From an uncultured Acidobacteriia bacterium (lineage in GTDB: Bacteria; Acidobacteriota; Terriglobia; Bryobacterales; Bryobacteraceae): a stretch of DNA of 64,000 bases. Shown here piece by piece: positions 1-64,000 of this stretch. Positions within the stretch are counted from its first letter, which is position 1. Each line of letters opens with the position of its first letter. The notes under the pieces were generated by a model. That model was not told the DNA's origin, did not search any database, and saw only the letters and a program-made list of their open reading frames with translations. Position numbers and translations under genes: made by a program. The stretch is taken from contig CAINNJ010000046.1 in assembly GCA_903851195.1 (NCBI GenBank), positions 62,001 through 126,000 on the forward strand. Reading direction: 5' to 3'.

Positions 1-414
1 TTCGGCCACGACGGTGCCGACTCCGGTCGGCGTGTAAAACGCGGGGATACCGGCCCCCGCCGCCCGGATTCGCTCCGCCAGCGTGCCCTGTGGGACGAGG
101 TTGAGCTTCAGCGCGCCGGAGAACGCGAGTTCCTGCAGCCGGCGGTTCCCGCCGACGTAACTGGCTGTCTGTTCGGCGACCGCGCCCGCTTCGAGCAGCA
201 GTCCCATGCCGGCGCCTTCAATGCCGGTGTCGTTGGAAATGGTGTGGAGGCCGCGCACGCATCTTCGCGCCAGCGCGCGGATCAGATTCTCGGGGATGCC
301 GCACAGCCCGAAGCCGCCCACCATCACGGTGGCGCCGTCGGGGATATCGGCGACCGCGGCCTCCGAGCTGGCCGCAACTTTGTCCAAAGTTCTTATCAAA
401 GGAGTAGGCTTCAT
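1..414 (-). CDS. scoA: succinyl-CoA:3-ketoacid CoA-transferase, subunit A (partial)
   Basis: Only the first 138 codons lie in the window; the gene runs off the left edge. The product would be the A subunit of a two-subunit CoA-transferase that moves CoA from succinyl-CoA to acetoacetate or another 3-oxoacid in the cytoplasm. The diagnostic N-terminal stretch [13 protein letters not shown] is present around residues 29-41, followed by the family's [12 protein letters not shown] region. The start ATG at 414 gives the usual short N-terminus before the first beta strand. It is divergent from the bicupin gene at 437, only 22 nt away, so both promoters must overlap or lie inside the neighbours. The subunit B gene would be expected just beyond the left edge. 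Confidence 0.88.
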
Positions 415-436
415 GTTATAGAATTGCGCCATCACG

Positions 437-1093
437 ATGCGACGGAAATCTTTCTTTCTCGCCCTTGGCGCGGCCGCGGCCCTCTTCGCGGAGGAGACGG
501 TGAAGAGGCCGATCAACGACGACAATGTTCGCGTGCTGGACGTCGTGGTCCAGCCGCGCGAGAAGACGAAGATGCATGAGCACAAGGCGAACCGCGTGAT
601 GATCTATCGCACGGCGGGCGCCCAGAACTTCGAGTATGGTGACGGCCGCCGCGCCGTCCTGAAGTTCCGGCAGAACGAGGTGAAGTGGAGCCCGCAGGAA
701 GGCATGCATCTGGCCGAAGTGGCCACCGGGAAGCCGGTGAACATCGTCGAGATTGAGCTGAAGAAGCCAGGGGCAGGGAAGAAGATCACCACCGCGCTCG
801 ACCCGTTGAAGGTGGATCCGAAACACTACCACCTCGAGTTCGAGAACGACCAGGTCCGCGTCTTCCGGGTAAAGTTCGGCCCGCACGAAGGCGCCCCGAT
901 GCATGAGCACCAGCTCAGCCGGATTATGGTCTATCTGACGGACGCGAAGGTTCAGGTGACCAGCGCGGACGGTAAGGTGGAGACCACGCCCCGGAAGGCC
1001 GGCGACATCGTTCAGGGTGGCGCCGCGAGACACAGTGAACTGAATACCACCGACCAGCCGGTGGAGGTTCTTGTGACGGAACTGAAGTATTAG
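437..1093 (+). CDS. exported bicupin (tandem cupin) protein
   Basis: The 218-residue protein starts with an Arg-rich, hydrophobic N-terminus ([18 protein letters not shown]) that looks like a signal peptide, followed by two copies of a cupin-like unit. Each copy carries a short His motif, KMHEHKANR near residue 45 and PMHEHQLSR near residue 155, which in cupins coordinates a metal. The repeat suggests an internal duplication. Substrate is unknown; many such exported cupins in Acidobacteria are unassigned. It is divergent from the CoA-transferase gene and is followed 42 nt later by rpmB on the same strand. Assignment to the cupin fold is fairly secure from the motifs; the function is not. Confidence 0.75.
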
Positions 1094-1135
1094 GCCGGGT
1101 GTGGTAAGATTTCATTTCAGGAGTTTTTTAATCGA

Positions 1136-1327
1136 ATGGCAAGAGTATGTGAAGTATGCGGCAAGGGTCCGCAGTTCGGGCATAAAGTAAGCCACGCCCA
1201 CAATGTGACGAACCGCCGGTGGAATGTGAACCTGCAGAGTGTTCGTGCCCTGGTGAACGGAGCCGGAAAACGGGTCCGCGCCTGCACATCCTGCATCCGC
1301 AACAACAAGATCCAGAAAGTCGCTTAG
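1136..1327 (+). CDS. rpmB: 50S ribosomal protein L28
   Basis: This 63-residue protein is a full-length L28, a component of the large ribosomal subunit. It begins [16 protein letters not shown] and ends with [14 protein letters not shown], so it carries the two CxxC pairs of the zinc-binding (C+) form of L28 rather than the Cys-free form. An AGGAG sequence sits 12 nt upstream of the ATG, slightly far but usable, and a TAAGAT -10-like hexamer lies at 1105-1110. A strong intrinsic terminator follows at 1351-1400, so rpmB is probably transcribed alone or with the bicupin gene. Confidence 0.97.
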
Positions 1328-1350
1328 TCCGACTTCACCTCAGAAAATAC

Positions 1351-1400
1351 GAAAGCCCTGGCCGGGAGCGAAGCTCTTCGGCGCAGGGCTTTTCTTTTTT
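1351..1400 (+). terminator. intrinsic terminator after rpmB
   Basis: AAAGCCCTG and CAGGGCTTTT form a 9 bp or longer stem around a loop of about 20 nt that itself contains an inner GAGCGAAGCTC fold, followed by TTTCTTTTTT. The position just after rpmB and before the convergent gene ending at 1412 fits a terminator. Confidence 0.9.
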
Positions 1401-1411
1401 GCGATACGACC

Positions 1412-1615
1412 CTAGAGTTCGGGGTAAAACTCAAAGAACGCATCGAGCGAAGTCATCAACTGCTTTCTGATCTCCGTCTCGGTGCGTCCCTCAATCACGT
1501 GCATGGTCACCGAAGCCGTCTTCCCGTCTTTGAGCTGGATCTTCGCTTCCTCGAAGCCCTCCAGTTCGTCGCCGGGGAGGAGGCGCAAGCCGTAAACCAG
1601 GGCCAGTTTGGCCAT
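1412..1615 (-). CDS. conserved hypothetical protein, 67 residues
   Basis: I do not recognise this 67-residue protein. It is predicted soluble, with alternating charged and hydrophobic residues and an acidic C-terminus ending FFEFYPEL. Its ATG overlaps the stop of the upstream gene in a TGATG arrangement at 1613-1617, so it is very likely translationally coupled to the membrane protein encoded at 1615-2142. Function unknown. Confidence 0.7.
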   Translation of the reverse strand: MAKLALVYGLRLLPGDELEGFEEAKIQLKDGKTASVTMHVIEGRTETEIRKQLMTSLDAFFEFYPEL

Positions 1616-2142
1616 CAGATGAACATCTCTTCGTCCTGCGCGACCGAGTCGATACTCGGACGACCGCCGGCGGCGTAAGTGGCCACCGCGGCCTTCACGC
1701 CCGCCACGATGCCGCCCGCTTCGCGCACCGGCTTCATAACCGCTTCCTTGACGCTGGAGCCGGCGATTTGGGCCTTGACGAGGCTCTCGTCCACCACGGC
1801 ATCCACCCGGGCCACCTGAGCCTTGGTGCGGTCCGCCAAGTCACGACCGACTTCGGCGAAGTGGTGGGCCTGATCTTTGGCCACATACGAGATATCCTTC
1901 GCGTTGGCCGCGATCTGTTGGGCGTCGCTGGCGATGGCAGAGACCTTCGGCGCGTTCTGATCCGTCAGGCGGCGGGCCGTGTCGAGCATCGGCTCGACAT
2001 GCACCATCGCCTCTTCGACCTTGGTCCTGATCTTACTGATCGCGCTGTAGATACCGACGGTCGCCGCCGCCATGATCAGAATGAACAGCGCCGAGATGGC
2101 CACTGCGCCGGTAATAACCCAACGAAACGTTTCTTCCGACAT
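1615..2142 (-). CDS. membrane-anchored coiled-coil protein, DUF948-like
   Basis: The 175-residue product has one N-terminal membrane segment (about residues 8-32) followed by a long Ala/Lys/Asp-rich helical region with heptad character. This is the layout of DUF948-like proteins, which are often encoded next to YtxH-family genes, as here (2202-2501). The topology suggests a cytoplasmic or periplasmic coiled-coil tail held at the inner membrane. Family membership is inferred from architecture and neighbourhood, not from a decisive motif. It ends TGATG-overlapped with the next gene. Confidence 0.6.
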   Translation of the reverse strand: MSEETFRWVITGAVAISALFILIMAAATVGIYSAISKIRTKVEEAMVHVEPMLDTARRLTDQNAPKVSAIASDAQQIAANAKDISYVAKDQAHHFAEVGRDLADRTKAQVARVDAVVDESLVKAQIAGSSVKEAVMKPVREAGGIVAGVKAAVATYAAGGRPSIDSVAQDEEMFI

Positions 2143-2168
2143 TACACTCCCGCGAAGGCCTCCGATTG

Positions 2169-2213
2169 CTTATGCAGTCTGGCGCTTATGCAGTCTGGCG
2201 CTTATGCAGTTTG
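2169..2213. repeat. 16 bp tandem repeat spanning the ytxH stop codon
   Basis: The unit CTTATGCAGTCTGGCG occurs twice in perfect tandem (2169-2184, 2185-2200), followed by a partial third copy (2201-2213). Read on the minus strand, each unit reproduces the last codons and TAA stop of the YtxH-like gene (ACT/GCA/TAA), so the end of the gene has been duplicated twice downstream of itself. Confidence 0.9.
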
Positions 2214-2501
2214 ACCCGGCGTGCTCTGTTCGACCTTCTCGCGATAGGCCTGTTTACCCGCCTCGATCGCATCGTTCAGAGTTTCCTTCTGGCGACTGAT
2301 GACGTCACGGCCCTTGTCGACCAAATCGGCCGCATTGTCGCGAAGTTCCGAACCCTGCTTCCTGAGGTAATCCGCGCCTTCGTCCGCCTTGTTTCGGATC
2401 ATGCTGCGGGTTTCTTCGCCGGACTTCGGTGCAAACAGCATGCCAAGGCCAACGCCCACTCCCAGACCCAGAAGAAAATTCGCTAATCCATCTCTGTTCA
2501 T
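2202..2501 (-). CDS. YtxH-family membrane protein
   Basis: The 99-residue protein has a Gly-rich membrane segment (FLLGLGVGVGLGMLFAPKSG, residues about 9-28) followed by a charged, helical tail. This GxGxGxG membrane segment ending in LFAPKSGEETR is the signature of YtxH-family proteins, described as general-stress or envelope-associated proteins. I chose the ATG at 2501 because the family motif starts just after it and GGAG lies 10 nt upstream; an in-frame upstream start at 2564 would add 21 residues without family resemblance. It is probably cotranscribed with the downstream DUF948-like gene and is divergent from recX. Confidence 0.82.
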   Translation of the reverse strand: MNRDGLANFLLGLGVGVGLGMLFAPKSGEETRSMIRNKADEGADYLRKQGSELRDNAADLVDKGRDVISRQKETLNDAIEAGKQAYREKVEQSTPGQTA

Positions 2502-2570
2502 CGTTGTCTCGCTCCGTCTGACGGGCTCCGTCATTACCCTTAAAGGCGATGAGCCCGAAGTCATTCACAG

Positions 2571-2576
2571 TATACT
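2571..2576 (+). promoter_or_regulatory. candidate -10 box (TATACT) for recX
   Basis: A TATACT hexamer, one base off consensus, lies 28 nt before the GTG chosen for recX. No clear -35 is seen. AGTATACTG is nearly palindromic, so it could also serve the divergent ytxH gene. Confidence 0.45.
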
Positions 2577-2604
2577 GCGACACCGCGATAAACTGCTCTA
2601 CATC

Positions 2605-3162
2605 GTGGGACCAAAGAAGACATTCCGAAAGCCGCCCGCCAAACTGGCCGGAGAAGCGCTGTTCGAGTATGCCGTGAAGTACCTGGCTTTGCGCGCCTGT
2701 TCCAGCGAGGAACTGCGGGGTAAGCTCCGTACCAGGGCGGCGAATCTGCCTGACATCGACGCGGTGATCGGGCGTCTGAAAGACATCGGGTACCTCAACG
2801 ACGCGCGTTTTGCCGAGAGCTATGCGGCGAACCGGGTGGAAAACGAGGGGTTCGGGCGAATGCGCGTGCTGAGCGATCTGCGGTCCCGCCGGGTGACGCC
2901 CAAACTGGCCGACAAGGCGGTCGAGCGGGCGTTCGAGGGCAAGGGCGAGGGCGAGATGATCGATTCGTTCATCGAGCGCCGCATGCCGTCGATATGGGGC
3001 AATGGGCAGATTGAAGACGAGAAAGTTCTGGCGAAGGCTTATCGCAGGCTCCGGCGCGCCGGGTTCAGTTCGGGGGGCATCCTGACCGCGCTGAAACGCA
3101 TGGCGGCGCACCCGGAGGCGATCGAAGAACCGCCGCCCGACGACGAGGAAATGGAATCATGA
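2605..3162 (+). CDS. recX: regulatory protein RecX
   Basis: RecX binds RecA filaments and modulates their activity. The product is 185 residues from the GTG at 2605 and shows the three-helix repeat organisation of RecX: ALFEYAVKYLALRACSSEELRGKL near the N-terminus, then DIDAVIGRLKDIGYLNDARFAESYAANR, then a C-terminal repeat with VLAKAYRRLRRAGFSSGGI. The reading frame stays open upstream to ATG codons at 2389-2440, but that stretch lies antisense to ytxH and has no RecX resemblance; no ATG lies between. The start is therefore the least certain part. Its stop overlaps the start of the next gene (ATCATGATAA region, 3159-3162). Confidence 0.88.
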   Translation: MGPKKTFRKPPAKLAGEALFEYAVKYLALRACSSEELRGKLRTRAANLPDIDAVIGRLKDIGYLNDARFAESYAANRVENEGFGRMRVLSDLRSRRVTPKLADKAVERAFEGKGEGEMIDSFIERRMPSIWGNGQIEDEKVLAKAYRRLRRAGFSSGGILTALKRMAAHPEAIEEPPPDDEEMES

Positions 3163-3906
3163 TAAAGGCTCTGCTCATCCTGCCGCTGGCGGTGGCGCCG
3201 CTGGTGGCGCAGGTGACGTTTCAGCAGCATCCCGACCGGCTCTCGGTGGTGATCGACGGCAAACCGTTCACGGACCTGTTCTACGGTCCCGGTGTCCGGA
3301 AGCCGTTCCTGCACCCTCTGCGGTCGGCGGACGGGAAGATCGTTACGCGGCAGTACCCGATGGCGCAGGCGCCGGGGGAGAAGAAAGACCATCCGCATCA
3401 TCAGGGCCTCTCGTTCACCTTCGCCGACGTGAACGGGTACAACTTCTGGGCGAGCGACGCCACGCAGATCGACGCGAAGAGCGGGTCGATCCGGCTGCGC
3501 GAGGCCCGGACGCCTGGCAACGGCACGGCGCGGATCCTGTTCGACTGGCTCGACCCGGCCGGGCAGGTTTTGCTGACGGAAGACCGGACCATGCGATTTC
3601 AGGGCGGCGCGGAGCGAACGATCGATTTCGATATCACGCTGCGCGCGGTGAGAGACGCGACGTTCGGGGATACCAAAGAGGGCATGTTCAATATCCGTCT
3701 GGCTTCGCCATTCGAAGAACCGGCAGGCCTGATGACCAGCAGCGCCGGGTGCCACACCGAGAAAGAGTGCTGGGGGAAGCGCGCCGACTGGATGGATTTC
3801 GCGGGCAAGGTGGATGGCGAGGAACTTGGCGTGGCGATCTTCGACCATCCGGGGAATCCGGCGCTTACGCACAGTACACGGCACGCTAAACTGACCCGAG
3901 AGAACC
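3159..3906 (+). pseudogene. DUF6807 (PmoA-like) protein, 3' end missing
   Basis: A signal peptide (MIKALLILPLAVAPLVAQ) is followed by a good DUF6807 domain: FYGPGVRKPFLHPL, HPHHQGLSF near residue 85, and GVAIFDHPGNPALTHSTRHAK near residue 235. Members normally run on from this point for some 60-70 residues (the YGLFA.NPFG region and beyond). Here the resemblance stops at about 3893, a few bases before the ATG of the next gene at 3907. The frame stays open to 4397 but reads through the following membrane-protein gene in the wrong frame. The gene therefore looks truncated by a deletion, and is marked as broken; a functional short form cannot be excluded. Sugar-related functions have been proposed for the family. 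Confidence 0.7.
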
Positions 3907-4620
3907 ATGCCTATTCCTGTCCGGGTCGAGTACGCGCATACGAAGAAGATGCGCCAGCGCAACAAGACCTACTATCGCTTTCTGCACTGGCCCATCTGGA
4001 TCTGGGTGTTCTTTCTGGCGCCCGGCCCGCTCACGTTCGACCTGTTCGCGAAGGGTCCGAGCAGCGGCAACATGGCGTGGCTGGCGGTGGTTCTGCTGGG
4101 AACCGGCATTGCCGGATATTTCGCGCAATTGCCCGGCGTGGAGCCGAAACCCTACATCCTCCGATTCACGGAAGACCGGCCGAATCCTCTTTACCGGAAG
4201 ATCTGTTACACGTTTGCCTGGGCGGATGTGGTGTCGTTCGCGACTCTGAATCTGGCGGGACTGGTCTGGGCGGCGGTCACCGGGGCCTGGTATCTGAAAC
4301 AGATTTACCTGTACGGGTATTTTCCGCTTTATGGACTGGTGCTGACCCTGGGCGCCCTGGGAATTCTGCCGCGGGTGCGCCGTTCCACGCAGGGTGAAGG
4401 CACCGAGCGCCGGTATTTCTATGGCTCGGTGTGGGCCGTGACGCTGGCGCAGACGGTTCTCATGATCCTGTGGAAGACGTTGCCCCGCACGCATGCGGCG
4501 GACGTCGTGAAACTGGTGGCGTATGTGGGATGTCTGGTGGCGCTGGGCATTTGCGCGACGCTGGGGCTGCTGCCACGTACTCGCCCGATTCTGCCCGGAG
4601 AGCTGATCGTTGCGGACTAA
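3907..4620 (+). CDS. multi-pass membrane protein of unknown function
   Basis: The 237-residue protein has a cytoplasmic-looking basic N-terminus and about six hydrophobic segments (near residues 28-45, 56-75, 105-130, 137-160, 175-192 and 205-225). I do not recognise a family. A GAGAG ribosome-binding sequence lies 5 nt before the ATG. The upstream neighbour is the truncated DUF6807 gene, so this gene's native promoter may have been replaced or lost by the same rearrangement. A clear intrinsic terminator follows at 4637. Confidence 0.75.
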   Translation: MPIPVRVEYAHTKKMRQRNKTYYRFLHWPIWIWVFFLAPGPLTFDLFAKGPSSGNMAWLAVVLLGTGIAGYFAQLPGVEPKPYILRFTEDRPNPLYRKICYTFAWADVVSFATLNLAGLVWAAVTGAWYLKQIYLYGYFPLYGLVLTLGALGILPRVRRSTQGEGTERRYFYGSVWAVTLAQTVLMILWKTLPRTHAADVVKLVAYVGCLVALGICATLGLLPRTRPILPGELIVAD

Positions 4621-4636
4621 AACACAATGACAAACC

Positions 4637-4662
4637 AGGCCGCCGAAAGCGGCCTTTATGCT
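4637..4662 (+). terminator. intrinsic terminator
   Basis: AGGCCGC and GCGGCCT pair over a CGAAA loop and are followed by a T-rich stretch (TTATGCTCTT). It closes the transcript of the membrane-protein gene. Confidence 0.82.
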
Positions 4663-4726
4663 CTTGACCCGATTGAAATGCACACCCCTGCGGTAACCTG
4701 AAAGATCGGTTCCCTGCGGGAGAGTA

Positions 4727-5671
4727 ATGGCGAGAAAACGAATACTGATTACGGGCGGCGCGGGCTTTCTGGGCAGCCATCTGTGCGACAAACTGATTGA
4801 TCGCGCGGATGTCATTTGCGTGGATAATTTTTTCACGGGCGGAAAGCGAAATATCGCGCATTTGCTGGATAGTCCGCATTTTGAACTGATCCGGCACGAC
4901 GTGACGGAGCCGATTCTGGTCGAAGTGGATCAGATTTACAATTTCGCGTGCCCGGCGTCGCCCGTGCACTATCAGTACAACCCGATCAAGACGATCAAGA
5001 CGAACGTGCTCGGCACGATGAATATGCTGGGTCTGGCCAAGCGCGTACCGGCGCGAATCCTGCAGGCCTCCACTTCGGAAGTTTACGGCGACCCGCACCA
5101 GCATCCGCAAAAAGAATCGTACTGGGGGTATGTCAACACGATCGGTCCCCGGAGCTGCTACGACGAAGGCAAGCGCGTCGCGGAAACGCTGATGATGGAC
5201 TATCACCGGCACAACGGCGTGGACATCCGGATTGTGCGTATCTTCAACACCTATGGACCGCGCATGGCGGAGAACGACGGCCGGGTGGTGAGCAATTTCA
5301 TTCTGCAGGCGCTGCGCAATCAGCCGATCACGCTTTTCGGCGAAGGCTCGCAGACGCGCTCCTTCTGCTATGTGTCGGACCTTGTCGAAGGCATTGTCCG
5401 GCTGATGAACACGGAAGGTCTCACCGGCCCGGTGAATATCGGGAATCCGAACGAGATGACGGTGCGACAGCTGGCCGAGATGGTGATCGAGATGACGGGC
5501 TCGAAATCGGAGATCGTACACCGGCCCCTGCCGCAGGACGATCCGCTGCAGCGGCAGCCGGACATTTCACTGGCGAAAGAAAAGCTCGGATGGGAGCCCC
5601 AGGTCGCTCTGGCCGAAGGCCTGCGCGCCACGATCGACTACTTCGAAAATTATTTGTCCGAAGCGGAGTAG
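4727..5671 (+). CDS. UDP-glucuronate decarboxylase (UDP-xylose synthase)
   Basis: This 314-residue extended short-chain dehydrogenase converts UDP-glucuronate to UDP-xylose, with NAD cycling in the active site, and supplies xylose for surface polysaccharide. It has the nucleotide-binding GGAGFLG at residues 10-16, the catalytic Tyr145 and Lys149 in SCYDEGK, the TSEVYGDP strand, and RTYG-equivalent FNTYGPRM. The CPASPVHYQ and [13 protein letters not shown] stretches are typical of UXS rather than of epimerases. Length matches the bacterial enzyme. GGGAGAG lies upstream of the ATG. It appears monocistronic, between a terminator and a small Cys-rich gene. Confidence 0.9.
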
Positions 5672-5704
5672 CGGCAGGGCCACTGAAGTGCTGACTGCGT
5701 TCGT

Positions 5705-5866
5705 ATGAGCGAAGTCAGAGTGAAGTGCAACGTCTGTCATGGCACCGGCCAGTGCACCACATGTAAGGGAACCAGCAATGGCGGCCAGTGTTTCAACTGC
5801 GCGGGAACGGGGCATTGTCCGCAATGCCAGGGAACCGGCATGCGGAAGGAACATCCTCACAAGTGA
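5705..5866 (+). CDS. 53-residue Cys-rich DnaJ-type zinc-ribbon protein
   Basis: A short ORF encodes 53 residues with four evenly spaced CxxC pairs: CNVCHGTGQ, CTTCKGTS, CFNCAGTG and CPQCQGTG. These are the CxxCxGxG repeats of the DnaJ/BSD2 zinc-binding domain, here as a free-standing protein without a J domain. Two zinc ions could be bound, as in DnaJ. The conserved repeat pattern across the whole length, with no stop, is the evidence that it is real. It lies 33 nt after the UXS gene on the same strand and converges on the histidine kinase gene. Role unknown; a redox or protein-folding adaptor is possible. Confidence 0.8.
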   Translation: MSEVRVKCNVCHGTGQCTTCKGTSNGGQCFNCAGTGHCPQCQGTGMRKEHPHK

Positions 5867-5868
5867 CT

Positions 5869-5912
5869 TTATTGCTTTGACCCTTATTGCTTTGACCCTT
5901 ATTGCTTTGACA
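5869..5912. repeat. 15 bp tandem repeat carrying the histidine-kinase stop codon
   Basis: TTATTGCTTTGACCC is repeated 2.9 times (5869-5883, 5884-5898, 5899-5912). On the minus strand the unit is the last three codons plus TAA of the histidine kinase gene (TCA/AAG/CAA/TAA), copied twice beyond the stop. It fills the gap between two convergent genes. Confidence 0.93.
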
Positions 5913-8900
5913 GGGAGACGCGCCGGATCTCGGTGAACAGTTCGCGGGGGCCGAAAACGCCCTTGGCGAGAATGCGCTGCACCTGACCGTTGAGGCGGTT
6001 GCGGTCTTCCTCGCTGACATCCTTGCCGGTGATGACGAGGACCGGAATGGCGGTCCAGAGGGGGTTGCTCCGCAGGGCGGCGATGAACTCAAAGCCATCC
6101 ATTTCCGGCATCATCAGATCCAGAAGAATCAGTTCGGGCGTGTTCTCCTCCATAATGCGGAGGGCCTCGGCGCCGTTGACCGCTTCGGTGACGCTCCAGC
6201 CTTCGCGTTCCAGCAGAGCGCGAACCACGCGGCGGGTATCCTCGTCGTCCTCGACGATCAGAACGGGGCAGGGCGGCGTCTCGCAGCGATAACGGCGCAG
6301 CAGGCCGGCGAGACGGTCGCGGTCGACGGGCTTGGTGAGGAAGTCGGCGGCGCCCAGGGAGTAGCCGAGGTTCCGGTCTTCGAGGATGCTGACGACCACG
6401 ACCGGGATATCGCAGACCAGCGGGTCCGACTTGAGCGCCTGCAGGACGGCCCAGCCATCCATGCCGGGCATCAGAACATCGAGCGTGATGAGGTCGGGAC
6501 GGAGTTCGTGGGCCAGGCGCAGACCCTCCTCGCCGTTGGCCGCGAGCACGGCCCGCACGTTTTCGCGCGTGAGATAGCGCTGCATGAGATCCCGGGCGGC
6601 GGGGTCGTCGTCGATCACCAGAACGGTGGATTCGCAGATCGCGGGGTCGGGAAGACCGGTGGTGAAGCCGGGCGCGGGCGACATGGTCTGTCCGGTCATC
6701 CGGGGCAGGGAAATGGTGAACTCCGAGCCCTTGTCCGGTTCACTGCGCACTTCCACGCTGCCCCCCATCATTTCGCAAAAGCGCTTCGTGATCGCGAGAC
6801 CGAGGCCGGTGCCGCTCTGTTTCTGCATCGCGGGATTTCCGAGCTGGGAAAACGGCTGGAAGAGCTGGTGCAGACGTTCTGGCGGAATCCCTTCGCCGGT
6901 ATCGGCGACCGTGAAGCAGAGCGCGTCTTCGGGGGAATTCCGATCGGGCGTGACGCGCAGGATGATGCTGCCGTTCTTCGTGAACTTGGCGGCATTCGAG
7001 AGCAGATTGAAGAGGCTTTGGCGGACCTTGGTGAGGTCGGCGTGCATGCTGCCGAGCGGCTGCGGGATATCGAGGCGGAAGGAGTTCGCGTTCCTGTCGA
7101 CGAGCGGCCCGATGGTGCTGGTGACGTCGCGGACGGCTGTTTCCACATCGAAGGTCTCGGGGAAGAGTTCCATGCGGCCGGCCTCGATTTTCGAGAGATC
7201 GAGGATATCGCTGATGAGCGAGAGCAGGTGGCGGCCGGCGGTATGCACGCGGCGAAGGTCGTCGACGAGTCCGCCGGCCCGCAGTTCTTCGGCTTCCTCC
7301 TGCATCATCTCGCTGTAGCCGATGATGGCGTTGAGCGGCGTGCGCAGTTCGTGGCTCATGCTGGCGAGGAAGTCGCTTTTGGCGCGGTTGGCGAACTCCG
7401 CGGCGTCGCGGGCTTTGCGCAGGTCTTCCTCGGCGCGCTTGCGTCCGGTGATGTCGCGGACGGTGGCGGTAAAGAGCACCGGGCCGTCGGAGGTGATGGC
7501 ATTCACGGCGAGTTCAATGGGAAAAACGGTCCCATCGGCCCGCTGGGCTTCGAGTTCGATGCGCTTGCCGAAGATGGGTCCGAAGGCCGTTTTGCGATAG
7601 TGCTGAACGCCCTGATAGTGGGCCGCGCGGAAGGCTTCCGGCATGATGAGTTCGGGCATTTCGCGCCCAATGGCGATGGCGGCGGGATAGCCGAAGGTGG
7701 CTTCGGCGGCGGGGTTGAACTCCACGATGCGGCTGTCTTCATCGATGGTGATGACGCAATCGAGGGCGGTGTTGAGGATGGCGGTCTTGCGCGCCTCGCT
7801 GGCGAGCAGCGCGGACTCCTTGCGCTTGCGCTCGATACCGAGGGCCATGCTGTTGGCCACGGCGGCGAGCGACTCCAGCGTTTCATCGCCCAGCGGCTGG
7901 CGGGAAAACAATGCAATCACCCCGATGAGCAGGCCTTCCACCACGAGCGGATAGCCGGCGAAGGCCACCATGCCTTCCCGGCGGGCCCATTCGTGGTCCG
8001 CGACGCGCGGATCGTGCAGCACATTGTTTGTGAGATGCGGTTTGCGCTCGGCGGCGATGAGACCGATTTTGAACTGGCCGACGGGAACGCGCGAGTGCGC
8101 GCCGTCGAGATGCGTGTAGAGGCCGGAACTGGCCTGCAGTTCGAGGGTGGTCCGGGTGGGGTCGAGCGTCCAGATGCGGGCGAAGGCGGCCTGGAGGTGG
8201 CGCACGGCGGCGTCGGTGCACATCTGGAGCATTTCGCGCAGCGAGTTGCTGGTGGTGAGCGCGATGCCGATATCGGCGCCCAGGGCAGAGGAGCGGGCGC
8301 GCTCTTCCATGGCCTGTTCGGTCCATTTCCGCTGCGTGATATCGACGCCGGCGCCGGTCATGTAAAGAGGCCGGCCGGCGGCGTCGAGAAACGTCTTGCC
8401 GCGCTCGTAGAGCCAGCGGATGCGGCCGTCCGGCAGGACGACGCGGAACTCCATGTCGAGATCGGCGCCGTGCCGGACGGAGCGCTGGCAGTCTTCGACG
8501 ACGCGGGCGCGATCTTCGGGGTGGACGCGGTTCACGAAGTCGGCAAGACCGCGGACGGATTCGCCGGGCCGGAGGGCGAAGAGGCGGTCGAGGCCTTCGT
8601 CGAAATCGAGAGCGCCATCGGCGATATCCCAGCGGAAGGTTCCGGTGGCGGAGGCTTCGAGCGCGACGCGGAGCCGCTCCTGGCTGAGGCGAAGCGCGGT
8701 TTCGGTTTCCCGCTGCGCGCTGATGTCAGTGTTGGTGCCGAACCACATCTGCACGTTTCCGGCGCTGTCCCGGACTGGCACGACGCGGGTGAGGAAGTCG
8801 CGGAAACGGCCATCGGCGCCGCGGAGCGGGAAGATCATCTCGAAAGCCTGGCCGTTGGACAGGGATTGCTGCCACCGCTCCAGAACGCGCGGGAGATGCG

Positions 8901-9837
8901 CGGGATCGTGCACCGACTTCCAGCCCGAGTCCTTCATTGCCTCCGGCGTGGCGCCCGTGTATTCGTACCAGCGGCGGTTGTACCAGAAGATCTCGCCGCC
9001 GGCATCCGCCATCCAGACCAGTTGGGGGATGGAGTCGCCAAGCAGGCGGAAATGCGCTTCGTTTTCGCGCTGTTTGGCTTCGGCGTGTTTCTGGAGGGTG
9101 ATGTCGCGAAGGTAGACGGAAGCGCCCGCGGATGCCGGTAAGGATGAGGGGAAGATCCGCGCGTTTACCCAGCGGTCCGGCGCGACACGCAGTTCGGAGA
9201 TTTCGACGGTGTTCTGCCCGGCCGCGACACGGCGCAGGGCGTTTTCGAAGGCCAGGGCAGAGTCCGGGGGAAAGATGGCGCGGACGCTGTTTCCGACTAC
9301 CTGGTCTACCGACAGGCCGAAGAAGGCGGCTCCGGCGGCATTGATGAACTGAACGAGATGATTCGCATCGAGCGTGGCGAAGCCGTCGGTAATGCGGCCA
9401 AAGACCTCGGCCAGGGCGCGCTGTGAGTCGCGCGCCAGTTGTCCGGCCTCTTTCCGGCGGGTGATATCGACGGTCACGCCATCGAAGCGGACGGGCTCGC
9501 CGGACTCGTCGTAGAAGCCTCTGCCGATGGCGCGGATCCAGCGGAGGCGTCCGTCCGGAGAGACGGTGCGGTACTCGATATCGTATTCGGTCTTCGTGGC
9601 GATGCTGTCGGCGATGGCGGTTCGGGTACGTTCGCGGTCGTCGGGATGGAGCCGCTCGTAGAAGGTGTCGATGGAGACATCGGCGTCGGCGGGAAGTCCA
9701 AAGTGTTCTTTGGTGGTGTCGTCCCAGTTCAGCTTGTCGAAGGGCAAGTCGCAGTACCAGATACCGACATCGACGGAACCAAGTAATTCAAAAAGACGCC
9801 AGCGATCCGCGTCGAACTCCCGCCTTTTCAGATGCAC
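5899..9837 (-). CDS. multi-PAS/GAF hybrid sensor histidine kinase with two receiver domains
   Basis: The 1312-residue protein has no membrane segment and is a cytoplasmic sensor. In order: about four PAS/PAC units (residues 15-130, 135-255, 258-378, 382-508), a GAF domain (515-670), a fifth PAS (675-800), a HisKA dimerisation domain with the phospho-acceptor His in MSHELRTPLNAIIGYSE, an HATPase domain with DTGEGIPPERL and GTGLGLAITKRF, and two receiver domains with acceptor Asp in LDVLMPGMDG and LDLMMPEMDG. Both receivers keep the DD/ED acidic pair and the second lacks an obvious conserved Lys (AKGVFG). The start is GTG at 9837, 8 nt after a TATACT box, so the message may be leaderless. No cognate regulator is adjacent; the fused receivers suggest a phosphorelay. 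Confidence 0.93.
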   Translation of the reverse strand: MHLKRREFDADRWRLFELLGSVDVGIWYCDLPFDKLNWDDTTKEHFGLPADADVSIDTFYERLHPDDRERTRTAIADSIATKTEYDIEYRTVSPDGRLRWIRAIGRGFYDESGEPVRFDGVTVDITRRKEAGQLARDSQRALAEVFGRITDGFATLDANHLVQFINAAGAAFFGLSVDQVVGNSVRAIFPPDSALAFENALRRVAAGQNTVEISELRVAPDRWVNARIFPSSLPASAGASVYLRDITLQKHAEAKQRENEAHFRLLGDSIPQLVWMADAGGEIFWYNRRWYEYTGATPEAMKDSGWKSVHDPAHLPRVLERWQQSLSNGQAFEMIFPLRGADGRFRDFLTRVVPVRDSAGNVQMWFGTNTDISAQRETETALRLSQERLRVALEASATGTFRWDIADGALDFDEGLDRLFALRPGESVRGLADFVNRVHPEDRARVVEDCQRSVRHGADLDMEFRVVLPDGRIRWLYERGKTFLDAAGRPLYMTGAGVDITQRKWTEQAMEERARSSALGADIGIALTTSNSLREMLQMCTDAAVRHLQAAFARIWTLDPTRTTLELQASSGLYTHLDGAHSRVPVGQFKIGLIAAERKPHLTNNVLHDPRVADHEWARREGMVAFAGYPLVVEGLLIGVIALFSRQPLGDETLESLAAVANSMALGIERKRKESALLASEARKTAILNTALDCVITIDEDSRIVEFNPAAEATFGYPAAIAIGREMPELIMPEAFRAAHYQGVQHYRKTAFGPIFGKRIELEAQRADGTVFPIELAVNAITSDGPVLFTATVRDITGRKRAEEDLRKARDAAEFANRAKSDFLASMSHELRTPLNAIIGYSEMMQEEAEELRAGGLVDDLRRVHTAGRHLLSLISDILDLSKIEAGRMELFPETFDVETAVRDVTSTIGPLVDRNANSFRLDIPQPLGSMHADLTKVRQSLFNLLSNAAKFTKNGSIILRVTPDRNSPEDALCFTVADTGEGIPPERLHQLFQPFSQLGNPAMQKQSGTGLGLAITKRFCEMMGGSVEVRSEPDKGSEFTISLPRMTGQTMSPAPGFTTGLPDPAICESTVLVIDDDPAARDLMQRYLTRENVRAVLAANGEEGLRLAHELRPDLITLDVLMPGMDGWAVLQALKSDPLVCDIPVVVVSILEDRNLGYSLGAADFLTKPVDRDRLAGLLRRYRCETPPCPVLIVEDDEDTRRVVRALLEREGWSVTEAVNGAEALRIMEENTPELILLDLMMPEMDGFEFIAALRSNPLWTAIPVLVITGKDVSEEDRNRLNGQVQRILAKGVFGPRELFTEIRRVSLSKQ

Positions 9838-9845
9838 CGAACTTC

Positions 9846-9851
9846 AGTATA
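9846..9851 (-). promoter_or_regulatory. candidate -10 box placing a leaderless GTG start
   Basis: TATACT on the minus strand is followed after 8 nt by the GTG start codon of the histidine kinase. With a usual 6-8 nt gap to the transcription start, the mRNA would begin at or next to the start codon. No good -35 is visible. Confidence 0.45.
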
Positions 9852-9901
9852 GACACGGTTGCGGGGAGTCACACCGGGAAAAGCGCCGGATGGGCCTGGC
9901 A

Positions 9902-11179
9902 CTAATCGCGGTTGTATATTTTCACGCGAAAGAAGGGCTTCGCTTTCTCCGCGGCATCCATCGCGAAGGTCTGTTCGGTTTTCGCGGCCTCGTAGCCGCG
10001 CCAAAGCCAGGTCAGCGCTGCGGGCATTTCCGAGTTGTTTTGCGCGTGGTTGTGGGTGCCGGTGCCGAAGCTGAAGTGGAAGTCGTACTCGCGGAGCTTC
10101 AGTGAGTTCGCCATCTGAATGCTCTGCAGGGGCCAGCTGCCGAAGGGCTGTTCCATATCCTCGGCGCCATCCTGCATCCAGACGCGAAGATTGCGCTTCG
10201 GTTCGCGGCGCACGAGGAACGGATAGATGTTCCCGCCCTCCTGCTCACCGGGTTTCCATTGAATGGCCGTGAAGCTGGGGATGCGCGCGAGGACGCGTGT
10301 GAACAGATCCGGCATGTACCAGCCGGCATTGAAGGCACAGATGCCGCCGGAGGAATTGCCGGCGATGGCGTGGCTGTAGCCATCGCGCCGGATGTTGTAC
10401 TGGCCGTAGATTTCGGGCAGGATCTCGTCGCGCAGAAAGCGGGGGTATTTGTCGGAGACGGTGTCGTACTCGATGCTGCGCATGGCTTTGGGCTTGCCGT
10501 CGGGGCCGTCGATGGTGCCCGGGTCGAGCAGCAGCCAGATGGCGACGGGGATTTTCTTCTGCTGCGTCAGATTGTCGATGACGTTCTGCAGACGGCTGGG
10601 CGGCTGTCCGGAGGTGGGGACCTGCGCGGCGCCGTCGCGTTCGAGGTGATAATGACCGTCCTGCCAGATCATGAGAGCGGCGGGTGTGCCGGAGTCATAC
10701 TGCGCGGGCACGTAGACCCAGTATTCGCTCTTCATGCCTTGATAGATTTTGCTGGTGTGGACTTTCTTCGGCGAGAGCTTTCCCTGCGGCACGCCGGGGT
10801 GGGAAGAAGAATCGGGGCCGAAGGCGGGGACGTCCGTGAGGCCGCCCACGCGCTTGCCGTTGACCAGGTAGTAGAACGAGTGCGAGGTGCCCGTTTTGAG
10901 CTGTCCTGCATAGGTCCAGACGCCTTTGGGGCCGGTGCGCTTCATGCGTCCGGCGCGGACGCCATCGATGTAGAGTTCAGGGCGGACAGGGGAGTCGAAG
11001 GCCCAAAGGAAGTCCGCGCCATAGCCGAGGACGGCTACGCCGTTTTTTACGTCTTCGGCCCGGAGTTCGGAGAGGTCAAGTGGATGTGAGACGGCCTGCG
11101 AGTTGGCCTGCGAGCGGGCAACGGAAGCGGAGGTGAGAAGGCCGGACAGGGCTATGAAGAAGAGGATCGCGGAACGCAT
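9902..11179 (-). CDS. secreted esterase of the enterochelin-esterase (esterase D-like) type
   Basis: The 425-residue product begins with a signal peptide (MRSAILFFIALSGLLTSASVARSQA). An N-terminal beta-sandwich like that of Fes-type esterases (about residues 40-150) is followed by an alpha/beta-hydrolase domain. The nucleophile elbow is AIAGNSSGGICAFN; the C-terminal GTGTHNHAQ offers the catalytic His. I chose ATG 11179 because the signal peptide begins there; the frame is open further upstream but that part is Arg/Pro-rich shadow sequence. The start codon is one base after a perfect 10 bp hairpin. Substrate cannot be told; siderophore esters or cell-wall acyl esters are options. Confidence 0.82.
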   Translation of the reverse strand: MRSAILFFIALSGLLTSASVARSQANSQAVSHPLDLSELRAEDVKNGVAVLGYGADFLWAFDSPVRPELYIDGVRAGRMKRTGPKGVWTYAGQLKTGTSHSFYYLVNGKRVGGLTDVPAFGPDSSSHPGVPQGKLSPKKVHTSKIYQGMKSEYWVYVPAQYDSGTPAALMIWQDGHYHLERDGAAQVPTSGQPPSRLQNVIDNLTQQKKIPVAIWLLLDPGTIDGPDGKPKAMRSIEYDTVSDKYPRFLRDEILPEIYGQYNIRRDGYSHAIAGNSSGGICAFNAGWYMPDLFTRVLARIPSFTAIQWKPGEQEGGNIYPFLVRREPKRNLRVWMQDGAEDMEQPFGSWPLQSIQMANSLKLREYDFHFSFGTGTHNHAQNNSEMPAALTWLWRGYEAAKTEQTFAMDAAEKAKPFFRVKIYNRD

Positions 11180-11180
11180 G

Positions 11181-11214
11181 AGACCAATCCCCCCGGATTG
11201 GTCTCTACATAATA
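11181..11214 (-). promoter_or_regulatory. 5'-UTR stem-loop plus -10 box of the esterase gene
   Basis: On the minus strand, AGACCAATCC and GGATTGGTCT (11181-11204) form a perfect 10 bp stem with a GGGG loop, ending one base before the ATG. A TATTAT -10-like box lies at 11209-11214, so the transcript would start at the hairpin. The only Shine-Dalgarno-like run (GGGGGG) is in the loop and the top of the stem. Confidence 0.65.
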
Positions 11215-11229
11215 CATTCGGTACGCCGG

Positions 11230-11697
11230 TCAGAGTTCGGCTTCGTCGAGCGCGAGTTGTTCGGCGAGCGAGGCGCGGGCGGCTTCTTCGTCGAGCTTTT
11301 TCTGGTGGTCGAGAATGGCCATCCATTCGGCGATGAGTTTCTGGGGATCGCCGGCGAGATCGACGGCCTGGTTGTTCAGTTCCTGTGGCCCATGCAGGAA
11401 GACGGCGCGGATGCCATCGGCGTCGGGCCGCAGTTCCAGGCGGTGTCCCAGGGCTTCGAGGCGGAAGGTGGTGCCAATCCACAGCAGGTTGACCTTCACA
11501 CGGCGGCGAAAGCCGGCACGGGTGGATTGCTGCATGAGGGCCTGCGTCCAGGGGGCGTTTTTCAGTCGCTCGGCCCAGGGCGCGGCGGCCCGGGCGCGAG
11601 TCTTTTCGGCTTCACGCCGGCCGCGTTCATCGAGGCCACCCTGCTCCCGCGATTCCAGAGCCTTCAGGTTGTTTTCGAGATTGTCGAGAAAACTCAT
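11230..11697 (-). CDS. conserved hypothetical protein, 155 residues
   Basis: The product from the ATG at 11697 (MSFLDNLENNLKALES) is soluble, with a charged helical N-terminal third, a short beta-rich middle (VNLLWIGTTFRLEALGHRLEL) and an acidic helical C-terminus ending LAEQLALDEAEL. I do not recognise a family. An upstream in-frame start at 11799 would add 34 residues with no distinctive content. It lies 50 nt upstream of the esterase gene, with the esterase promoter and hairpin in between, so the two are probably separate units. Confidence 0.65.
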   Translation of the reverse strand: MSFLDNLENNLKALESREQGGLDERGRREAEKTRARAAAPWAERLKNAPWTQALMQQSTRAGFRRRVKVNLLWIGTTFRLEALGHRLELRPDADGIRAVFLHGPQELNNQAVDLAGDPQKLIAEWMAILDHQKKLDEEAARASLAEQLALDEAEL

Positions 11698-11963
11698 CCT
11701 CAACCAGTTTCGCAACATCGGGGTCGCGATGGAAATATCGGGAAGAAGGGCGGAAGGGAAGAGACGCAAAGCGGCGGGTGTGGCCGCCGGGGTGCGCACT
11801 GTGGCGGGATTGTGTCAGCGCGACACACCACTGCCGCACAGGGGAACGAACGGAAATGGACGGTTTCGTCCGCAATCAACAAAATCAATAATTTAGAGAT
11901 TCCCGCGCATGGCGGTTCATTTGCTACTCTAAGTCCGAATCGGTAGAAACACTGAACAACCTG
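11698..11963. other. gene-free stretch
   Basis: No ORF with plausible composition is seen here. It contains the presumed promoter region of the gene starting at 11697, a small inverted repeat TGTGTC-AGCGC-GACACA (11811-11827), an AT-rich patch (11875-11900) and an extended-10-like TGCTACTCT (11923-11937 region) that could drive the RNA candidate at 11964. Confidence 0.5.
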
Positions 11964-12090
11964 CCCTCTGCTGCAATACGTAGGCGTCAGGGATAACGAA
12001 TCCGGGATTTCGGGCTTTCGGGAGCGCGAAATCAAGTTTAAACGGCTCGTTATCCTCCGCTCGACGGTTGCAGCACGAGGGGTTTTTTTT
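11964..12090 (+). ncRNA. candidate structured small RNA with T8 terminator
   Basis: Three nested helices can be drawn by eye. The outer one pairs CCCTC-TGCTGCAA (11964-11976) with TTGCAGCA-C-GAGGG (12068-12081), 13 bp with one bulge. The middle one pairs GGATAACGA (11991-11999) with TCGTTATCC (12047-12055). The apical one pairs GATTTCG (12007-12013) with CGAAATC (12027-12033), with GCT/AGC continuing above a G-G mismatch. Eight T residues follow directly (12083-12090). The rod shape with a 14/12 nt central internal loop recalls 6S RNA in outline, but it is short for 6S and I see no decisive conserved sequence. There is no ORF inside. Family unassigned. Confidence 0.55.
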
Positions 12091-12217
12091 GCCCCGGGCA
12101 TGCAGCGCGTCAGGAAGCGTCCGGCGCATTGGCCCGTTTCCGCGGGCGCAATTCTCCCCACGGGCAATCTCTGCCGGTAAAATCGGGAAAAATTTCAGCG
12201 ATAACGGAGAAGCGGCG

Positions 12218-13465
12218 TCAATCGCGCCACTGGATCGGTTCGACGCGAGGGATGATCACGGTGAAGGCAAACGTCCCGATGACGAGCAACGCGGTCGTGA
12301 TCACGAAAGCCCAGTAGAACTGGCCTGTCCGCTGCACGATGAGGCCGGTGAGCGACGGGGCGATCATGCCGGAGATGTTGCCGAAGGCGTTCTGCAGGCC
12401 GGTCCAGCGGCCGGCTGCCCAGGGTCCCGCGAGCGTCTGGGTGATGGCCCAGAGGTTCGAGGAATAGAGTCCATAGGCGAAGCAGGCGGCGCAGAGCACC
12501 AGCATGGAAGTCTGGCGGTCTTTCACAAGTACGGCCGCGAACATGATGGTGGAGCAGCCGAGGCCGAGGCCGGTGAAGGTCTTGCGCACGGTGTTGGGAT
12601 TGCCGCCGCGGGAGATCCAGCGGTCCGAGATATAGCCCGAGGTGAGCGCCGAGATGGCGAGCACCAGCAGCGGCGCGGAGGCGAGCACGGCCATCTCGCT
12701 CTGCGTGTAATGCAGTTCCTCGCGGAAGTAGCCGGGCAGCCACGTGATGATGAAGTACCAGACGTAATTGCCGCAGAAGAGGCCGATAAACGTACCCCAC
12801 GCGGCGCGTTTCGAGAGGATCTCGCCGAAGCCGGGGACCTTGCCTTTCGCATGGTGGGGCAGCACGCGGTCTTTGGGCGCGAGGAAGAACCACGGCACCA
12901 GCCACAGCAGACTCAGCAGGCCGGTGATCACGAAGAAGATCCGCCAGCCGTAGCGCGCCATCATGAGGCCGCCGATCAGGACACTGAGGGCGGGGCCGAG
13001 TTTACTGCCCGCGTCGATGGCCGCATTGGCGAGGCCGCGCTGATTTTCCTGAAAATTACCCGCGAGAATTTTCGAATAGGCCGGATATGCGACGGATTCT
13101 CCGAGACCGAGCAGCAGACGCAGGCAGACCAGCATGAAGAAGCCGTTGGCGGCGCCGGTGAGCAGCGTGGCGGCGGACCAGACCAGATAGCCGGCGGCCA
13201 GAACTCGGTTCACGTTGAAGCGGTCGACCAGCCAGCCCGCGAGCACCAGGGCCGGCGTGTAGCTCCAGAAGAACATCGAATAGATGAGGCCGCGGTGCAC
13301 GGGATCGAGACTGAACTCGGTTTGCAGATATTTGTCGGCTACCGAAAGGCTCCCCCGATCGATGTAACTGATGAAGATGGAGATCACCAGCAGAATCAGG
13401 AAAATCCATTGGGAGCGCGTGAGTTGCACGCGCGCGATGCGGGTAGACGGGACGACCGTGGCCAT
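12218..13465 (-). CDS. MFS transporter, anion:cation symporter-like
   Basis: The 415-residue protein has the usual 12 hydrophobic segments. The first helix reads LTRSQWIFLILLVISIFISYIDRGSLSVA, and the loop DRFNVNRVLAAG matches MFS motif A. The DRGSLSVA and LGLGESVAYPAYSKI stretches are typical of the ACS family that carries hexuronates, galactonate, glucarate and related acids, so an organic or sugar acid is the likely cargo. I chose ATG 13465, which has GGAAG 7 nt upstream, over the in-frame TTG at 13477. It is divergent from a second MFS gene. Confidence 0.88.
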   Translation of the reverse strand: MATVVPSTRIARVQLTRSQWIFLILLVISIFISYIDRGSLSVADKYLQTEFSLDPVHRGLIYSMFFWSYTPALVLAGWLVDRFNVNRVLAAGYLVWSAATLLTGAANGFFMLVCLRLLLGLGESVAYPAYSKILAGNFQENQRGLANAAIDAGSKLGPALSVLIGGLMMARYGWRIFFVITGLLSLLWLVPWFFLAPKDRVLPHHAKGKVPGFGEILSKRAAWGTFIGLFCGNYVWYFIITWLPGYFREELHYTQSEMAVLASAPLLVLAISALTSGYISDRWISRGGNPNTVRKTFTGLGLGCSTIMFAAVLVKDRQTSMLVLCAACFAYGLYSSNLWAITQTLAGPWAAGRWTGLQNAFGNISGMIAPSLTGLIVQRTGQFYWAFVITTALLVIGTFAFTVIIPRVEPIQWRD

Positions 13466-13512
13466 TGTGTCTTCCAAAGCTTATCGCACGGGGCAAATCA
13501 AACGGAGGGGAG

Positions 13513-13518
13513 TACACT
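13513..13518 (+). promoter_or_regulatory. candidate -10 box for the second MFS gene
   Basis: TACACT lies 17 nt before the ATG at 13536, in the 70 bp gap between divergent transporter genes. No Shine-Dalgarno sequence is seen before that ATG. Confidence 0.35.
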
Positions 13519-13535
13519 CGTGATTCGTCTCCTTC

Positions 13536-14741
13536 ATGCCCCGTTCCGCCACCGCACGGTGGGTCGCCGTCACCGTATTCGCCCTGGCCGCCGCCTGCAA
13601 CTACCTGGATCGTCTGGTTCTGTCGGCAGCCGCGCCGCGGATTCGCGCGGAGTTTCACCTGACGAATACGGATTATGGCTGGCTGGTGTCGGCCTTCGGT
13701 CTGGCGTATGCGCTGGCGTCGCCGGCGGTGGGCTGGTTCCTCGATTTTCTGGGGTTGGAGACGGGGATTGTCTGCGCGGTGGGGATGTGGTCCGTGGCGG
13801 CGGGGCTGTGCGGACTGACGCGGAATTTCGGGCAACTCGTGGCGGGTCGGGCGTTCCTGGGTGTGTGGGAATCGGCGGGGTTCCCGGCGGCGGGGAAGCT
13901 GAACGCGATCTATCTGGAGCCGAAGAACCGGGCGCTGGGCGCGGCGATGTCGCAGGTGGGCATTGCGCTGGCGGGTGTGGCCGCGCCGCTGCTGGTGGGC
14001 GCGTTCGCGGGATGGCGGACTTCGTTTTTCGTGTGCGCGGCGCTGGGTTTTGTGTGGATCCCCGTGTGGCTGGTGGTGCGGAAGAACGTGGAGCCTTACG
14101 CAACCGTCGCGCCGCAGAGAGAGAAGGGCGCGCTGCGCTTGTTGCGGGACCGGCGTTTGATCCTGCTGGCCGTGGCGAACGTTCTGTGGATGGGCATCTA
14201 TGCGCTGTGGACCAACTGGACGACGTTGTATCTTTCGAGCAGCTTTCATCTCACGATGGATCAGGCGAATGGCTATGCGTGGTTCCCTCCTGTCGCGTCG
14301 ACCCTGGGAGGGTTCATGGGCGGGTGGATCTCACGCGTTGCGATTGGACGGGGAACGCCCCCTGTCAATGCCCGCGTTTTCGCGGCACTGGTGAGCGCGG
14401 TGGGGTGTCTGGTGACACTGCTCGCGCCGCTCTGTGGCACGCCCCTGCAGGCGACCTTCGTGATTGCGGCCAGCTATTTCTGGGCCACGGCGGGCAGCGT
14501 CAATCTGTATACGATTCCGGTGGATATCTGGGGCGGGGAACATGCGGGGACCGCGATCTCGGCACTTGTGTTTGCTTATGGATTGCTGCAGACGGTGATC
14601 TCGCCGGTGATCGGCAGTCTGGTGGATCATTTCGGGTTCACGCCGGTTTGCTGGCTGGTGGCGCTGCCGCCGCTGGCGGGGTGGATGCTGCTGCGCGGCC
14701 TGGGCGTGAGCCGTGTCGCGGGGCGGGATTATATGATGTAG
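13536..14741 (+). CDS. MFS transporter
   Basis: A 401-residue, 12-helix major facilitator protein. The first helix ends [15 protein letters not shown], the ACS/OPA-like signature, and the fourth-fifth helix region [23 protein letters not shown] also matches the sugar-acid carriers. It is only distantly similar to its divergent neighbour at 12218, so this is not a recent duplication. Its stop is followed 4 nt later by the FmdB-like gene. Substrate is not determinable from the sequence; hexuronate or aldarate is reasonable given the family and the KDG-dehydratase gene elsewhere in the window. Confidence 0.87.
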
Positions 14742-14745
14742 GTCA

Positions 14746-14982
14746 ATGCCCATCTACGAATACCTTTGTGAAGCCTGCGGCGATAAGTTCGAGAAGCTGG
14801 TCCGCCGCACCGAAGAAGTCCTGGATGCCGGTTGCCCGACCTGCGGCCAGAAGCATCTGAAGCAGGAATTTTCCACGTTTTCGGCACGCGCCGGCTCGCA
14901 CGATCACAGCCCGAGTCCGGCGGAAGCGCGCGGCTGCCCTGGCGGCATGTGCAGCAATCCCGGCGTTTGCGGAATGAACTAA
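14746..14982 (+). CDS. FmdB-family putative zinc-ribbon regulatory protein
   Basis: The 78-residue protein begins [18 protein letters not shown], the near-invariant start of FmdB/CxxC_CxxC_SSSS proteins, with Cys8/Cys11 and a second pair in GCPTCG. A Cys-rich tail ([15 protein letters not shown]) is an addition seen in some members. FmdB-type proteins are annotated as regulators because of the original Methylophilus gene; most are uncharacterised. It sits between the MFS gene and malate synthase, 41 nt upstream of the latter, and may be cotranscribed with both. Confidence 0.88.
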
Positions 14983-15023
14983 GCGCGCCCGAAATACTCC
15001 CCAACAAAGCCCACTTCAGACTC

Positions 15024-16592
15024 ATGTCATCCCCTATCACGACGTCGCTCAGCGACCCCACGATCCTGACTGCGGAAGCGCAGGCGTTCCTTGTCGAACT
15101 GCACCGGAAATTCAATGCACGCCGTCTCGGGCTGCTGGAGCGGCGCAAGGTCCGCCAGCAGGAGATCGACGAAGGCGCACTGCCGGATTTTCTGCCGGAG
15201 ACCGCGAGCATCCGGGAATCGGAGTGGACCGTGGCGCCGATTCCGGCGGATCTGGCCGATCGCAGAACGGAGATCACCGGTCCGACCGATCGCAAGATGG
15301 TGATCAACGCGCTGAACTCCGGCGCGAAGATGTTCATGGCGGATTTCGAAGACGCCAACTCCCCGACCAGCGGCAATCTGATCGAGGGACAGAAGAACAT
15401 GCGCGACGCCATCCGCCGCGAGATCAGTTTCACGGGTCCCGAAGGCAAGCAGTACAAGCTGAACGAGCAGACGGCGGTGCTGCTGGTGCGTCCGCGCGGC
15501 TGGCATCTGACGGAGAAGCACTTCCATGTGGATGGCGAGCCGATGTCGGGCGGGCTGTTCGATTTCGGGCTCTATTTTTTCCATAATGCGGCGGAACTGC
15601 TGCAGCGCGGGTCCGGCCCGTACTTCTATCTGCCGAAGCTGGAATCGCATCTGGAAGCCCGGTTGTGGAACGATGTGTTCGTGTTCGCGCAGGATTATTG
15701 CGGGGTGCCGCAGGGCTCGGTGCGGGCGACGGTGCTGATCGAAACGATTCTCGGCGCGTTCGAGATGCATGAGATTCTGTGGGAACTGCGCGATCACTCG
15801 GCCGGGCTGAACTGCGGGCGCTGGGATTATATTTTCAGCTTCATTAAGAAGCTGCGGAACCGGGCGGATTTCATGTTGCCGGATCGCGCGCAGGTCACCA
15901 TGACGGTGCATTTTCTGGCGTCGTACGTTGATCTGCTGATCCAGACCTGCCACAAGCGCGGCATTCACGCAATGGGCGGAATGGCGGCGCAGATTCCGAT
16001 CAAGAACGATCCGGAAGCGAATGAGCGCGCGCTCGAAAAAGTGCGGCAGGATAAGCTGCGCGAAGTGAAAGCCGGGCACGACGGCACGTGGGTGGCGCAT
16101 CCCGGTCTGGTGGGCGTGGCGAAGCAGGTGTTCGACGAGTACATGCCGCAGCCGAATCAGATCGACCGCAAGCGGGAAGAAGTGCATGTTACCGCAAAAG
16201 ATCTGTTGACGATTCCTTCGGGCACGATTACCGAAGGCGGGCTGCGGCTGAACGTGGACGTGGGCATCCAGTATCTGGAAGCCTGGCTGCGTGGCAACGG
16301 CGCGGTGCCGATTTACAACCTGATGGAAGACGCGGCGACGGCCGAGATTTCGCGCGCGCAGGTGTGGCAGTGGGCGAAACACGGCGCGAAGCTGGAGGAC
16401 GGGCGGCCGGTGACGCCGGAGCTGGTGAAGGCGACCATCGCGGAAGAACTGGAGAAGATGAAGACGCGGGCCGGTGCGGAACGGTTCGCGAAGGGCAAGT
16501 ACGAAGTGGCGGCGGAGCTGTTCGGGAAGATGATGCTTTCGGGCGAATTTAACGATTTCCTGACGCTGCCGGCGTACGAGTTTCTGGATTAA
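15024..16592 (+). CDS. aceB: malate synthase A
   Basis: Malate synthase condenses glyoxylate with acetyl-CoA in the glyoxylate bypass. From ATG 15024 the protein is 522 residues, the length of the A isoform. Recognisable stretches are [70 protein letters not shown] and [13 protein letters not shown]; the catalytic Asp lies in the C-terminal [22 protein letters not shown] region. The frame is open upstream but overlaps fmdB. No isocitrate lyase gene is in the window, so the bypass partner must be elsewhere. A terminator follows at 16643. Confidence 0.97.
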
Positions 16593-16642
16593 GGGCCGCG
16601 GGAAGCTTCCATCAATTCCCAAAATCCACCGCATAAAAGAAT

Positions 16643-16666
16643 GCGATTGCTCAGGGCAATCGTTTT
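16643..16666 (+). terminator. intrinsic terminator after aceB
   Basis: CGATTGC and GCAATCG form a 7 bp stem over a 5 nt loop, followed by TTTT. It separates aceB from glnA; a run of six T at 16680-16685 follows further on. Confidence 0.7.
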
Positions 16667-16763
16667 CACAGATACTAGGTTTTTTACGTGACAGGTCGTG
16701 CGCCCGGGGCCTTGCGCCGAGGGTTCACGGCCAGTCAAATCCTGATCGCAATTACGGAGACGA

Positions 16764-18191
16764 ATGTCAAATCTGACGGATTTTCTCAGCCTGCCTTACG
16801 CAGAGCTCGAAGACTTGAATTTGAAGGCCAAAGAGCAGCGCGCCAAACGTGTCCCCGCCCATCAACTGCAGGAAGAGCGGCTGAAATACCTGACGGACGA
16901 GAAGCGGATCAAAGCCGTGACCGTGATGTTCAGCGATCTCGAAGGCCGCCTGCACATGCTCGATTACGACAAGAAGTTCCTCGTAAAGAGCTTTGACAAT
17001 CTGACGTTCGACGGCTCGTCGATTCGCGGATTTACCGCGCAGAAAGAGAGCGATCTCCGTCTGCACATGGACTGGAGCGCGTTCTACTGGGCTCCGGCCG
17101 ATTTCGTCGGCGAAGGTAAAGTGCTGGTGTTCGGCGAAGTCATCGACAAGCAGGGCGGACCCTACATCGGCGACATGCGCGGCGTGCTGAAGTCCTACGC
17201 GGAGAGCAAGCACAAAGAGCACGACTTCACGCTGAACGCGGCGAACGAGATTGAAGGCTTCCTGTTCGCGGGTCTGGACGCCGAGCGCCGTTATAACGAG
17301 ACGGGCAAGTTCGAATACGTCAACACGGGCGGCTACTATCACTCGCTGCCGGGCGATCCGCTGCGCACTTTCATCGACCGCGCGGCCGAAGTGCAGCGCG
17401 CGATGGGTTTCGAGAACGAAAAAGATCACCCGGAAGTCGCGCCCTCGCAGTTCGAGATCAACTACACCTACTCGGACGTGGTGACGGCGGCGGATCAGAT
17501 CCAGCTCTACAAGTTCCTGTGCCGCCAGGTGGCCCGCAACATGGGTCTGACGGCGAGCTTCCTGCCGAAGCCGGTGGTCGGCGTCAATGGCAGCGGCATG
17601 CACACGAACGTTTCGGTGAGCAAGGGCAAGAAAAACCTGTTCTGGGATCCGGAAGGCGAAGAGAAGATCAGCAAGTTCGCGTGGGAATTCGTGGACAAGA
17701 TCATCAGCCACGGCCAGGACATCTGCCTGGTGCTGAACCCCAGCGTGAACGCGTATCGCCGGCTCGACCCGCACTTCGAAGCCCCGAACCAGCTGATCGC
17801 TTCGGCGGTTGATCGCGGTTCCATGGTTCGTGTGCCGATCGGGAACGAGAAGAGCTCGCGCATCGAAGTTCGCGCGGTGGCTCCGGACGCGAATCCGTAC
17901 ATGGTGCTCTACAGCGTGTTCAAGACGGGTCTCGACGGTTCGATCGCCGACATCCCGAATCTGCGTTCGGCGAAGCGCTTCCTGCCGGACAACATCTACG
18001 ATGCCATGGAGAACTTCCGCTCGGCGGAGTGGACGACGGAACTGTTCAGCACCGAGGTGAAAGACCGCTACCTCGATCTGAAGAAGGGTTCCGCCGATCG
18101 CTGCGCCCGTTTGCTGGGCACGGTGGTGAAGACTCCGGAAATCCAGTTCCACCACGAAGTTTACAACCAGTTCCTCTGGAACCAGTTCTAA
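16764..18191 (+). CDS. glnA: glutamine synthetase, type I
   Basis: Glutamine synthetase joins ammonia and glutamate using ATP. The 475-residue protein has the GS beta-grasp motif FDGSSIRGF (82-90), the ammonium/glutamate-site GVNGSGMHTNVSVSKGKKNLF, NPSVNAYRRLDPHFEAPNQL and the ATP-site VPIGNEKSSRIEVRAVAPDANPY. The usual adenylylation loop (NLYDLPPEE) is not recognisable; the corresponding region reads RFLPDNIYDAMENF, so control by GlnE is doubtful. The metal-ligand strand reads NEIEGFLFAG instead of the commoner ExEFFIF. It is preceded by 97 nt after a terminator and ends before a long hairpin terminator, so it is monocistronic. Confidence 0.95.
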   Translation: MSNLTDFLSLPYAELEDLNLKAKEQRAKRVPAHQLQEERLKYLTDEKRIKAVTVMFSDLEGRLHMLDYDKKFLVKSFDNLTFDGSSIRGFTAQKESDLRLHMDWSAFYWAPADFVGEGKVLVFGEVIDKQGGPYIGDMRGVLKSYAESKHKEHDFTLNAANEIEGFLFAGLDAERRYNETGKFEYVNTGGYYHSLPGDPLRTFIDRAAEVQRAMGFENEKDHPEVAPSQFEINYTYSDVVTAADQIQLYKFLCRQVARNMGLTASFLPKPVVGVNGSGMHTNVSVSKGKKNLFWDPEGEEKISKFAWEFVDKIISHGQDICLVLNPSVNAYRRLDPHFEAPNQLIASAVDRGSMVRVPIGNEKSSRIEVRAVAPDANPYMVLYSVFKTGLDGSIADIPNLRSAKRFLPDNIYDAMENFRSAEWTTELFSTEVKDRYLDLKKGSADRCARLLGTVVKTPEIQFHHEVYNQFLWNQF

Positions 18192-18217
18192 GCTTTCTCT
18201 TACATCGCTGCAGTTCG

Positions 18218-18252
18218 GAAACGCCCCGGTCGTCACGACCGGGGCGTTTCCG
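18218..18252. terminator. bidirectional hairpin terminator between glnA and the convergent gene
   Basis: GGAAACGCCCCGGTCG and its exact complement form a 16 bp stem over a TCA loop. The A/T-rich base of the stem gives a short T run in both directions (TTTCC and TTTCC). It lies between glnA and the stop codon at 18253 of the convergent gene and could serve both. Confidence 0.85.
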
Positions 18253-19308
18253 TTAGTGGGGGATCTGCTCCACGGCGGCGGCACAGCGCGTGAGCGCGGA
18301 GGCCAGAGTGTTCTTCACGCCATCGCCGGCGTAAAGGAGTGCCGGTTGGCCGTTGTTCCACTGAAAGGCGCACAGGCTGGTGTCCCCGGAGCGGGCGCGG
18401 ACTTCGCGAAGAATCTCCTCCGGAGGACGGTTTCCAAAGAGGGAAAGCGCCCGGTTCAGTTGGCGGAGGGAGCCCGGGAAGCCGGTCGTGGATAACGAAG
18501 ATTCGGCTAACGTGTATTCGGTGTGTGCCGGAGCCGGGCGGCTGGTGGCGGCGCGGCTGGCAGTGGGGATGGGTTCGGCGGGATGGAGGGTAGCCGTCAC
18601 TCCTGAGTTGGACTTCGCTTCCCGGGCGGATAATTGGGTCCAGATCAGGGTAGCGCCCAGCGAAATGCCTAACAGAACGGCCGCGGTGGCGAGCCACTTC
18701 TTTCCGGCGGCGGCTTCGGTGTTTTCGGCGTGGGATCTGGCGATGGCTCCGGTGGCGGCGGCCAGATCCTGCTCCAGTCTGGATCGGGCGAGGGAGGCCT
18801 TGACGGCTTCCACGCGGCGAGCGTGTTTTTCCTGCTCCAGTTGCTGCTGCGTGTGAAATAACTGCGTCCGCGCCTGGGCGAGTTCGGCCTGGCGGCGGCT
18901 GTGCTCGCGCTCCAGGCTTTTCTGGATGCGGGTGAGCTCCTTATTCTGTTTGGCGAGTTCGGCCTTCGTTTCGGCGCTGAGTTCCCGGTCTTCGCCGTTC
19001 GAGCCGGATTCCGCCTCGGTCTTGCCTGCGACGAGCGCCGCTCGCAGCTTGAGGCTCTCTTCCTGTTCCCGGGCGAGTTTGTCCTCCAGATCCTGGGCGG
19101 CCAGTTCGGCGCGCATCAGCGCGTGGTCCTTTTCGAGAACCAGGCGGTTCAGTTGGGCGATTTTGGCCTTGCCGGACTCGTTGAGCGTGGCACCCGCCGT
19201 GCGGCTCAGACTCGCGGTGGCGACATCGCCATCGTCGGAAGTGGTTTCAAAGACCGTCACGGCCGATTCATGCGCAGGGATTTCGTCGGGCAGGTCTTGA
19301 TCGGGCAT
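18253..19308 (-). CDS. coiled-coil membrane protein of unknown function
   Basis: The 351-residue protein has a long Glu/Lys/Ala-rich coiled coil (about residues 45-205), one membrane segment (KWLATAAVLLGISLGATLIW, about 210-232), a Pro/Ser/Thr-rich linker and a C-terminal globular part of about 100 residues. I do not recognise the C-terminal domain. The start at 19308 (MPDQDLPDEIP) is preferred because the frame further upstream overlaps the PfkB gene. Same orientation as the PfkB kinase gene, 47 nt downstream of it. Confidence 0.7.
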   Translation of the reverse strand: MPDQDLPDEIPAHESAVTVFETTSDDGDVATASLSRTAGATLNESGKAKIAQLNRLVLEKDHALMRAELAAQDLEDKLAREQEESLKLRAALVAGKTEAESGSNGEDRELSAETKAELAKQNKELTRIQKSLEREHSRRQAELAQARTQLFHTQQQLEQEKHARRVEAVKASLARSRLEQDLAAATGAIARSHAENTEAAAGKKWLATAAVLLGISLGATLIWTQLSAREAKSNSGVTATLHPAEPIPTASRAATSRPAPAHTEYTLAESSLSTTGFPGSLRQLNRALSLFGNRPPEEILREVRARSGDTSLCAFQWNNGQPALLYAGDGVKNTLASALTRCAAAVEQIPH

Positions 19309-19355
19309 CCGAATGCCGCTCCTGAAAGCAGTATCGGGAGAAGCCGCGGAGAACT

Positions 19356-20258
19356 TTAGGAGTGTGCCCGGAGCCAGGCCATCGTGGCGTCCCAACTCAG
19401 CACACCGGCGGTAGCGCCGACCCTTTGCACGGCCAGAGCACCGACCGCATTGGCGAGGCGCGCGGCCTCTTCCACGCTCATGCCGCGCTGCAGGCCGGCG
19501 ATGAAGCCGCCGGAGAAGCAGTCGCCCGCGCCGGTGGTATCGATGGCGTTCACGGGGTGTCCGGCGATCTCGGCGCCATCGGCCCAGCAGCCACCCGCGC
19601 CGCGCTTGATGATGACGTGTCCCGCGCCCAGGTCGAGCAGCACCTTCGCGGCGTCGCCAGGGTCATGGTGTCCCGTCAGGCGGAAGGCTTCGTCTTCGTT
19701 GAGCAGCGCGTAATCCACCCAGGGCAGGCTGGGGGCGAGGACCTTCATCCACTCCCCTTCGGTGTCCCACTGGGCGTCGAGCGAGGTGCGAAGACCGGCC
19801 TCGCGGGCCTTGCGAAGAAACGCGGGCGCGATCCGGCGGAGGTGGCGCATGCGATAAACGGCGGCGAGGTGGAAGTGCGTGGCGTCGGCCGGGTTGGTGA
19901 AGGCGGGGAAGTCTTCCGAGGCCGCGCCGAGCTGGTAGAGCAGGGCGCGCTGGCCGTTGCGCCGGACCAGGGCGATGGCGATGGAGGTGGGCGCGTCCAC
20001 GTAACGCACCAGGCTGGTTTCGACGCCGACGGCTTCCAGATGCTGCAGGACGGTTTCGCCGGTGGCGTCACGCCCAATCAGCGAGGCGACACTGACCGGA
20101 ACGCCCAGTTTGGCAAGCGTGTACGACGTGCTGCCGGCGTTGCCTCCAAGCTGTTGTTCCACGTTCTCGACGATGGTGGTGGCTTCCCATCGCACTTCTT
20201 CCACGGGGCGGGCGAGGATGTCGAAGACGACATTGCCACAGACGACGACTCGATTCAT
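19356..20258 (-). CDS. PfkB-family carbohydrate kinase
   Basis: A 300-residue ribokinase-fold sugar kinase. It has the N-terminal PfkB region with the GGNAGSTSYTLAKLG motif (about residues 38-52) and the C-terminal signature DTTGAGDCFSGGFI, with the catalytic-base Asp in GAGD. Substrate is not clear; ribokinase, fructokinase or nucleoside kinase activities all occur in the family. It starts 10 nt after the stop of the upstream gene at 20269, so these two are surely cotranscribed. Confidence 0.88.
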   Translation of the reverse strand: MNRVVVCGNVVFDILARPVEEVRWEATTIVENVEQQLGGNAGSTSYTLAKLGVPVSVASLIGRDATGETVLQHLEAVGVETSLVRYVDAPTSIAIALVRRNGQRALLYQLGAASEDFPAFTNPADATHFHLAAVYRMRHLRRIAPAFLRKAREAGLRTSLDAQWDTEGEWMKVLAPSLPWVDYALLNEDEAFRLTGHHDPGDAAKVLLDLGAGHVIIKRGAGGCWADGAEIAGHPVNAIDTTGAGDCFSGGFIAGLQRGMSVEEAARLANAVGALAVQRVGATAGVLSWDATMAWLRAHS

Positions 20259-20268
20259 AGGGGGTTGT

Positions 20269-21177
20269 TTAAATGCCCGCTGTCAGGCTTTCGAGGAGAC
20301 TTTTGGCGACGGGCCAGCGGCCGGCCACGCGATTGCCGGCCTGGTCGAAGGTGCCGGCCGCGAGCATGCGGGCGAACTCGTCGTCCTTCGGCACGGTGCT
20401 GTGAGCGAGGCCTTCGCGGATCATGCCGGCGGTGATGCGGAGCTGGCTGGCGAGCACGCCGGCGTCGTCTTTATTGCGGCAGAGGGCGTCCATGCGGGCT
20501 TCTATGCCGCCGGAGTACGGGGCCATGCTGACGACGACGCGATCCGCGGCGGTGAGGGCGGAGAGCATCAGTCGCATACCGGGGGGCAGGGCGCCCTGCT
20601 GGCGCAGAGCGGGGCCGGAGAGGGACATCCAGACGGGCGCGGCGGGAAGCGCGGAGGTGACCGGGGCGCCGGTACGCAGAAGGCGGGTGGCAGCCATATC
20701 GTCGGTGCTGACGGCAAGGGCCAGGGTGTCCTCACGGAGAGGCAGAAAAGAGATGTTGCGGAGCGGCGTGGAGCCGGGCATGCGGCAGAGGTCCTGATAG
20801 CAGGAGCCGCCCTGGCGCTGGGCGTAGTCGCGGAGGCGGGTCCAGTCGAAACGGCCGCGGGCGAGATAGTAAGTGCCGCTTTTCGAGAAGGATGCGAGGA
20901 CCTGATCGAGGTCGCGGCGGTAGTCGAAGCCGGTGCCTTCGAGGAAGAGCTTGTATTCGGGCTCAAGCGGAACTTTGGAGGCGGTGAGCAGGCCGGCGTG
21001 GCGCAGGGTGGCGAAATCGACGGACAAGACGGAGGCTTCTTCGGCGGGAAAGCGGGAAAGCTGGACGGCCGGGTTGAGAAAGTCGCGCTGCTCGCGCCAT
21101 TTGAATACCACGGCCGCCATGGCGAGGGACACGCCGGTCAGGACGATTGCCAGACTGACGGCCCTCTGCCAGGTCAT
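20269..21177 (-). CDS. hypothetical membrane-anchored protein
   Basis: The 302-residue product has an N-terminal membrane anchor (residues about 6-26) and an otherwise soluble body with no motif I recognise. The body begins SVLSVDFATLRHAGLL and contains two Cys in CYQDLCRMPG. It resembles the exported, unassigned proteins common in Acidobacteria that score as DUF-type beta/alpha proteins. It lies between DAHP synthase and the PfkB kinase and is preceded by a 19 bp tandem duplication in the intergenic gap. Confidence 0.65.
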   Translation of the reverse strand: MTWQRAVSLAIVLTGVSLAMAAVVFKWREQRDFLNPAVQLSRFPAEEASVLSVDFATLRHAGLLTASKVPLEPEYKLFLEGTGFDYRRDLDQVLASFSKSGTYYLARGRFDWTRLRDYAQRQGGSCYQDLCRMPGSTPLRNISFLPLREDTLALAVSTDDMAATRLLRTGAPVTSALPAAPVWMSLSGPALRQQGALPPGMRLMLSALTAADRVVVSMAPYSGGIEARMDALCRNKDDAGVLASQLRITAGMIREGLAHSTVPKDDEFARMLAAGTFDQAGNRVAGRWPVAKSLLESLTAGI

Positions 21178-21178
21178 A

Positions 21179-21215
21179 TTCTTTATACTGCCATGGTTTC
21201 TTTATACTGCCATGG
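21179..21215. repeat. 19 bp tandem duplication between DAHP synthase and the next gene
   Basis: TTCTTTATACTGCCATGG occurs at 21179-21196 and again at 21198-21215. It starts 3 nt after the DAHP-synthase stop in the minus direction and runs up to the start of the following gene. Confidence 0.9.
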
Positions 21216-21218
21216 GGC

Positions 21219-22262
21219 TTACACGGCCAAGGGCATTTCGGCTTCGCGCTCCTGCTTCCAGAGTTCGCGGTAGCCGCGCAGGGTGCGCATCATTTCCCGG
21301 AAGCCTTCGATGGTGAGAGACTGCGCGCCATCGCTGACGGCCTTTTCGGGGCAGGGGTGGACTTCGACGATCATGCCGTCCGCGCCGACCGCGACAGCGG
21401 CCTTCGCGAGGGCCGGCACCAGGCTGCGCTTGCCGGCGGCGTGGCTGGGGTCGATGATGACGGGCAGGTGCGTGAGTTCGTTGAGAACGGGCACGGCGGA
21501 AATGTCGCAGGTGTTGCGGGTGGCGGTCTCGAAGGTGCGGATGCCGCGTTCGCAGAGCATCACCTGCGGGTTGCCATGGGCCACGATGTATTCGGCCGAC
21601 ATGAGCAGTTCCTTGATGGTGGCGCTGAGGCCGCGCTTCAGCATGATGGGGCGGCCGCAGCGGCCCAGCACTTTGAGCAGCGCGAAGTTCTGCATGTTGC
21701 GCGCGCCGATCTGCAGGATGTCGGCGTATTCGGCGACCAGGTCGACGTCGCGGTCGCTCATGACCTCGGTGATGACAGCGAGACCGGTGGCTTCACGCGC
21801 TTTGGCGAGCAGTTTCAGGCCTTCGCCTTCCATGCCCTGGAAATCGTAGGGCGAAGTGCGGGGCTTAAACGCGCCGCCGCGCAGGATGGTGGCGCCGGCC
21901 GCGGCGACGGCTTCGGCCGTTTCCATGATCTGCTTTTCGCTTTCGACGGAGCAGGGGCCGGCCATGGTGATGAACTCATCGCCGCCAATTTCGGCGCGGC
22001 CGACTTTGATGATGGTCCGCTCTTTGCGGAATTCTTTGCTGACGAACTTGTAAGGCGCTGAGATGCGCACCGCTTTTTCCACTCCGGGGGTGGCTTCGAG
22101 GGATTCGAGACAGCCCGTTACGTCACCGCCCGCGCCGACGACTCCGATCACAACTCGTTCCTCCCCTTCGATCGAGTGGACACGGAAGCCGAATTCGCGA
22201 ATCCTCTCACAAACATGGTCAACTTCCGCTCTGGTGGCATGTGGCCGCATCGAAATAATCAT
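21219..22262 (-). CDS. aroF: 3-deoxy-7-phosphoheptulonate (DAHP) synthase, type I-beta with N-terminal regulatory domain
   Basis: DAHP synthase condenses phosphoenolpyruvate and erythrose 4-phosphate, the first step of aromatic amino acid synthesis. The 347-residue protein has an N-terminal ferredoxin-like/ACT-like domain of about 70 residues, then the AroA-beta/KDO8P-type barrel with [44 protein letters not shown] and [11 protein letters not shown]. This is the Thermotoga-like subfamily, whose N-terminal domain gives feedback inhibition by Tyr/Phe. Upstream there is an aromatic leader peptide and attenuator (22291-22415), so expression is likely controlled by charged Tyr/Trp/Phe-tRNA as well. 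Confidence 0.96.
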
Positions 22263-22290
22263 TTGGTGTCTCGTTCTCCCGCTGAAAATG

Positions 22291-22315
22291 AAAAACCCAC
22301 TCTTGCGAGTGGGTT
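22291..22315 (-). terminator. attenuator terminator (segments 3:4) before DAHP synthase
   Basis: On the minus strand AACCCACTC and GAGTGGGTT form a 9 bp stem over GCAA, followed directly by a U-run (GGGTTTTTC). It ends 28 nt before the DAHP-synthase ATG and lies inside its transcript, so it is an attenuator, not the end of an upstream gene. Confidence 0.92.
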
Positions 22316-22407
22316 GGTTTGAAGAAAACTTGCGTTGACCTGCAGGTCTAAACCAACACCACTATGGAGTCGGGCTCCAAAATCGGTAGCTAAACCAGTA
22401 GGTGTTG
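22307..22407 (-). promoter_or_regulatory. antiterminator/anti-antiterminator segments of the aromatic attenuator
   Basis: Segment 1 is CAACACC (22407-22401) within leader codons 3-5. Segment 2 is GGTGTTGGTTTAG (22360-22348). Segment 3 is AAACCAACCCACTC (22320-22307). Pairing 1:2 (CAACACC with GGTGTTG, 7 bp) is exclusive with 2:3 (GTTGGTTT with AAACCAAC, 8 bp), which is exclusive with the 3:4 terminator. This is the classical layout of a ribosome-mediated amino acid attenuator. Confidence 0.85.
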
Positions 22408-22415
22408 CAGGCCAT
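22362..22415 (-). CDS. aromatic leader peptide MACNTYWFSYRFWSPTP
   Basis: A 17-codon ORF with ATG at 22415 and TAG at 22364-22362 encodes two Tyr, two Trp and two Phe in an eight-residue run (TyrTrpPheSerTyrArgPheTrp). It lies directly upstream of an attenuator and the gene for DAHP synthase, the enzyme making the common precursor of exactly these three amino acids. A ribosome stalled at codons 6-8 would cover segment 1 and allow the antiterminator to form. The ATG is 8 nt after a TATATT box, with only a weak GGGA upstream, so translation may be leaderless. Confidence 0.88.
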   Translation of the reverse strand: MACNTYWFSYRFWSPTP

Positions 22416-22423
22416 GAAGTCCC

Positions 22424-22451
22424 AATATAGCACTGGATTTTGAGAACGCAA
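22424..22451 (-). promoter_or_regulatory. promoter of the aromatic leader/DAHP synthase transcript
   Basis: On the minus strand TTGCGT (22451-22446) and TATATT (22429-22424) are separated by 16 nt. The leader ATG begins 8 nt after the -10 box. Confidence 0.6.
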
Positions 22452-22516
22452 GAGGGCGAAAGCGGATTTTCCGGATTTTTCGGGTATCCACCTGATCGTG
22501 GTGTATCTTTTCCGGA

Positions 22517-23578
22517 TCAGAGCTCTGCGATCACGGCATCAGTGACCTGGCTCGTTTTGCTGGTACCACCGAGGTCTGGTGTACGGATGTTTGTGCCGGA
22601 GACGACGGAGGCGATGGAGCGCTCGATGTCGGCGGCGGCTTCGGGGTGGCCGAGGTGGTCGAGCATCTGCTCCACGCAGAGAAATGTCGCCAGCGGATTG
22701 ACGATTCCCTGAAAGGCAATGTCCGGCGCGGAGCCGTGCACGGGTTCGAACATCGATGGGTTCCGGCGCGTGGGATCGAGGTTCGCGCTGGGGGCCAGGC
22801 CCATGCTGCCGACGATCATGGCGGAGATGTCGCTGAGGATGTCGCCGAACAGGTTAGAGGCCACGACGACGTCGAAGCTTTCGGGGCGGCGGATGAAATT
22901 CATAGCAGCGGCATCCACGAGAAGGGACTCGGTGGCGATGTCCGGAAATTCGGTGGCGACGGCGGCGAAGGCTTTGTCCCAAAGCACGAGCGAGTAGCCC
23001 TGTGCGTTGGATTTCGTGACGCTGGTGACTTTGCGTTTGCCGTTGCGTTTGCGGGCGAGTTCGAAGGCGACGCGGACCACACGCTCGACGCCCCGGCGGG
23101 TAAAGACGGAGGTCTGGACGGCCACTTCCTCCGGCTGGTCGTGATAGAGGAAGCCGCCGATCTGGGCGTACTCGCCTTCGGTGTTTTCGCGGACGACGAC
23201 GAGGTCGATCTCTTCGTGCTTCCGCAGCGCGAGCGGCGAGGCCACGCCTTTGTAGAGCTTCGCGGGGCGGATGTTGGCGTACTGGTCGAAGGTGCGGCGG
23301 ATGGGGAGCAGCAGGCCGTTGAGCGTGATGTGGTCGGGGACTTTCGGGTGGCCTACCGCGCCGAGCAGTATCGCTTCGGACCGGCGGAGTTCGTCGAGGA
23401 AACCTTCCGGGGCCATGCGGCCGTGGGCGAGGTAATAGTCAGAGCCCCAGTCGTAGTCCGTGTATTCGAGAACGAAGCCGTGTTTGGCCTGCAGGGCGGC
23501 GAGGACCCGTTTGGCTTCAGGGAGGATTTCCTGTCCGACGCCATCGCCGGGGATGACGGCAATCCGATGAGTATGCAT
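22517..23578 (-). CDS. tartrate / D-malate dehydrogenase (isopropylmalate dehydrogenase family)
   Basis: The 353-residue protein is an NAD-dependent beta-decarboxylating dehydrogenase. It has IAVIPGDGVGQEI, GAVGHP, the substrate-loop LPIRRTFDQYANIRPAKLY, VVVRENTEGEYAQIGG, and the C-terminal metal/cofactor stretch NLFGDILSDISAMIVGSMGLAPSANLDP plus EPVHGSAPDIAFQGIVNP. SPLALRKHEEIDLVVVRENTEGEY is closer to tartrate dehydrogenase/decarboxylase and DmlA-type D-malate dehydrogenases than to LeuB. It stands alone between the attenuator region and modC, 12 nt downstream of which it would end a transcript on the same strand in reverse order. Exact substrate is uncertain. Confidence 0.88.
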   Translation of the reverse strand: MHTHRIAVIPGDGVGQEILPEAKRVLAALQAKHGFVLEYTDYDWGSDYYLAHGRMAPEGFLDELRRSEAILLGAVGHPKVPDHITLNGLLLPIRRTFDQYANIRPAKLYKGVASPLALRKHEEIDLVVVRENTEGEYAQIGGFLYHDQPEEVAVQTSVFTRRGVERVVRVAFELARKRNGKRKVTSVTKSNAQGYSLVLWDKAFAAVATEFPDIATESLLVDAAAMNFIRRPESFDVVVASNLFGDILSDISAMIVGSMGLAPSANLDPTRRNPSMFEPVHGSAPDIAFQGIVNPLATFLCVEQMLDHLGHPEAAADIERSIASVVSGTNIRTPDLGGTSKTSQVTDAVIAEL

Positions 23579-23590
23579 GAAGGTTTGATT

Positions 23591-24673
23591 TTATGACTCG
23601 GGCCTGAGTTGGCGGAGACTGCCTGGCGGGATTTCGACCCAGAGGTCGTCGGGCTTTTCGCGCCATGTTTCGCGCGGCACGTCGATGATGAGGCCGTTGC
23701 CGAAATCGGCGCGGACGGCGTGCGGGCGCTCCAGGAGGCTGGCCTGGTGGACGCGGACGCGGTTATCGCCGGCTTTGGTGACGAGGTGCAGTTCTTCGGG
23801 ACGCGCGCAGAGCGTGACGCGGGCGCCTTTGAAACAGCCTCGCAGATGCGGGCCGTTCATGTCCTGGCCGAACATGCGGATGCGGCTGGTCTGGCGGCCG
23901 GGATCGAGGGTGAGGATCTCGGCTTCGTAGAGGTTGAAGTCGCCGAGAAGGGAGGCCACGGCGGGGGTGCCCGGGTTGCGGAGGAGGTCGAGAGGCGCGC
24001 CGCGGTGCAGGATGCGGCCAGCGCTGAAGAGCAGGACGTGATCGGCCAGGGCGAAGCACTCGTCCTGATCGTGCGTGACCAGGAGCATGGGGATGCGGAG
24101 GGAGGCTTTCATTTCGAGGATGACGGCGTAGAGGTCGGCGCGGAGGGAGGCGTCGAGGCCGCGGCCCGGTTCATCGAGGAGGAGGGCCTGCGGTTCGGCG
24201 ATCAGGGCGCGGGCGATGGAGGCGCGCTGTTTTTGTCCGCCGGAGAGTTCGCGGGGGTAGCGGCCGGCGAGGTCGGTCAGTTTGAAGCGTTCGAGAAGTT
24301 CGGCGATGCGGCGGTGGCGTTCGAGGCGGGGCAGTCCGTGGGCGGCGAAGGCGAGATTTTCGCGCACGGACATGTGCGGGAAGAGGGCGTAGTTCTGGAA
24401 GACGTAGCCGCAGGCGCGTTCGCGCGGGAGGAGATGGACTTTCGCGCCGCCGTCGTAAAGGATGCGGTTGCCGAGAAGGATGCGGCCGGCGTCGGGCTGC
24501 ACGAAGCCGGCGATGGCGTCGAGGGTGAGGGTTTTGCCGGAGCCGCTGGGGCCGTAGAGGACGGTGACGCCGGGGTTCGCGTCGAACTGCACGTCGAGAC
24601 GGAAGCCGGCGGATTCGGGGCCGGCGGGGAAGTTTTTCGAGATGTGGGCCTGGATCATGCCGACCTGGTTCAT
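23591..24673 (-). CDS. modC: molybdate ABC transporter ATP-binding protein
   Basis: The 360-residue ATPase powers molybdate import. It has Walker A GPSGSGKT (41-48), a Q-loop (FQNYALFPHM), the ABC signature LSGGQKQR, Walker B ALLLDEP, the H-loop LLVTHDQDE, and a C-terminal TOBE domain of about 70 residues that can bind molybdate. Phe/Tyr-rich QNYALF is typical for ModC. The start at 24673 overlaps the modB stop in an ATGA arrangement; an internal MIQ start 15 nt later is possible. The long open frame upstream of 24673 is a shadow of modB. No modA is present. Confidence 0.92.
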   Translation of the reverse strand: MNQVGMIQAHISKNFPAGPESAGFRLDVQFDANPGVTVLYGPSGSGKTLTLDAIAGFVQPDAGRILLGNRILYDGGAKVHLLPRERACGYVFQNYALFPHMSVRENLAFAAHGLPRLERHRRIAELLERFKLTDLAGRYPRELSGGQKQRASIARALIAEPQALLLDEPGRGLDASLRADLYAVILEMKASLRIPMLLVTHDQDECFALADHVLLFSAGRILHRGAPLDLLRNPGTPAVASLLGDFNLYEAEILTLDPGRQTSRIRMFGQDMNGPHLRGCFKGARVTLCARPEELHLVTKAGDNRVRVHQASLLERPHAVRADFGNGLIIDVPRETWREKPDDLWVEIPPGSLRQLRPES

Positions 24674-25353
24674 GCGGAATGACGCCGTTCGAGCCGGTTG
24701 GCGAGGAAGACGATGCCTGCCGTTACGAGAGAGATGACGATGACCAGAGTGCGGGCGACGCGGGTGTTGCCGGATTCGACGGCGTCGAAGATGGCAATGG
24801 CGGCGGTTTGGGTGCGGCCGGGGATGTCGCCGGCAATCATGAGAGTGGCGCCGAAATCGCCGAGGGAGCGGGCGAAGGCGAGGGCAGTGGCGGCGGCAAT
24901 GGGACGGCGCGCGAGAGGCAGGCTGACGTGCCAGAAGATTCGCCATTCCGAGGCGCCGAGGCTGCGGCCGGCGCGTTCGCAGGCGTGGTCGACGCTTTCG
25001 AGGGCGGCGCGGGACGATTTCACGAGCAGGGGGATGGCGTGGAGCGTGGAGGCGATGACGGCGGCGCGCCAGGTGAAGATGAGGGGAGAGCCGGTGAGCG
25101 ATTCCCAGGCGCCGCCGAGCCAGCTGTTTCGGCCGATGACGACGAGAAGGTAGTAGCCGAGGACGGTGGGCGGCAGGGCGAGGGGGAGGGTGGTGAGGGC
25201 GTCGAGGATTTCTTTGCCGGTGAAGTGTCGGTTGGCGAGGAGCCAGGCGAGCCAGATACCGAGCGCGAGGGAGATGAGGGTGGCGCAGGCGGCTACTTCG
25301 AGACTGAGCCAGAGGGGAAACCAGTCGATTGGGAGGGGTGAGGGGGCCGCCAT
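24670..25353 (-). CDS. modB: molybdate ABC transporter permease
   Basis: The 227-residue inner-membrane protein has about five membrane helices and the permease EAA-type loop RAAGRSLGASEWRIFWHVSLPLARRPI (residues about 130-155), which contacts ModC. The first helix region LWLSLEVAACATLISLALGIWLAWLLA and the PLALPPTVLGYYLL stretch are characteristic of ModB. It precedes modC with an ATGA overlap, so translation is coupled. The upstream neighbour is an unrelated WG-repeat gene ending 68 nt before, so the binding protein ModA is not encoded here. Confidence 0.93.
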   Translation of the reverse strand: MAAPSPLPIDWFPLWLSLEVAACATLISLALGIWLAWLLANRHFTGKEILDALTTLPLALPPTVLGYYLLVVIGRNSWLGGAWESLTGSPLIFTWRAAVIASTLHAIPLLVKSSRAALESVDHACERAGRSLGASEWRIFWHVSLPLARRPIAAATALAFARSLGDFGATLMIAGDIPGRTQTAAIAIFDAVESGNTRVARTLVIVISLVTAGIVFLANRLERRHSA

Positions 25354-25421
25354 TGGGTCGGCCTTTTATTTTGCCACAGGGGGGAGTTTCGTTCGGATTT
25401 CGATAAATCCACGACGGCTCT

Positions 25422-26549
25422 CTATCGGACCATGTAAGTGAACCGGACGTTGCCCGTGATATCGATGTAAGCAAACGGTCCAAACCGATTTGTCCCATTC
25501 AGCTGAACATGTGCCAGGCCATGGTAAAAGCTCGTTGCCTGCAAAAACGATCCGCGAAACGCTTGCTTCCCGCGGTGATCGATGTAGCTGTATCCCGATT
25601 CGGGGTTACCGACGTAAGCGAGGCCTTCGTGGAAATCGCTCGCCTGCTCAAACTGAGCGGGGATCACGAAGACTCCGTTCTTATTGATATAGCCGTGAAG
25701 ACCGCCGTCCTTCACGGCCGCTAATCCATCGGAGAACGACATGGCGTTCTCAAAGCGAGGCGAGATCGCGATGGTTCCGTCCTTGCCGACATAGCCCCAA
25801 CGTGAACCGACCCTGACGGGCGCAAGGCCATCGGCGAAGGCCCTGGCCTCGTCGAACCGCAACGCAGAGATCGCTCGACCAGACTTATCAACGAAGGTGA
25901 ACCTGCAGGCGGGCGGCGGAGCGCCTGTGTTTTTGCTTTGTGGCGGGACAACCTCGCCAAAGTCGCAGGCGCCGGTCCCGGGAACGAAGCAGGGTCCTTC
26001 TAAAACAACACGAACCATCCCGTCCGAAAACTCTCCGGCATGGAGCAGCGTTGGCGGGATGGCGAAGTTTCCCGCGTGGTCAATAAACCCGTATAAGCCT
26101 CTGGATTTGATCTTCGCGAAACCACCGGAAAAGGTCCACACATAATCATTCGGCGATTTGTAAAATCGTGGGGAAATCACAAAAGCGCCGTAGGTGTCGA
26201 TGTAACCCCATTTGTTGTCGGATTCGCGCATTGCGACGGCTAAGCCTTCTGAGAAGTCCCAGTTTCGGTAGAAGCCTGTTTCGAGTACCTTTTTCCCTGT
26301 CTTGTCGATGTACGATCCATCGGCGATTCCGGTAACGAGCAGGCCATTGTGAAACTCCCCCGATACCCACTCATCGAGCGTCGGGGCGACAACAATCCTG
26401 CCCTGGTTGTCGATGTAACCGACTCTTCCCTTTTGAACGAATCGGTAAATCGGATCCGCGTCCGGGCTTTGAATTGACCACAGGGGAGGGGCGACGTCAC
26501 AGGCCACTGCCAATTTCAGGGAGAAGAGAACCGCCACCAGTGGACGCAT
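25422..26549 (-). CDS. exported WG-repeat protein
   Basis: A signal peptide (MRPLVAVLFSLKLAVACDV) precedes about seven WG/KWG-type repeats. Each repeat has a xxGYIDxxGxxVIxPxF core, for example VGYIDNQGRIVVAPT, WGYIDTYGAFVISPRF, YGFIDHAGNFAIPPT, WGYVGKDGTIAISPRF and HGYINKNGVFVIPAQF. An insertion with four Cys (CFVPGTGACDF, PPACRF) interrupts the middle. WG repeats form beta-propeller-like or extended folds, often in surface proteins; the ligand is unknown. A lipoprotein reading is possible because Cys17 follows the hydrophobic segment. Codon use is visibly less GC-rich than that of the neighbours, suggesting recent transfer. Confidence 0.87.
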   Translation of the reverse strand: MRPLVAVLFSLKLAVACDVAPPLWSIQSPDADPIYRFVQKGRVGYIDNQGRIVVAPTLDEWVSGEFHNGLLVTGIADGSYIDKTGKKVLETGFYRNWDFSEGLAVAMRESDNKWGYIDTYGAFVISPRFYKSPNDYVWTFSGGFAKIKSRGLYGFIDHAGNFAIPPTLLHAGEFSDGMVRVVLEGPCFVPGTGACDFGEVVPPQSKNTGAPPPACRFTFVDKSGRAISALRFDEARAFADGLAPVRVGSRWGYVGKDGTIAISPRFENAMSFSDGLAAVKDGGLHGYINKNGVFVIPAQFEQASDFHEGLAYVGNPESGYSYIDHRGKQAFRGSFLQATSFYHGLAHVQLNGTNRFGPFAYIDITGNVRFTYMVR

Positions 26550-26615
26550 GAGGTTATCTTAAGCAATTGAGGCGCTGATTTCGCCGATGTGGAATTGGCC
26601 GCTGTCGATCAGCAG

Positions 26616-26657
26616 TCACGGTTTTTGCGGAATCGTTTCGTCGAGGATGATATTCAT
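26616..26657 (-). pseudogene. DUF5615 (PIN-like) toxin remnant, first 13 codons
   Basis: MNIILDETIPQKP followed by a stop resembles the start of DUF5615 toxin-like proteins (M-I/L-LLDENxP). Its ATG overlaps the stop of the DUF433-like fragment (TGA at 26656-26654) in an ATGA arrangement, as in intact DUF433/DUF5615 pairs. The rest of the gene is missing, so this is debris. Confidence 0.45.
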
Positions 26658-26770
26658 CCGGTCCGCAGGTGTTCCAGCGGAGCCTGTGTGCTTCCGGCCG
26701 CGAAGTCGAGCACTGCGTGAACCTGATCGCGCGTCAGGTGGAACACCCATGCGCGCTGACCTTGCCGGGA
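26654..26770 (-). pseudogene. DUF433-like antitoxin 3' fragment
   Basis: A frame ending at 26654 reads RAWVFHLTRDQVHAVLDFAA, which resembles the C-terminal helix-turn-helix tail of DUF433 antitoxins (xITREQVxAVLxFAA). No start or N-terminal half is found upstream; it runs into the truncated PIN gene. Confidence 0.4.
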
Positions 26771-26779
26771 ATGCTCTCC

Positions 26780-26909
26780 GCTGCAGGGCATTGTGATAGA
26801 TCGCATGTTGCCTGGCATAATCTTCGGCGTGACCGGCTATTACTTTGTCATGCCCCTTGAGGTCTTCGGAGAGAATGTCGGTATCGAGGACAACCCTGGA
26901 CGTTGTCAC
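26780..26909 (-). pseudogene. VapC-type PIN-domain toxin, N-terminal fragment
   Basis: From a GTG at 26909 the frame reads VVLDTDILSEDLKGHDKVIAGHAEDYARQHA, the N-terminal beta strand and first helices of a PIN RNase with the first catalytic Asp in LDTDILSE. Resemblance ends after about 40 residues and the rest of the domain, including the other acidic residues, is absent. The GTG overlaps the TGA stop of the preceding antitoxin frame, the usual vapBC arrangement. Confidence 0.6.
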
Positions 26910-27077
26910 GGGACGGGGTGCGGAATGCCTGGGCGACGGCGTTCTTCGTAGGCGAGTTGAACCACATCGTTGGGTGCTAGTGGCGGACCGCTGGCGGTCA
27001 AGCCAGGCGTGAAGCTCGGCCAGTTCATGAGGATCTAAGCCGTCAATGGCGCGTTCGATTTCGCCTAACGAATTCAT
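26906..27077 (-). pseudogene. frameshifted vapB-like antitoxin
   Basis: The frame from the ATG at 27077 reads MNSLGEIERAIDGLDPHELAELHAWLDRQ, typical of short antitoxins paired with PIN toxins. About residue 29 it goes out of phase; the neighbouring frame continues PPLAPNDVVQLAYEERRRPG to a TGA at 26908-26906 that overlaps the toxin GTG. The length from start to that stop is not a multiple of three, so one frameshift separates the halves. Confidence 0.5.
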
Positions 27078-27181
27078 GGAGATGGCGCTCTTCTGCTTCC
27101 AGAGTACCGAATTCCTGCGGGTCTGTCACGAAGTTCGGGATCGCCGTTAGGCCCACTCCTTGAATTGGGTAACCTAAGCTC

Positions 27182-27378
27182 ATGGAATTGATCTTCGAGA
27201 TTCGCGATGCGGAGGGGGCGGCTTTTGCGCGCACGCCCTGGGTCACGGCATCTTCACTCAGGGCGAGACGCGGGACGAACTCCGCGTCAACGTCGCGGAG
27301 GTGGTTTCACTTCATTTTGAAGATGTCGCGATCCGTCCCGGATTTGTCCAGATGCGATATCTTCAGAACGAACTCTGA
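27182..27378 (+). pseudogene. HicB-like antitoxin gene with a one-base frameshift
   Basis: MELIFEIRDAEG is followed, one frame away, by GGFCAHALGHGIFTQGETRDELRVNVAEVVSLHFED...MRYLQNEL and a stop at 27376-27378. Together these make a normal-sized HicB/DUF1902-like antitoxin of about 65 residues. The phase changes in the G5 run at 27214-27218, where one extra G would restore the frame. No HicA gene follows; the next gene converges and its stop abuts. Either a pseudogene or a homopolymer sequencing error. Confidence 0.7.
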
Positions 27379-27795
27379 TTAATCCAGGCTTTCAGGCTGA
27401 ATTTCGATGTTGCTCTCGCCCGCGAGTTTCTTTTCCCAGTATTTTTTCAGCCAGGCTTCCCAGCTCTTACCTGCGGCGGTGTCGCGACCGGTAAACGCCA
27501 GGCCGGAGATCTCGGAATAAGGTACCGAAATCTTCGTTGGATCGTTCTTCGGGAAAAGCCGGATGCAGGAATCGGCGAGCGTGGGGCCGACGCGACGGTC
27601 GAAGATGTAGCCTTCGAGCGTGGAGCCGTCCTTCAGGTGCAGCGTAACGTCGCCGCGATAGTCGAAAGCCTTCTCCAGACCCTCGCGAAGTTCGTCTTCG
27701 GACGCGGCTTGCCAGACCTGGCCCTGGAGGTAGTGGTGTTCGAAGCCGGGGACGACTTCGAGTTCATCAACGTTTTGCAAGTTCGGGTTTTGCAA
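27379..27795 (-). CDS. conserved hypothetical protein encoded with hpnH
   Basis: The 138-residue soluble protein has a beta-rich middle ([22 protein letters not shown], then [21 protein letters not shown]) that looks like a small SH3/Sm-like barrel, followed by a basic amphipathic tail ([16 protein letters not shown]). I cannot name the family. Its first ten codons overlap the last ten of hpnH by 29 nt in another frame, within a duplicated 15 bp unit, so the two are translationally linked. Confidence 0.7.
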
Positions 27796-28909
27796 GTTCG
27801 GCCGCCTCGTGTTTCAAAGTCAGTTGCACCAGCCCGGCAGGCGCGTGAACCGGCTTCACCGGCTCCTGCAGCATGCGGGCGGCTTCGGCATCCGGGTACT
27901 GCGAGAATAACGTTGCTTTCACCGCGCCTATAAAGCCCTTCCAGGTGTTGAAAATATCGTGCACCGAGGTCGCCTCATAACCGCTGTGCACCATGCAGTT
28001 GGCGCATTTCGGATTGCCGGATTCGGTGCCGTAGTTCTGCCAGGCGGTGGAATCCATCAGTTCCTGGAAAGTCTCGGCATAGCCATCCTGCAGCAGGTAA
28101 CAGGGCTTCTGCCAGCCGAACACGTTGTAGGTCGGCATGCCCCAGGGCGTGCAGGCGTAGTTGCGTTTCCCCATCAGGAACTCAAGGAACAAGGGGGACA
28201 TGTTGAACTGCCAGTTCGATTTGCGGTTCGACAGAATGGCGCGGAAGAGTTTGCGGGTGCGCGCGCGACCCAGGAAGTGCTGCTGATCGGGCGCCTTGTC
28301 GTACGAGTAGCCAGGCGAGAGCATCATTCCTTCCACGCCCAGGGTCATCATTTCATCGAAGAACGCGCGGACGCTGTTCGGGTCCGTGCCATCGAAAAGA
28401 GTGGTGTTCGTGGTGACGCGGAAGCCGCGTTTCACGGCCTCGCGGATGCCTTCGATCGCAATTTCATAACCGCCTTCCTTGCAGACGGAAAAATCGTGGT
28501 GTTCTTTTTGCCCGTCGACGTGCACGGAGAAACTGAGGTATTGGCTGGGCTTGAAGAGGTGCAGTTTTTCTTTGAGCAGCAGCGCGTTCGTGCAAAGGTA
28601 AATATATTTCTTGCGCGCGACGAGGCCTTCCACGATCTTGTCGATCTCGGGGTGCATGAGCGGCTCGCCGCCGGGAATGGACACGGTGGGCGCGCCACAC
28701 TCGTCCACGGCCCGGAAACACTCCTCGGGCGAGAGGTTCATCTTCAGGACGTGAGCCGGATACTGGATCTTGCCGCAACCCGCGCAGGCGAGGTTACAGC
28801 GGAACAACGGCTCGAGCATGAGCACGAGGGGATACTGCTTCCGGCCCGCCATGCGCTGCTTGAGCACATAAGACGCAACCGTCCACATCTGCGAGACAGG
28901 AACTGCCAT
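27767..28909 (-). CDS. hpnH: adenosyl-hopene transferase HpnH (radical SAM)
   Basis: HpnH joins the 5'-deoxyadenosyl group of S-adenosylmethionine to diploptene, the first step in building the side chain of bacteriohopanepolyols. The 380-residue protein has the radical SAM cluster motif CxxxCxxC at Cys38, Cys42 and Cys45 ([17 protein letters not shown]), the [10 protein letters not shown] loop and a C-terminal Cys region ([22 protein letters not shown] and [18 protein letters not shown]) typical of HpnH. The C-terminus carries [10 protein letters not shown], made by a 15 bp duplication. No squalene-hopene cyclase is in the window. Same operon as the SDR and thioredoxin-like genes upstream. 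Confidence 0.93.
27772..27801. repeat. perfect 15 bp tandem duplication at the hpnH end
   Basis: GTTTTGCAAGTTCGG at 27772-27786 is repeated exactly at 27787-27801. It encodes the doubled [10 protein letters not shown] at the HpnH C-terminus and, in the overlapping frame, the N-terminal MQNPNLQN of the next protein. Confidence 0.95.
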
Positions 28910-28925
28910 TCCTGTATTGTCTCAT

Positions 28926-29402
28926 TCACTCCAGCTGTTTGCGCAACTCGGCGAGAGCTTCATCGGTAACCAAACCGTGGGTCCGCCATTTTACGGAGCC
29001 GTCGGGAGTGAGCAGGAGCAAGTAGGCGTCGTCGGCGCGGTCGAAGGAGACCGCGGTTTTGAGGTCCGCTTCATTTTTGAAAACGAGCAGGAAGTGATCG
29101 TATTCACTCTTCGGAATGCCGCCGCGGATTCCCCGCGAGACCAGAGGACGAACCAGTCTCGGGACGTCTTCCAGTACCGCCATCGACCAGATTTCGCAGA
29201 GTCCTTTGGCCTTTTTCGCCCAGTCCGCGGTCTGTTTGCCGGAAGCCTGGGAGAAGCCCATGATCAGCAGCGCCGGATGGCCCTGCGCGGCGGCGGGCAT
29301 GGCCACGTGTTTGCCGGCCAGGGTCTCGGCTTCGAAATGCGGAGACTGGGCGGCCAGCGCGGGAAGGGCGCAGGCGAGAAGCAAAAGGCGCGAAAACGTC
29401 AT
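28926..29402 (-). CDS. exported thioredoxin-fold-like protein without CxxC
   Basis: A signal peptide (MTFSRLLLLACALPALAAQ) is followed by about 135 residues with thioredoxin-like strand order: HPALLIMGFSQASGKQTADWAKK where a redox protein would have WCxxC, and VFKNEADLKTAVSFDRADDAYLLLLTPDGSVKWRTHG near the end, like the TlpA/AhpC cis-Pro and C-terminal strands. There is no Cys pair, so it is unlikely to be a disulfide enzyme. It starts ATGA-overlapped with the SDR gene and precedes hpnH by 16 nt. Confidence 0.65.
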   Translation of the reverse strand: MTFSRLLLLACALPALAAQSPHFEAETLAGKHVAMPAAAQGHPALLIMGFSQASGKQTADWAKKAKGLCEIWSMAVLEDVPRLVRPLVSRGIRGGIPKSEYDHFLLVFKNEADLKTAVSFDRADDAYLLLLTPDGSVKWRTHGLVTDEALAELRKQLE

Positions 29403-30175
29403 GAATGCCCAATATAGTCCATGCGTCCTCCATCCACGGTCAGGACCTGCGCGGTGATGAAGCCGGATTCCGGGGCGGCGAGGAAGGCGACGGCGTTGGC
29501 GATGTCCCCGGGCTTGCCGGTGCGGCCAACCATGGAGATTTCGCTCATCTTATTCACGATGCGGTCGTACTCTTCGGGCGTGCGGCCGTCCTTCACCATG
29601 TCGGTCAGGATGAAGCCGGGGGCGACGGCGTTCACGGTGACGCCGAAGGGCCCAAGTTCCATGGCGAAGCGTTTGGTCAGCACGGAGACGGCGGCTTTGG
29701 TGGCGGCGTAGAAGGCGTTGCCGGGCAGGGCGGTGCCGTGGCCGGCGATGGAACTCAGGTTGACGATCCGGCCGTAGCCGCGTTCGCGCATGGTCCGGGC
29801 GGCGAAGCGGGTCATGTGGATCAGGCCATCGACGTTGGTACGGCGCATGCGCTCCATGCCCGCGACGTCGAAGGTCTCGAGAGTGGCCCGCCAGGCGAGG
29901 CCGGCGTTGTTCACCAGGATGGTCAGGGGGCCGAGGTCGTCGTTCACGCGATGGACCATAGCTTCGGCCTGGGCGGCATCGCCGACGTCCGCCGCAACGG
30001 CGATGGCACGCCCACCCCCGGCCGCAATCTCTTCCACCAGAGTTGCCGCTTCGGCGGCGCGCGTGGCGTAGTTCACGCAGACGGCCGCTCCCTGTGCCGC
30101 GAGTTGCCTCGCGATGGCGCGGCCCAGACCGCGCGAGGCGCCGGTGACCAGCGCTGTTTGTCCGTCGAGATTCAT
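29399..30175 (-). CDS. 3-oxoacyl-ACP reductase-like short-chain dehydrogenase
   Basis: The 258-residue SDR has the cofactor motif TGASRGLG (residues 10-17), NNAG, the catalytic Ser in NLSSIAG and YxxxK in FYAATKAAV, and the C-terminal GGRMDYIGHS. TALVTGASRGLGRAIA and PGFILTDMV make it FabG-like. Since it heads an operon with hpnH it might act on a lipid side chain, but general SDRs are too broad for a firm call. ATG 30175 was chosen because the motif starts 9 residues later; the frame upstream is a shadow. Confidence 0.85.
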   Translation of the reverse strand: MNLDGQTALVTGASRGLGRAIARQLAAQGAAVCVNYATRAAEAATLVEEIAAGGGRAIAVAADVGDAAQAEAMVHRVNDDLGPLTILVNNAGLAWRATLETFDVAGMERMRRTNVDGLIHMTRFAARTMRERGYGRIVNLSSIAGHGTALPGNAFYAATKAAVSVLTKRFAMELGPFGVTVNAVAPGFILTDMVKDGRTPEEYDRIVNKMSEISMVGRTGKPGDIANAVAFLAAPESGFITAQVLTVDGGRMDYIGHS

Positions 30176-30229
30176 GGTTGTCGGTTTCCCAGGAAAGATT
30201 CTGCCATACTGGCCGCAAGGACAGCGGAT

Positions 30230-30628
30230 TTGAGATTCGAATGCCAGCCGGGCTGCACGAAATGCTGCGAGCAGCAGGGCTTCGTTTATGTGACGGAGGA
30301 CGACATTGTCCGTATCGCGGAGTACCTGCAACTCACGGCGGAGGCCTTCGAGCAGCGGTATGTCTATCGGACGAAGAACCTTCGGCGGTTACGGGTGCCG
30401 CGTCATGCGCAGTGCGAGTTTCTGGCGGAGGGCGGCTGCTCGATCCATGCCGTGAAGCCGACGCAGTGCCGCACCTTCCCGTTCTGGCCCGAGTTGGTGG
30501 AGACCTGGCGGGCGTGGCATGAGACGGGCGCGTGGTGTCCGGGGATCGGCAAGGGCGAACTGGTGAATATCGAGCTGATACAGAGCACGGCCGAGGTGAT
30601 GCGGGCGGCCCATCCGAACCTGTATTGA
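30230..30628 (+). CDS. YkgJ-family cysteine-cluster protein
   Basis: The 132-residue protein carries the YkgJ/CxxCxxCC-type cluster: CQPGCTKCCEQQGFVYVTEDD at the N-terminus and CEFLAEGGCSIHAVKPTQCRTFPFWPE in the middle, plus a last Cys in GAWCPGIG. These Cys are thought to bind zinc or an iron-sulfur cluster. No ATG is available; I chose the TTG at 30230, which has AAGG 9 nt upstream and places the first Cys four residues in. CTG at 30209 is an alternative. It is divergent from the SDR gene, 54 nt away, and converges on the LRR gene. Confidence 0.85.
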   Translation: MRFECQPGCTKCCEQQGFVYVTEDDIVRIAEYLQLTAEAFEQRYVYRTKNLRRLRVPRHAQCEFLAEGGCSIHAVKPTQCRTFPFWPELVETWRAWHETGAWCPGIGKGELVNIELIQSTAEVMRAAHPNLY

Positions 30629-30629
30629 G

Positions 30630-32180
30630 CTAATCGGCCTGAGCCCAGATGTCGCTGGGCAGGCGGACTTCGGGCCGGTCCGCGCGAAACCCGGTGAGCG
30701 CCTCTTTCGGGACCTTCGTTTCATCCACGTCGAGATAACGAAGAGCCGGAAATGCGCGGATTTTGCGGAGTCCCTCTTCGGTGACGACGGTTTCCCAGAG
30801 CACCAGTTCCCGCAGGCAGGGCAACTGCGCGAGGGTATCGAGAATGGCATCGGTGATGGCGGTGCCGCCGAGATTCAGCACTTCGAGCGCGTGCAGGTGG
30901 CGCAGATGCGCGGCGGCCTGGTCGGTGATGCCGGTGAGGCCGAGGTTCAGATTGCGCAGACCGGGAATGTGGTCGAGAATCGCCAGATCGCGGTCCGCCA
31001 CGGCGGTGCCGTAGAGGCTGAGGTCGCGGAGGGCATTCATGTTGCGGATGGCGCGGAGGCCGGGTCCGGTGACCTGCGTGAAGCTGAGGTCGAGCCGCTG
31101 CATCCAGACGCAGTCTTCGAGGCGGAGGAGGCCGGCATCGTCGAACTGCGTTTCCTCCATGACCAGCACGCGGAGTTCATGCAGGGAAGGGAAGCGGTCG
31201 AAGACGCGGCCGGTGACTTCGGTGCGGCCGAGTTGAATCACTTCGAGGCTGGGGAAGCGGGCGAGGGGCTGCACCTGGTCGTCGTTGAGGTTGACGAAGT
31301 CGGGCCACTCGTCGATGAGGCCATGGAGGTCTTCGGGGTCCAGGGCGTCGAGCGGCGTGAGGTCGGTGCATTCGCTGTTAAGACGGAGGATGATCGCTTT
31401 GCCGAAAGGCGCGGCCACGGTGGCTTTGGCGGGACCGAGGACTTTGAGCGGCGCGTCGATGTTGCGTTCGGCGCGCTGGGATAATTCGCCCATGCTCTTG
31501 TGGTGGGGGAAATGGAGCAGGCGCGCGGAGGAGACCGAGTTCAGATCGGTCAGCGCGCGATCGATCAGACTGCCGGCGCCGGCGGGGCGGGGAACCAGGC
31601 CCGCTCCCTTCTGTTGAGCTTCCTGGAGGCGGCGTCGAAGGTGCAGGGCGAGTTCCGTCAGCAGATCGCGCTTCTGGCGGGAGGCGTACTCGGCGCGCTC
31701 CCGAAGTTCATTGACGGGCTGAATGGAAAGTTGGGCGAGTTCGTGCGCGGCGTCGCCGTTTTCGTCGCGGTCGAGGGCGCCGGCGAGGAGTTCCATACGC
31801 GGCAGGTCTTCGTCGCGGAAGGCGAGATTAACCTCGGTCATGAGTTTTTCGCGAACGAGGCGGCGGGCCTGGTCGGAGGCGAGATCGGGGTGGAAGGTGC
31901 GGGCGAGTTCGCGGTGCAGGTGCTTCAGTTTTTCGGGGTCGCAGGCCTGGCGCGTGAGGCCGCGGGCACATTCTTCGGCGGAAAGACGAGCGGCTTCGCG
32001 GGCGGCGAGGGACTCGCGGTGGGCGGAAGGCATGAAGCGGGCACGGAGCCGGAACGCCTGCGCGCGGGCTTCGTCGAGTTCGACGTAAAGGCGTCCGGCG
32101 ACCTGGTAAAAGCGGCGTTCGAACTGGTGAAGGGAGGCTCGCAGCAGGGCGAGTTCAAGCTGACCGACGGAGGAGTCCAC
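30630..32180 (-). CDS. J-like domain plus leucine-rich-repeat protein
   Basis: The 516-residue protein has a helical N-terminal half and a C-terminal half of leucine-rich repeats. Residues about 83-120 (KLKHLHRELARTFHPDLA...LMTEVNLAF) match helices II-III of a J domain with the HPD triplet at 97-99. From about residue 300, eight or nine LRRs of 22-24 residues follow, of the LxxLxLxxTxITDxxLxxL type (for example LRNLNLGLTGITDQAAAHL and LEVLNLGGTAITDAIL). No signal peptide is present, so it is cytoplasmic. It could recruit DnaK to a protein bound by the repeats. The start is GTG. Confidence 0.83.
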   Translation of the reverse strand: MDSSVGQLELALLRASLHQFERRFYQVAGRLYVELDEARAQAFRLRARFMPSAHRESLAAREAARLSAEECARGLTRQACDPEKLKHLHRELARTFHPDLASDQARRLVREKLMTEVNLAFRDEDLPRMELLAGALDRDENGDAAHELAQLSIQPVNELRERAEYASRQKRDLLTELALHLRRRLQEAQQKGAGLVPRPAGAGSLIDRALTDLNSVSSARLLHFPHHKSMGELSQRAERNIDAPLKVLGPAKATVAAPFGKAIILRLNSECTDLTPLDALDPEDLHGLIDEWPDFVNLNDDQVQPLARFPSLEVIQLGRTEVTGRVFDRFPSLHELRVLVMEETQFDDAGLLRLEDCVWMQRLDLSFTQVTGPGLRAIRNMNALRDLSLYGTAVADRDLAILDHIPGLRNLNLGLTGITDQAAAHLRHLHALEVLNLGGTAITDAILDTLAQLPCLRELVLWETVVTEEGLRKIRAFPALRYLDVDETKVPKEALTGFRADRPEVRLPSDIWAQAD

Positions 32181-32231
32181 TCGGGCGAGGATACCAAACG
32201 CCCGGAGTTGTGACGTAACTTACAAGGAGGG

Positions 32232-32516
32232 CTACTTCTGGGGCGCGCCGGCAATGCGCTCGGCGGCGTCCTTCAGTGCCTGGATCTTTTTGTTGACGAC
32301 GGCGAGCTGCGATTCCGTGAACTGGGCTGAGGGGAGGAGCGCACGCACATCCGCGACGACCTTGCGGACGTCTTCGATCGCCTCGGCTGCCGCTACCGGG
32401 GATCCGACCAATTGCATTTGCCGTGCCTTCTCGACTCCGGAAAAGCCGACATCGATCTTGACCCGAATTTGTTCGGCGGGGGTACGAAGTTCACTCACAG
32501 CGGCCTCGGTTCTCAT
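32232..32516 (-). CDS. small helical hypothetical protein
   Basis: The 94-residue protein is mostly helical and charged, rich in Val/Ala/Glu/Lys (AEAIEDVRKVVADVRALL). I see no family motif. It ends 51 nt before the start of the LRR gene on the same strand. Composition and a clean ATG at 32516 support a real gene; function unknown. Confidence 0.6.
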   Translation of the reverse strand: MRTEAAVSELRTPAEQIRVKIDVGFSGVEKARQMQLVGSPVAAAEAIEDVRKVVADVRALLPSAQFTESQLAVVNKKIQALKDAAERIAGAPQK

Positions 32517-32571
32517 GGCAGACCTGCTTTCTGCATTGCAGACGGCTTCAACGGCAACCTGTTAAACGGCA

Positions 32572-33273
32572 TTAAACGGAATCTTCGGCGGCGGCCTTCT
32601 TACGGGGCGCTTTGCGTTCCGGCCGGACGGGACGGAGCGCAACAAACGCGAGACAATCCTCATCGGTCACCTGGTGACTTTCGGCCATGCCATTCGCCAT
32701 GATCGCGGAGCACATGGACGGGCCGTCCTGGAAGGAGATTCCGTGTTTCAGCAACAACTGCACGGCCACCTGTACGGTGTACACGGGCGTGGAGGCGCCG
32801 GAGGGGAGACGGCCGAAACGGAAGTTCCGGACGCCTTTGGCATCGTCGAAGCCCATGTAACGAACGGGCACCACGGCATCCGCGCGGGGATGCCGGGCGG
32901 CACGGCTTTCCACGATGGTTTGCCAGCGAAGATCGGCGTGAATGAGGCGCTGTACACGATCCACCGGTTCCTGCCAGTGATCGAGGAAGTAGCTGGCCTC
33001 GGTCACCGACAGAATTTTATTCCGGTGTTCACTGACAACGCTAAGAAGAGAGGTCACTTCGGCCGGTTCCAGCGACTTATAGCGGCTGGTTCCGGCCAGA
33101 ATGGCGGACGTCAGACGGTCGAAACTGATTTCGACCTGCTGCCGGATCTGATCGGCCCAAAGTAGCTGGGTCGCCGGTCCGGTCAAAGGGGGAAGGTGCC
33201 GCCTCCCGGTGGAAACACTATGCGGACCCGCTGAAGAAAGCGGGCCATTCCGTTCCGAAAGACCGTTTGGCAA
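32572..33273 (-). CDS. conserved hypothetical protein, 233 residues
   Basis: A soluble protein with a Pro/Ser-rich N-terminus, a helical middle and a Lys/Arg-rich tail ending APRKKAAAEDSV. I do not recognise it. The only in-frame start upstream of the well-behaved part is the TTG at 33273, which has GGAGAG 4 nt before it, so the N-terminus is uncertain and the first 40 residues may not be translated. It stands alone between two other small minus-strand genes. Confidence 0.6.
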   Translation of the reverse strand: MPNGLSERNGPLSSAGPHSVSTGRRHLPPLTGPATQLLWADQIRQQVEISFDRLTSAILAGTSRYKSLEPAEVTSLLSVVSEHRNKILSVTEASYFLDHWQEPVDRVQRLIHADLRWQTIVESRAARHPRADAVVPVRYMGFDDAKGVRNFRFGRLPSGASTPVYTVQVAVQLLLKHGISFQDGPSMCSAIMANGMAESHQVTDEDCLAFVALRPVRPERKAPRKKAAAEDSV

Positions 33274-33318
33274 AATACTCTCCGGCGGGATAACACCGTC
33301 CCCGCAGATGAAGCCCGA

Positions 33319-33582
33319 CTACTGAGAACTGATTACTTTACGGGGCGGCAGGAGATCTTCGTTGGGATCGAGAGAGGTAAGCGCCAACATTCTCTCCTCC
33401 TCCGCCAGCCTGGCTCGTTCCGCCAGAATTTCGAGGGCCTCCGCCGCAATGGCATCCTCGTCGGGTAACGGTTGGCTGGTAATCTTGCGTTCCTCGCGGC
33501 GGGAACCCTTCTCCTGTTGCTTTTCTTTCCGCTTTTGCTCTTTTTGACGTTTATTGAACGTCGGCCGTCCACGACCAGACAT
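33319..33582 (-). CDS. small highly basic/acidic hypothetical protein
   Basis: From ATG 33582 the product is 87 residues: a strongly basic N-terminal half (RPTFNKRQKEQKRKEKQQEK) and an acidic, helical C-terminal half with EALEILAERARLAEEER. AAGGAG lies 6 nt upstream, an ideal ribosome-binding site, which fixes the start against the longer frame from 33633. The basic tail suggests nucleic acid or ribosome binding, and it lies next to an RRM gene, but no family is recognised. Confidence 0.72.
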   Translation of the reverse strand: MSGRGRPTFNKRQKEQKRKEKQQEKGSRREERKITSQPLPDEDAIAAEALEILAERARLAEEERMLALTSLDPNEDLLPPRKVISSQ

Positions 33583-33680
33583 CGCTCGCTCCTTAAGTAA
33601 CTGCGCCGCCGGCCGGGCTACCGGGGACGCCAATTAAAATATACTTCGTTCGATAACTCCGGCGGGATGTATCCCGTTAG

Positions 33681-34025
33681 TTACCAGCGGGGACCACGGC
33701 TGCGATTGCCACCGCCGCCGCCACCAGCGCCGCGATTGCCGCCGTAACCACCACCGCCGCCACCGGGGCGACCGCCCTCCGGCTTGGGACGCGCTTCATT
33801 GACATTCATGGTCCGACCGTTCAGGTCGGCGCCGTTCAGCTGAGAGATGGCAGTCTCAGCGTCGCGCTTCTCCGTCATTTCGACAAACGCGAAACCCCGG
33901 GGTTGTCCGGTTTCACGATCCGTAACAATGCTGACGCGCTCCACGTTGCCGTACTGCGAGAACGCCGCCAGCAATTCATCCTGGGTGGTTTTAAAGCTCA
34001 GATTCCCCACAAAAATATTGGTCAT
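33681..34025 (-). CDS. RNA-binding protein with one RRM and a Gly-rich tail
   Basis: The 114-residue protein has one RNA-recognition motif with RNP2 IFVGNL (4-9) and RNP1 RGFAFVEM (43-50), both with the aromatic residues that stack on RNA. The tail from about residue 84 is Gly/Arg/Asn-rich, as in the cold-inducible Rbp proteins of cyanobacteria and other bacteria. It probably acts as an RNA chaperone. ATG 34025 with AGGAAG upstream is the family start; the longer frame to 34118 is not supported. About 200 nt of non-coding sequence precede it, which may hold a long 5' leader. Confidence 0.93.
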   Translation of the reverse strand: MTNIFVGNLSFKTTQDELLAAFSQYGNVERVSIVTDRETGQPRGFAFVEMTEKRDAETAISQLNGADLNGRTMNVNEARPKPEGGRPGGGGGGYGGNRGAGGGGGGNRSRGPRW

Positions 34026-34223
34026 AGTTTCTTCCTGCCTGCAAAATTTGTCTCTGTCAGACTGCTCTGAAACCAAAACCAGGAACCAATGGTAAGGAGG
34101 AGGGCGGCCAGAAGGCACTGATATGGGACTAATGCGGGCAAAGACTCCTTTAGTGTAACAGAAGATGGAGCCAAAAGTGCTCGGTGACGGTCCACTCTGG
34201 ACGAGTCAGCACCTCTCCCGCAC

Positions 34224-36620
34224 CTATTTCTTCTTCCGAAACAGATCGATAACGCCCTGCACGGATTTGGCCGGCGACTGCTGCGCGGGCGCGTCCGGGG
34301 GCGTGGCGGTCTTTCCCGCAGCCGGATCGGAGGAGGGCGCTTGTTTGCCGGACAGAGCGTCCAGAACGGAGCGCGCCGACCCTTTCGGATTCGTCAGCAG
34401 TCCCGGAATGCTGCCTGCGCCGCTGACGGCGGGAAGGATGTTTTTGAGCTTCATTTCGGCCAGACGGGCGGCGTCCGGCGCGAAATGCGGCTGGGCGAAG
34501 GTGCCGGTGACGTTGGCCGGGATCACCAGTTCGCCTTTGCTGTTCGCCAGGGCCGTGGTGAGGTAACCGCCGATGTTGACGCCGCCCGCGCGCTGACTCA
34601 CGGCCTTGTCGAGAACCGCGGTGATCTTCATGTTCAGCGTCTGGTCGGCCAGGCCGGCGGTGCCGGCGGCGCTCAGTGAACCACCTTCCATCACCAGTTG
34701 CAGATTGTTGGTGGTGGCAACGCCATTGACGATATTAATATCGCCTCCTAATTGAGTGATGTTCGTTACATTTGGTCCGCTCAGGTTCAGCCCGGCGAAC
34801 TTTCCGATGGTGGAAAGCTCGTTCAGGATGCTGGTTCCGGCCAGGCGTCCTTTGGCCAGACTGAGACTCAGCGTGCCGTTCAGCGTCCGCGCCAGGTCGG
34901 GAGCGCCGATGAGCATGTGGAGATTGCCGGCAGCGCCCAAATTGCCGTACAGCGTGTTTTTGACCGAGGTGACGGAAGAAAGCAGCTGATTGGCATCAAC
35001 GCTGAGCAGTTTGAGATTCAGTTCGACCGCCATCGGCTGGTGGCCCGTATCCGCGCGAAGAGTGCCGGTTTGGGTGCCGCCGAAGAGCTTCGCGCTCAAC
35101 GGGGAGAGGGTGAGCACGCCATGGTCGAAGGTGGAATCGGAACGCACGTCGGTCAGGGTCAGGCCTTGGCTGGAGAGCGTGCCGACGTGGAGATTGCCTT
35201 TGGCGTACAGGGGCGGGGAAGTGGCGGCGGCTTTGCCCTTTGGCGTGGCCGCGGTCTGGCTCGTCGTTGCCTGAGCGGGTCCGGGGCTGGTCGCTTTGGT
35301 CAGTTCTTCCACGTCCACTTTGTCCACGTCGAAGTCGAAGGCGATGCGGGGGGAAGCGAAACTCGTCACGCTGGCCGTACCCCGCAGGTTGGAACTCGCC
35401 AGACCGGCGGTCAGTTGCGTGATAGCGGCGGTGTTCCGGTCGAATTTGAGCGCGGCGGACGTGACACGGACCGGCTTGCTGAAACCGGGCACCTGCAACT
35501 CCGCATCGCGGAGGGCTCCGGTGCCGCTCAAGGTAAGCGTTCCGTCCAGAGGGCCGCGTTCGTCAACATCGAGCGAGACGACGCCCGTTCCGGCAATGTC
35601 GCCAACGCCCAGAAGTCTTGCCAGGCCGAGGACTTCCGTCAGACTGGCTTCATGGATACGCACGGCTGCCTGCAAAGAAGACGCTTTGTTGTTCAGTTCT
35701 CCGGAGATCGAGACCGGCACTTTGCCGGCCTGCACGGAACCGGTCAGACGCGAGACGTTGGTGGCGGTGTCCTGCTGCAGTTTGGCGGTCAGATGGACCG
35801 GAAAGCCGAGAGGCTTTCCTTGCGCTGCGGCGTTCTTCAGTTCCAGGTTCACGTCGCCCGCGGCGCCGGCGGCGGAATTCTGAATGTCGGCGGTGCCAGT
35901 AAGCTGGCCGTCGACCGGCAATGCGGAACCGGAGAAGCGGGCGAGGCCGGCCAGAGGCGCGTCAGTGAGCGTGAGTCGGCCCTGAAAAGGCGTAGCCGCG
36001 CTGGCGCCGCCGGTGCCTTCAAAGCGGAACGAGTCGCTCTTGCCGCCTGGAAGCTGCGCCGCGGCTTTCAACGTAAATTTCTTGCCGGGCGCGAAGTCCG
36101 CGAGTTCCACGTTCACGTGTTCATAAACGGAACGGGAGGCGGGATGCGCCATGTCGGTCAAAGCGAGGGCGCCGTCTTCGAGTTGCAGCAGGGCGAGCGC
36201 AAGCGGCTGGGAGTTGCTGCCGGAGGAAGGCTGGTTCACGAGGTCGGCATAGTTCCATTGGCCGGCGACGTTCTGCACCAGTTCCACCGCCGGTTGCGTG
36301 AGCACCAGCGACTCGATCTGAATCTTCTTGCTGAGCAGCGGGAGCAGTTCGGCGCGGACGCGGATCTGTTTCGCGGTCAGGAAGGGCCGACCGGTTGGAA
36401 ATGCGGGATTTTCGCCTACCACCAGGTCATCCACCCGAACGGCGAGCGGGAACAGTCCCAAACTCATGGCGCCGAGGGTGACAGGGCGATGGAGCTGCTT
36501 CTGTAAGCCGTCCTGAATGGCGGGCCGTAACTGGTTGACGTCGAACAGCAGATAGCCGAGTCCGGCGGCCACACCGAGTAGGCCGAGGGTTGCCGCGGCG
36601 GCGATCAGAATCCTGCGCAT
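34224..36620 (-). CDS. AsmA-family envelope protein
   Basis: The 798-residue protein has one N-terminal membrane anchor (MRRILIAAAATLGLLGVAAGLGYLLF) and a very long, beta-rich Ala/Thr/Ser/Gly body with the AsmA start GLQKQLHRPVTLGAMSLGLFPLAVRVDDL and the C-terminal AsmA region GTSILNELSTIGKFAGLNLSG...NITQLGGDINIVNGVATTNNLQLVMEG. AsmA-like proteins are thought to move phospholipids between the inner and outer membranes. The C-terminus ends in FRKKK. It is the last gene before a short gap to the glycogen debranching gene and is probably transcribed alone. Confidence 0.9.
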   Translation of the reverse strand: MRRILIAAAATLGLLGVAAGLGYLLFDVNQLRPAIQDGLQKQLHRPVTLGAMSLGLFPLAVRVDDLVVGENPAFPTGRPFLTAKQIRVRAELLPLLSKKIQIESLVLTQPAVELVQNVAGQWNYADLVNQPSSGSNSQPLALALLQLEDGALALTDMAHPASRSVYEHVNVELADFAPGKKFTLKAAAQLPGGKSDSFRFEGTGGASAATPFQGRLTLTDAPLAGLARFSGSALPVDGQLTGTADIQNSAAGAAGDVNLELKNAAAQGKPLGFPVHLTAKLQQDTATNVSRLTGSVQAGKVPVSISGELNNKASSLQAAVRIHEASLTEVLGLARLLGVGDIAGTGVVSLDVDERGPLDGTLTLSGTGALRDAELQVPGFSKPVRVTSAALKFDRNTAAITQLTAGLASSNLRGTASVTSFASPRIAFDFDVDKVDVEELTKATSPGPAQATTSQTAATPKGKAAATSPPLYAKGNLHVGTLSSQGLTLTDVRSDSTFDHGVLTLSPLSAKLFGGTQTGTLRADTGHQPMAVELNLKLLSVDANQLLSSVTSVKNTLYGNLGAAGNLHMLIGAPDLARTLNGTLSLSLAKGRLAGTSILNELSTIGKFAGLNLSGPNVTNITQLGGDINIVNGVATTNNLQLVMEGGSLSAAGTAGLADQTLNMKITAVLDKAVSQRAGGVNIGGYLTTALANSKGELVIPANVTGTFAQPHFAPDAARLAEMKLKNILPAVSGAGSIPGLLTNPKGSARSVLDALSGKQAPSSDPAAGKTATPPDAPAQQSPAKSVQGVIDLFRKKK

Positions 36621-36676
36621 TTAAGCAGTTTACTTGAGGCCCAGGAGGGGGAGTAATTTCGGCTACGCTTCTCTGT

Positions 36677-38686
36677 TCACACCAGCGGCCAGATGCCGTG
36701 GACATCTTCCACCAGGACCCGCAGGATCTCGCCGACGCTCCAGGCCTGCGCGATGCAGCCCCGCGGTTGATGGGGCGCATCCCCGTCGAAAATTTCGGAG
36801 ATACTCGCGAGGCCCGCCGTCTCCAGGTGCGGACGGAAGGCTTCCAGCCAGCGGCCTGCCTGTTCGCGGGCGTCGAGCAGGCCTTCGGGATCGCCTTCGA
36901 GCGGGTCGCCGTGGGATCTCACATAGGCGGTGATGAAGGGGCCCAGCAGCCAGGGCCAGACGGTGCCCTGGTGATAGGAGGAGTCGCGCTCCACGGGGCC
37001 GCCGTCGTAGTGGCCGCGATATTGCGGATCGTGAGGGGACAGCGTCCGGAGTCCGAAATCGGTCAGCAGTTCCCGCTCGACGATCGCGAGGATGGCGCGG
37101 GCGCGGTCGGGCGGTACCATCGTGTACCCGAGAGACAGGGCGATGACCTGGTTGGGGCGAACGGAGTCGTCGTGCGTATCGCCGCTTTGGTCGGACCGGA
37201 GTACATCGTAGAGACAGCCCTTCTCGTCATTCCAGAAGCGGGCGTTGAAAGATTCCTTCGTTCGTTTCGCGATGTCGGCAAGTAATTTCTCTTCTTCGTA
37301 GTCGCCGAACCGTTCCGCGAGATCCTGGGTGAAGCGCACGGCGTTGTACCAGAGCGCCTGAATTTCCACGGGCTTGCCGTTGCGCGGCGTGGCGACAAAA
37401 TCGCCGATCTTCGCGTCCATCCAGGTGAGTTGCGTTTCGGGATCGCCGGCGGAGATCAGGCCATCGGGGCCGCAACGGATGCCGTAGCGGGTGCCCAGCA
37501 GATGCCAGTCGAGGATGCTCTTCATGGTGTCGAAGAGGTTTTCCTGCACAAAGGTGAAGTCGCTGGTGTATTCGACGTACTTCCGAATGGCCTCGAAGAA
37601 CCAGAGGGAGGCATCGGCGGTGTTGTATTCGGGAGTCTCGCCGAGATCCGGAAAGCGGTTCGGCAGCATGCCCATGTCGGCGACATGGCTGAAGGCGAGC
37701 AGGATATTGCGGGCGACGTCGTAGCGCCCGGCGGGAAGGGTGAGGCCGGGCAAGGCGATCATGGTGTCGCGACCCCAGTCGGCAAACCAGTGATAGCCCG
37801 CGATGACGGTGCGGAGATTACCGGCGCGGGCCGCGATGAACTGGTCGGCGGCGGCGGTGAGATCTTTCACGAAGGGGTCGTCGACGGGGGCTTCGAGGCG
37901 GAGGGCGGCACGCCGGGCGATTTCGTTGGCGCGCAGGGAAGCAGCGTCAGCGGCAATCTGCGACTGCGTGGAGGCGAGGACCGAGGCCACGGCGCGGCCA
38001 CCCAGTTGAAACTGCATCACGAACGGCTGGAAGAGATCTTCAGGGGAGTCCAGACCACGTTCTTTTTCGCGCGGGTACTGGAAATTGAAATACCACTCGC
38101 CTTCGCGGCCTACCCATTTCGCGTTATGGCTGAAGAACAGCCGGGGTAAGCCGGAATAGGGCTGGATCGAAACCTCGCCCTCCGTTTCGAGGATGTCGCG
38201 ATTCAGAACGTCGTTGGCCCGCGTGGTGGAGTGGTAGTCGCGGAAGGCGATGAGCGGCCGCAGTTCCAGCGTGCACTCGCCGGGACCGACGATCCGGTAT
38301 TCGACGACCGTGGTGTTCTGGCCGTGGACCATGAAGACGCGCTTCTCGATCTCGACGCCTCCCACCTCATAAGTAAAGACCGGAAAGGGATCGAGCCGGA
38401 ATTTGCGCAGGTGGGTGTGTCCGTTGGGGTGGACCGCGCCGGGATAGAGATTGGAGGCGAGATCGTACCTCGCGCCGTTCAGAAAGACCGTTTCCTCGAG
38501 CTTCGAGAGGAGCACGTACCGATCGACCGGGGGGTGGAGCGCCGCGATCAGAAGTCCGTGATATCGGCGGGTGTTCACACCGGGAACGGTGGAAGAAGCG
38601 AAGCCGCCGATCCCGTTCGTCTCCAGCCACTCTTTTGACAGGCCAGCTTCGAGGCTGCCGCAAACGTCGCTTCCGAAAGTCATCAT
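36677..38686 (-). CDS. glycogen debranching enzyme (amylo-alpha-1,6-glucosidase type)
   Basis: The 669-residue protein has an N-terminal GDE domain (EWLETNGIGGFASSTVPGVNTRRYHGLL at residues about 19-46) and a C-terminal (alpha/alpha)6 barrel (GH133-like) with AGYHWFADWGRDTMIALPGL, ADASLWFFEAI, LTWMDAKIGDFVATPRNGKPVEIQALWYNA and the final QAWSVGEILR. These are the active-site regions of the archaeal-type debranching enzyme, which removes alpha-1,6-linked glucose from glycogen. No other glycogen gene is in the window. Start could be Met1 or Met2. Confidence 0.93.
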   Translation of the reverse strand: MMTFGSDVCGSLEAGLSKEWLETNGIGGFASSTVPGVNTRRYHGLLIAALHPPVDRYVLLSKLEETVFLNGARYDLASNLYPGAVHPNGHTHLRKFRLDPFPVFTYEVGGVEIEKRVFMVHGQNTTVVEYRIVGPGECTLELRPLIAFRDYHSTTRANDVLNRDILETEGEVSIQPYSGLPRLFFSHNAKWVGREGEWYFNFQYPREKERGLDSPEDLFQPFVMQFQLGGRAVASVLASTQSQIAADAASLRANEIARRAALRLEAPVDDPFVKDLTAAADQFIAARAGNLRTVIAGYHWFADWGRDTMIALPGLTLPAGRYDVARNILLAFSHVADMGMLPNRFPDLGETPEYNTADASLWFFEAIRKYVEYTSDFTFVQENLFDTMKSILDWHLLGTRYGIRCGPDGLISAGDPETQLTWMDAKIGDFVATPRNGKPVEIQALWYNAVRFTQDLAERFGDYEEEKLLADIAKRTKESFNARFWNDEKGCLYDVLRSDQSGDTHDDSVRPNQVIALSLGYTMVPPDRARAILAIVERELLTDFGLRTLSPHDPQYRGHYDGGPVERDSSYHQGTVWPWLLGPFITAYVRSHGDPLEGDPEGLLDAREQAGRWLEAFRPHLETAGLASISEIFDGDAPHQPRGCIAQAWSVGEILRVLVEDVHGIWPLV

Positions 38687-38719
38687 GTTGAATGTATCCG
38701 ATTCAGGAACGCTAAGGTG

Positions 38720-39607
38720 TCAGATTTCGAGACGGCGGAGCGCCTGGTCCACTCCGGGCTGCAGGCTCCGCAGTGTTGCGAGGTTTTCCGCGGCGGGCAG
38801 GTCGGAGACGAGGTAGACCAGGTGGTCGCGAGTCTGGAAGCCGGCAATGCGGAAACGCTGGACACCGGCGGCGTAGAGGGGCACTCCGGCTTCGGTGGCG
38901 ACCGCGCGCAGTTCGCCCTCGAAGGCCTCACGAGGGCTGCGGACGGTGATCAGCAGCGAGATCAGACGGCTGCCGTCGGTGGCCGCGAGGTGGGTGTAGT
39001 ACCGACCCCGATACTCGCAGAGGTGCGCGGTGGCGATGCGAAAGCCCGGGGGCAGGTGACTGGACAGGGCAGGGGCCAGATCGGCGTACTTCGGGCCCAG
39101 TTCGTTCGCCATCTCTTCCAGCGTGGGCCATTGCGACGGCAGTTTTTGGAAAACCGCGCAGTGGACATGCTGCTGCAGGCCGATCCGCATCACCGGCGCG
39201 ACTTCCGGCGCGATCGCGGCGATGTAGGAATCCTGAGCGCCAGGCGTGAAACGAAGTCCGCCGTTGTGCCAGCGGAGACCGGCGCCGAACGCAATCAGCA
39301 GGGAGAGGGCGAGAGCCATCGCGGGCCAGCCGGAAAAGCGGCGCGCCGCGGTGCGGGACGAGGCTTCGTGGAGCGTCTGGCGAACCCGGGTTTCGAGACC
39401 GAGGGGCGCGGGAGTGCTGAGAACCGCGGAGCGCAGACGGGTCCGCAGCATCTGGTGGCTGGCGCGATGTTCCGAAACGGCATGGGCGCAGACCGGGCAG
39501 GTGCTCAGATGCTGTTCCATATCGGTCTGGTTGGCGGCAGAGGGTTCCGGATCCAGACAACCTTGGAGCAGGGCACTGGTCCTCGGGCAGTGGTTGGCCG
39601 GAGTCAT
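38720..39607 (-). CDS. anti-sigma factor with zinc-finger domain
   Basis: The 295-residue protein begins with an anti-sigma zinc domain: HLSTCPVCAHAV (Hx3CxxC, residues about 33-44). A membrane segment follows (WPAMALALSLLIAFGAGLRW, about 94-113), then about 180 residues of extracytoplasmic sensor. This is the layout of ZAS-type anti-sigma factors. Its ATG at 39607 overlaps the stop of the ECF sigma gene in an ATGA arrangement, so the pair is coupled and made in similar amounts. The outside domain is unassigned and gives no hint of the signal. Confidence 0.88.
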   Translation of the reverse strand: MTPANHCPRTSALLQGCLDPEPSAANQTDMEQHLSTCPVCAHAVSEHRASHQMLRTRLRSAVLSTPAPLGLETRVRQTLHEASSRTAARRFSGWPAMALALSLLIAFGAGLRWHNGGLRFTPGAQDSYIAAIAPEVAPVMRIGLQQHVHCAVFQKLPSQWPTLEEMANELGPKYADLAPALSSHLPPGFRIATAHLCEYRGRYYTHLAATDGSRLISLLITVRSPREAFEGELRAVATEAGVPLYAAGVQRFRIAGFQTRDHLVYLVSDLPAAENLATLRSLQPGVDQALRRLEI

Positions 39608-40230
39608 CGACCGTGTCCTCCGGAAGCTTTCAGAATTCCATAGGAAGTGGCGACCTGCTGGAGTTGTTCGCGGAGCAGTTTGCGGCCTCGGCTCAGTCTC
39701 GACATGACTGTTCCGATGGGAACGCCCAGTATCTCCGCGGCTTCTTTGTAGGCGAACTCTTCGACATCCACCAGCAAAACGATCGCCTTATAGTCCTGGG
39801 GGATCTGGTCGAGCGCCGCCAGGATTTGTTCATCGCGCAGTTCCTGGGGAACCGGTTCGGGCGCGGTCAGGCCGGCTTCAAGAAACTCTTCCGTTTCTTT
39901 AAGAACCGGAAAACGGAACCACTTGCGGCGGTGGTGCTGGATGCAGTGAAAGAGGATCCGGAACAGCCAGGCGCGGCAGTTGGTGCCCGATTCGAAACGG
40001 TCGAACGATTTCCACGCCTGCAGGTAGGCTTCCTGAACGGCGTCCTCGGCGCGGGCGCGATCGCCGGTGACGCGCAGGGCGGTCCGGAAGAGATCGTTCA
40101 GATGCGGCATCGCCTCGGCATCGAAGGACGCGCGGGCGCTGGAGGCGGAACGGTCCGCATTGCCCGGCGAGAACAGAGCCATTACGCCGGTTCCCCCGGT
40201 AAAACCGTCGAGGGTAAAGGAAATCGCCAT
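39604..40230 (-). CDS. ECF-type RNA polymerase sigma factor
   Basis: The 208-residue protein has sigma region 2 (LFRTALRVTGDRARAEDAVQEAYLQAWKSFDRFESGTNCRAWLFRILFHC, residues about 47-96) and region 4 (LDQIPQDYKAIVLLVDVEEFAYKEAAEILGVPIGTVMSRLSRGRKLLREQL, about 140-190) with a helix-turn-helix. No region 1 or 3 is present, which defines the ECF class. It is coupled to the anti-sigma gene downstream. The N-terminal 30 residues are not conserved in the family; a start at Met17 is possible. Confidence 0.93.
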   Translation of the reverse strand: MAISFTLDGFTGGTGVMALFSPGNADRSASSARASFDAEAMPHLNDLFRTALRVTGDRARAEDAVQEAYLQAWKSFDRFESGTNCRAWLFRILFHCIQHHRRKWFRFPVLKETEEFLEAGLTAPEPVPQELRDEQILAALDQIPQDYKAIVLLVDVEEFAYKEAAEILGVPIGTVMSRLSRGRKLLREQLQQVATSYGILKASGGHGR

Positions 40231-40282
40231 ACGAGAACAAGATGACGGGTCGGCGCGGACTTATTCCCGGGGTGCATATTCG

Positions 40283-41080
40283 TCAGGAGGACCAATTGGT
40301 GCGGAATTCGGCGAAGAGACTCAGGCCGCCGCAGGCGAAGAGGCTTTGGCCGGTGATATAGGACGCGTCGTCGGAGGCGAGGAAGGCGAATACGCCGGCG
40401 ATTTCCGCGGCCTCGGCGGAGCGGCCCATGGGGATGTGGCTTTCGACGGCGGCGCGGGCTTCGGGGTTGTCGATCCAGGCTTTGTTGATCGGAGTGATGG
40501 TGGCGCCAGGTCCCACGGAATTGACCCGGATGCCGGACGCGGCGTATTCCAGAGCAAGGGTGCGTGTGATGTTTTCGATGGCGCCTTTGCTGGCGGAATA
40601 AGAAAGGTACTGCGGTTTGGGAATGAATTCGTGCACGCTGGTGTTGTTGACGATCACGCCGCCGCCGGGCCGGGACAGGAAGTGCCGGATCGCCTGCCGC
40701 GAACAGAGGAAGGTTCCCTGCAGATTGACATTCACAATCTTGTTGAAGTCTTCGAGGGTAACTTCATGACTCGGCGCGCCTTGCTGGATCCCGGCGTTGT
40801 TGATCAGGATGTCCAGGCGACCGAACGTCGCGATGGTTTCGTCCACCATGCGGATCACCTGGGGTTCACTGGAAATATCGCCCTCTATAAGGATGCCGCG
40901 GCGGGCCGGGCCTGCCTGCAGCACTTCTTCGAGAACGGTTTCCGCTTCCGCCCGCTCTCGGGGACCGCGGTAATTGATGGCTACCAGCGAGCCTTCTTCG
41001 GCGAACCGAATGGCGGTCGCCCGGCCGATGCCGGAGGAAGCACCGGTAATGAGGACCGTTTTGCCTGCAAGACCTTTCAT
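40283..41080 (-). CDS. glucose 1-dehydrogenase-like short-chain dehydrogenase
   Basis: The 265-residue SDR has TGASSGIG (12-19), NNAGIQ, catalytic Ser in NNTSVHEFIP, YxxxK in YSASKGAIEN, and a C-terminal CGGLSLFAEFRTNW. GTFLCSRQAIRHFL and HEFIPKPQYLSYSASKGA are typical of Bacillus-type glucose 1-dehydrogenases. NAD(P) preference cannot be told with certainty. It is divergent from the DUF1223 gene, 46 nt away. Confidence 0.87.
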   Translation of the reverse strand: MKGLAGKTVLITGASSGIGRATAIRFAEEGSLVAINYRGPRERAEAETVLEEVLQAGPARRGILIEGDISSEPQVIRMVDETIATFGRLDILINNAGIQQGAPSHEVTLEDFNKIVNVNLQGTFLCSRQAIRHFLSRPGGGVIVNNTSVHEFIPKPQYLSYSASKGAIENITRTLALEYAASGIRVNSVGPGATITPINKAWIDNPEARAAVESHIPMGRSAEAAEIAGVFAFLASDDASYITGQSLFACGGLSLFAEFRTNWSS

Positions 41081-41126
41081 GACACCTCACGGGAATAATA
41101 CCGCTTCGGTGTCGCATATTGAGTGC

Positions 41127-41855
41127 ATGAGAATCAAGTTCGGGTTGCCGGTCAGTTTGTTTTTCGCGACGGTGAGTTTGAACAGCGCTTCGGGTCCGGC
41201 GCGGGTGCCGGTTTTGCTGGAGCTTTTCACGTCGGAAGGCTGTTCGAGTTGTCCGCCGGCGGATCGTTTGCTGGAGAAGCTCGACAAGGAGCAGCCGATC
41301 GCCGGGGCGGAGGTGATCGTGCTCAGTGAGCATGTGGATTACTGGAATCATCTGGGCTGGGCCGACCCGTTTTCGTCCGCGTTGTACAGCGAGCGACAGC
41401 GGGAGTACGCCAGCCACCTGGATGGACAGACGTATACGCCGGAACTGGTGGTGGACGGGGTAAAGGGCTTTGTCGGGAGCGACCAGCGGGAGGCCGAGCA
41501 GTCGATTCGGGATGCCGCTCGGCAGGGGAAAGCGCCCATTCAGGTAACGGCGGAGCGGGTGGAGAAAAAAGCTCGGGTCAGGATTCATGTCGACGGACAG
41601 GGCGGGGGGACGTTGTATCTGGCTTTGGCGCACGATGCGATGCGGTCCCAGGTATTACGTGGGGAAAACGGCGGGCGTAGTCTTTCGCATGTGGGCGTGG
41701 CGTATTCCTTCGAGAAATTGGGGAAGCTCGACGGCAAGACGGATTTCGAGCGGACGGTGAGTCTGAAACCGGGCGGGGCGACGCGGGTGGTGGCGTTTGT
41801 GGCGCAGGGCGGGTCCGGTCATGTGGTGGCGTTGGGGCAGGCGAAACTGGAATAG
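41127..41855 (+). CDS. exported DUF1223 thioredoxin-fold protein
   Basis: From ATG 41127 the product is 242 residues with a signal peptide (MRIKFGLPVSLFFATVSLNSA). The next stretch, VLLELFTSEGCSSCPPADRLLEKL, is the DUF1223 signature with a CxxC redox pair (CSSC), and EHVDYWNHLGWADPFSS follows as usual. It is probably a periplasmic disulfide-active protein. The MsrB gene starts 2 nt after its stop, so the two likely form an oxidative-stress operon. The frame open upstream to 40974 is antisense to the SDR gene. Confidence 0.9.
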   Translation: MRIKFGLPVSLFFATVSLNSASGPARVPVLLELFTSEGCSSCPPADRLLEKLDKEQPIAGAEVIVLSEHVDYWNHLGWADPFSSALYSERQREYASHLDGQTYTPELVVDGVKGFVGSDQREAEQSIRDAARQGKAPIQVTAERVEKKARVRIHVDGQGGGTLYLALAHDAMRSQVLRGENGGRSLSHVGVAYSFEKLGKLDGKTDFERTVSLKPGGATRVVAFVAQGGSGHVVALGQAKLE

Positions 41856-41857
41856 GG

Positions 41858-42418
41858 ATGGCTGTCGAGCGGCGGGTTTTCCTCGGGCTGGCGCTGTGCG
41901 GGACGGCCGGGTGGGGGCTGAGTGAGTGGCTGGGCGGGTCGGACGATGACTCGCGGCCGCTCGCGGCGAAGGTGCGGATTGCGGAGTTCGATCGGGCGGG
42001 ACGGCTGACCGGGGTCGTGGAAGTGCCTTCGGTGAGGAAGACGAATGCGCAGTGGAAGGCGGCGCTCGCGGTGGATCAGTACATGGTGACGCGTCGGGGC
42101 GATACGGAACTGGCGTATGCGGGCGAGTACTGGAATCTGCATGCGGACGGGGTGTATCGGTGCGTTTGCTGCGGGACGGCGCTGTTCGATTCGGGGAGCA
42201 AGTTCAATTCGGGCACAGGATGGCCGAGTTTCACGGAGCCGATCGCGAAGGAGAATGTGGCGGAGTCGGCGGATAACAGTTTCGGAGTGGGACGGGTGGA
42301 GGTGAGCTGCGCCCGGTGCGGGGGGCATTTGGGTCATGTGTTTGACGACGGGCCGCCGCCGGGCGGGAAGCGGTACTGCATGAACTCGGTGGCGCTGAAA
42401 TTTGAGCCGAGCGCGTAA
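41858..42418 (+). CDS. msrB: peptide methionine-R-sulfoxide reductase, exported
   Basis: MsrB reduces methionine-R-sulfoxide in proteins. The 186-residue protein keeps both zinc CxxC pairs (Cys102/Cys105 and Cys151/Cys154), the GTGWPSF substrate loop, HLGHVFDDGP, and the catalytic Cys174 in RYCMNSVALKF. The first 25 residues contain ERRVFLGLALCG, a twin-arginine motif, so it is probably exported, unlike ordinary cytoplasmic MsrB. It follows the DUF1223 gene by 2 nt. Confidence 0.93.
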   Translation: MAVERRVFLGLALCGTAGWGLSEWLGGSDDDSRPLAAKVRIAEFDRAGRLTGVVEVPSVRKTNAQWKAALAVDQYMVTRRGDTELAYAGEYWNLHADGVYRCVCCGTALFDSGSKFNSGTGWPSFTEPIAKENVAESADNSFGVGRVEVSCARCGGHLGHVFDDGPPPGGKRYCMNSVALKFEPSA

Positions 42419-42478
42419 TTTGACATAATATGTGTTATCGGAACTTGCTGGCGTCGTGGGCGCTTTGCAATCCGCCCG

Positions 42479-42509
42479 TTGACTCAAATCCGTACACCGG
42501 AGTTACAAT
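42479..42509 (+). promoter_or_regulatory. promoter with leaderless GTG start
   Basis: TTGACT (42479-42484) and TACAAT (42504-42509) are separated by 19 nt (18 if TTACAA is used). The GTG of the coiled-coil gene begins 6 nt after the -10 box, leaving no room for a Shine-Dalgarno sequence. Confidence 0.7.
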
Positions 42510-42515
42510 TGGCTT

Positions 42516-42764
42516 GTGACGTTTGAAGAACGCGCTGAATTTTTGATGCAGTCGATCGAATCACATGACCGGCAACTTGCGGAAGTGATCGAAAACGGAG
42601 CTAAGACCGATGCTCGTATCGACGCCCTTACCGTCCGTCTGGACACGCTGGGAGCGCGCGTTGACGCCCTTACCGCAAGCACGCAACTGCTGATGCAGGC
42701 GATGGCCGGCCTGGTCGAGCACACCGCCAACCACGCGCGAAGGATTGAACGGCTGGAAGCCTGA
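42516..42764 (+). CDS. short coiled-coil hypothetical protein
   Basis: The 82-residue protein is a continuous amphipathic helix with heptad repeats: ALTVRLDTLGARVDALTAS and HTANHARRIERLEA. Such proteins are common in Acidobacteria and cyanobacteria but have no known role; a multimerising or anti-toxin-like function is possible. It has its own strong promoter and starts with GTG 6 nt after the -10 box, so it is probably leaderless. It converges on murJ with one base between the stops. Confidence 0.78.
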   Translation: MTFEERAEFLMQSIESHDRQLAEVIENGAKTDARIDALTVRLDTLGARVDALTASTQLLMQAMAGLVEHTANHARRIERLEA

Positions 42765-42765
42765 A

Positions 42766-44331
42766 TCAGGCCCGGCCGCGACGGCCTAAGCTTCCCACGG
42801 TCTCGCGCACCATGCGCGGATCCGCAACCAGCAAATAGACGCCGCAGAACGGAACCAGCGTCGCCACAGCCAGTAATTCCGGACGTTGCGTTCCCATCGC
42901 GATCTTAATCGCCCATGCGACCCCGGCAGCCAGCGCCGCCACGGACCAAAAGCGAACCAGGTAGGTGGATCCGGGGGGCACTCCTCCGATCCTCCTTCGC
43001 AGAGCCCGCCGCAGCAGGAGGAATTCGAGCCAGCCGCTCACACCGGCGGATGCGGTCAGCCCGGCCGCGCGCCACCTCGGATCCACACCCAGCAGCGCCG
43101 GTAGCGGCTGCGAGCACAGATAGCCCAGCACGGTGGTCAGCACGACGCGAAGCACCGCGAAGCGCAGGGGCGTCCGCGTGTCTTTTAAAGCGTAAAAGGC
43201 CGACGAATAGAGCCTGCCCTGCGTCGAAGCGAGCAGGCCCACGCCCGATCCGGCCAGAATCGCCCAAACCGTGACCGCATCGTCGTGCCGGAATTTGCCG
43301 CTCTGGTTGATCGCCGCCACCACCACGTCCCCGAGTGCGACGAACGCGACGGCTGACGGGATCACGAAGAATGCAATCCGGCGCAAGCCACTGGCGAGGC
43401 GCGTGCGCAAGTGCGCGGCGACGGCCTCCGAGCCTCCCGCCACGCTTGACATCTCCGGCAGTTCCGACGCCGAAACCGCCATGCCAAACAGACTCACGGG
43501 CAGCAGATAGATACTCTGCGCATAGCCCAGGCCAGCGATCGCGCCCTGCGGCAGCCAGCTGGCCAGAGCCGAATCGATATAGGCGCTCAACTGCACCACG
43601 CCGCGGCTGATGAACACGGGCCCGAAGCTTCGAATGACAGTCCGGACGCTGCCCAGGTGCAGCGCGAACCCCAGCCGCAGCGGCCGGGCTAAACGCAGCA
43701 CGGTCGGCAACTGCGCGAGGAACTGTGCTGCGCTTCCAATGACCGAGGCTATCGCTACAATCACCGCCAGCCGCTCGGTCCCCACATGCGGACCCCAGCC
43801 CAGCATGGCGCCAATCATCGCGATATTCCACAACACCGAAACGCTGTAGGAAAGGAAGAACCGGCGATGGCTGTTCAGGATCCCGAGACACCAGGCGGAG
43901 AGCACCAGCAGGCCGGCGCCCGGGAAGAGGATCCGCACCAGGCGGATAGCCAGGTCGCGGCGTTCATCGTGCACGCCGGGAACGATCAGGTCGATCATCA
44001 GCGGCGTGGCCAGGACACCGACCAGCACCAGCACCGAAGAGAGCACCGCCAGGATGGAAAACACGGCGCCCGCTACCCTGCCCGCTTCCTCCGGTTTTTC
44101 CTCCGCCAGCAGGCCCGAATAGACAGGGATGAACGATGCCGAAAGCACGCCCTCGCCGAACAGGGTCTGCAGGAAGTTCGGGATGCGCAACGCCGCGCGG
44201 AAGGCGTCGGCCACTCCGGAGATCCCGAAGTAATGGCCGAACACGCGTTCACGCACCAGGCCGAAGATACGGCTGAGGAAGATGCCGGCCGCCACCAGCA
44301 CAGCCGCGCCTCGGGAACGGCGGGGTTTCAT
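42766..44331 (-). CDS. murJ: lipid II flippase MurJ
   Basis: MurJ moves lipid II across the inner membrane for peptidoglycan synthesis. The 521-residue protein has about 14 membrane helices and the MurJ start VLVAAGIFLSRIFGLVRERVFGHYFGISGVADAFRAALRIPNFLQTLFGEGVLSASFIPVYSGLLAEE, including the Arg residues needed in E. coli (in RxxGLVRE and RIPN). It is the last gene of a tight operon after gltX, glnS and the carbamoyltransferase gene, starting 6 nt after the latter. Confidence 0.94.
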   Translation of the reverse strand: MKPRRSRGAAVLVAAGIFLSRIFGLVRERVFGHYFGISGVADAFRAALRIPNFLQTLFGEGVLSASFIPVYSGLLAEEKPEEAGRVAGAVFSILAVLSSVLVLVGVLATPLMIDLIVPGVHDERRDLAIRLVRILFPGAGLLVLSAWCLGILNSHRRFFLSYSVSVLWNIAMIGAMLGWGPHVGTERLAVIVAIASVIGSAAQFLAQLPTVLRLARPLRLGFALHLGSVRTVIRSFGPVFISRGVVQLSAYIDSALASWLPQGAIAGLGYAQSIYLLPVSLFGMAVSASELPEMSSVAGGSEAVAAHLRTRLASGLRRIAFFVIPSAVAFVALGDVVVAAINQSGKFRHDDAVTVWAILAGSGVGLLASTQGRLYSSAFYALKDTRTPLRFAVLRVVLTTVLGYLCSQPLPALLGVDPRWRAAGLTASAGVSGWLEFLLLRRALRRRIGGVPPGSTYLVRFWSVAALAAGVAWAIKIAMGTQRPELLAVATLVPFCGVYLLVADPRMVRETVGSLGRRGRA

Positions 44332-44337
44332 CTATTT

Positions 44338-45891
44338 TTATTTCTCGAGCAGGAAATTACCCGCGACCATCGCGTCGATGCCGGACGACCAAAAGCTGCG
44401 CACCGCATCGCGCGGCGTGCAGACGAGGGGCTCGCCGAACAGATTGAACGAAGTATTGTAGAGAACCGGCAGCCCGGTGGCGTCGCCAAAGGCATGGAGC
44501 AACTGCCAGTAGAGAGGATTATCTTCCTTCGAAACGGTGTGCACGCGGATCAGATCGCTGGCCAGAATGGCGCCGCGAAACCGGTCCTGCCAGGCGGGCC
44601 GGACGCGGCTTACCGTCGCGAGATGCCGGGCGTTCGGACCGGCATCGAAATACTCCGAGGCCAGTTCGGCGGGCACCGAAGCCGCGAATTTCCGCGTGGC
44701 CTCGCGATGTTTGATGAACGCGTTCAGGTTCTCCGCGGAATACGGATCGTGCGGTGAAGCCAGAATACTGCGGTTGCCCAGGGCGCGCGGGCCGAACTCC
44801 ATCCGGCCCTGCATCCACGCGACGATATGGTTCTGCTGCAACTGCCTCACCGCGGCGCCGATGGTTTCGGGAACCGTAGCCAGAAGCTGGAAGCGCAGTT
44901 TGCAGTTCTCGAGCACCTGTTTGATTTCGTGAACGCTGTACTGCGGGCCCAGGCAGTAGCCGCCGGCATCCGCCCGTTCCTCGCCGCCCGCCGTCTCATG
45001 CCAGACCTGCAGCGCGGCGCCCAGCGCGGTTCCGGCGTTGCCCGCCGCCGGCTGGGCAAAAACGCCTTCGTACCGTCCGGAATTTTCGAGCGCGGACACC
45101 AGCAGCGCATTCCAGGCCACGCCACCGGCAAGGCAAACGTTCTTTGCGCCGTTCGCCAGCCGCATCACGTAGCTGTGCAGCACATGCTGCATGCTGGCCG
45201 CGAGATCGGCACGGTCCCGGGGATTGAGTTCGGCGGCGCTGGCGATGCCGAGCCGCTCGAAGAACTTCGGACTGAAGCCGCCATTTCCCTGCCGGCCGAA
45301 ATCGAAGTAGGTGCGGTCGAAACTATGGCCGCCGACGATGTCTTCAAACACGCCGAGCCAGCGCGGCTCGCCGGAGGCAGACAGCCACTGCAGACGGTGT
45401 TCATCGGCCTGCGGCGTGAAGCCAAGCAGTTCCGTGACCCGCCCGTACAACTGACCGATGGAATCGGGATAGAGGATCTCGTCTTCCAGCGTCAGCCGGT
45501 TCCCTTCCCCTCGCCAGCGCGCGCCGCAGCGCAGATCGCCCTCGCGATCCAGGGTGATCACCGTGGCTTCCGTAAACGGCGAAGCGAGATAGGCGGCCGC
45601 GGCGTGCGCGGCGTGGTGATCGATGGAAACGATGCGGGCTGCCGAGAACGACTGCAGCGCGAGGGGCAGCGCCGCGCCGGGCGGGAGCGGGCGGGCCAGA
45701 GCCACATAATTCACGTCATCCGCGGAGATGCCGCCCATCTGGAGACACGCGGAGATCGCGGCCTCCGGCAGGCGGCCGGGCTGCAGGCGCCGGGTCAGCT
45801 TCCCTTCTTCGATTGCGCCCGCGATTTGCCCGTCTTTAATAAGGACCGCGGCGGAGTCTCCCAACACACCGCCAATTCCGAGAATGTTCAT
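44338..45891 (-). CDS. carbamoyltransferase of the NodU/CmcH/HypF-C family
   Basis: The 517-residue protein transfers a carbamoyl group from carbamoyl phosphate to a hydroxyl, via a carbamoyl-adenylate. The N-terminal ASKHA-like domain has [24 protein letters not shown] and [13 protein letters not shown]; the C-terminal domain has [11 protein letters not shown] and [23 protein letters not shown]. The acceptor, an antibiotic, Nod factor or polysaccharide in known cases, is unknown here. Its ATG overlaps the glnS stop (ATGA), and murJ follows 6 nt after it, so the acceptor may be a cell-wall or surface glycan. Confidence 0.9.
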
Positions 45892-47624
45892 ACTTTCGCC
45901 TTTGCCGGGTTGTCGGCGCGTTTTTCGATTTTGGCCCAGCTGTCCCGCAGCGCTACGGTACGGTTGAACACGGGCCTGCCGGGGGCCGAATCCGGATCCG
46001 CGCAGAAGTAGCCCAGGCGCTCGAACTGCACACGCCCGAACGGCTCCACGGCCGCCAGCGACGGCTCCAGTTTGCAGTTCGTCAGCACCTCAAGCGAGTT
46101 CGGATTGATGTTCGCGGTGAAGTCCTGGCCCTCTTCCACGGCATTGGGATTTTCCTTCGTGAAGAGCGTCTCGTAGAGGCGCACTTCGGCGTCCACCGCG
46201 TGAGCCGCCGAAACCCAGTGAATGGTCGATTTCACTTTGCGGCCGTCGGGAGCGTTGCCGCCGCGCGTGGCCGGATCGTAGGTGCAGTGGATCTCCACCA
46301 CATTGCCCTGCTCGTCCTTTACGACGCTCACGCAGGTGATCAGATAGCCCCAGCGCAGACGGACCTCCTTGCCCGGAGAGAGCCGGTAATAACCTTTTGG
46401 AGGATCCTCTTTGAAATCGTCCTGTTCGATGTAAAGCACGCGCGAGAACGGCACTTTCCGGGTGCCTGCCGAGGCGTCCTCGGGATTATTCACCGCATCC
46501 AGTTCATCGACCGCATCGGTCGCTTCGGGATAGTTGTCGATCACCACGCGCAACGGACGGAGAACCGCCATCATGCGCGGCGCGCGTTTATTCAGGTCCT
46601 CGCGGACGAAGTGTTCCAGCAGGCCCAGTTCGATGATGCCGTTGGTCTTCGAGACCCCGATGGAGCCGCAGAAATTCCGGATCGCTTCGGGCGTGTAGCC
46701 GCGGCGGCGGATACCGGAGAGAGTGGGCATGCGCGGGTCGTCCCAGCCGCGCACCAGCTTGTCCTGCACCAGTTGCAGCAGTTTGCGCTTGCTGAGCATG
46801 GTGTAGGTGAGGTTCAGCCGGTCGAACTCGATCTGCTGCGGATGGAAGATGCCGAGTTGTTCCACGAACCAGTCGTAGAGCGGACGGTGGTCTTCGAATT
46901 CCAGCGTGCAGATGGAGTGGGTTATCTGTTCGATGGAATCCGACTGGCCGTGGGCATAGTCGTACATCGGATAGATGGGCCACGCGTTGCCGGTGCGGTG
47001 ATGCTCGGCGTGCAGGATCCGGTACATCACGGGGTCCCGCATGTTGAGGTTCGGCGAGGCCATATCCACCCTGGCCCGCAGAGTGCGCGAACCATCCGGA
47101 AACTCGCCGGCGCGCATGCGCTGAAACAGGTCGAGATTCTCTTCGACGGTGCGGTTGCGATACGGGCTCTCTTTACCTGGCTCGGTGAGCGTGCCGCGAT
47201 ATTTGCGCACTTCTTCGGCGGTCAGATCGCAGACGTAAGCTTTGCCCTTGCGGATCAGTTCCAGCGCCCACTGGTAGATCTGTTCGAAGTAATCGGACGC
47301 GAAGAAGACGCGGTCTTCCCAGTCGAAACCCAGCCAGTGGACGTTGTCGATGATGGAATCGACGTATTCCTGCTCTTCCTTCTCGGGATTGGTGTCGTCG
47401 AAGCGCAGGTTGGTCTTGCCGCCGAATTCCGCGGCCAGCCCGAAGTTCAGGCAGATGGATTTGGCGTGGCCAATATGGAGATAACCGTTCGGCTCCGGAG
47501 GAAACCGCGTCTGCACACGTCCGGCAAACTTATTACTTTCCAGATCCCGCAGAATAATGTCGCGGATGAAATTCGAAGGTGCCGCCGGCGGCCCGGCCGG
47601 GGGAGGAGGATTCGTCGGAGTCAT
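45888..47624 (-). CDS. glnS: glutaminyl-tRNA synthetase
   Basis: GlnRS charges tRNA-Gln directly. The 578-residue protein has the class I HIGH motif in [21 protein letters not shown], the KMSKS-like MLSKRK, and the two C-terminal anticodon-binding beta barrels. [26 protein letters not shown] and [19 protein letters not shown] are characteristic of GlnRS rather than GluRS. Its ATG overlaps the gltX stop (ATGA at 47621-47624). The presence of GlnRS means tRNA-Gln need not be made through GatCAB. Confidence 0.97.
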
Positions 47625-49069
47625 GAGTTTAGTTTGGCGATGGCCTGTTCGATCCGCGCAAGGCAGATCTCACGGCCCAGAACTTCCAGCGTACCGAACA
47701 GCGGCGGCGCGGTCTTGCGGCCGCAAACGGCCACGCGGATGGGTTCGAACATCTGGCCGGCTTTGATGCCGAGGCTTTCCGCGGCGGATCGAAGGGCGGC
47801 ATCCAGACCGTCGTGCGTAAATTCGGCGGTGGCGAGGGTTTCGAGGGCTTTTTGCAGCGAACGCAGCGCCATGGCGGCATCGCCTTTTTTGGGGATCAGT
47901 TCCGTTGCCGGATAGGGTGCAAGTTCCTGGGCGAAGAAGAAATCGGCCACCAGCAGAACGTCGCGCAGCAGGCGGATGCGCTCCTGAATCAGCGGCGTGA
48001 TCTGCGCCATCTTCTCCGCCGTAACCGCAAAACCGGCGGCGTGGACCACGGGCAGCAGGGCTTCGGAAAGGCTCGCGGCGGGCATGGTGCGGATGTGCTC
48101 GGCATTCAGCCAGACGGCCTTGGCGTCGAACGGATCTTCTTCGGTGAAGTTGATGACCGCGTTGCTGCGGTTGATGCCCTCGAAAGAAAAGATGCCGACC
48201 AGTTCTTCGCGGGTCATCTTCTCGCGGTCGTCCTTAGGCGACCAGCCGAGCAGACAGAGAAAGTTGATGAACGCCTGGGGGAGGAAGCCGGAGTCACGAT
48301 AGGTGGTGACGGAGACGACCGGGCCATGCTTCCGTTTGGAAAGTTTGCTGCCATCGGGCGCGATCAGCAGCGGCAGATGCGCGAACTGCGGCGGCTCGAT
48401 TCCGGCGGCGCGGAAGATCAGCACGTGCTTAAAGGTGTTGGTCAGGTGGTCCTGCCCGCGCACCACGTGGGTGATGCGGAGATCCACGTCGTCGGCGCAG
48501 GAGGCGAGGTGATAGGTCGGCGCTCCGCTGCTGCGAAGCAGGGCGAAGTCTTCGATGTCATCGACCGATTTCGACTGCTCGCCGTACACCGCGTCATGGA
48601 AGCGAACCACTTCGCCCGAACCGTGCGGGACGCGGAAGCGAATCACGTACGGTTCGCCCGCGGCGGCCCGGCGGTCGCTCTCTTCGGCGGACATCTCACG
48701 CTGGCCGGGATTGGCGAGCCAGGCTCCGGCGGCGTGCGGCTTTTCCGTGTCGTCTGTTTCAGCGGCGGCAGCGGGAGTGAAATCCCGGTAAGCCAAACCT
48801 TTGGCCAGAATCGATTCCGCCAGTTGCCGGTGCAGATCCAGGCGCTCGGACTGCCGGTATTGCTCGTCCCAGTCGAGCCCGAGCCACTGCAGACCTTCGA
48901 AGATCGATCGCAGGGACGCTTCGGTGTTGCGCTCCAGATCCGTGTCGTCAATGCGCAGGATCATGGTGCCGCCGTTGCGGCGGGCGTACAGCCAGTTAAA
49001 GATGAAGGTGCGCGCGCTGCCGACGTGCAGATAGCCCGTCGGGGAGGGCGCAAACCGGACTCTGATCAT
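47621..49069 (-). CDS. gltX: glutamyl-tRNA synthetase
   Basis: The 482-residue GluRS has [22 protein letters not shown] at its N-terminus (HIGH region), [12 protein letters not shown], and [11 protein letters not shown] in place of KMSKS, followed by the helical anticodon domain. ATG 49069 is the family start; the frame is open upstream to 49738 but without resemblance. It overlaps glnS by four bases. It is the first gene of the gltX-glnS-carbamoyltransferase-murJ operon and is divergent from a small proline-rich membrane protein gene. Confidence 0.96.
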
Positions 49070-49133
49070 GAAATTCGAGTATAGCGATGCAGCGGTTCCG
49101 GCCAGATTGCCGGGTCGTCCATAATCGGTCTTG

Positions 49134-49415
49134 ATGCGTATTCGGGCGGCATGGTGGTGGATTCCCGCGACAGTCACGATTGCCGGCCTGGTGTATTTGG
49201 GGCTGGTGAAGATTTCCATGTGGCAGGCGGCGCGGAATGAACCGGCGGTGGTGAGAGAGACGCCGCGCCTGTTCACGCCTCCGCCGCCTGTCGTGCTGCG
49301 ACAGCCGGTTCTGGCGGAGGAGGCGCCGGTTCCGGAAGTAGCGCCGGCGCCCGTGCGCTCCCCCGCCCTGCCCGGGCTCGAGTTGCCGCCGTATCGGCCG
49401 GGGCCGAAGCGATGA
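49134..49415 (+). CDS. small proline-rich single-pass membrane protein
   Basis: The 93-residue protein has one N-terminal membrane segment ([21 protein letters not shown]) and a Pro/Val/Glu-rich tail ([27 protein letters not shown]) that would extend into the periplasm. No family is recognised. A TTG codon precedes the ATG in frame. Its stop overlaps the start of the GNAT gene (ATGA), so the two are coupled. Confidence 0.65.
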
Positions 49416-49897
49416 TTACGGAATTCCGGCAGGCCGTTTTGCCCAAAGAAGTGCGCAGCCTGGCGGCTTTCGACCGGAAAGTGTTCAGCGCCGCCGATGT
49501 GTTTCCGCCATCCTACTGGAAGCAGTGCGAGGCGTGGTGGATGCTGATCGACAGGCGAAAAGCCGGGTGCTGCGCGTTTCAGCGGGATACGGATTTCACG
49601 GAAGATCTGACGTTTACGGACAATCCGAAATCGAAAGGGACTCTTTACATCGCGACAACGGGTTTGCTGCCGAAATATCAGGGGCAGGGTTTCGGCGCGC
49701 TGCTGAAGGCGTGGGAAGTGGCGTATGCGCGGCGCCACGGTTTTCGGCGAATCGTGACGAATACGCGAAAGAAGAATGTGCGGATGATCGAACTGAACCG
49801 GCAGTTCGGTTTTATGATCGTGCGCACCACGCCCCGCTATTATGCGGAGCCGACGGACGCCACGGTGGTGATGGAACTCCTGCTGAAGAAGAGCTGA
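49412..49897 (+). CDS. GNAT-family N-acetyltransferase
   Basis: The 161-residue protein has the GNAT acetyl-CoA motif A in [23 protein letters not shown] (Q/R-x-x-G-x-G/A at QGQGFGA) and the following [35 protein letters not shown], motif B. The acceptor is unknown. It is coupled to the proline-rich membrane protein gene upstream and converges on the RAYT-like gene. Confidence 0.85.
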
Positions 49898-49912
49898 TCG
49901 GGTGGGCCCGGC

Positions 49913-50275
49913 TCAATCCCCCGAGGCGCTCGAAAACGGCCACTGTTCCGGCCGGGAGGCCAGACCCAGCGCTACCGGAACGGTCTCGATTTCGTGGGCG
50001 ACCTCAATACACTCCCGTTGTCCCTCCACCCACCGGCTGAGCAGGAGCGGCGCATCGGCATCCCAGATGGCTTCGGTGATCTCCTCGAGAGGGGCATCCG
50101 GCTTGAGCAGCGCACGGACCACGCCGTTTGCCACCACCCAGGACCAGAGCGTGTAAAGTCTCTTTCCTTCTCCAATTGTCAGACGTTCCCGAACCAGTCC
50201 GGCGGAAGCGGCGTCCGCATCGTTGAGTTTCCAGGCGAGGTAAAGCGCCTCGCCCGAGAAACGATTTTGCCGCAC
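49913..50275 (-). CDS. degenerate RAYT/REP-associated transposase-like protein
   Basis: The 120-residue product aligns by eye with the Y1/REP-associated tyrosine transposase (TnpA_REP) fold. RLYTLWSWVVANGVVRALLKPDAPLEEITEAI corresponds to YxLxAWVVMPNHVHxLLxPxxPLxxIxxxx, and VALGLASRPEQWPFSSASG to NPVRAGLVxRPEDWPWSSA. The catalytic HUH motif (HVH) is replaced by GVV and no equivalent Tyr is obvious, so it cannot be an active transposase. The frame is intact from an ATG at 50275. It is either a decaying relic or a domesticated DNA-binding derivative. Confidence 0.62.
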   Translation of the reverse strand: MRQNRFSGEALYLAWKLNDADAASAGLVRERLTIGEGKRLYTLWSWVVANGVVRALLKPDAPLEEITEAIWDADAPLLLSRWVEGQRECIEVAHEIETVPVALGLASRPEQWPFSSASGD

Positions 50276-50339
50276 TGCCTGTTTAGTGGCGAAACAGATG
50301 GAAAGTTCTCAGCTAATTTCTCGTGATACAAAGGTGGGG

Positions 50340-51245
50340 ATGACTCCGCGCCAATTTGCCGCCGGCCTGACCGGTGTTTTCGGTTTTCCCGTAACTCCTT
50401 TTCATCGCGATTTATCCCTGAATCTCGACGCTCTTGCGCAGAATGTCGATGAGATGGCGAAACATCCGTTCTGTGCCATGGTGGCAGCCGGTGGCACCGG
50501 TGAAGTCTACTCCATGACGCCGGAAGAGATCGAGCAGGTGGTGAAGGTCACGGTAGACACCGTCAACGGCCGCATGCCCGTGGTGGCCGGCACCGGCTAC
50601 AACGGCGTTCTGGGCGCCGATATCGCCCGCCGCGTGGAACGCGCCGGCGCCGAGTGCATCCTCGCGCTGCCTCCGTATTACTCGCATGCCCCGGAAGAGG
50701 GACTTTTCCAGTACTACGAGGCGATCGGCAAAGCCTCTGCCCTGCCCCTGATGATTTACAGCCGCGACTGGTGCGTCTTCACGCCGCAGCAGGTGGCGCG
50801 GCTTTGCGATCGCGTGCCGACGCTGGCCGCGTGGAAGGACGGCCAGGGCAACGGCCGCGTCTACCAGCGCATCATGAACTACAACGGCGACCGGCTCGCC
50901 TGGCTGGGCGGACTGGGCGACGACTGCGTGCCCACTTACTTCGCCGCAGGCGTTCAGGCCTTTACGTCGAGTATTTCCAACATCGCTCCGAAGCTCTCGC
51001 TGGAACTCGCCGACGCCGGCATGAAGCGCGATTTCGCGCGCCTGGATCCGCTGATGGCGCGGTTCGTGAATCCGCTCTACGCGCTGCGTGAGCGCGCCAA
51101 GGGCTATGAGGTTTCCGTGATGAAAGACGCGATGGAAATTCTCGGCATGACGGCCGGACCGGTTCGTCCTCCGCTTATGAACACACGCCCGGCCGACGTG
51201 GAAGACCTTCGCGAACTGATGGGCGTTTATCGGGAGTGGGTCTAG
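50340..51245 (+). CDS. kdgD: 5-dehydro-4-deoxyglucarate dehydratase (DHDPS family)
   Basis: The 301-residue aldolase-fold enzyme dehydrates and decarboxylates 5-dehydro-4-deoxyglucarate to 2,5-dioxopentanoate in glucarate/galactarate use. It has the family start TGVFGFPVTPFHRDLSLNLDALAQNV, AAGGTGEVYSMTPEE, PPYYSHAPEEGLFQYYEAIG and the Schiff-base Lys in AAWKDGQGNG. LMIYSRDWCVF fits KDG dehydratase rather than DapA. ATG 50340 with AAGGTGGGG just upstream was preferred over a GTG at 50286. Confidence 0.9.
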   Translation: MTPRQFAAGLTGVFGFPVTPFHRDLSLNLDALAQNVDEMAKHPFCAMVAAGGTGEVYSMTPEEIEQVVKVTVDTVNGRMPVVAGTGYNGVLGADIARRVERAGAECILALPPYYSHAPEEGLFQYYEAIGKASALPLMIYSRDWCVFTPQQVARLCDRVPTLAAWKDGQGNGRVYQRIMNYNGDRLAWLGGLGDDCVPTYFAAGVQAFTSSISNIAPKLSLELADAGMKRDFARLDPLMARFVNPLYALRERAKGYEVSVMKDAMEILGMTAGPVRPPLMNTRPADVEDLRELMGVYREWV

Positions 51246-51257
51246 ACCCGCAGCCCC

Positions 51258-51692
51258 TCAGCCTTCCAGCAACTGCAGCAGCTTTTTCCGGACCCCTTCG
51301 GCCGTGCCGTTGTCCTGGCAGATGATCAGAATCGTGTCGTCGCCGGCGATGGTGCCGACGATCTCCGGCCATTCCTCGTCGTCCAGCGCCACGGCCACGG
51401 AACTCGCGTGGCCGGGGGCCGTCTTCAATACGATCTGATTCTGCGCGTGGCGCACGTCCTGCAGGAACTCGGTGGCGAGCGTGGAAAACTGCAGGTTGGA
51501 GGTCTCGCGCTGCAGCACCCGGTAGCCATCGGTCGTCTTGACCAGGCCGAGTTCCCGCATATCGCGGGAAAGGGTGACCTGGGTGGCCTCAATGCCGACT
51601 TCCTTCAGCGCGCGGGCCAGTTCGTCCTGGGTGCAGATGCTGCGGGCGCGCAACAGTTTGAGAATCTGACCCTGGCGAAAACTCTTGGTCAT
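51258..51692 (-). CDS. argR: arginine repressor ArgR
   Basis: The 144-residue repressor has an N-terminal winged helix (RQGQILKLLRARSICTQDELARALKEVGIEATQVTLSRDMRELGLVKT) that binds ARG boxes and a C-terminal oligomerisation domain with the arginine-binding GTIAGDDTILIICQD (residues about 110-125). It is the last gene of argF-argH-argR, with its ATG overlapping the argH stop. The double ARG box in front of argF (54026-54059) is its likely target, so it would repress itself. Confidence 0.96.
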   Translation of the reverse strand: MTKSFRQGQILKLLRARSICTQDELARALKEVGIEATQVTLSRDMRELGLVKTTDGYRVLQRETSNLQFSTLATEFLQDVRHAQNQIVLKTAPGHASSVAVALDDEEWPEIVGTIAGDDTILIICQDNGTAEGVRKKLLQLLEG

Positions 51693-53068
51693 CGCAGCTG
51701 CGCGAGGCGATCGCGGGCTGTCGCCAGGGCGGCAGCGACGGTCCGCGGGCCGGTACCGCCGGCGATTTCGCGCGTCTTCATGCCCTCGCGAGGATCGAGC
51801 AGGCGCGCCACGTCGGGTGTGAACTCGGGCGCAAACCGCGCCAGAGTTTCCGCGTTCCAGTCGCCCGGCTTCCTGCCGGCGCGCACGCTTTCGAGCACGA
51901 GCCTGCCGACCAGCTGATGCGCGGTATGGAAGGCCGTGCCGTTACGCGCCAGCGCTTCGGCCAGATCCGTCGCCACCACCCAGCTTTCGTCCGCCGCATC
52001 GAACGGAACCTGCTCGCGGAGCACCACGGTTTCCGCCACAAGGGCCGCCATTTCGAGGCAGCCGTTCACCTGATCGGCGGCTTCGAAGAGCGGTTCTTTG
52101 TCTTCCTGCATGTCGCGGTTATAGGTGAGCGGCAGGCCCTTCATGGTGAAGAAGAGCGCGTTGAGCGCGCCCAGCACCCGGCCGGATTTGCCGCGGATCA
52201 GTTCGAGCGAATCCGGATTCTTTTTCTGCGGCATCAGGCTGGAGCCGCTGGTGACGCCATCGCCCAGTTCCATCCAGCCGAACTCTTCGGAGGAGTAGAG
52301 GATCCAGTCTTCGGCCAGGCGGCTGAGGTGGATCATCGTGACGGAAGCGGCGTAGAGATAGTCGAGCGCGAAGTCGCGGTCGGCCGAGACATCCATGCTG
52401 TTGCGGGTGATTTCGGCGAAATCCAGATCGCGCGCGATGGCCTCGCGATCGTGGGGAAAGCCGCTGCCGGCCAGCGCGCCGGAACCGAGCGGCATGACGT
52501 TGGTGCGCCGCCGGGCCTCGCCGAAACGTTCGAAATCGCGCGCGAACATTTCGAAATACGCCAGCAGATAGTGCGGCCAGAGCACCGGCTGAGCACGGCG
52601 AAGGTGCGTGTAGCCGGGGATCACGGCGTGAGGATATTTCGCGGCCAGGTCGAGCAGCGCCTGCATCAGTTCGGCGAGCAGACCACGGGAACGATCGCAC
52701 TCCTCGCGCAGCCAGAGGCGCACGTCGAGCGACACCTGTTCATTGCGGCTGCGGCCCGTGTGGATCTTGCCCGCCAGAGCGCCCACGCGCTGGCTCAGCT
52801 TGCCGATGACGAAACTGTGGACGTCTTCGTCCGTCGCGCCATCGAAGAAAGCCGGATCGGCCGCGTCGGCGCGGATGGAGTCGAAAGCTTCCACGATGGT
52901 GGCGCACTCGGCTTCCGTCAGAACGCCGGCGCGCGTCAGGGACCGGGCAAAAGCCTGCGATCCGCGCACATCGGCGGCCAGCAGCCGCCGGTCGAAATGT
53001 AAAGAATTTGAGAACCGTTCGAAGACTTCCGAAGGGCCCGTCTCAAACCGCCCGCCCCAAAGTTTCAT
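51689..53068 (-). CDS. argH: argininosuccinate lyase
   Basis: ArgH splits argininosuccinate into arginine and fumarate, the last step of arginine synthesis. The 459-residue protein starts MKLWGGRFETGPSEVFERFSNSLHFD, and has THLRRAQPVLWPHYLLAY and the fumarase-superfamily signature GSSLMPQKKNPDSLELIRGKSG. Length is normal. It begins 19 nt after argF and overlaps argR (ATGA). The other arginine genes (argG, argC, argJ, argB) are not in the window. Confidence 0.97.
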   Translation of the reverse strand: MKLWGGRFETGPSEVFERFSNSLHFDRRLLAADVRGSQAFARSLTRAGVLTEAECATIVEAFDSIRADAADPAFFDGATDEDVHSFVIGKLSQRVGALAGKIHTGRSRNEQVSLDVRLWLREECDRSRGLLAELMQALLDLAAKYPHAVIPGYTHLRRAQPVLWPHYLLAYFEMFARDFERFGEARRRTNVMPLGSGALAGSGFPHDREAIARDLDFAEITRNSMDVSADRDFALDYLYAASVTMIHLSRLAEDWILYSSEEFGWMELGDGVTSGSSLMPQKKNPDSLELIRGKSGRVLGALNALFFTMKGLPLTYNRDMQEDKEPLFEAADQVNGCLEMAALVAETVVLREQVPFDAADESWVVATDLAEALARNGTAFHTAHQLVGRLVLESVRAGRKPGDWNAETLARFAPEFTPDVARLLDPREGMKTREIAGGTGPRTVAAALATARDRLAQLR

Positions 53069-53087
53069 GAAATTGATTTCCGCGTTT

Positions 53088-54026
53088 TTATGACAGCATC
53101 ATCAGCAGCAGCGCTTTTTGCGCGTGCAGCCGGTTTTCAGCCTGATCGAAGACGACCGAGCGCGGGGATTCGATCACCGCATCCGTGACTTCCTCGCCCC
53201 GTTTGGCCGGCAGGCAGTGCAGGAAGACCGCGTTCGGCGCGGCCTTCGAGAAGAGATCCTCATCCACCTGGTAATCCGCGAAGGCCGTGCGGCGTTCCGC
53301 CGCTTCATTCTCGGCGCCCATGCTGGCCCAGACGTCGGTATAGATGGCGTGCGCGCCTCGTGCCGCCTCCGCCGGATCGTGCGTAACGGTCACGGTGGCG
53401 CCATTGGCGGCCGCGATGGCCTGCGCTTCGGCGATGATGGCGGCATTCGCGTCGTAACGGGGCGGGTTAGCCAAAACGAAATCGATGCCCAGACGAGCCG
53501 CGCACAACATCAGCGACTGCGCCACATTGTTGCCATCGCCCACGAAGGCCAGACGAAGGCCACGCAGCGAACCGAAATGTTCCCGCAGCGTCTGCATGTC
53601 CGCCAAAGCCTGGCAGGGGTGCCAGGTGTCGCTCAACGCGTTGACAACGGGGACTTTCGACCATTTCGCCAGATCGTCCACGGTTTTCTGGAGGAACGTG
53701 CGGGTGACGATCGCGCTGACCCAGCGATCGAGATTCCGAGCGACGTCTTTCAGGGGCTCGCGGGAGCCGATCGGCCCGTCATTGAGGATCGAGAAGCCGC
53801 CCAGCTGCTGGATGGCCAGTTCGAACGTCATGCGGGTCCGCAGCGAGGGTTTTTCGAACAGCAAAGCGATCGAGCGGCCCGCCAGACAGGAGCTGTAGAG
53901 CCGGGGCTCGCGCTTCACGCCGGTTGCAAGATCCAGAAGAACGAGTAACTCATCCTGGGTGATATCGAGGTCTTTGGTGAAATCGGGATGAGCGATTTTC
54001 CGGATTTGCGGCGGCGCGGCAGTCAT
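53088..54026 (-). CDS. argF: ornithine carbamoyltransferase
   Basis: OTC makes citrulline from ornithine and carbamoyl phosphate. The 312-residue protein has the carbamoyl-phosphate motif KPSLRTRMTFELA (residues about 55-67), HPCQALADMQT, DVWASMGAE and the ornithine-loop HCLPAKRGEEVTDAVIE. KPSLRTR rather than STRTR is common in bacterial and archaeal anabolic enzymes of this branch. It heads argF-argH-argR. Two ARG boxes overlap its promoter and end at the start codon, and no Shine-Dalgarno sequence is evident. Confidence 0.96.
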   Translation of the reverse strand: MTAAPPQIRKIAHPDFTKDLDITQDELLVLLDLATGVKREPRLYSSCLAGRSIALLFEKPSLRTRMTFELAIQQLGGFSILNDGPIGSREPLKDVARNLDRWVSAIVTRTFLQKTVDDLAKWSKVPVVNALSDTWHPCQALADMQTLREHFGSLRGLRLAFVGDGNNVAQSLMLCAARLGIDFVLANPPRYDANAAIIAEAQAIAAANGATVTVTHDPAEAARGAHAIYTDVWASMGAENEAAERRTAFADYQVDEDLFSKAAPNAVFLHCLPAKRGEEVTDAVIESPRSVVFDQAENRLHAQKALLLMMLS

Positions 54027-54059
54027 GAATGTTTATTCAACTAAATGAATATTTAACCA
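54026..54059 (-). promoter_or_regulatory. argF: tandem ARG boxes upstream of argF
   Basis: Box 1 is TGAAT-GTTT-ATTCA (54026-54039), a perfect palindrome matching the ARG-box core. Box 2 is TGAAT-ATTT-AACCA (54046-54059), with one good half-site. Centres are 20 bp apart, close to the 21 bp spacing of known ArgR double boxes. The region is strikingly AT-rich and reaches to the start codon, so a bound ArgR hexamer would cover the promoter. Confidence 0.82.
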
Positions 54060-54097
54060 TTCGTGCGCCCCCGCGTCAAGGGACGGGCCGCAATCGG

Positions 54098-54841
54098 TCA
54101 GTCGCCCGACGTCTGGCGTTTCTGGAAGAACTTTCGCTTCACGTCCGGCCAGAACTCTTTGAGAATCTGGGAGATCGAATCCGTGCCGATTTGCGTGAAC
54201 ATGCGCTGCATGGTCGGTTTAAAGCCGACATCGTCGGGATAATAAGCGTTACCGATGGAGGCCACGATACCGTTGCCCAGAAACTCAGAGGCGTTAAACG
54301 TCCAGTTTCCCTTGTCGTTTTTTGCGACGGCCGAGCGCGAGGCGGCGTACAGGATTCGGCTCATTACGGAACCGTGTCCTCTGCGGAAATAACGCGGGTC
54401 CTGATGCAGGAGGGACGGGATCGCGCCTTCGGTCAGGAAGTTGCCGATATCCTGATCGGCGATCGAGGACGCATAACGACGGCTGTAGCCTTTCAATCCC
54501 TGTCCGAACGAAGGGTTTGAGTTATTGAGTTGCGAAATACCAGAGAAAAAGCCGGCCAGAATGTAGGCGGGGCCATCGGTTGTATCTTTTCGCGCAATGG
54601 TGAACTTCTGCTTCACCGTGAGCGGCGCGTAGGGGCCGGTTTCCTCCGCCGTGCGGTAGTTGGCCAGTACGCCGTAGGCGCGCTTGTCCTGCACGGGAAC
54701 CGGCACCGGGTCGGCCTTGCTTTGCGTGGCCGGCGCTTCCGTAGCGGGCGCGGTGGTTTGTTCTGAGGAAGTTACGGGTGTTTCGGCGTGCAATTGACCG
54801 AAAAGCAAAACGGCTGCGAAACAAAGCCTGAACCTGATCAT
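54098..54841 (-). CDS. exported hypothetical protein
   Basis: The 247-residue protein has a signal peptide (MIRFRLCFAAVLLFGQLHA), a Thr/Ala/Pro-rich linker and a C-terminal domain of about 180 residues beginning LTVKQKFTIARKDTTDGPAYILAGFFSGISQL. The domain contains HQDPRYFRRG and is of a type frequent in Acidobacteria, usually left as hypothetical. Amphipathic stretches (GNGIVASIGNAYYPDD) could fit a small outer-membrane barrel. It starts a transcript upstream-independent of argF and ends 37 nt before the ARG boxes in the opposite sense of reading. Confidence 0.68.
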   Translation of the reverse strand: MIRFRLCFAAVLLFGQLHAETPVTSSEQTTAPATEAPATQSKADPVPVPVQDKRAYGVLANYRTAEETGPYAPLTVKQKFTIARKDTTDGPAYILAGFFSGISQLNNSNPSFGQGLKGYSRRYASSIADQDIGNFLTEGAIPSLLHQDPRYFRRGHGSVMSRILYAASRSAVAKNDKGNWTFNASEFLGNGIVASIGNAYYPDDVGFKPTMQRMFTQIGTDSISQILKEFWPDVKRKFFQKRQTSGD

Positions 54842-54942
54842 GAAGTTATAAGACCCTTAAGACGCGAGGCTTCACCCCGAGCGTATTCTAATCCGATGGC
54901 GCGGCGAGCCCATTGGTTACAGGGTTGACGAAAACATACGAA

Positions 54943-56127
54943 TCAGCGGCCCGCCGGATAGTAGCCTTCCCGCGACTGAACCGTGAGTCCCGCCTGTTTG
55001 ACCCCCACTTTAATGGTTCGGTATCCCGACGCAGCGGCGGGATTTTCGGAACTGTAACCGAGGCTGTACTGATTCCGCAGTTCTTCCTGCAGGCGATCGA
55101 AGATGTCGTCGATGGTGAGCTTCTTCGAAACCTCGTAGAACGATCCGCCGGTTTCGCGAGAAATTTGCTGCAGGACTTTTTTGCCGTCCCTGCCGCCGCC
55201 AAACGGTTGCCGGGCCAGTTGCGCATCGGAAAAAAGGATGGAGTACACCAGAGTGTCGGCCCGCTGGGCGGCCTCAATGGCATCGTTCAGGAACGTCTTA
55301 CTGCCGTTGTCGTCACCGTCGGTGAGCAGAATCATCGCTTTCCGGCCGGTCTCCTTCCGCATGATCTCGTTGGAGCCGAGGAGGATGGCGTCGTAGAGGG
55401 TCGTACCCGGTCCGCGCGATTGCCGCCCGCCACCCTGCTGGCGTCCGCCGCCACCGCCTCGTCGTCCACCCCCTCCGCCGGGGAAGCCGATGCCGCCGCC
55501 AGGGAATCGGATGCCGCCGCCACCGCCGGGATAGCCGCCGCCACCGCCGGGATAGCCGCCGCCCCCACCCGGATAGCCGCCGCCCCCCGAATTGCCGCCG
55601 CCGCGCCGGCTCATCTGGGGACGCTGGTCGGCGGGAAGTTCCAGTTCGTCGAGCGCGCGCCGCAGTTCGGTTCGCGACGACGTCAGGTCCTGCAGCAGTT
55701 CCGATTCGTGGTCGAAGTGCATGACGAACGTGCGATCTTTATCCCCGCGAAGAACTTTGTCGAGGAAGCGAAAGCTGGCGTTCTTTTCTTCGCCGAGGAC
55801 TCGCCGCTGGCTCAGACTGGTGTCGACCAGGAGCCCCAGGGTGAGCGGGATGTCGGTCTCGCGCGAGAAATAACGGATAACCTGATCGCGGCCCTCTTCC
55901 GTAACGGTGAAATCCTCTTTTTTCAGGGTGGAAACGAAGCGCCCTTGTTTGTCCCGGACCGTGGCCAGAACGTTGATCACCCGAACGTCGGTGGAAAACG
56001 TGGTTTCCTTTTCGGCCGGACGTTCCTCCGGGCGGGTCTGCGAGAGCAAGGTGCGCGCCGCGGGCAGAGCGGCGGCCAGGGAAAGCAGGAACGAGCGCCG
56101 TTCGACCGGGCTGGAGCGATGAGGCAT
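54943..56127 (-). CDS. VWFA-related acidobacterial exported protein
   Basis: The 394-residue protein has a twin-arginine leader (VERRSFLLSLAAALPAARTLLSQ) and a von Willebrand factor A domain of the Acidobacteria-typical class: VRVINVLATVRDKQGRFVSTLKKEDFTVTEEG, LTLGLLVDTSLSQ (the MIDAS DxSxS is DTSLS), and AMILLTDGDDNGSKT. Between the two halves of the domain is an unusual insert of about 70 residues made of Gly-Gly-Tyr-Pro-Gly repeats and Arg/Gln. The repeats (about residues 175-240) are encoded by CCGGGATAGCCGCC units. Function is adhesion or protein interaction by analogy only. Confidence 0.9.
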   Translation of the reverse strand: MPHRSSPVERRSFLLSLAAALPAARTLLSQTRPEERPAEKETTFSTDVRVINVLATVRDKQGRFVSTLKKEDFTVTEEGRDQVIRYFSRETDIPLTLGLLVDTSLSQRRVLGEEKNASFRFLDKVLRGDKDRTFVMHFDHESELLQDLTSSRTELRRALDELELPADQRPQMSRRGGGNSGGGGYPGGGGGYPGGGGGYPGGGGGIRFPGGGIGFPGGGGGRRGGGGGRQQGGGRQSRGPGTTLYDAILLGSNEIMRKETGRKAMILLTDGDDNGSKTFLNDAIEAAQRADTLVYSILFSDAQLARQPFGGGRDGKKVLQQISRETGGSFYEVSKKLTIDDIFDRLQEELRNQYSLGYSSENPAAASGYRTIKVGVKQAGLTVQSREGYYPAGR

Positions 56128-56168
56128 GTGGTTGAGTTAAGAGAAAGATGCGGCAGGATCCGTGCCGG

Positions 56169-57014
56169 TTACTTCGCTTTGTGTTCGCCGCGCCGGATAG
56201 CCGCGGCCATGGTGGCGGCTTTTGCGGCTTCCTCATCGCGGCCGAGCGTTTTCAGGACCGCGGCATGGGCTTCGAGGGCCTCCGCGAAGACGGGACTGGT
56301 AATGCCCAGGGTTCTCTCCCGGATCCTGGCGGCGAGACGGTAACGCTGCTCGGCAAGGGCAAAGCGCCCTTGTTTGGTGTAGACGAACGCAAGGCTGATC
56401 TGCACGTCGCCGAAGCCAGGGTTCAGCATTCCCCCGTCCTGTTCGCGAATGGCCGCGCAGCGTTTCAGGGGACCTTCGGCATCCGAATACAGTTTCATGG
56501 CGACGTAGGCATCGCCCAGGGCGCAGTGCACATCGGCGGCGCGAACGCTTTGGCCGCCGCTGAGTTGCTCGTTAATGGATAAGCTGCGGGATAACAGGGC
56601 GATTGCGGGCTGCGGCTTGCCGGTCGCGATCAGAACGCCGGCCAGATTGAACGAGACATCCGCCATGTCCTGCGAGGGGCCGGGAGGGCCCGCTTCCAGA
56701 ATTGCGAGCGCGCGGCGGAAACTGGTTTCGGCTTCGGACAGGTGCTTCGCGTCGCGCTGGGCGATGCCAAGGCTGTTCAGGGTGTTGGCTACACGGGTGT
56801 CGGCCGGACCGAATCTTTCGGCCTCATGCAGGGCGCTTTCGAAGGCGGTCTGCGCGGCGGGAAAATCGTGGTCGACGGCGGCGCGCTGGGCCTTGATATA
56901 CAGCTCTTTCCAGGCCGCGTCCACATCCTGCGCGCCGGCGGTGCCCATGGCAGCCAGTGCGGGAACCACAAGCCGGATCAGACTGAGGAAGGAACTGCAG
57001 GAAAAGCGCGGCAT
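56169..57014 (-). CDS. exported TPR protein (paralogue 1)
   Basis: The 281-residue protein has a signal peptide (LIRLVVPALAAMGTAGAQ) and five to six tetratricopeptide repeats with the kinesin-light-chain-like core RVANTLNSLGIAQRDAKHLSEAETSFRRALAILE. Such repeats bind partner proteins. It is about 45-50 percent identical by eye to the upstream neighbour at 57020 and starts 5 nt after it, so the pair arose by tandem duplication and has diverged. Partners unknown. Confidence 0.85.
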   Translation of the reverse strand: MPRFSCSSFLSLIRLVVPALAAMGTAGAQDVDAAWKELYIKAQRAAVDHDFPAAQTAFESALHEAERFGPADTRVANTLNSLGIAQRDAKHLSEAETSFRRALAILEAGPPGPSQDMADVSFNLAGVLIATGKPQPAIALLSRSLSINEQLSGGQSVRAADVHCALGDAYVAMKLYSDAEGPLKRCAAIREQDGGMLNPGFGDVQISLAFVYTKQGRFALAEQRYRLAARIRERTLGITSPVFAEALEAHAAVLKTLGRDEEAAKAATMAAAIRRGEHKAK

Positions 57015-57019
57015 CGAAA

Positions 57020-57850
57020 CTAACGCTCTTTTCTCTCATTTCTGCGGATCGCCGTCGCGAGCGAGGCGTCTTTATTGGCGTCGGCCTCGCGTCCCATGGA
57101 GCGCAGCATCGCGGCGTGCGCTTCGAGAACATCGGCAAAGCCCGGGCTCATGATGCCCTGCATCTTTTCCCGGATCTTTTCCGCGAGGTGGAACCGGGGG
57201 TCGGCAAGCGCGAATTTCCCCTGGTTCTGATAAACGATCGCGAGACTGAACAGGGCGTCACTGAGTTCCGTGCTGTAGATTCCTCCACTCGCTTCCCGGA
57301 TTTCGGCGCACTGTTTCAGGGGCGCTTCCGCGCGCGCCCAGTCCCGCGTCAGCCGCCGGGCATCGCCGATCATGCACAATACATCGGCGGCCTTCAGGCT
57401 TTGGGGGCCGAGGTGGCTCTGGTAACCGATGAGGCTGTTTTCGAGGAAAGGCAGCGCGGACGGCAGTTTACCCTGGTCGGCAAGCACGGTGGCAAGATTG
57501 TAATCGATGTTGGCGACGTCGATACTCTCGCGGCCGTAGGCCTTTTCCAGAACGGCGAGGGCGCGGCGAAAAGCGGCCTCGGCTTCGGCATGGCGCTTCT
57601 CCGCTTTGTAAACCAGACCGAGACTGTTCAGCGTGGCGCCGACACGGGGATCGCCGGCGCCGAAACGCTCGGCCTCATGCAGCGCTTTCTGAAAAATCTG
57701 TTCCGATTTCTGATAATCGTTGGCGCTGGATGCGGAAAGCGCCTGCATGACGAGGTTTTTCCAGGCCTCGTCCGGTTCGCCCGTCTGGGCGCGAAGGAGA
57801 CAGAGACTCGCCAACGCAAAGAATCCGCACGCCAGAGTACTGGAGGTCAC
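57020..57850 (-). CDS. exported TPR protein (paralogue 2)
   Basis: The 276-residue protein has a signal peptide (TLACGFFALASLCLLRAQ) and TPRs in the same register as its downstream paralogue: HEAERFGAGDPRVGATLNSLGLVYKAEKRHAEAEAAFRRALAVLE. Both end with the same AEKIRExxxGIxSPxFAxxLEAHAAxLxxxGR tail. Cotranscription with the paralogue is near certain (5 nt gap). No other gene nearby suggests the partner. Confidence 0.85.
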   Translation of the reverse strand: MTSSTLACGFFALASLCLLRAQTGEPDEAWKNLVMQALSASSANDYQKSEQIFQKALHEAERFGAGDPRVGATLNSLGLVYKAEKRHAEAEAAFRRALAVLEKAYGRESIDVANIDYNLATVLADQGKLPSALPFLENSLIGYQSHLGPQSLKAADVLCMIGDARRLTRDWARAEAPLKQCAEIREASGGIYSTELSDALFSLAIVYQNQGKFALADPRFHLAEKIREKMQGIMSPGFADVLEAHAAMLRSMGREADANKDASLATAIRRNERKER

Positions 57851-57915
57851 CGTACTAATGAGAATAGCGAATCGGAGTGGCTATTCCGCAACCGGCGCCA
57901 TCGGCCGGCGGCGAT

Positions 57916-58380
57916 TCAGACGCAGGACTGAAAGCCGGCTGTCAGCATCGACGAGCGAACGGCATCCACGAGACTGGTGTTGGCCAGACTGGTGTTCGCG
58001 AGACTGGTGCTGGCCAGACTGGTATCAGCTGCGCGCACGAAGTATTTCGGCCCGAGCTGCCGCATCAGATTGATGCGAACGGCGCCGGAATCCGTTACCG
58101 CCGACATGAATAACACCGGCACATCGGGCCGGGTTCGCTGCAGTCCTTCGACGAGTTGAGGGCCGGGTTCTCCCATCACTTCCACGTCCGTCAGCACGGA
58201 ATCCACCGGAACGTAGGGTCGGGATGCAATTTCGACCGCTTCGGCCGCGCTACGCGCCAGCAGCGTGCGGAAGCCGCTCCTGCGAAACAGGGAGCTCAGA
58301 ATCACCAGCACGGCCGGTTCCTGTTCCACGATGAGAACGGAACGAGTTTCCGGGGAAAAATCGTCTGAATAGGAAGACAT
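57916..58380 (-). CDS. degenerate receiver-domain protein with (TSLAN)n repeat
   Basis: The 154-residue protein is a stand-alone receiver-like domain: SVLIVEQEPAVLVILSSLFRRSGFRTLLARSAAEAVEIA...VDSVLTDVEVMGEPGPQLVEGL, with an Asp in LTDVEVMG at the phosphorylation position. The acidic pair is EQE instead of DD, and the conserved Lys near the C-terminus is missing; in its place a tandem repeat (TSLAS-TSLAN-TSLAN-TSLVD) has expanded after helix 4-5. It may not be phosphorylated. No kinase gene is adjacent. Confidence 0.75.
   Translation of the reverse strand: MSSYSDDFSPETRSVLIVEQEPAVLVILSSLFRRSGFRTLLARSAAEAVEIASRPYVPVDSVLTDVEVMGEPGPQLVEGLQRTRPDVPVLFMSAVTDSGAVRINLMRQLGPKYFVRAADTSLASTSLANTSLANTSLVDAVRSSMLTAGFQSCV
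57971..58024. repeat. 15 bp in-frame tandem repeat inside the receiver-like gene
   Basis: Units AGACTGGTGTTGGCC, AGACTGGTGTTCGCG, AGACTGGTGCTGGCC and a partial AGACTGGTA follow each other at 57971-58024. They encode the TSLAN repeats and have drifted by a few substitutions. Confidence 0.93.
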
Positions 58381-58450
58381 AGTCTCGGATTGAAACTGGT
58401 AGTGCGGAAACGAACCCGAACGTTACGCAGTTTTTCTCCGAAACCGGGGC

Positions 58451-61400
58451 TCAGTTGACCACCGACACCGAGGCCTTTCTTTCCAGTTTGCCCCAGCCGA
58501 CCAGCCTGCCGCGCATGGCGAACACCAGGGTTTTCGCGAGGACGAACAGCATCATCTGGCGGTAGTAGATTCGCTGGAAGAAGAGAAGCAGAAGATCCCA
58601 GGCCGGAACTCCTTCGAGCGAGTAGGCCAGCAACCCCGTCAGCACTTCGAGGAAAAAGAAACCGAAATAGTACAGCAGCACCGTGCGCCAGTTACCCGCC
58701 CACAGCGCCACCAGCATCGCGATTTCGGCAAAGGGCGAGAGCGAGGAAAGCAGCACCTGGAAGAGCCAGATGCTGGGCAGCGCGATAAAGCCGAGCGTCC
58801 CGTAGCGCGGCACGAACAGGGCGTCGCGGTGTTTCCAGGCCGCCTGCAAGGTGCCGAACGACCAGCGAAAACGCTGTTTCGTCAGGCTCTTGCCGTCCTC
58901 GGGAGCCTCCGTGTAGGCGATGGCCTGTTCGTCGTAACGAATCACGTAGCCGTCGCGGCGAATGGAGAGCGTGAGATCCGCGTCCTCGGCCAGGGTGTCG
59001 TGACCGAAGCCGCCTTTCTGGATCACCAGATCTTTGCGCCACGCGCCCACCGCGCCGGGCACTACTGTGATCGCGTTCAGATAATCGAGCGCTCGCCGGT
59101 CCAGATTGAAGCCGTAGATGTACTCGATGGACTGGAAACGCGTGATCCACTTTTTGCGGTTGCCAACCCTGGCATTGCCGCTCACCGCCCCGATCCGGGG
59201 ATCGCTGAAATGCCGGACCAGTTTGCCGATCGTGCCGGTGCGGAACAGCGTGTCGGCATCCACCGCCACCAGAATGTCGTAGGCGGCGTGCCCGATGGCG
59301 TTGTTGAGCGCGGCCGATTTCCCGGCGTTCGGCTGCGACAGAATCTTCACCGAGGGGTGGTCCCCGTAGCCCTCACGGAGAACACGAAGCGTGTCGTCCT
59401 TCGAACCGTCGTCCACCACCAGGATTTCCATGTGCGGATAACCGTTACGAAGGATGGAGTCGATGGTCCGCAGAATCACGGTCTCCTCGTTGTAGGCGGC
59501 GATGATGACGGAGACCGGGGGCTGGAAGAAGGCACCGTACGTCCGGCGGCCTTCTTTACGCTTCTGCAGGATGGCCAGAACGCCGAACAGGACCGATCTG
59601 GCCAGGGTGAGGTAGATCGCCGCGAGGAAGAGGATGCCGAGGGTTTGCAGCGAACGCGCCTGCAGCCCGAGCGCGCGGCCTTCGATCTGTGCCATGCGCA
59701 GCTCATCCGGGTTCGGCGGCGGCATGACCTGCGCACGCGTCTGGCCGATCAGGTCGCTGACCAGCGCGAAGCGGTAACCGGCCGCCTGCGCCTGGTCAAT
59801 GATGCCCGGCAGCGCTTCCACCGTGGCGTTGCGGTCCCCGCCCGCATCGTGCAGCAGAATGATGTGGCCGTTGGCCCGTTCATTCTGCACTTCCTGGACA
59901 ATGGCCGCGGCAGTCACGCCCGGCGCCCAGTCGCGCGGGTCGATGGATTCCCCGATCGTCATATAACCGGATGCCTGGACGCGCAGCAGCGGCAGAATTT
60001 CTTCAGGCGTCTGCGGGTCGCTGTCGGCGTTATAGGGTGGGCGGAAGAAGGTGGTCGAGACGCCCAGCAGGTTCTCCATGATTCGCTGCGTGGTGGAGAG
60101 TTCCAGATCGATCCGCCGGGGAGAAGCGATGGCGATATTCGGATGCAGGTAGGTATGGTTGCCGAGTTCGTGACCCTCGGCATACTCCCGCCGGATCAGC
60201 GCCGGATAGTTTTCCGCATTGAGTCCGACGACGAAAAAGGTTGCCGGAACGTGCCGGGCCTTCAGAATATCCAGAACGCGGGGCGTGAAGGTGGGGTCCG
60301 GGCCGTCGTCAAAGGTCAGGCACAGAATTTTCTGATTCGCCGACTCGGAGGCGCCGGCATGATCGATCACGTAGGGCGTCGGATAACTTGTGTAGCGCTC
60401 GCTGTAGTCGCCTTCGGGGGTGGGCGGATCGGTGACCACGCGGGTGCCCGCGTGCGGTATCTGGCTGACGTGCAGGATCTCGCCTTTTCCGTACTGGCGC
60501 GGCGCCTGCTGTGTGGCCTCCATGGCGTTCAGCACGGAGCCTTTGAGATTGTCCTCGGGCCAGGCCTCGTGCCGCAGCACTTTCCAGAGGCCTGGATCTT
60601 CGGCGCCCAGACGCCAGAGGCCCACGCCGCGGAACCCGCCATCCTGCACAGCGCTGATCTGGTTGAGCGACGTCACCGCGTCGAGGAACCAGGCTTCATG
60701 CTGCTTGCCGCCGGCGGTGAAACGCAGAACCGGATTTTCGGCGGCCGCGTCCCATTCGATGGACCCGCGAGTCGCGGCGGCCGCGGCCATCACGTCGTCA
60801 AACGTGACTTCGGAACCGCCCTTGCCGCCGATCTCCCAGTCGTAACCGTAGCTGCCGAAACCGACCACCATCTTCGACGGAGGCGCCAGTTTCGCCAGTT
60901 CGTCCAGCTTGCCTTCGAAGAAGGTCTCCGAAGCGACCGGCCCGGGCTCGCCCGACTGGTAGTGCTCGTCGTAGACCATCGGCACCAGGTAGTCGACAGC
61001 CGCGGCCAGCTCTTTGATGTCATAGGCGGGATCGCCCACGGGCACGTCTTCGGAAACGATGTAGCCGGACTGGTGCAGGTCCAGAGTGAGTTCGCGCATG
61101 AACCGTACCAGGGAGGCGCGGTCACGTACGGCCAGGTTTTCGAAATCGATATTGACGCCGGCGAATTTGTGCTCGGCCAGGTTGGAACGAATGTTGCCGA
61201 TCAGGTCCCGGCGCAGATCCGGGTCGTTGATGACGCGGTGCACGTCGCCTGGCTGCCAGCCGTCGCGGAAGTTGGTCAGCAGCGCCAGGATGGGGAGATT
61301 GGCCTGGTGGGCGATCGCGACGACGGTCTGATCGGTCTGGTCGGCGATGTCCCCCTGCGCATTCTGCAGGGTGAGCCACTCCGGCACCAGATGCGTGAGA

Positions 61401-61813
61401 CGCGAAAGGTGCAGCCGGAGAGAAACGATGCTGCCCGGATCCCAGTTAACGAAAAATCCCCAGACGAGCGGGGCGCCCTCGACCGCTTTCGCGGCGGGCC
61501 GTGGCCGCAGCACGGGAGAAGCCGAGCGGACGTACTGAATCTTCGGGTGTTTCGGGTCCCGGTAAGGGATGTTCTTCTCCAGCTTGTCGCCCCGAACGAT
61601 GCCCCGCAGTTCCGACGTTCCCACCACCGGCGCCACTTCGGGAAGACCGAGGCCGGGCAGCCGGGGGGCGGACAGGGCGACCAGAATCAGCAGCGTCAGA
61701 ATCAGCGCCGCCACCAGGCCCCCGGTTTGGGCCAGACGGAGCAGCCGTGCCCAGCGCCGGCCGGACGGATCGTGAAAGACAAAACTGCGTTGCTCGGTAT
61801 CCAGACGTTTCAC
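58451..61813 (-). CDS. GH18-like / polysaccharide deacetylase / GT2 fusion membrane protein
   Basis: The 1120-residue protein joins three carbohydrate enzymes. After a membrane helix (about 32-50), residues about 110-430 form a GH18-like domain with FAGVNIDFENL (catalytic D-x-E). Residues about 500-710 form a CE4 deacetylase with LTFDDGPDP, GNHTYLHPN and RPPYNADS. After another helix (about 740-765), residues about 785-1010 form a GT2 domain with VVDDGSKDDT, AVDADT, EDADLT and the QRFRW motif; about four helices close it. This resembles PgaB and PgaC merged into one chain, so a beta-glucosamine-type exopolysaccharide is the likely product. The outer domains would be periplasmic and the GT2 domain cytoplasmic. 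Confidence 0.93.
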   Translation of the reverse strand: MKRLDTEQRSFVFHDPSGRRWARLLRLAQTGGLVAALILTLLILVALSAPRLPGLGLPEVAPVVGTSELRGIVRGDKLEKNIPYRDPKHPKIQYVRSASPVLRPRPAAKAVEGAPLVWGFFVNWDPGSIVSLRLHLSRLTHLVPEWLTLQNAQGDIADQTDQTVVAIAHQANLPILALLTNFRDGWQPGDVHRVINDPDLRRDLIGNIRSNLAEHKFAGVNIDFENLAVRDRASLVRFMRELTLDLHQSGYIVSEDVPVGDPAYDIKELAAAVDYLVPMVYDEHYQSGEPGPVASETFFEGKLDELAKLAPPSKMVVGFGSYGYDWEIGGKGGSEVTFDDVMAAAAATRGSIEWDAAAENPVLRFTAGGKQHEAWFLDAVTSLNQISAVQDGGFRGVGLWRLGAEDPGLWKVLRHEAWPEDNLKGSVLNAMEATQQAPRQYGKGEILHVSQIPHAGTRVVTDPPTPEGDYSERYTSYPTPYVIDHAGASESANQKILCLTFDDGPDPTFTPRVLDILKARHVPATFFVVGLNAENYPALIRREYAEGHELGNHTYLHPNIAIASPRRIDLELSTTQRIMENLLGVSTTFFRPPYNADSDPQTPEEILPLLRVQASGYMTIGESIDPRDWAPGVTAAAIVQEVQNERANGHIILLHDAGGDRNATVEALPGIIDQAQAAGYRFALVSDLIGQTRAQVMPPPNPDELRMAQIEGRALGLQARSLQTLGILFLAAIYLTLARSVLFGVLAILQKRKEGRRTYGAFFQPPVSVIIAAYNEETVILRTIDSILRNGYPHMEILVVDDGSKDDTLRVLREGYGDHPSVKILSQPNAGKSAALNNAIGHAAYDILVAVDADTLFRTGTIGKLVRHFSDPRIGAVSGNARVGNRKKWITRFQSIEYIYGFNLDRRALDYLNAITVVPGAVGAWRKDLVIQKGGFGHDTLAEDADLTLSIRRDGYVIRYDEQAIAYTEAPEDGKSLTKQRFRWSFGTLQAAWKHRDALFVPRYGTLGFIALPSIWLFQVLLSSLSPFAEIAMLVALWAGNWRTVLLYYFGFFFLEVLTGLLAYSLEGVPAWDLLLLFFQRIYYRQMMLFVLAKTLVFAMRGRLVGWGKLERKASVSVVN

Positions 61814-61849
61814 CCCTCTCTTCAGATTAGCGGTCGGTAGAGTAGAGAG

Positions 61850-62854
61850 GTGAGATCAGAACAAATTCAGAAAATCGCGAAGAGCTATTTGCCGCTGCAG
61901 ACCGGCACTCCGGGACAGGGGCTGCCGCGGCGCCCGTTCGGTCGCGCGGGCGATCCGGTGTCCATTCTCGTTCTTGGCGGCTGGCACTCGGTTGCCACGG
62001 CCGCGATGGAGAAGGGCGACGAAAACGACTCCATCCGCCTGATGCATGCGGCCCTCGACGAAGGCATCAATTTCTTCGATAATGCGTGGGATTATCACGA
62101 CGGGTATGCGGAAGAGGTGATGGGCAAGGCGCTCGCGATGGATGGCAAGCGCAACCAGGTCTTCCTCATGACCAAGAACTGCGAACGGGACTACGCCGGT
62201 TCCCTGCGGAATCTCGACGACAGTCTGCGCCGCCTGCAAACCGACCGGCTGGATCTCTGGATGTTCCACGAGTGCAATTACGACAACGATCCGGACTGGA
62301 TCTTCGAGCGCGGGGCGATTCGCGCGGCCATCGAAGCGCAGCAGGCCGGCAAGGTTCGTTATATCGGCTTCACCGGGCATAAAGACCCGCGGATCCACAC
62401 GAAAATGCTGCGCAAGCCGCACGCGTGGGATGCGTCGCTGATGCCGATCAATCTGATGGACGCGCATTACCGGAGCTTTCTCAACGAAGTGGTGCCGGTT
62501 TGTCATGAACTGGGCGCGGCGCCCATCGGCATGAAGGGTTTCGGCGGCGGCTGGCCGAACGGCCGGATTCTGGAGCGCATGGGCGACCGCCCGGGGATCG
62601 ATCCCGCTACGCTGTTGCGATTCAATCTCAGTCAGCCGGTGGTGAGCCAGGTGGTGGGAATTAAGAATATGGAGCAACTGCGGGCGGCGGTGGCGGTGGC
62701 GCGGGATTTCGTGCCCATGCCGGACGCCGAACAGGACGCGCTGCTGCATTCGGTTCGGGAAGAAGCGGGCGACGGGCGGTATGAGACATTCAAATCCACC
62801 AATGAGCACGATGGCCCGCATCACCGGAAACAACATGCTTTCGCGGTAGCCTAA
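61850..62854 (+). CDS. aldo/keto reductase
   Basis: The 334-residue NAD(P)H-dependent oxidoreductase has LGGWHSVATA, the active-site Asp/Tyr in FFDNAWDYHDGYAEEVMG, TKN, the HECNY stretch and the C-terminal cofactor part. LGFGL-type cofactor residues and IGxKNMEQLRAA near residue 270 confirm the fold. It is a soluble AKR, possibly with a short Cys-poor cluster-free form of the Fe-S AKR group; the substrate is unknown. GTG at 61850 with GAGAG adjacent is the only start close to the conserved N-terminus. The ceramidase gene begins 8 nt after its stop. Confidence 0.85.
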   Translation: MRSEQIQKIAKSYLPLQTGTPGQGLPRRPFGRAGDPVSILVLGGWHSVATAAMEKGDENDSIRLMHAALDEGINFFDNAWDYHDGYAEEVMGKALAMDGKRNQVFLMTKNCERDYAGSLRNLDDSLRRLQTDRLDLWMFHECNYDNDPDWIFERGAIRAAIEAQQAGKVRYIGFTGHKDPRIHTKMLRKPHAWDASLMPINLMDAHYRSFLNEVVPVCHELGAAPIGMKGFGGGWPNGRILERMGDRPGIDPATLLRFNLSQPVVSQVVGIKNMEQLRAAVAVARDFVPMPDAEQDALLHSVREEAGDGRYETFKSTNEHDGPHHRKQHAFAVA

Positions 62855-62862
62855 CTGGTTTG

Positions 62863-64000
62863 GTGATAGGCTGGGGCCTGACTCTGCGAGCCCTCATTCT
62901 CATCTTGCTGCCGATCTCCGCGGCCCTGGGCGCGTCCCCCGAATACCGGGCGGGGACCGCTGTCGCGGATATCACGCCGGAGAGTCCGATTCGTCTCTCC
63001 GGCTACGGCAGCCGGACGAAACCTTCGGAAGGCGTGCTCACCCGTCTGCATGCCAAAGCGCTGGCGATTTCGCGCGGGAAACAGGAACGCGTCGTGATCG
63101 TCACGACGGACCTGATCGGTCTGCCTCGCAGCATCACGGATGTGGTGGCCGCGCGGGTGCTGCAGCAGTACGGGCTGGAGCGGTCAGCACTTTGGTTCAA
63201 CTCTTCTCATACCCACACCGGGCCTTACATCAAAGGCAACCTGCCGTTGCTGTTTCAGTTGAGCGCCGAGGACCAGACCGCGGTGGACGCTTATGCCGGG
63301 CGGTTGCAAGCGGCGCTGACCGGCGTGATCGGGGAAGCCCTGAGCGCGATGCAACCGGCCAGCCTGGGGATCGCGCACGGGGAGGCGAATTTCGCCATCA
63401 ATCGCCGGGAAGCAGCGGGGGGAACGATGAAGATCGGCCTGAATCCGGCTGGACCCGTGGACTTCGACGTTCCTGTGCTGCGCGTCACCGGCGCTGACGG
63501 CAAGACGCTGGCGATCCTTTTCGGCTATGCCTGCCACAACACCACACTGACGGGCGAATTCAACGTGATCAGCGGCGATTATGCGGGTTTCGCGCAGGAA
63601 GCCATCGAGAAAGCGGCGCAGGCGGCGAATCCTGGCGCGGTGGCGATGTTCGTTATGTTGTGCGGCGCGGATCAGAATCCGAATCCGCGTGGCACGGTGG
63701 AACTGGCGCGCCGGCACGGTGAAGCCCTGGCGGCCGCAGTGAACCGCGTGCTCGCGGGCGGCATGACGCCGGTGAAGGGCCGTATCCGGACTGCGTTCCG
63801 CATCGTGGAACTGGAGTTTCGGCCCAATGACCGCGCCGGTTTCGAAGCGATTGTGAACGACCCCAATCCGCAGGTGCGCACCTCCGCGCGGGGGCTTCAT
63901 GCCGAGGCCATGCTGCGGGCGATGGATCGGGGACAGACGGTGCGTCGTTATCCGTATCCGGTGCAGGCCATCTCTTTCGGGGGCGATTTCACGATCGTCA
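62863..64000 (+). CDS. neutral/alkaline ceramidase-like protein (partial)
   Basis: The frame from the GTG at 62863 is open to the right edge (379 codons seen). A signal peptide (LRALILILLPISAALGA) is followed by AGTAVADITPESPIRLSGYGSRTKPSEGVLTRLHAKALAI and NSSHTHTGPYIKG, the conserved start and metal-His region of neutral ceramidases. GYACHNTTLTGEFNVISGDYAGFAQEAIE, with further His and Asp, also fits. The enzyme would hydrolyse N-acyl-sphingoid bases or similar lipids outside the inner membrane. The start could also be the TTG three bases earlier. Confidence 0.88.
   Translation, partial: MIGWGLTLRALILILLPISAALGASPEYRAGTAVADITPESPIRLSGYGSRTKPSEGVLTRLHAKALAISRGKQERVVIVTTDLIGLPRSITDVVAARVLQQYGLERSALWFNSSHTHTGPYIKGNLPLLFQLSAEDQTAVDAYAGRLQAALTGVIGEALSAMQPASLGIAHGEANFAINRREAAGGTMKIGLNPAGPVDFDVPVLRVTGADGKTLAILFGYACHNTTLTGEFNVISGDYAGFAQEAIEKAAQAANPGAVAMFVMLCGADQNPNPRGTVELARRHGEALAAAVNRVLAGGMTPVKGRIRTAFRIVELEFRPNDRAGFEAIVNDPNPQVRTSARGLHAEAMLRAMDRGQTVRRYPYPVQAISFGGDFTIV

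Follow-up and report, generated by a model that had tools for sequence, protein, structure and literature searches.

What controls expression of the DAHP synthase gene in an uncultured acidobacterium of the family Bryobacteraceae, when a short reading frame crowded with aromatic codons and a terminator stand in front of the gene? The locus lies on the minus strand of a 64,000-nucleotide stretch of contig CAINNJ010000046.1, hereafter the window, for which a first-pass annotation had proposed an aromatic leader peptide and a complete attenuator. Because Phe, Tyr, and Trp all draw on the carbon committed by DAHP synthase, a leader that reads all three would be a logical design. We read the element, with a probability of roughly 0.88, as a ribosome-mediated attenuator that controls transcription of the DAHP synthase gene. 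This interpretation is supported by the leader ORF, its aromatic content, the terminator and the competing antiterminator, and by their conservation and covariation.

The gene behind the leader (21219..22262, minus strand) is a DAHP synthase, as had been claimed. Its ATG, at 22262, is downstream of the terminator, and its 347-residue product is a type I-beta enzyme in which Pfam recognizes the DAHP_synth_1 domain (PF00793, 270 bits) and an N-terminal FXD regulatory domain (PF18152, DAHP_snth_FXD, 67 bits). Upstream of the leader, on the same strand, an isopropylmalate-type dehydrogenase ORF (PF00180) ends at 22517. The leader ORF itself (22362..22415, minus strand) has 17 codons that encode MACNTYWFSYRFWSPTP, from an ATG at 22415 to a TAG at 22364-22362. 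Its control codons, TAC TGG TTT AGC TAC CGA TTT TGG (22377..22400), specify YWFSYRFW, which places two Tyr, two Trp, and two Phe among eight residues and makes six of the 17 residues aromatic. The -10 box TATATT (22424..22429) is 8 nt before the leader ATG, and a -35-like box, TTGCGT (22446..22451), is separated from it by a spacer of 16 nt. The length of the ORF, its aromatic composition, and its distance from TATATT were re-read in the sequence and proved to be correct. In the 109 related leaders described below, the -10 box is 8 or 9 nt from the leader ATG in 69, and TTGNNN occurs 14-19 nt before the -10 box in 78. So short a distance leaves no room for a ribosome-binding site, and the leader ORF is therefore probably leaderless, with its start codon at the 5' end of the transcript.

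Four segments within and behind the leader ORF make up the putative switch. Segment 1, CAACACC-u-ACT (22397..22407, minus strand), is complementary to segment 2, AGTGGTGTTGGTTT (22350..22363), which overlaps the leader stop codon; CAACACC (22407-22401) is the complement of GGTGTTG, and the pairing can be extended by ACT (22399-22397) with AGT (22363-22361). Segment 3, AAACCAACCCACTC (22307..22320), pairs either with segment 2 or with segment 4, GAGTGGGTT (22294..22302), which is the 3' arm of the terminator, and the 29 nt between segments 2 and 3 contain the inverted repeat GACCTGCAGGTC. The antiterminator is formed by GTTGGTTT and its complement AAACCAAC, and its full form joins GTGG, one bulged base, and GTTGGTTT to AAACCAACCCAC. 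The terminator (22294-22315) comprises AACCCACTC (22315-22307), GCAA, and GAGTGGGTT (22302-22294), with a five-U run to 22291; on the minus strand the order is AAACCAACCCACTC GCAA GAGTGGGTT TTT from 22320 to 22291. All pairings of the three hairpins originally proposed are present in the sequence, but the antiterminator is longer than was claimed and the 1:2 hairpin is without covariation support. The element has two features expected of an attenuator: an intrinsic terminator between the leader ORF and the gene, and an antiterminator with which that terminator shares segment 3. Folding of the leader RNA, suggested as a check in the first-pass annotation, was favorable, with 1 of 200 shuffles matching the 136-nt RNA in stability (z -3.7).

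In the proposed mechanism, RNA polymerase would initiate at or very near the leader ATG, and a ribosome would load on the 5' end and translate the leader. When the Phe-, Tyr-, and Trp-tRNAs are charged, the ribosome would reach the stop codon that abuts segment 2 and cover that segment, so that the terminator would form from segments 3 and 4. If one of these tRNAs runs short, the ribosome would halt in YWFSYRFW and segment 2 would stay free; it would then pair with segment 3 as the latter emerges, and polymerase would read into the DAHP synthase gene. Stalling, a response to starvation, and a contribution from each of the three amino acids are what we infer from this arrangement, and it is on the grounds of codon content that the leader could sense Phe, Tyr, and Trp together.

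If the element is functional, it should recur in relatives. DAHP synthase relatives (E <=1e-30) were present in 195 of 200 genomes of the family, and from the best 150 places we took 148 upstream regions (30 + 118 loci), a set that leans to close orthologs; two places (G096, G193) were left out because the gene starts at the contig end. To pass the caller, an ORF had to encode 9-30 residues, three or more of them F/Y/W, and to begin 3-12 nt after a -10-like box; a terminator of at least six pairs, at least four of them G-C, with a T-rich tail, had to follow downstream. Leader and terminator were called in 109 of the 148 upstreams, or 109 of 146 when those of at least 300 nt are counted. The same caller accepted 3 of 1,460 dinucleotide shuffles and, among the 39 long ORFs of the window, only the DAHP synthase; a slightly laxer version was run on the window and 20 stretches of its genome (together 454 kb), and of the 288 ORFs there with >=150 codons it again returned the DAHP synthase alone. 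Phe occurs in all 109 leaders, Tyr in 101, Trp in 94, and all three in 88, and F/Y/W account for 34% of the residues after Met.

The 39 upstreams that fail the caller are not uniform. In nine the aromatic leader is present but the strict rule recognizes no terminator (L053, L067, L088, L091, L117, L127, L135, L141, L142), two have a terminator plus an aromatic leader by a looser first caller (L035, L096), two are cut by contig ends (L016, L122), and two keep the terminator with the leader absent (L033, L115). The remaining 24 show neither leader nor terminator by the caller's rules, and two of these (L018, L147) still have a CCCACTC hairpin.

The 109 called leaders were aligned (alignment A1) and compared with shuffled alignments, a control that ignores kinship among the sequences. 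The terminator is paired in 98.5% of cells. The antiterminator, GAGTGGcGTTGG with CCAACCCACTC, is paired in 91.5% of cells, versus 31-47% when its partner is slid, and its two-sided changes number 30 cells versus 10.4 +/- 2.6 in the shuffles, none of 500 being as high. Segments 2, 3, and 4 have changed jointly to GGGTGG/CCACCC/GGGTGG in three upstreams (L014, L015, L021) and to GAGCGG/CCGCTC/GAGCGG in another three (L052, L054, L071); other rows have one-sided changes across these segments, some of which disrupt a pair. Covariation was not found in A1 for the outer 1:2 helix, which is paired in 77.8% of cells versus 34-57% when slid but is equaled by 258 of 500 shuffles. Support for the inner hairpin is weak, its covariation score being reached by 46 of 500 shuffles, and RNAalifold on A1 returned the terminator alone. 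On the sequence evidence, the 2:3 and 3:4 pairings are well supported, while the 1:2 pairing appears conserved as sequence and is not supported by covariation. The check in relatives that had been suggested for the annotation thus came out positive, both in the 109 of 148 upstreams that have the leader and terminator and in an antiterminator and terminator that exceed shuffles and slid controls.

The position of the aromatic codons is also consistent with attenuation. They are densest between the 13th and the 6th codon before segment 2, where they fill 41-79% of each position, and rise again to 38% at codon 17; they fall to 12% at the fourth codon before segment 2 and to at most 3% at the last three. 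Relative to the start of segment 2, the stop codon ends between -45 and +12 nt in 104 of the 109 leaders. We folded the RNAs on the assumption that a ribosome covers 13 nt counted from its A-site codon. The nascent RNA acquires at least five antiterminator pairs at 597 of 660 positions when the ribosome is stalled at an aromatic codon, versus 33 of 109 leaders when it stands at the stop codon; in the window's own leader, each of the six aromatic codons gives ten antiterminator pairs and the stop gives none. When the full transcript is folded to equilibrium, the terminator prevails at 493 of the 660 stall positions, and the attenuator model hence requires co-transcriptional timing. In ribosome-free RNA that ends at segment 3, the antiterminator folds in 55 of the 109 leaders, the window's own among them, and the outer 1:2 helix in just 25.

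A different regulator might be suspected from a further feature, which is also another hint at where transcription starts. An inverted repeat, TACACC-N8-GTGG (22488..22505, minus strand), stands 90 nt before the leader ATG and is a possible operator or transcription factor site. The form TACACC-N7/8-GTGG occurs 33 times in 97,577 nt, and 22 of these occurrences, in 22 of the 148 upstreams, are 87-90 nt from the first ATG; in 14 attenuator upstreams the repeat precedes the leader ATG and in 8 attenuator-less ones the ATG of the gene, and four further attenuator-less upstreams have a similar repeat at 98-101 nt. In eight upstreams the attenuator is absent and the same promoter geometry abuts the ATG of DAHP synthase (L017, L019, L031, L037-L039, L051, L080); some attenuator-less upstreams were judged by the caller alone. 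It seems that in such relatives the promoter has been kept and the gene has taken the leader's place, as if leader and terminator had been excised precisely, and we take this to be loss rather than gain because the attenuator is present in other families of the class. The repeat could accordingly mark a transcription factor that is the main regulator, with the attenuator merely fine-tuning, and its fixed place in upstreams of both kinds favors such a protein. The repeat has this form and place in only 22 of 148 upstreams, however, fewer than have the attenuator, and we regard this explanation as unlikely.

A peptide effect was also considered. RFW occurs in 75 of the 109 leaders and RF in 99. 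Codon choice is shifted as well: Phe is encoded by TTT in 242 of 357 cases and Arg by CGA in 96 of 269, versus 19% and 6%, respectively, in 26 DAHP synthase genes, and Tyr codons are barely shifted (TAT in 66 of 178 versus 32%). The conserved core and the preference for TTT and CGA would suit an arrest peptide built on Arg-Phe-Trp that possibly senses free aromatic amino acids instead of empty tRNAs. Against this, Arg is substituted in some leaders (e.g., L010, L011, L026), and its third base varies with its pairing partner (A-U 26, G-U 20, G-C 16; 34 unpaired), a variation that an RNA stem would explain in part; the geometry, moreover, fits a model in which termination follows when the ribosome is released at the stop codon. 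We therefore consider an arrest peptide very unlikely. The codon bias of the leaders may sharpen the response or serve RNA pairing, and it leaves room for a peptide effect, which we rate low. A more ambitious scheme would retain the attenuator as class-wide and trivalent for the aromatic amino acids, with a 5'-terminal start codon, and have the RFW core and the uncommon CGA and UUU codons add a peptide- or codon-dependent pause beyond tRNA sensing; together with the aromatic and poly-Cys leaders of other families, leader-peptide attenuation would then be a general habit of the Acidobacteriota. We hold this scheme to be speculative and doubtful.

A T-box or another riboswitch that reads uncharged tRNA or a metabolite directly would likewise give a conserved terminator and antiterminator. 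No Rfam family reached threshold, however, in the window stretch or in eight relatives, and the conserved columns are the leader codons and segments 2, 3, and 4, which makes a riboswitch highly improbable. For the T-box, Rfam gave no match at E <=5 in the window stretch or at E <=1 in the eight relatives. None of the amino acid leader families (Trp, Phe, Thr, His, Leu) exceeded its curated score in the same sequences, the sole leader family listed being Thr_leader, at 24.1 of 55 bits in one of the eight relatives. Rfam also matched OmrA-B across the terminator, at 25.7 of 40 bits, and a snoRNA upstream; both matches are sub-threshold and were rejected. That the terminator merely ends transcription from the upstream dehydrogenase gene, which is on the same strand, and that the aromatic ORF is a chance occurrence has next to no likelihood, given that relatives with an unlike sequence farther upstream also have leader and terminator before DAHP synthase and that the caller's chance rate is 3/1,460.

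The distribution of the predicted attenuator was examined with a covariance model, R1. In the window's own genome R1 has one clear place (E 1e-21); its other matches there, the leader's terminator read on the opposite strand (E 1.05) and one weak match (E 2.6), are not considered real. Across the order it matches 186 of 257 genomes at E <=0.01, in 66 of 84 genera, and in the class 129 of 299 genomes at E <=0.001, 24 of the 129 being weak matches in one family (f11). Among 20 R1 places that were fetched, 17 precede DAHP synthase and the other three were unjudgeable (one too short, one at a contig end). In other families of the class, 15 of 20 fetched places, in f3, f6, f7, and f8, precede DAHP synthase; the f11 matches were rejected as DAHP synthase attenuators, being weak and, in five of five fetched, not before that gene. 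Among the further class places that could be judged (n=37), 32 precede DAHP synthase and the other five are all f11. The eight closest named DAHP synthase relatives are from Acidobacteria, Terriglobia, or Bryobacterales assemblies. Within the named relatives (78 of 80 loci), an aromatic leader with a CCCACTC-type terminator was seen in seven (L210-L215, L234), and those in other phyla gave a few AT-rich ORFs, mostly without a terminator (L280 with one). In a sample of the phylum, R1 matches 26 of 396 genomes at E <=1e-4, 16 of them outside the class (E 2e-7 to 7e-5).

The trpL, pheL, and ilvL attenuators of Escherichia coli operate by the same logic, and ilvL-type leaders also read several amino acids. 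They respond, however, to one amino acid or to the branched-chain amino acids and not to all three aromatics, their leaders are translated from a ribosome-binding site, and their sequences are different. The element was called unusual at the outset, which is fair, with the qualification that DAHP synthase attenuators with Phe/Tyr leaders have been described in Corynebacterium (aroR-aroF) and proposed in Acholeplasma. The C. glutamicum aroR-aroF system, compared here by its description in passages of two sources (PMC11802643, PMC4046766), shares a leader peptide attenuator on a DAHP synthase gene; its leader contains Phe-Tyr-Phe and, according to a review, responds to Phe and not to Tyr. It differs in belonging to another phylum, and Trp codons go unmentioned in those passages. 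In Acholeplasma, a passage of PMC8632094 proposes a uORF with Phe codon(s), uORFC-13-1, before a terminator and the DAHP synthase gene aroF; it differs in having Phe only, and its occurrence as given there is confined to Acholeplasma and environmental sequences. Control ORFs at the transcript 5' end also have parallels, in the passages seen, in the leaderless leader peptides of Streptomyces (PMC8079986) and the poly-Cys leaderless ORFs of mycobacteria (via PMC9031893), with other amino acids and other genes. In passages of other papers, the phenylalanine and tyrosine operons of Actinobacteria are reported to have no conserved RNA structure upstream (PMC1262725), leader genes are counted in Acidobacteria among others with no aromatic gene named (PMC4833913), and almost no attenuator predicted in Acidobacteria is linked to a function (PMC2965389). 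In the open-licence full-text literature, no paper was recognizable from its title, the start of its abstract, or its passages as describing this element in Acidobacteria. As far as these searches show, a leader for all three aromatic amino acids on DAHP synthase has rarely been described. What is new here, on the sequence evidence, is the predicted control of the common first enzyme by three aromatic amino acids through a probably leaderless ORF, in several families of a class and in a phylum with few annotated attenuators. If the leader is indeed leaderless, it offers a system for testing how 5'-terminal translation keeps up with polymerase.

Other pathway genes of the same genome (G000) were surveyed. 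It encodes two more DAHP synthases, one of them beside trpA, and a fused TrpE-TrpG (C9:46391-47122, C23:95680-96426, C1:130574-131332), and the caller found no aromatic leader before long ORFs in the stretches fetched around these genes. The idea that this genome is without TrpE, raised by the unmatched PF04715, was ruled out by the fused protein of 719 residues, which is present along with TrpA. In 30 listed trpE upstreams of the phylum, from a search with matches in 116 genomes, four W-rich or aromatic candidate leaders with a terminator were seen, three as candidates (L373, L376, L384) and one doubtful (L359).

The phylum search with R1 led to 17 loci that were examined: three from f31, five before TrpE, three from f32, one from f11, and five with nothing clear. 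In the f31 loci, which are outside the class (L338, L339, L341), the DAHP synthase is 54% identical and is preceded by a different leader rich in Trp (SCANWFWWSWRF / SCANWFWWPWHF). Aromatic candidate leaders with terminators precede TrpE in other families of the phylum (L342, L346, L350, L352, L354); Pfam agrees for the four TrpE starts submitted, and the TrpE match of L354 comes from a separate search. In the f32 loci (L344, L349, L351), the leader ORF has a run of six or seven Cys codons and is followed by a terminator and a PAPS reductase-like gene, PF01507 being found in the one submitted. Candidate poly-Cys leaders were also seen in f11: at two loci (L301, L302) a leader ORF with five Cys codons in a row, together with a terminator, precedes a 1-Cys peroxiredoxin (PF00578, PF10417), and the f11 locus from the phylum search (L340) has a poly-Cys leader before a peroxiredoxin.
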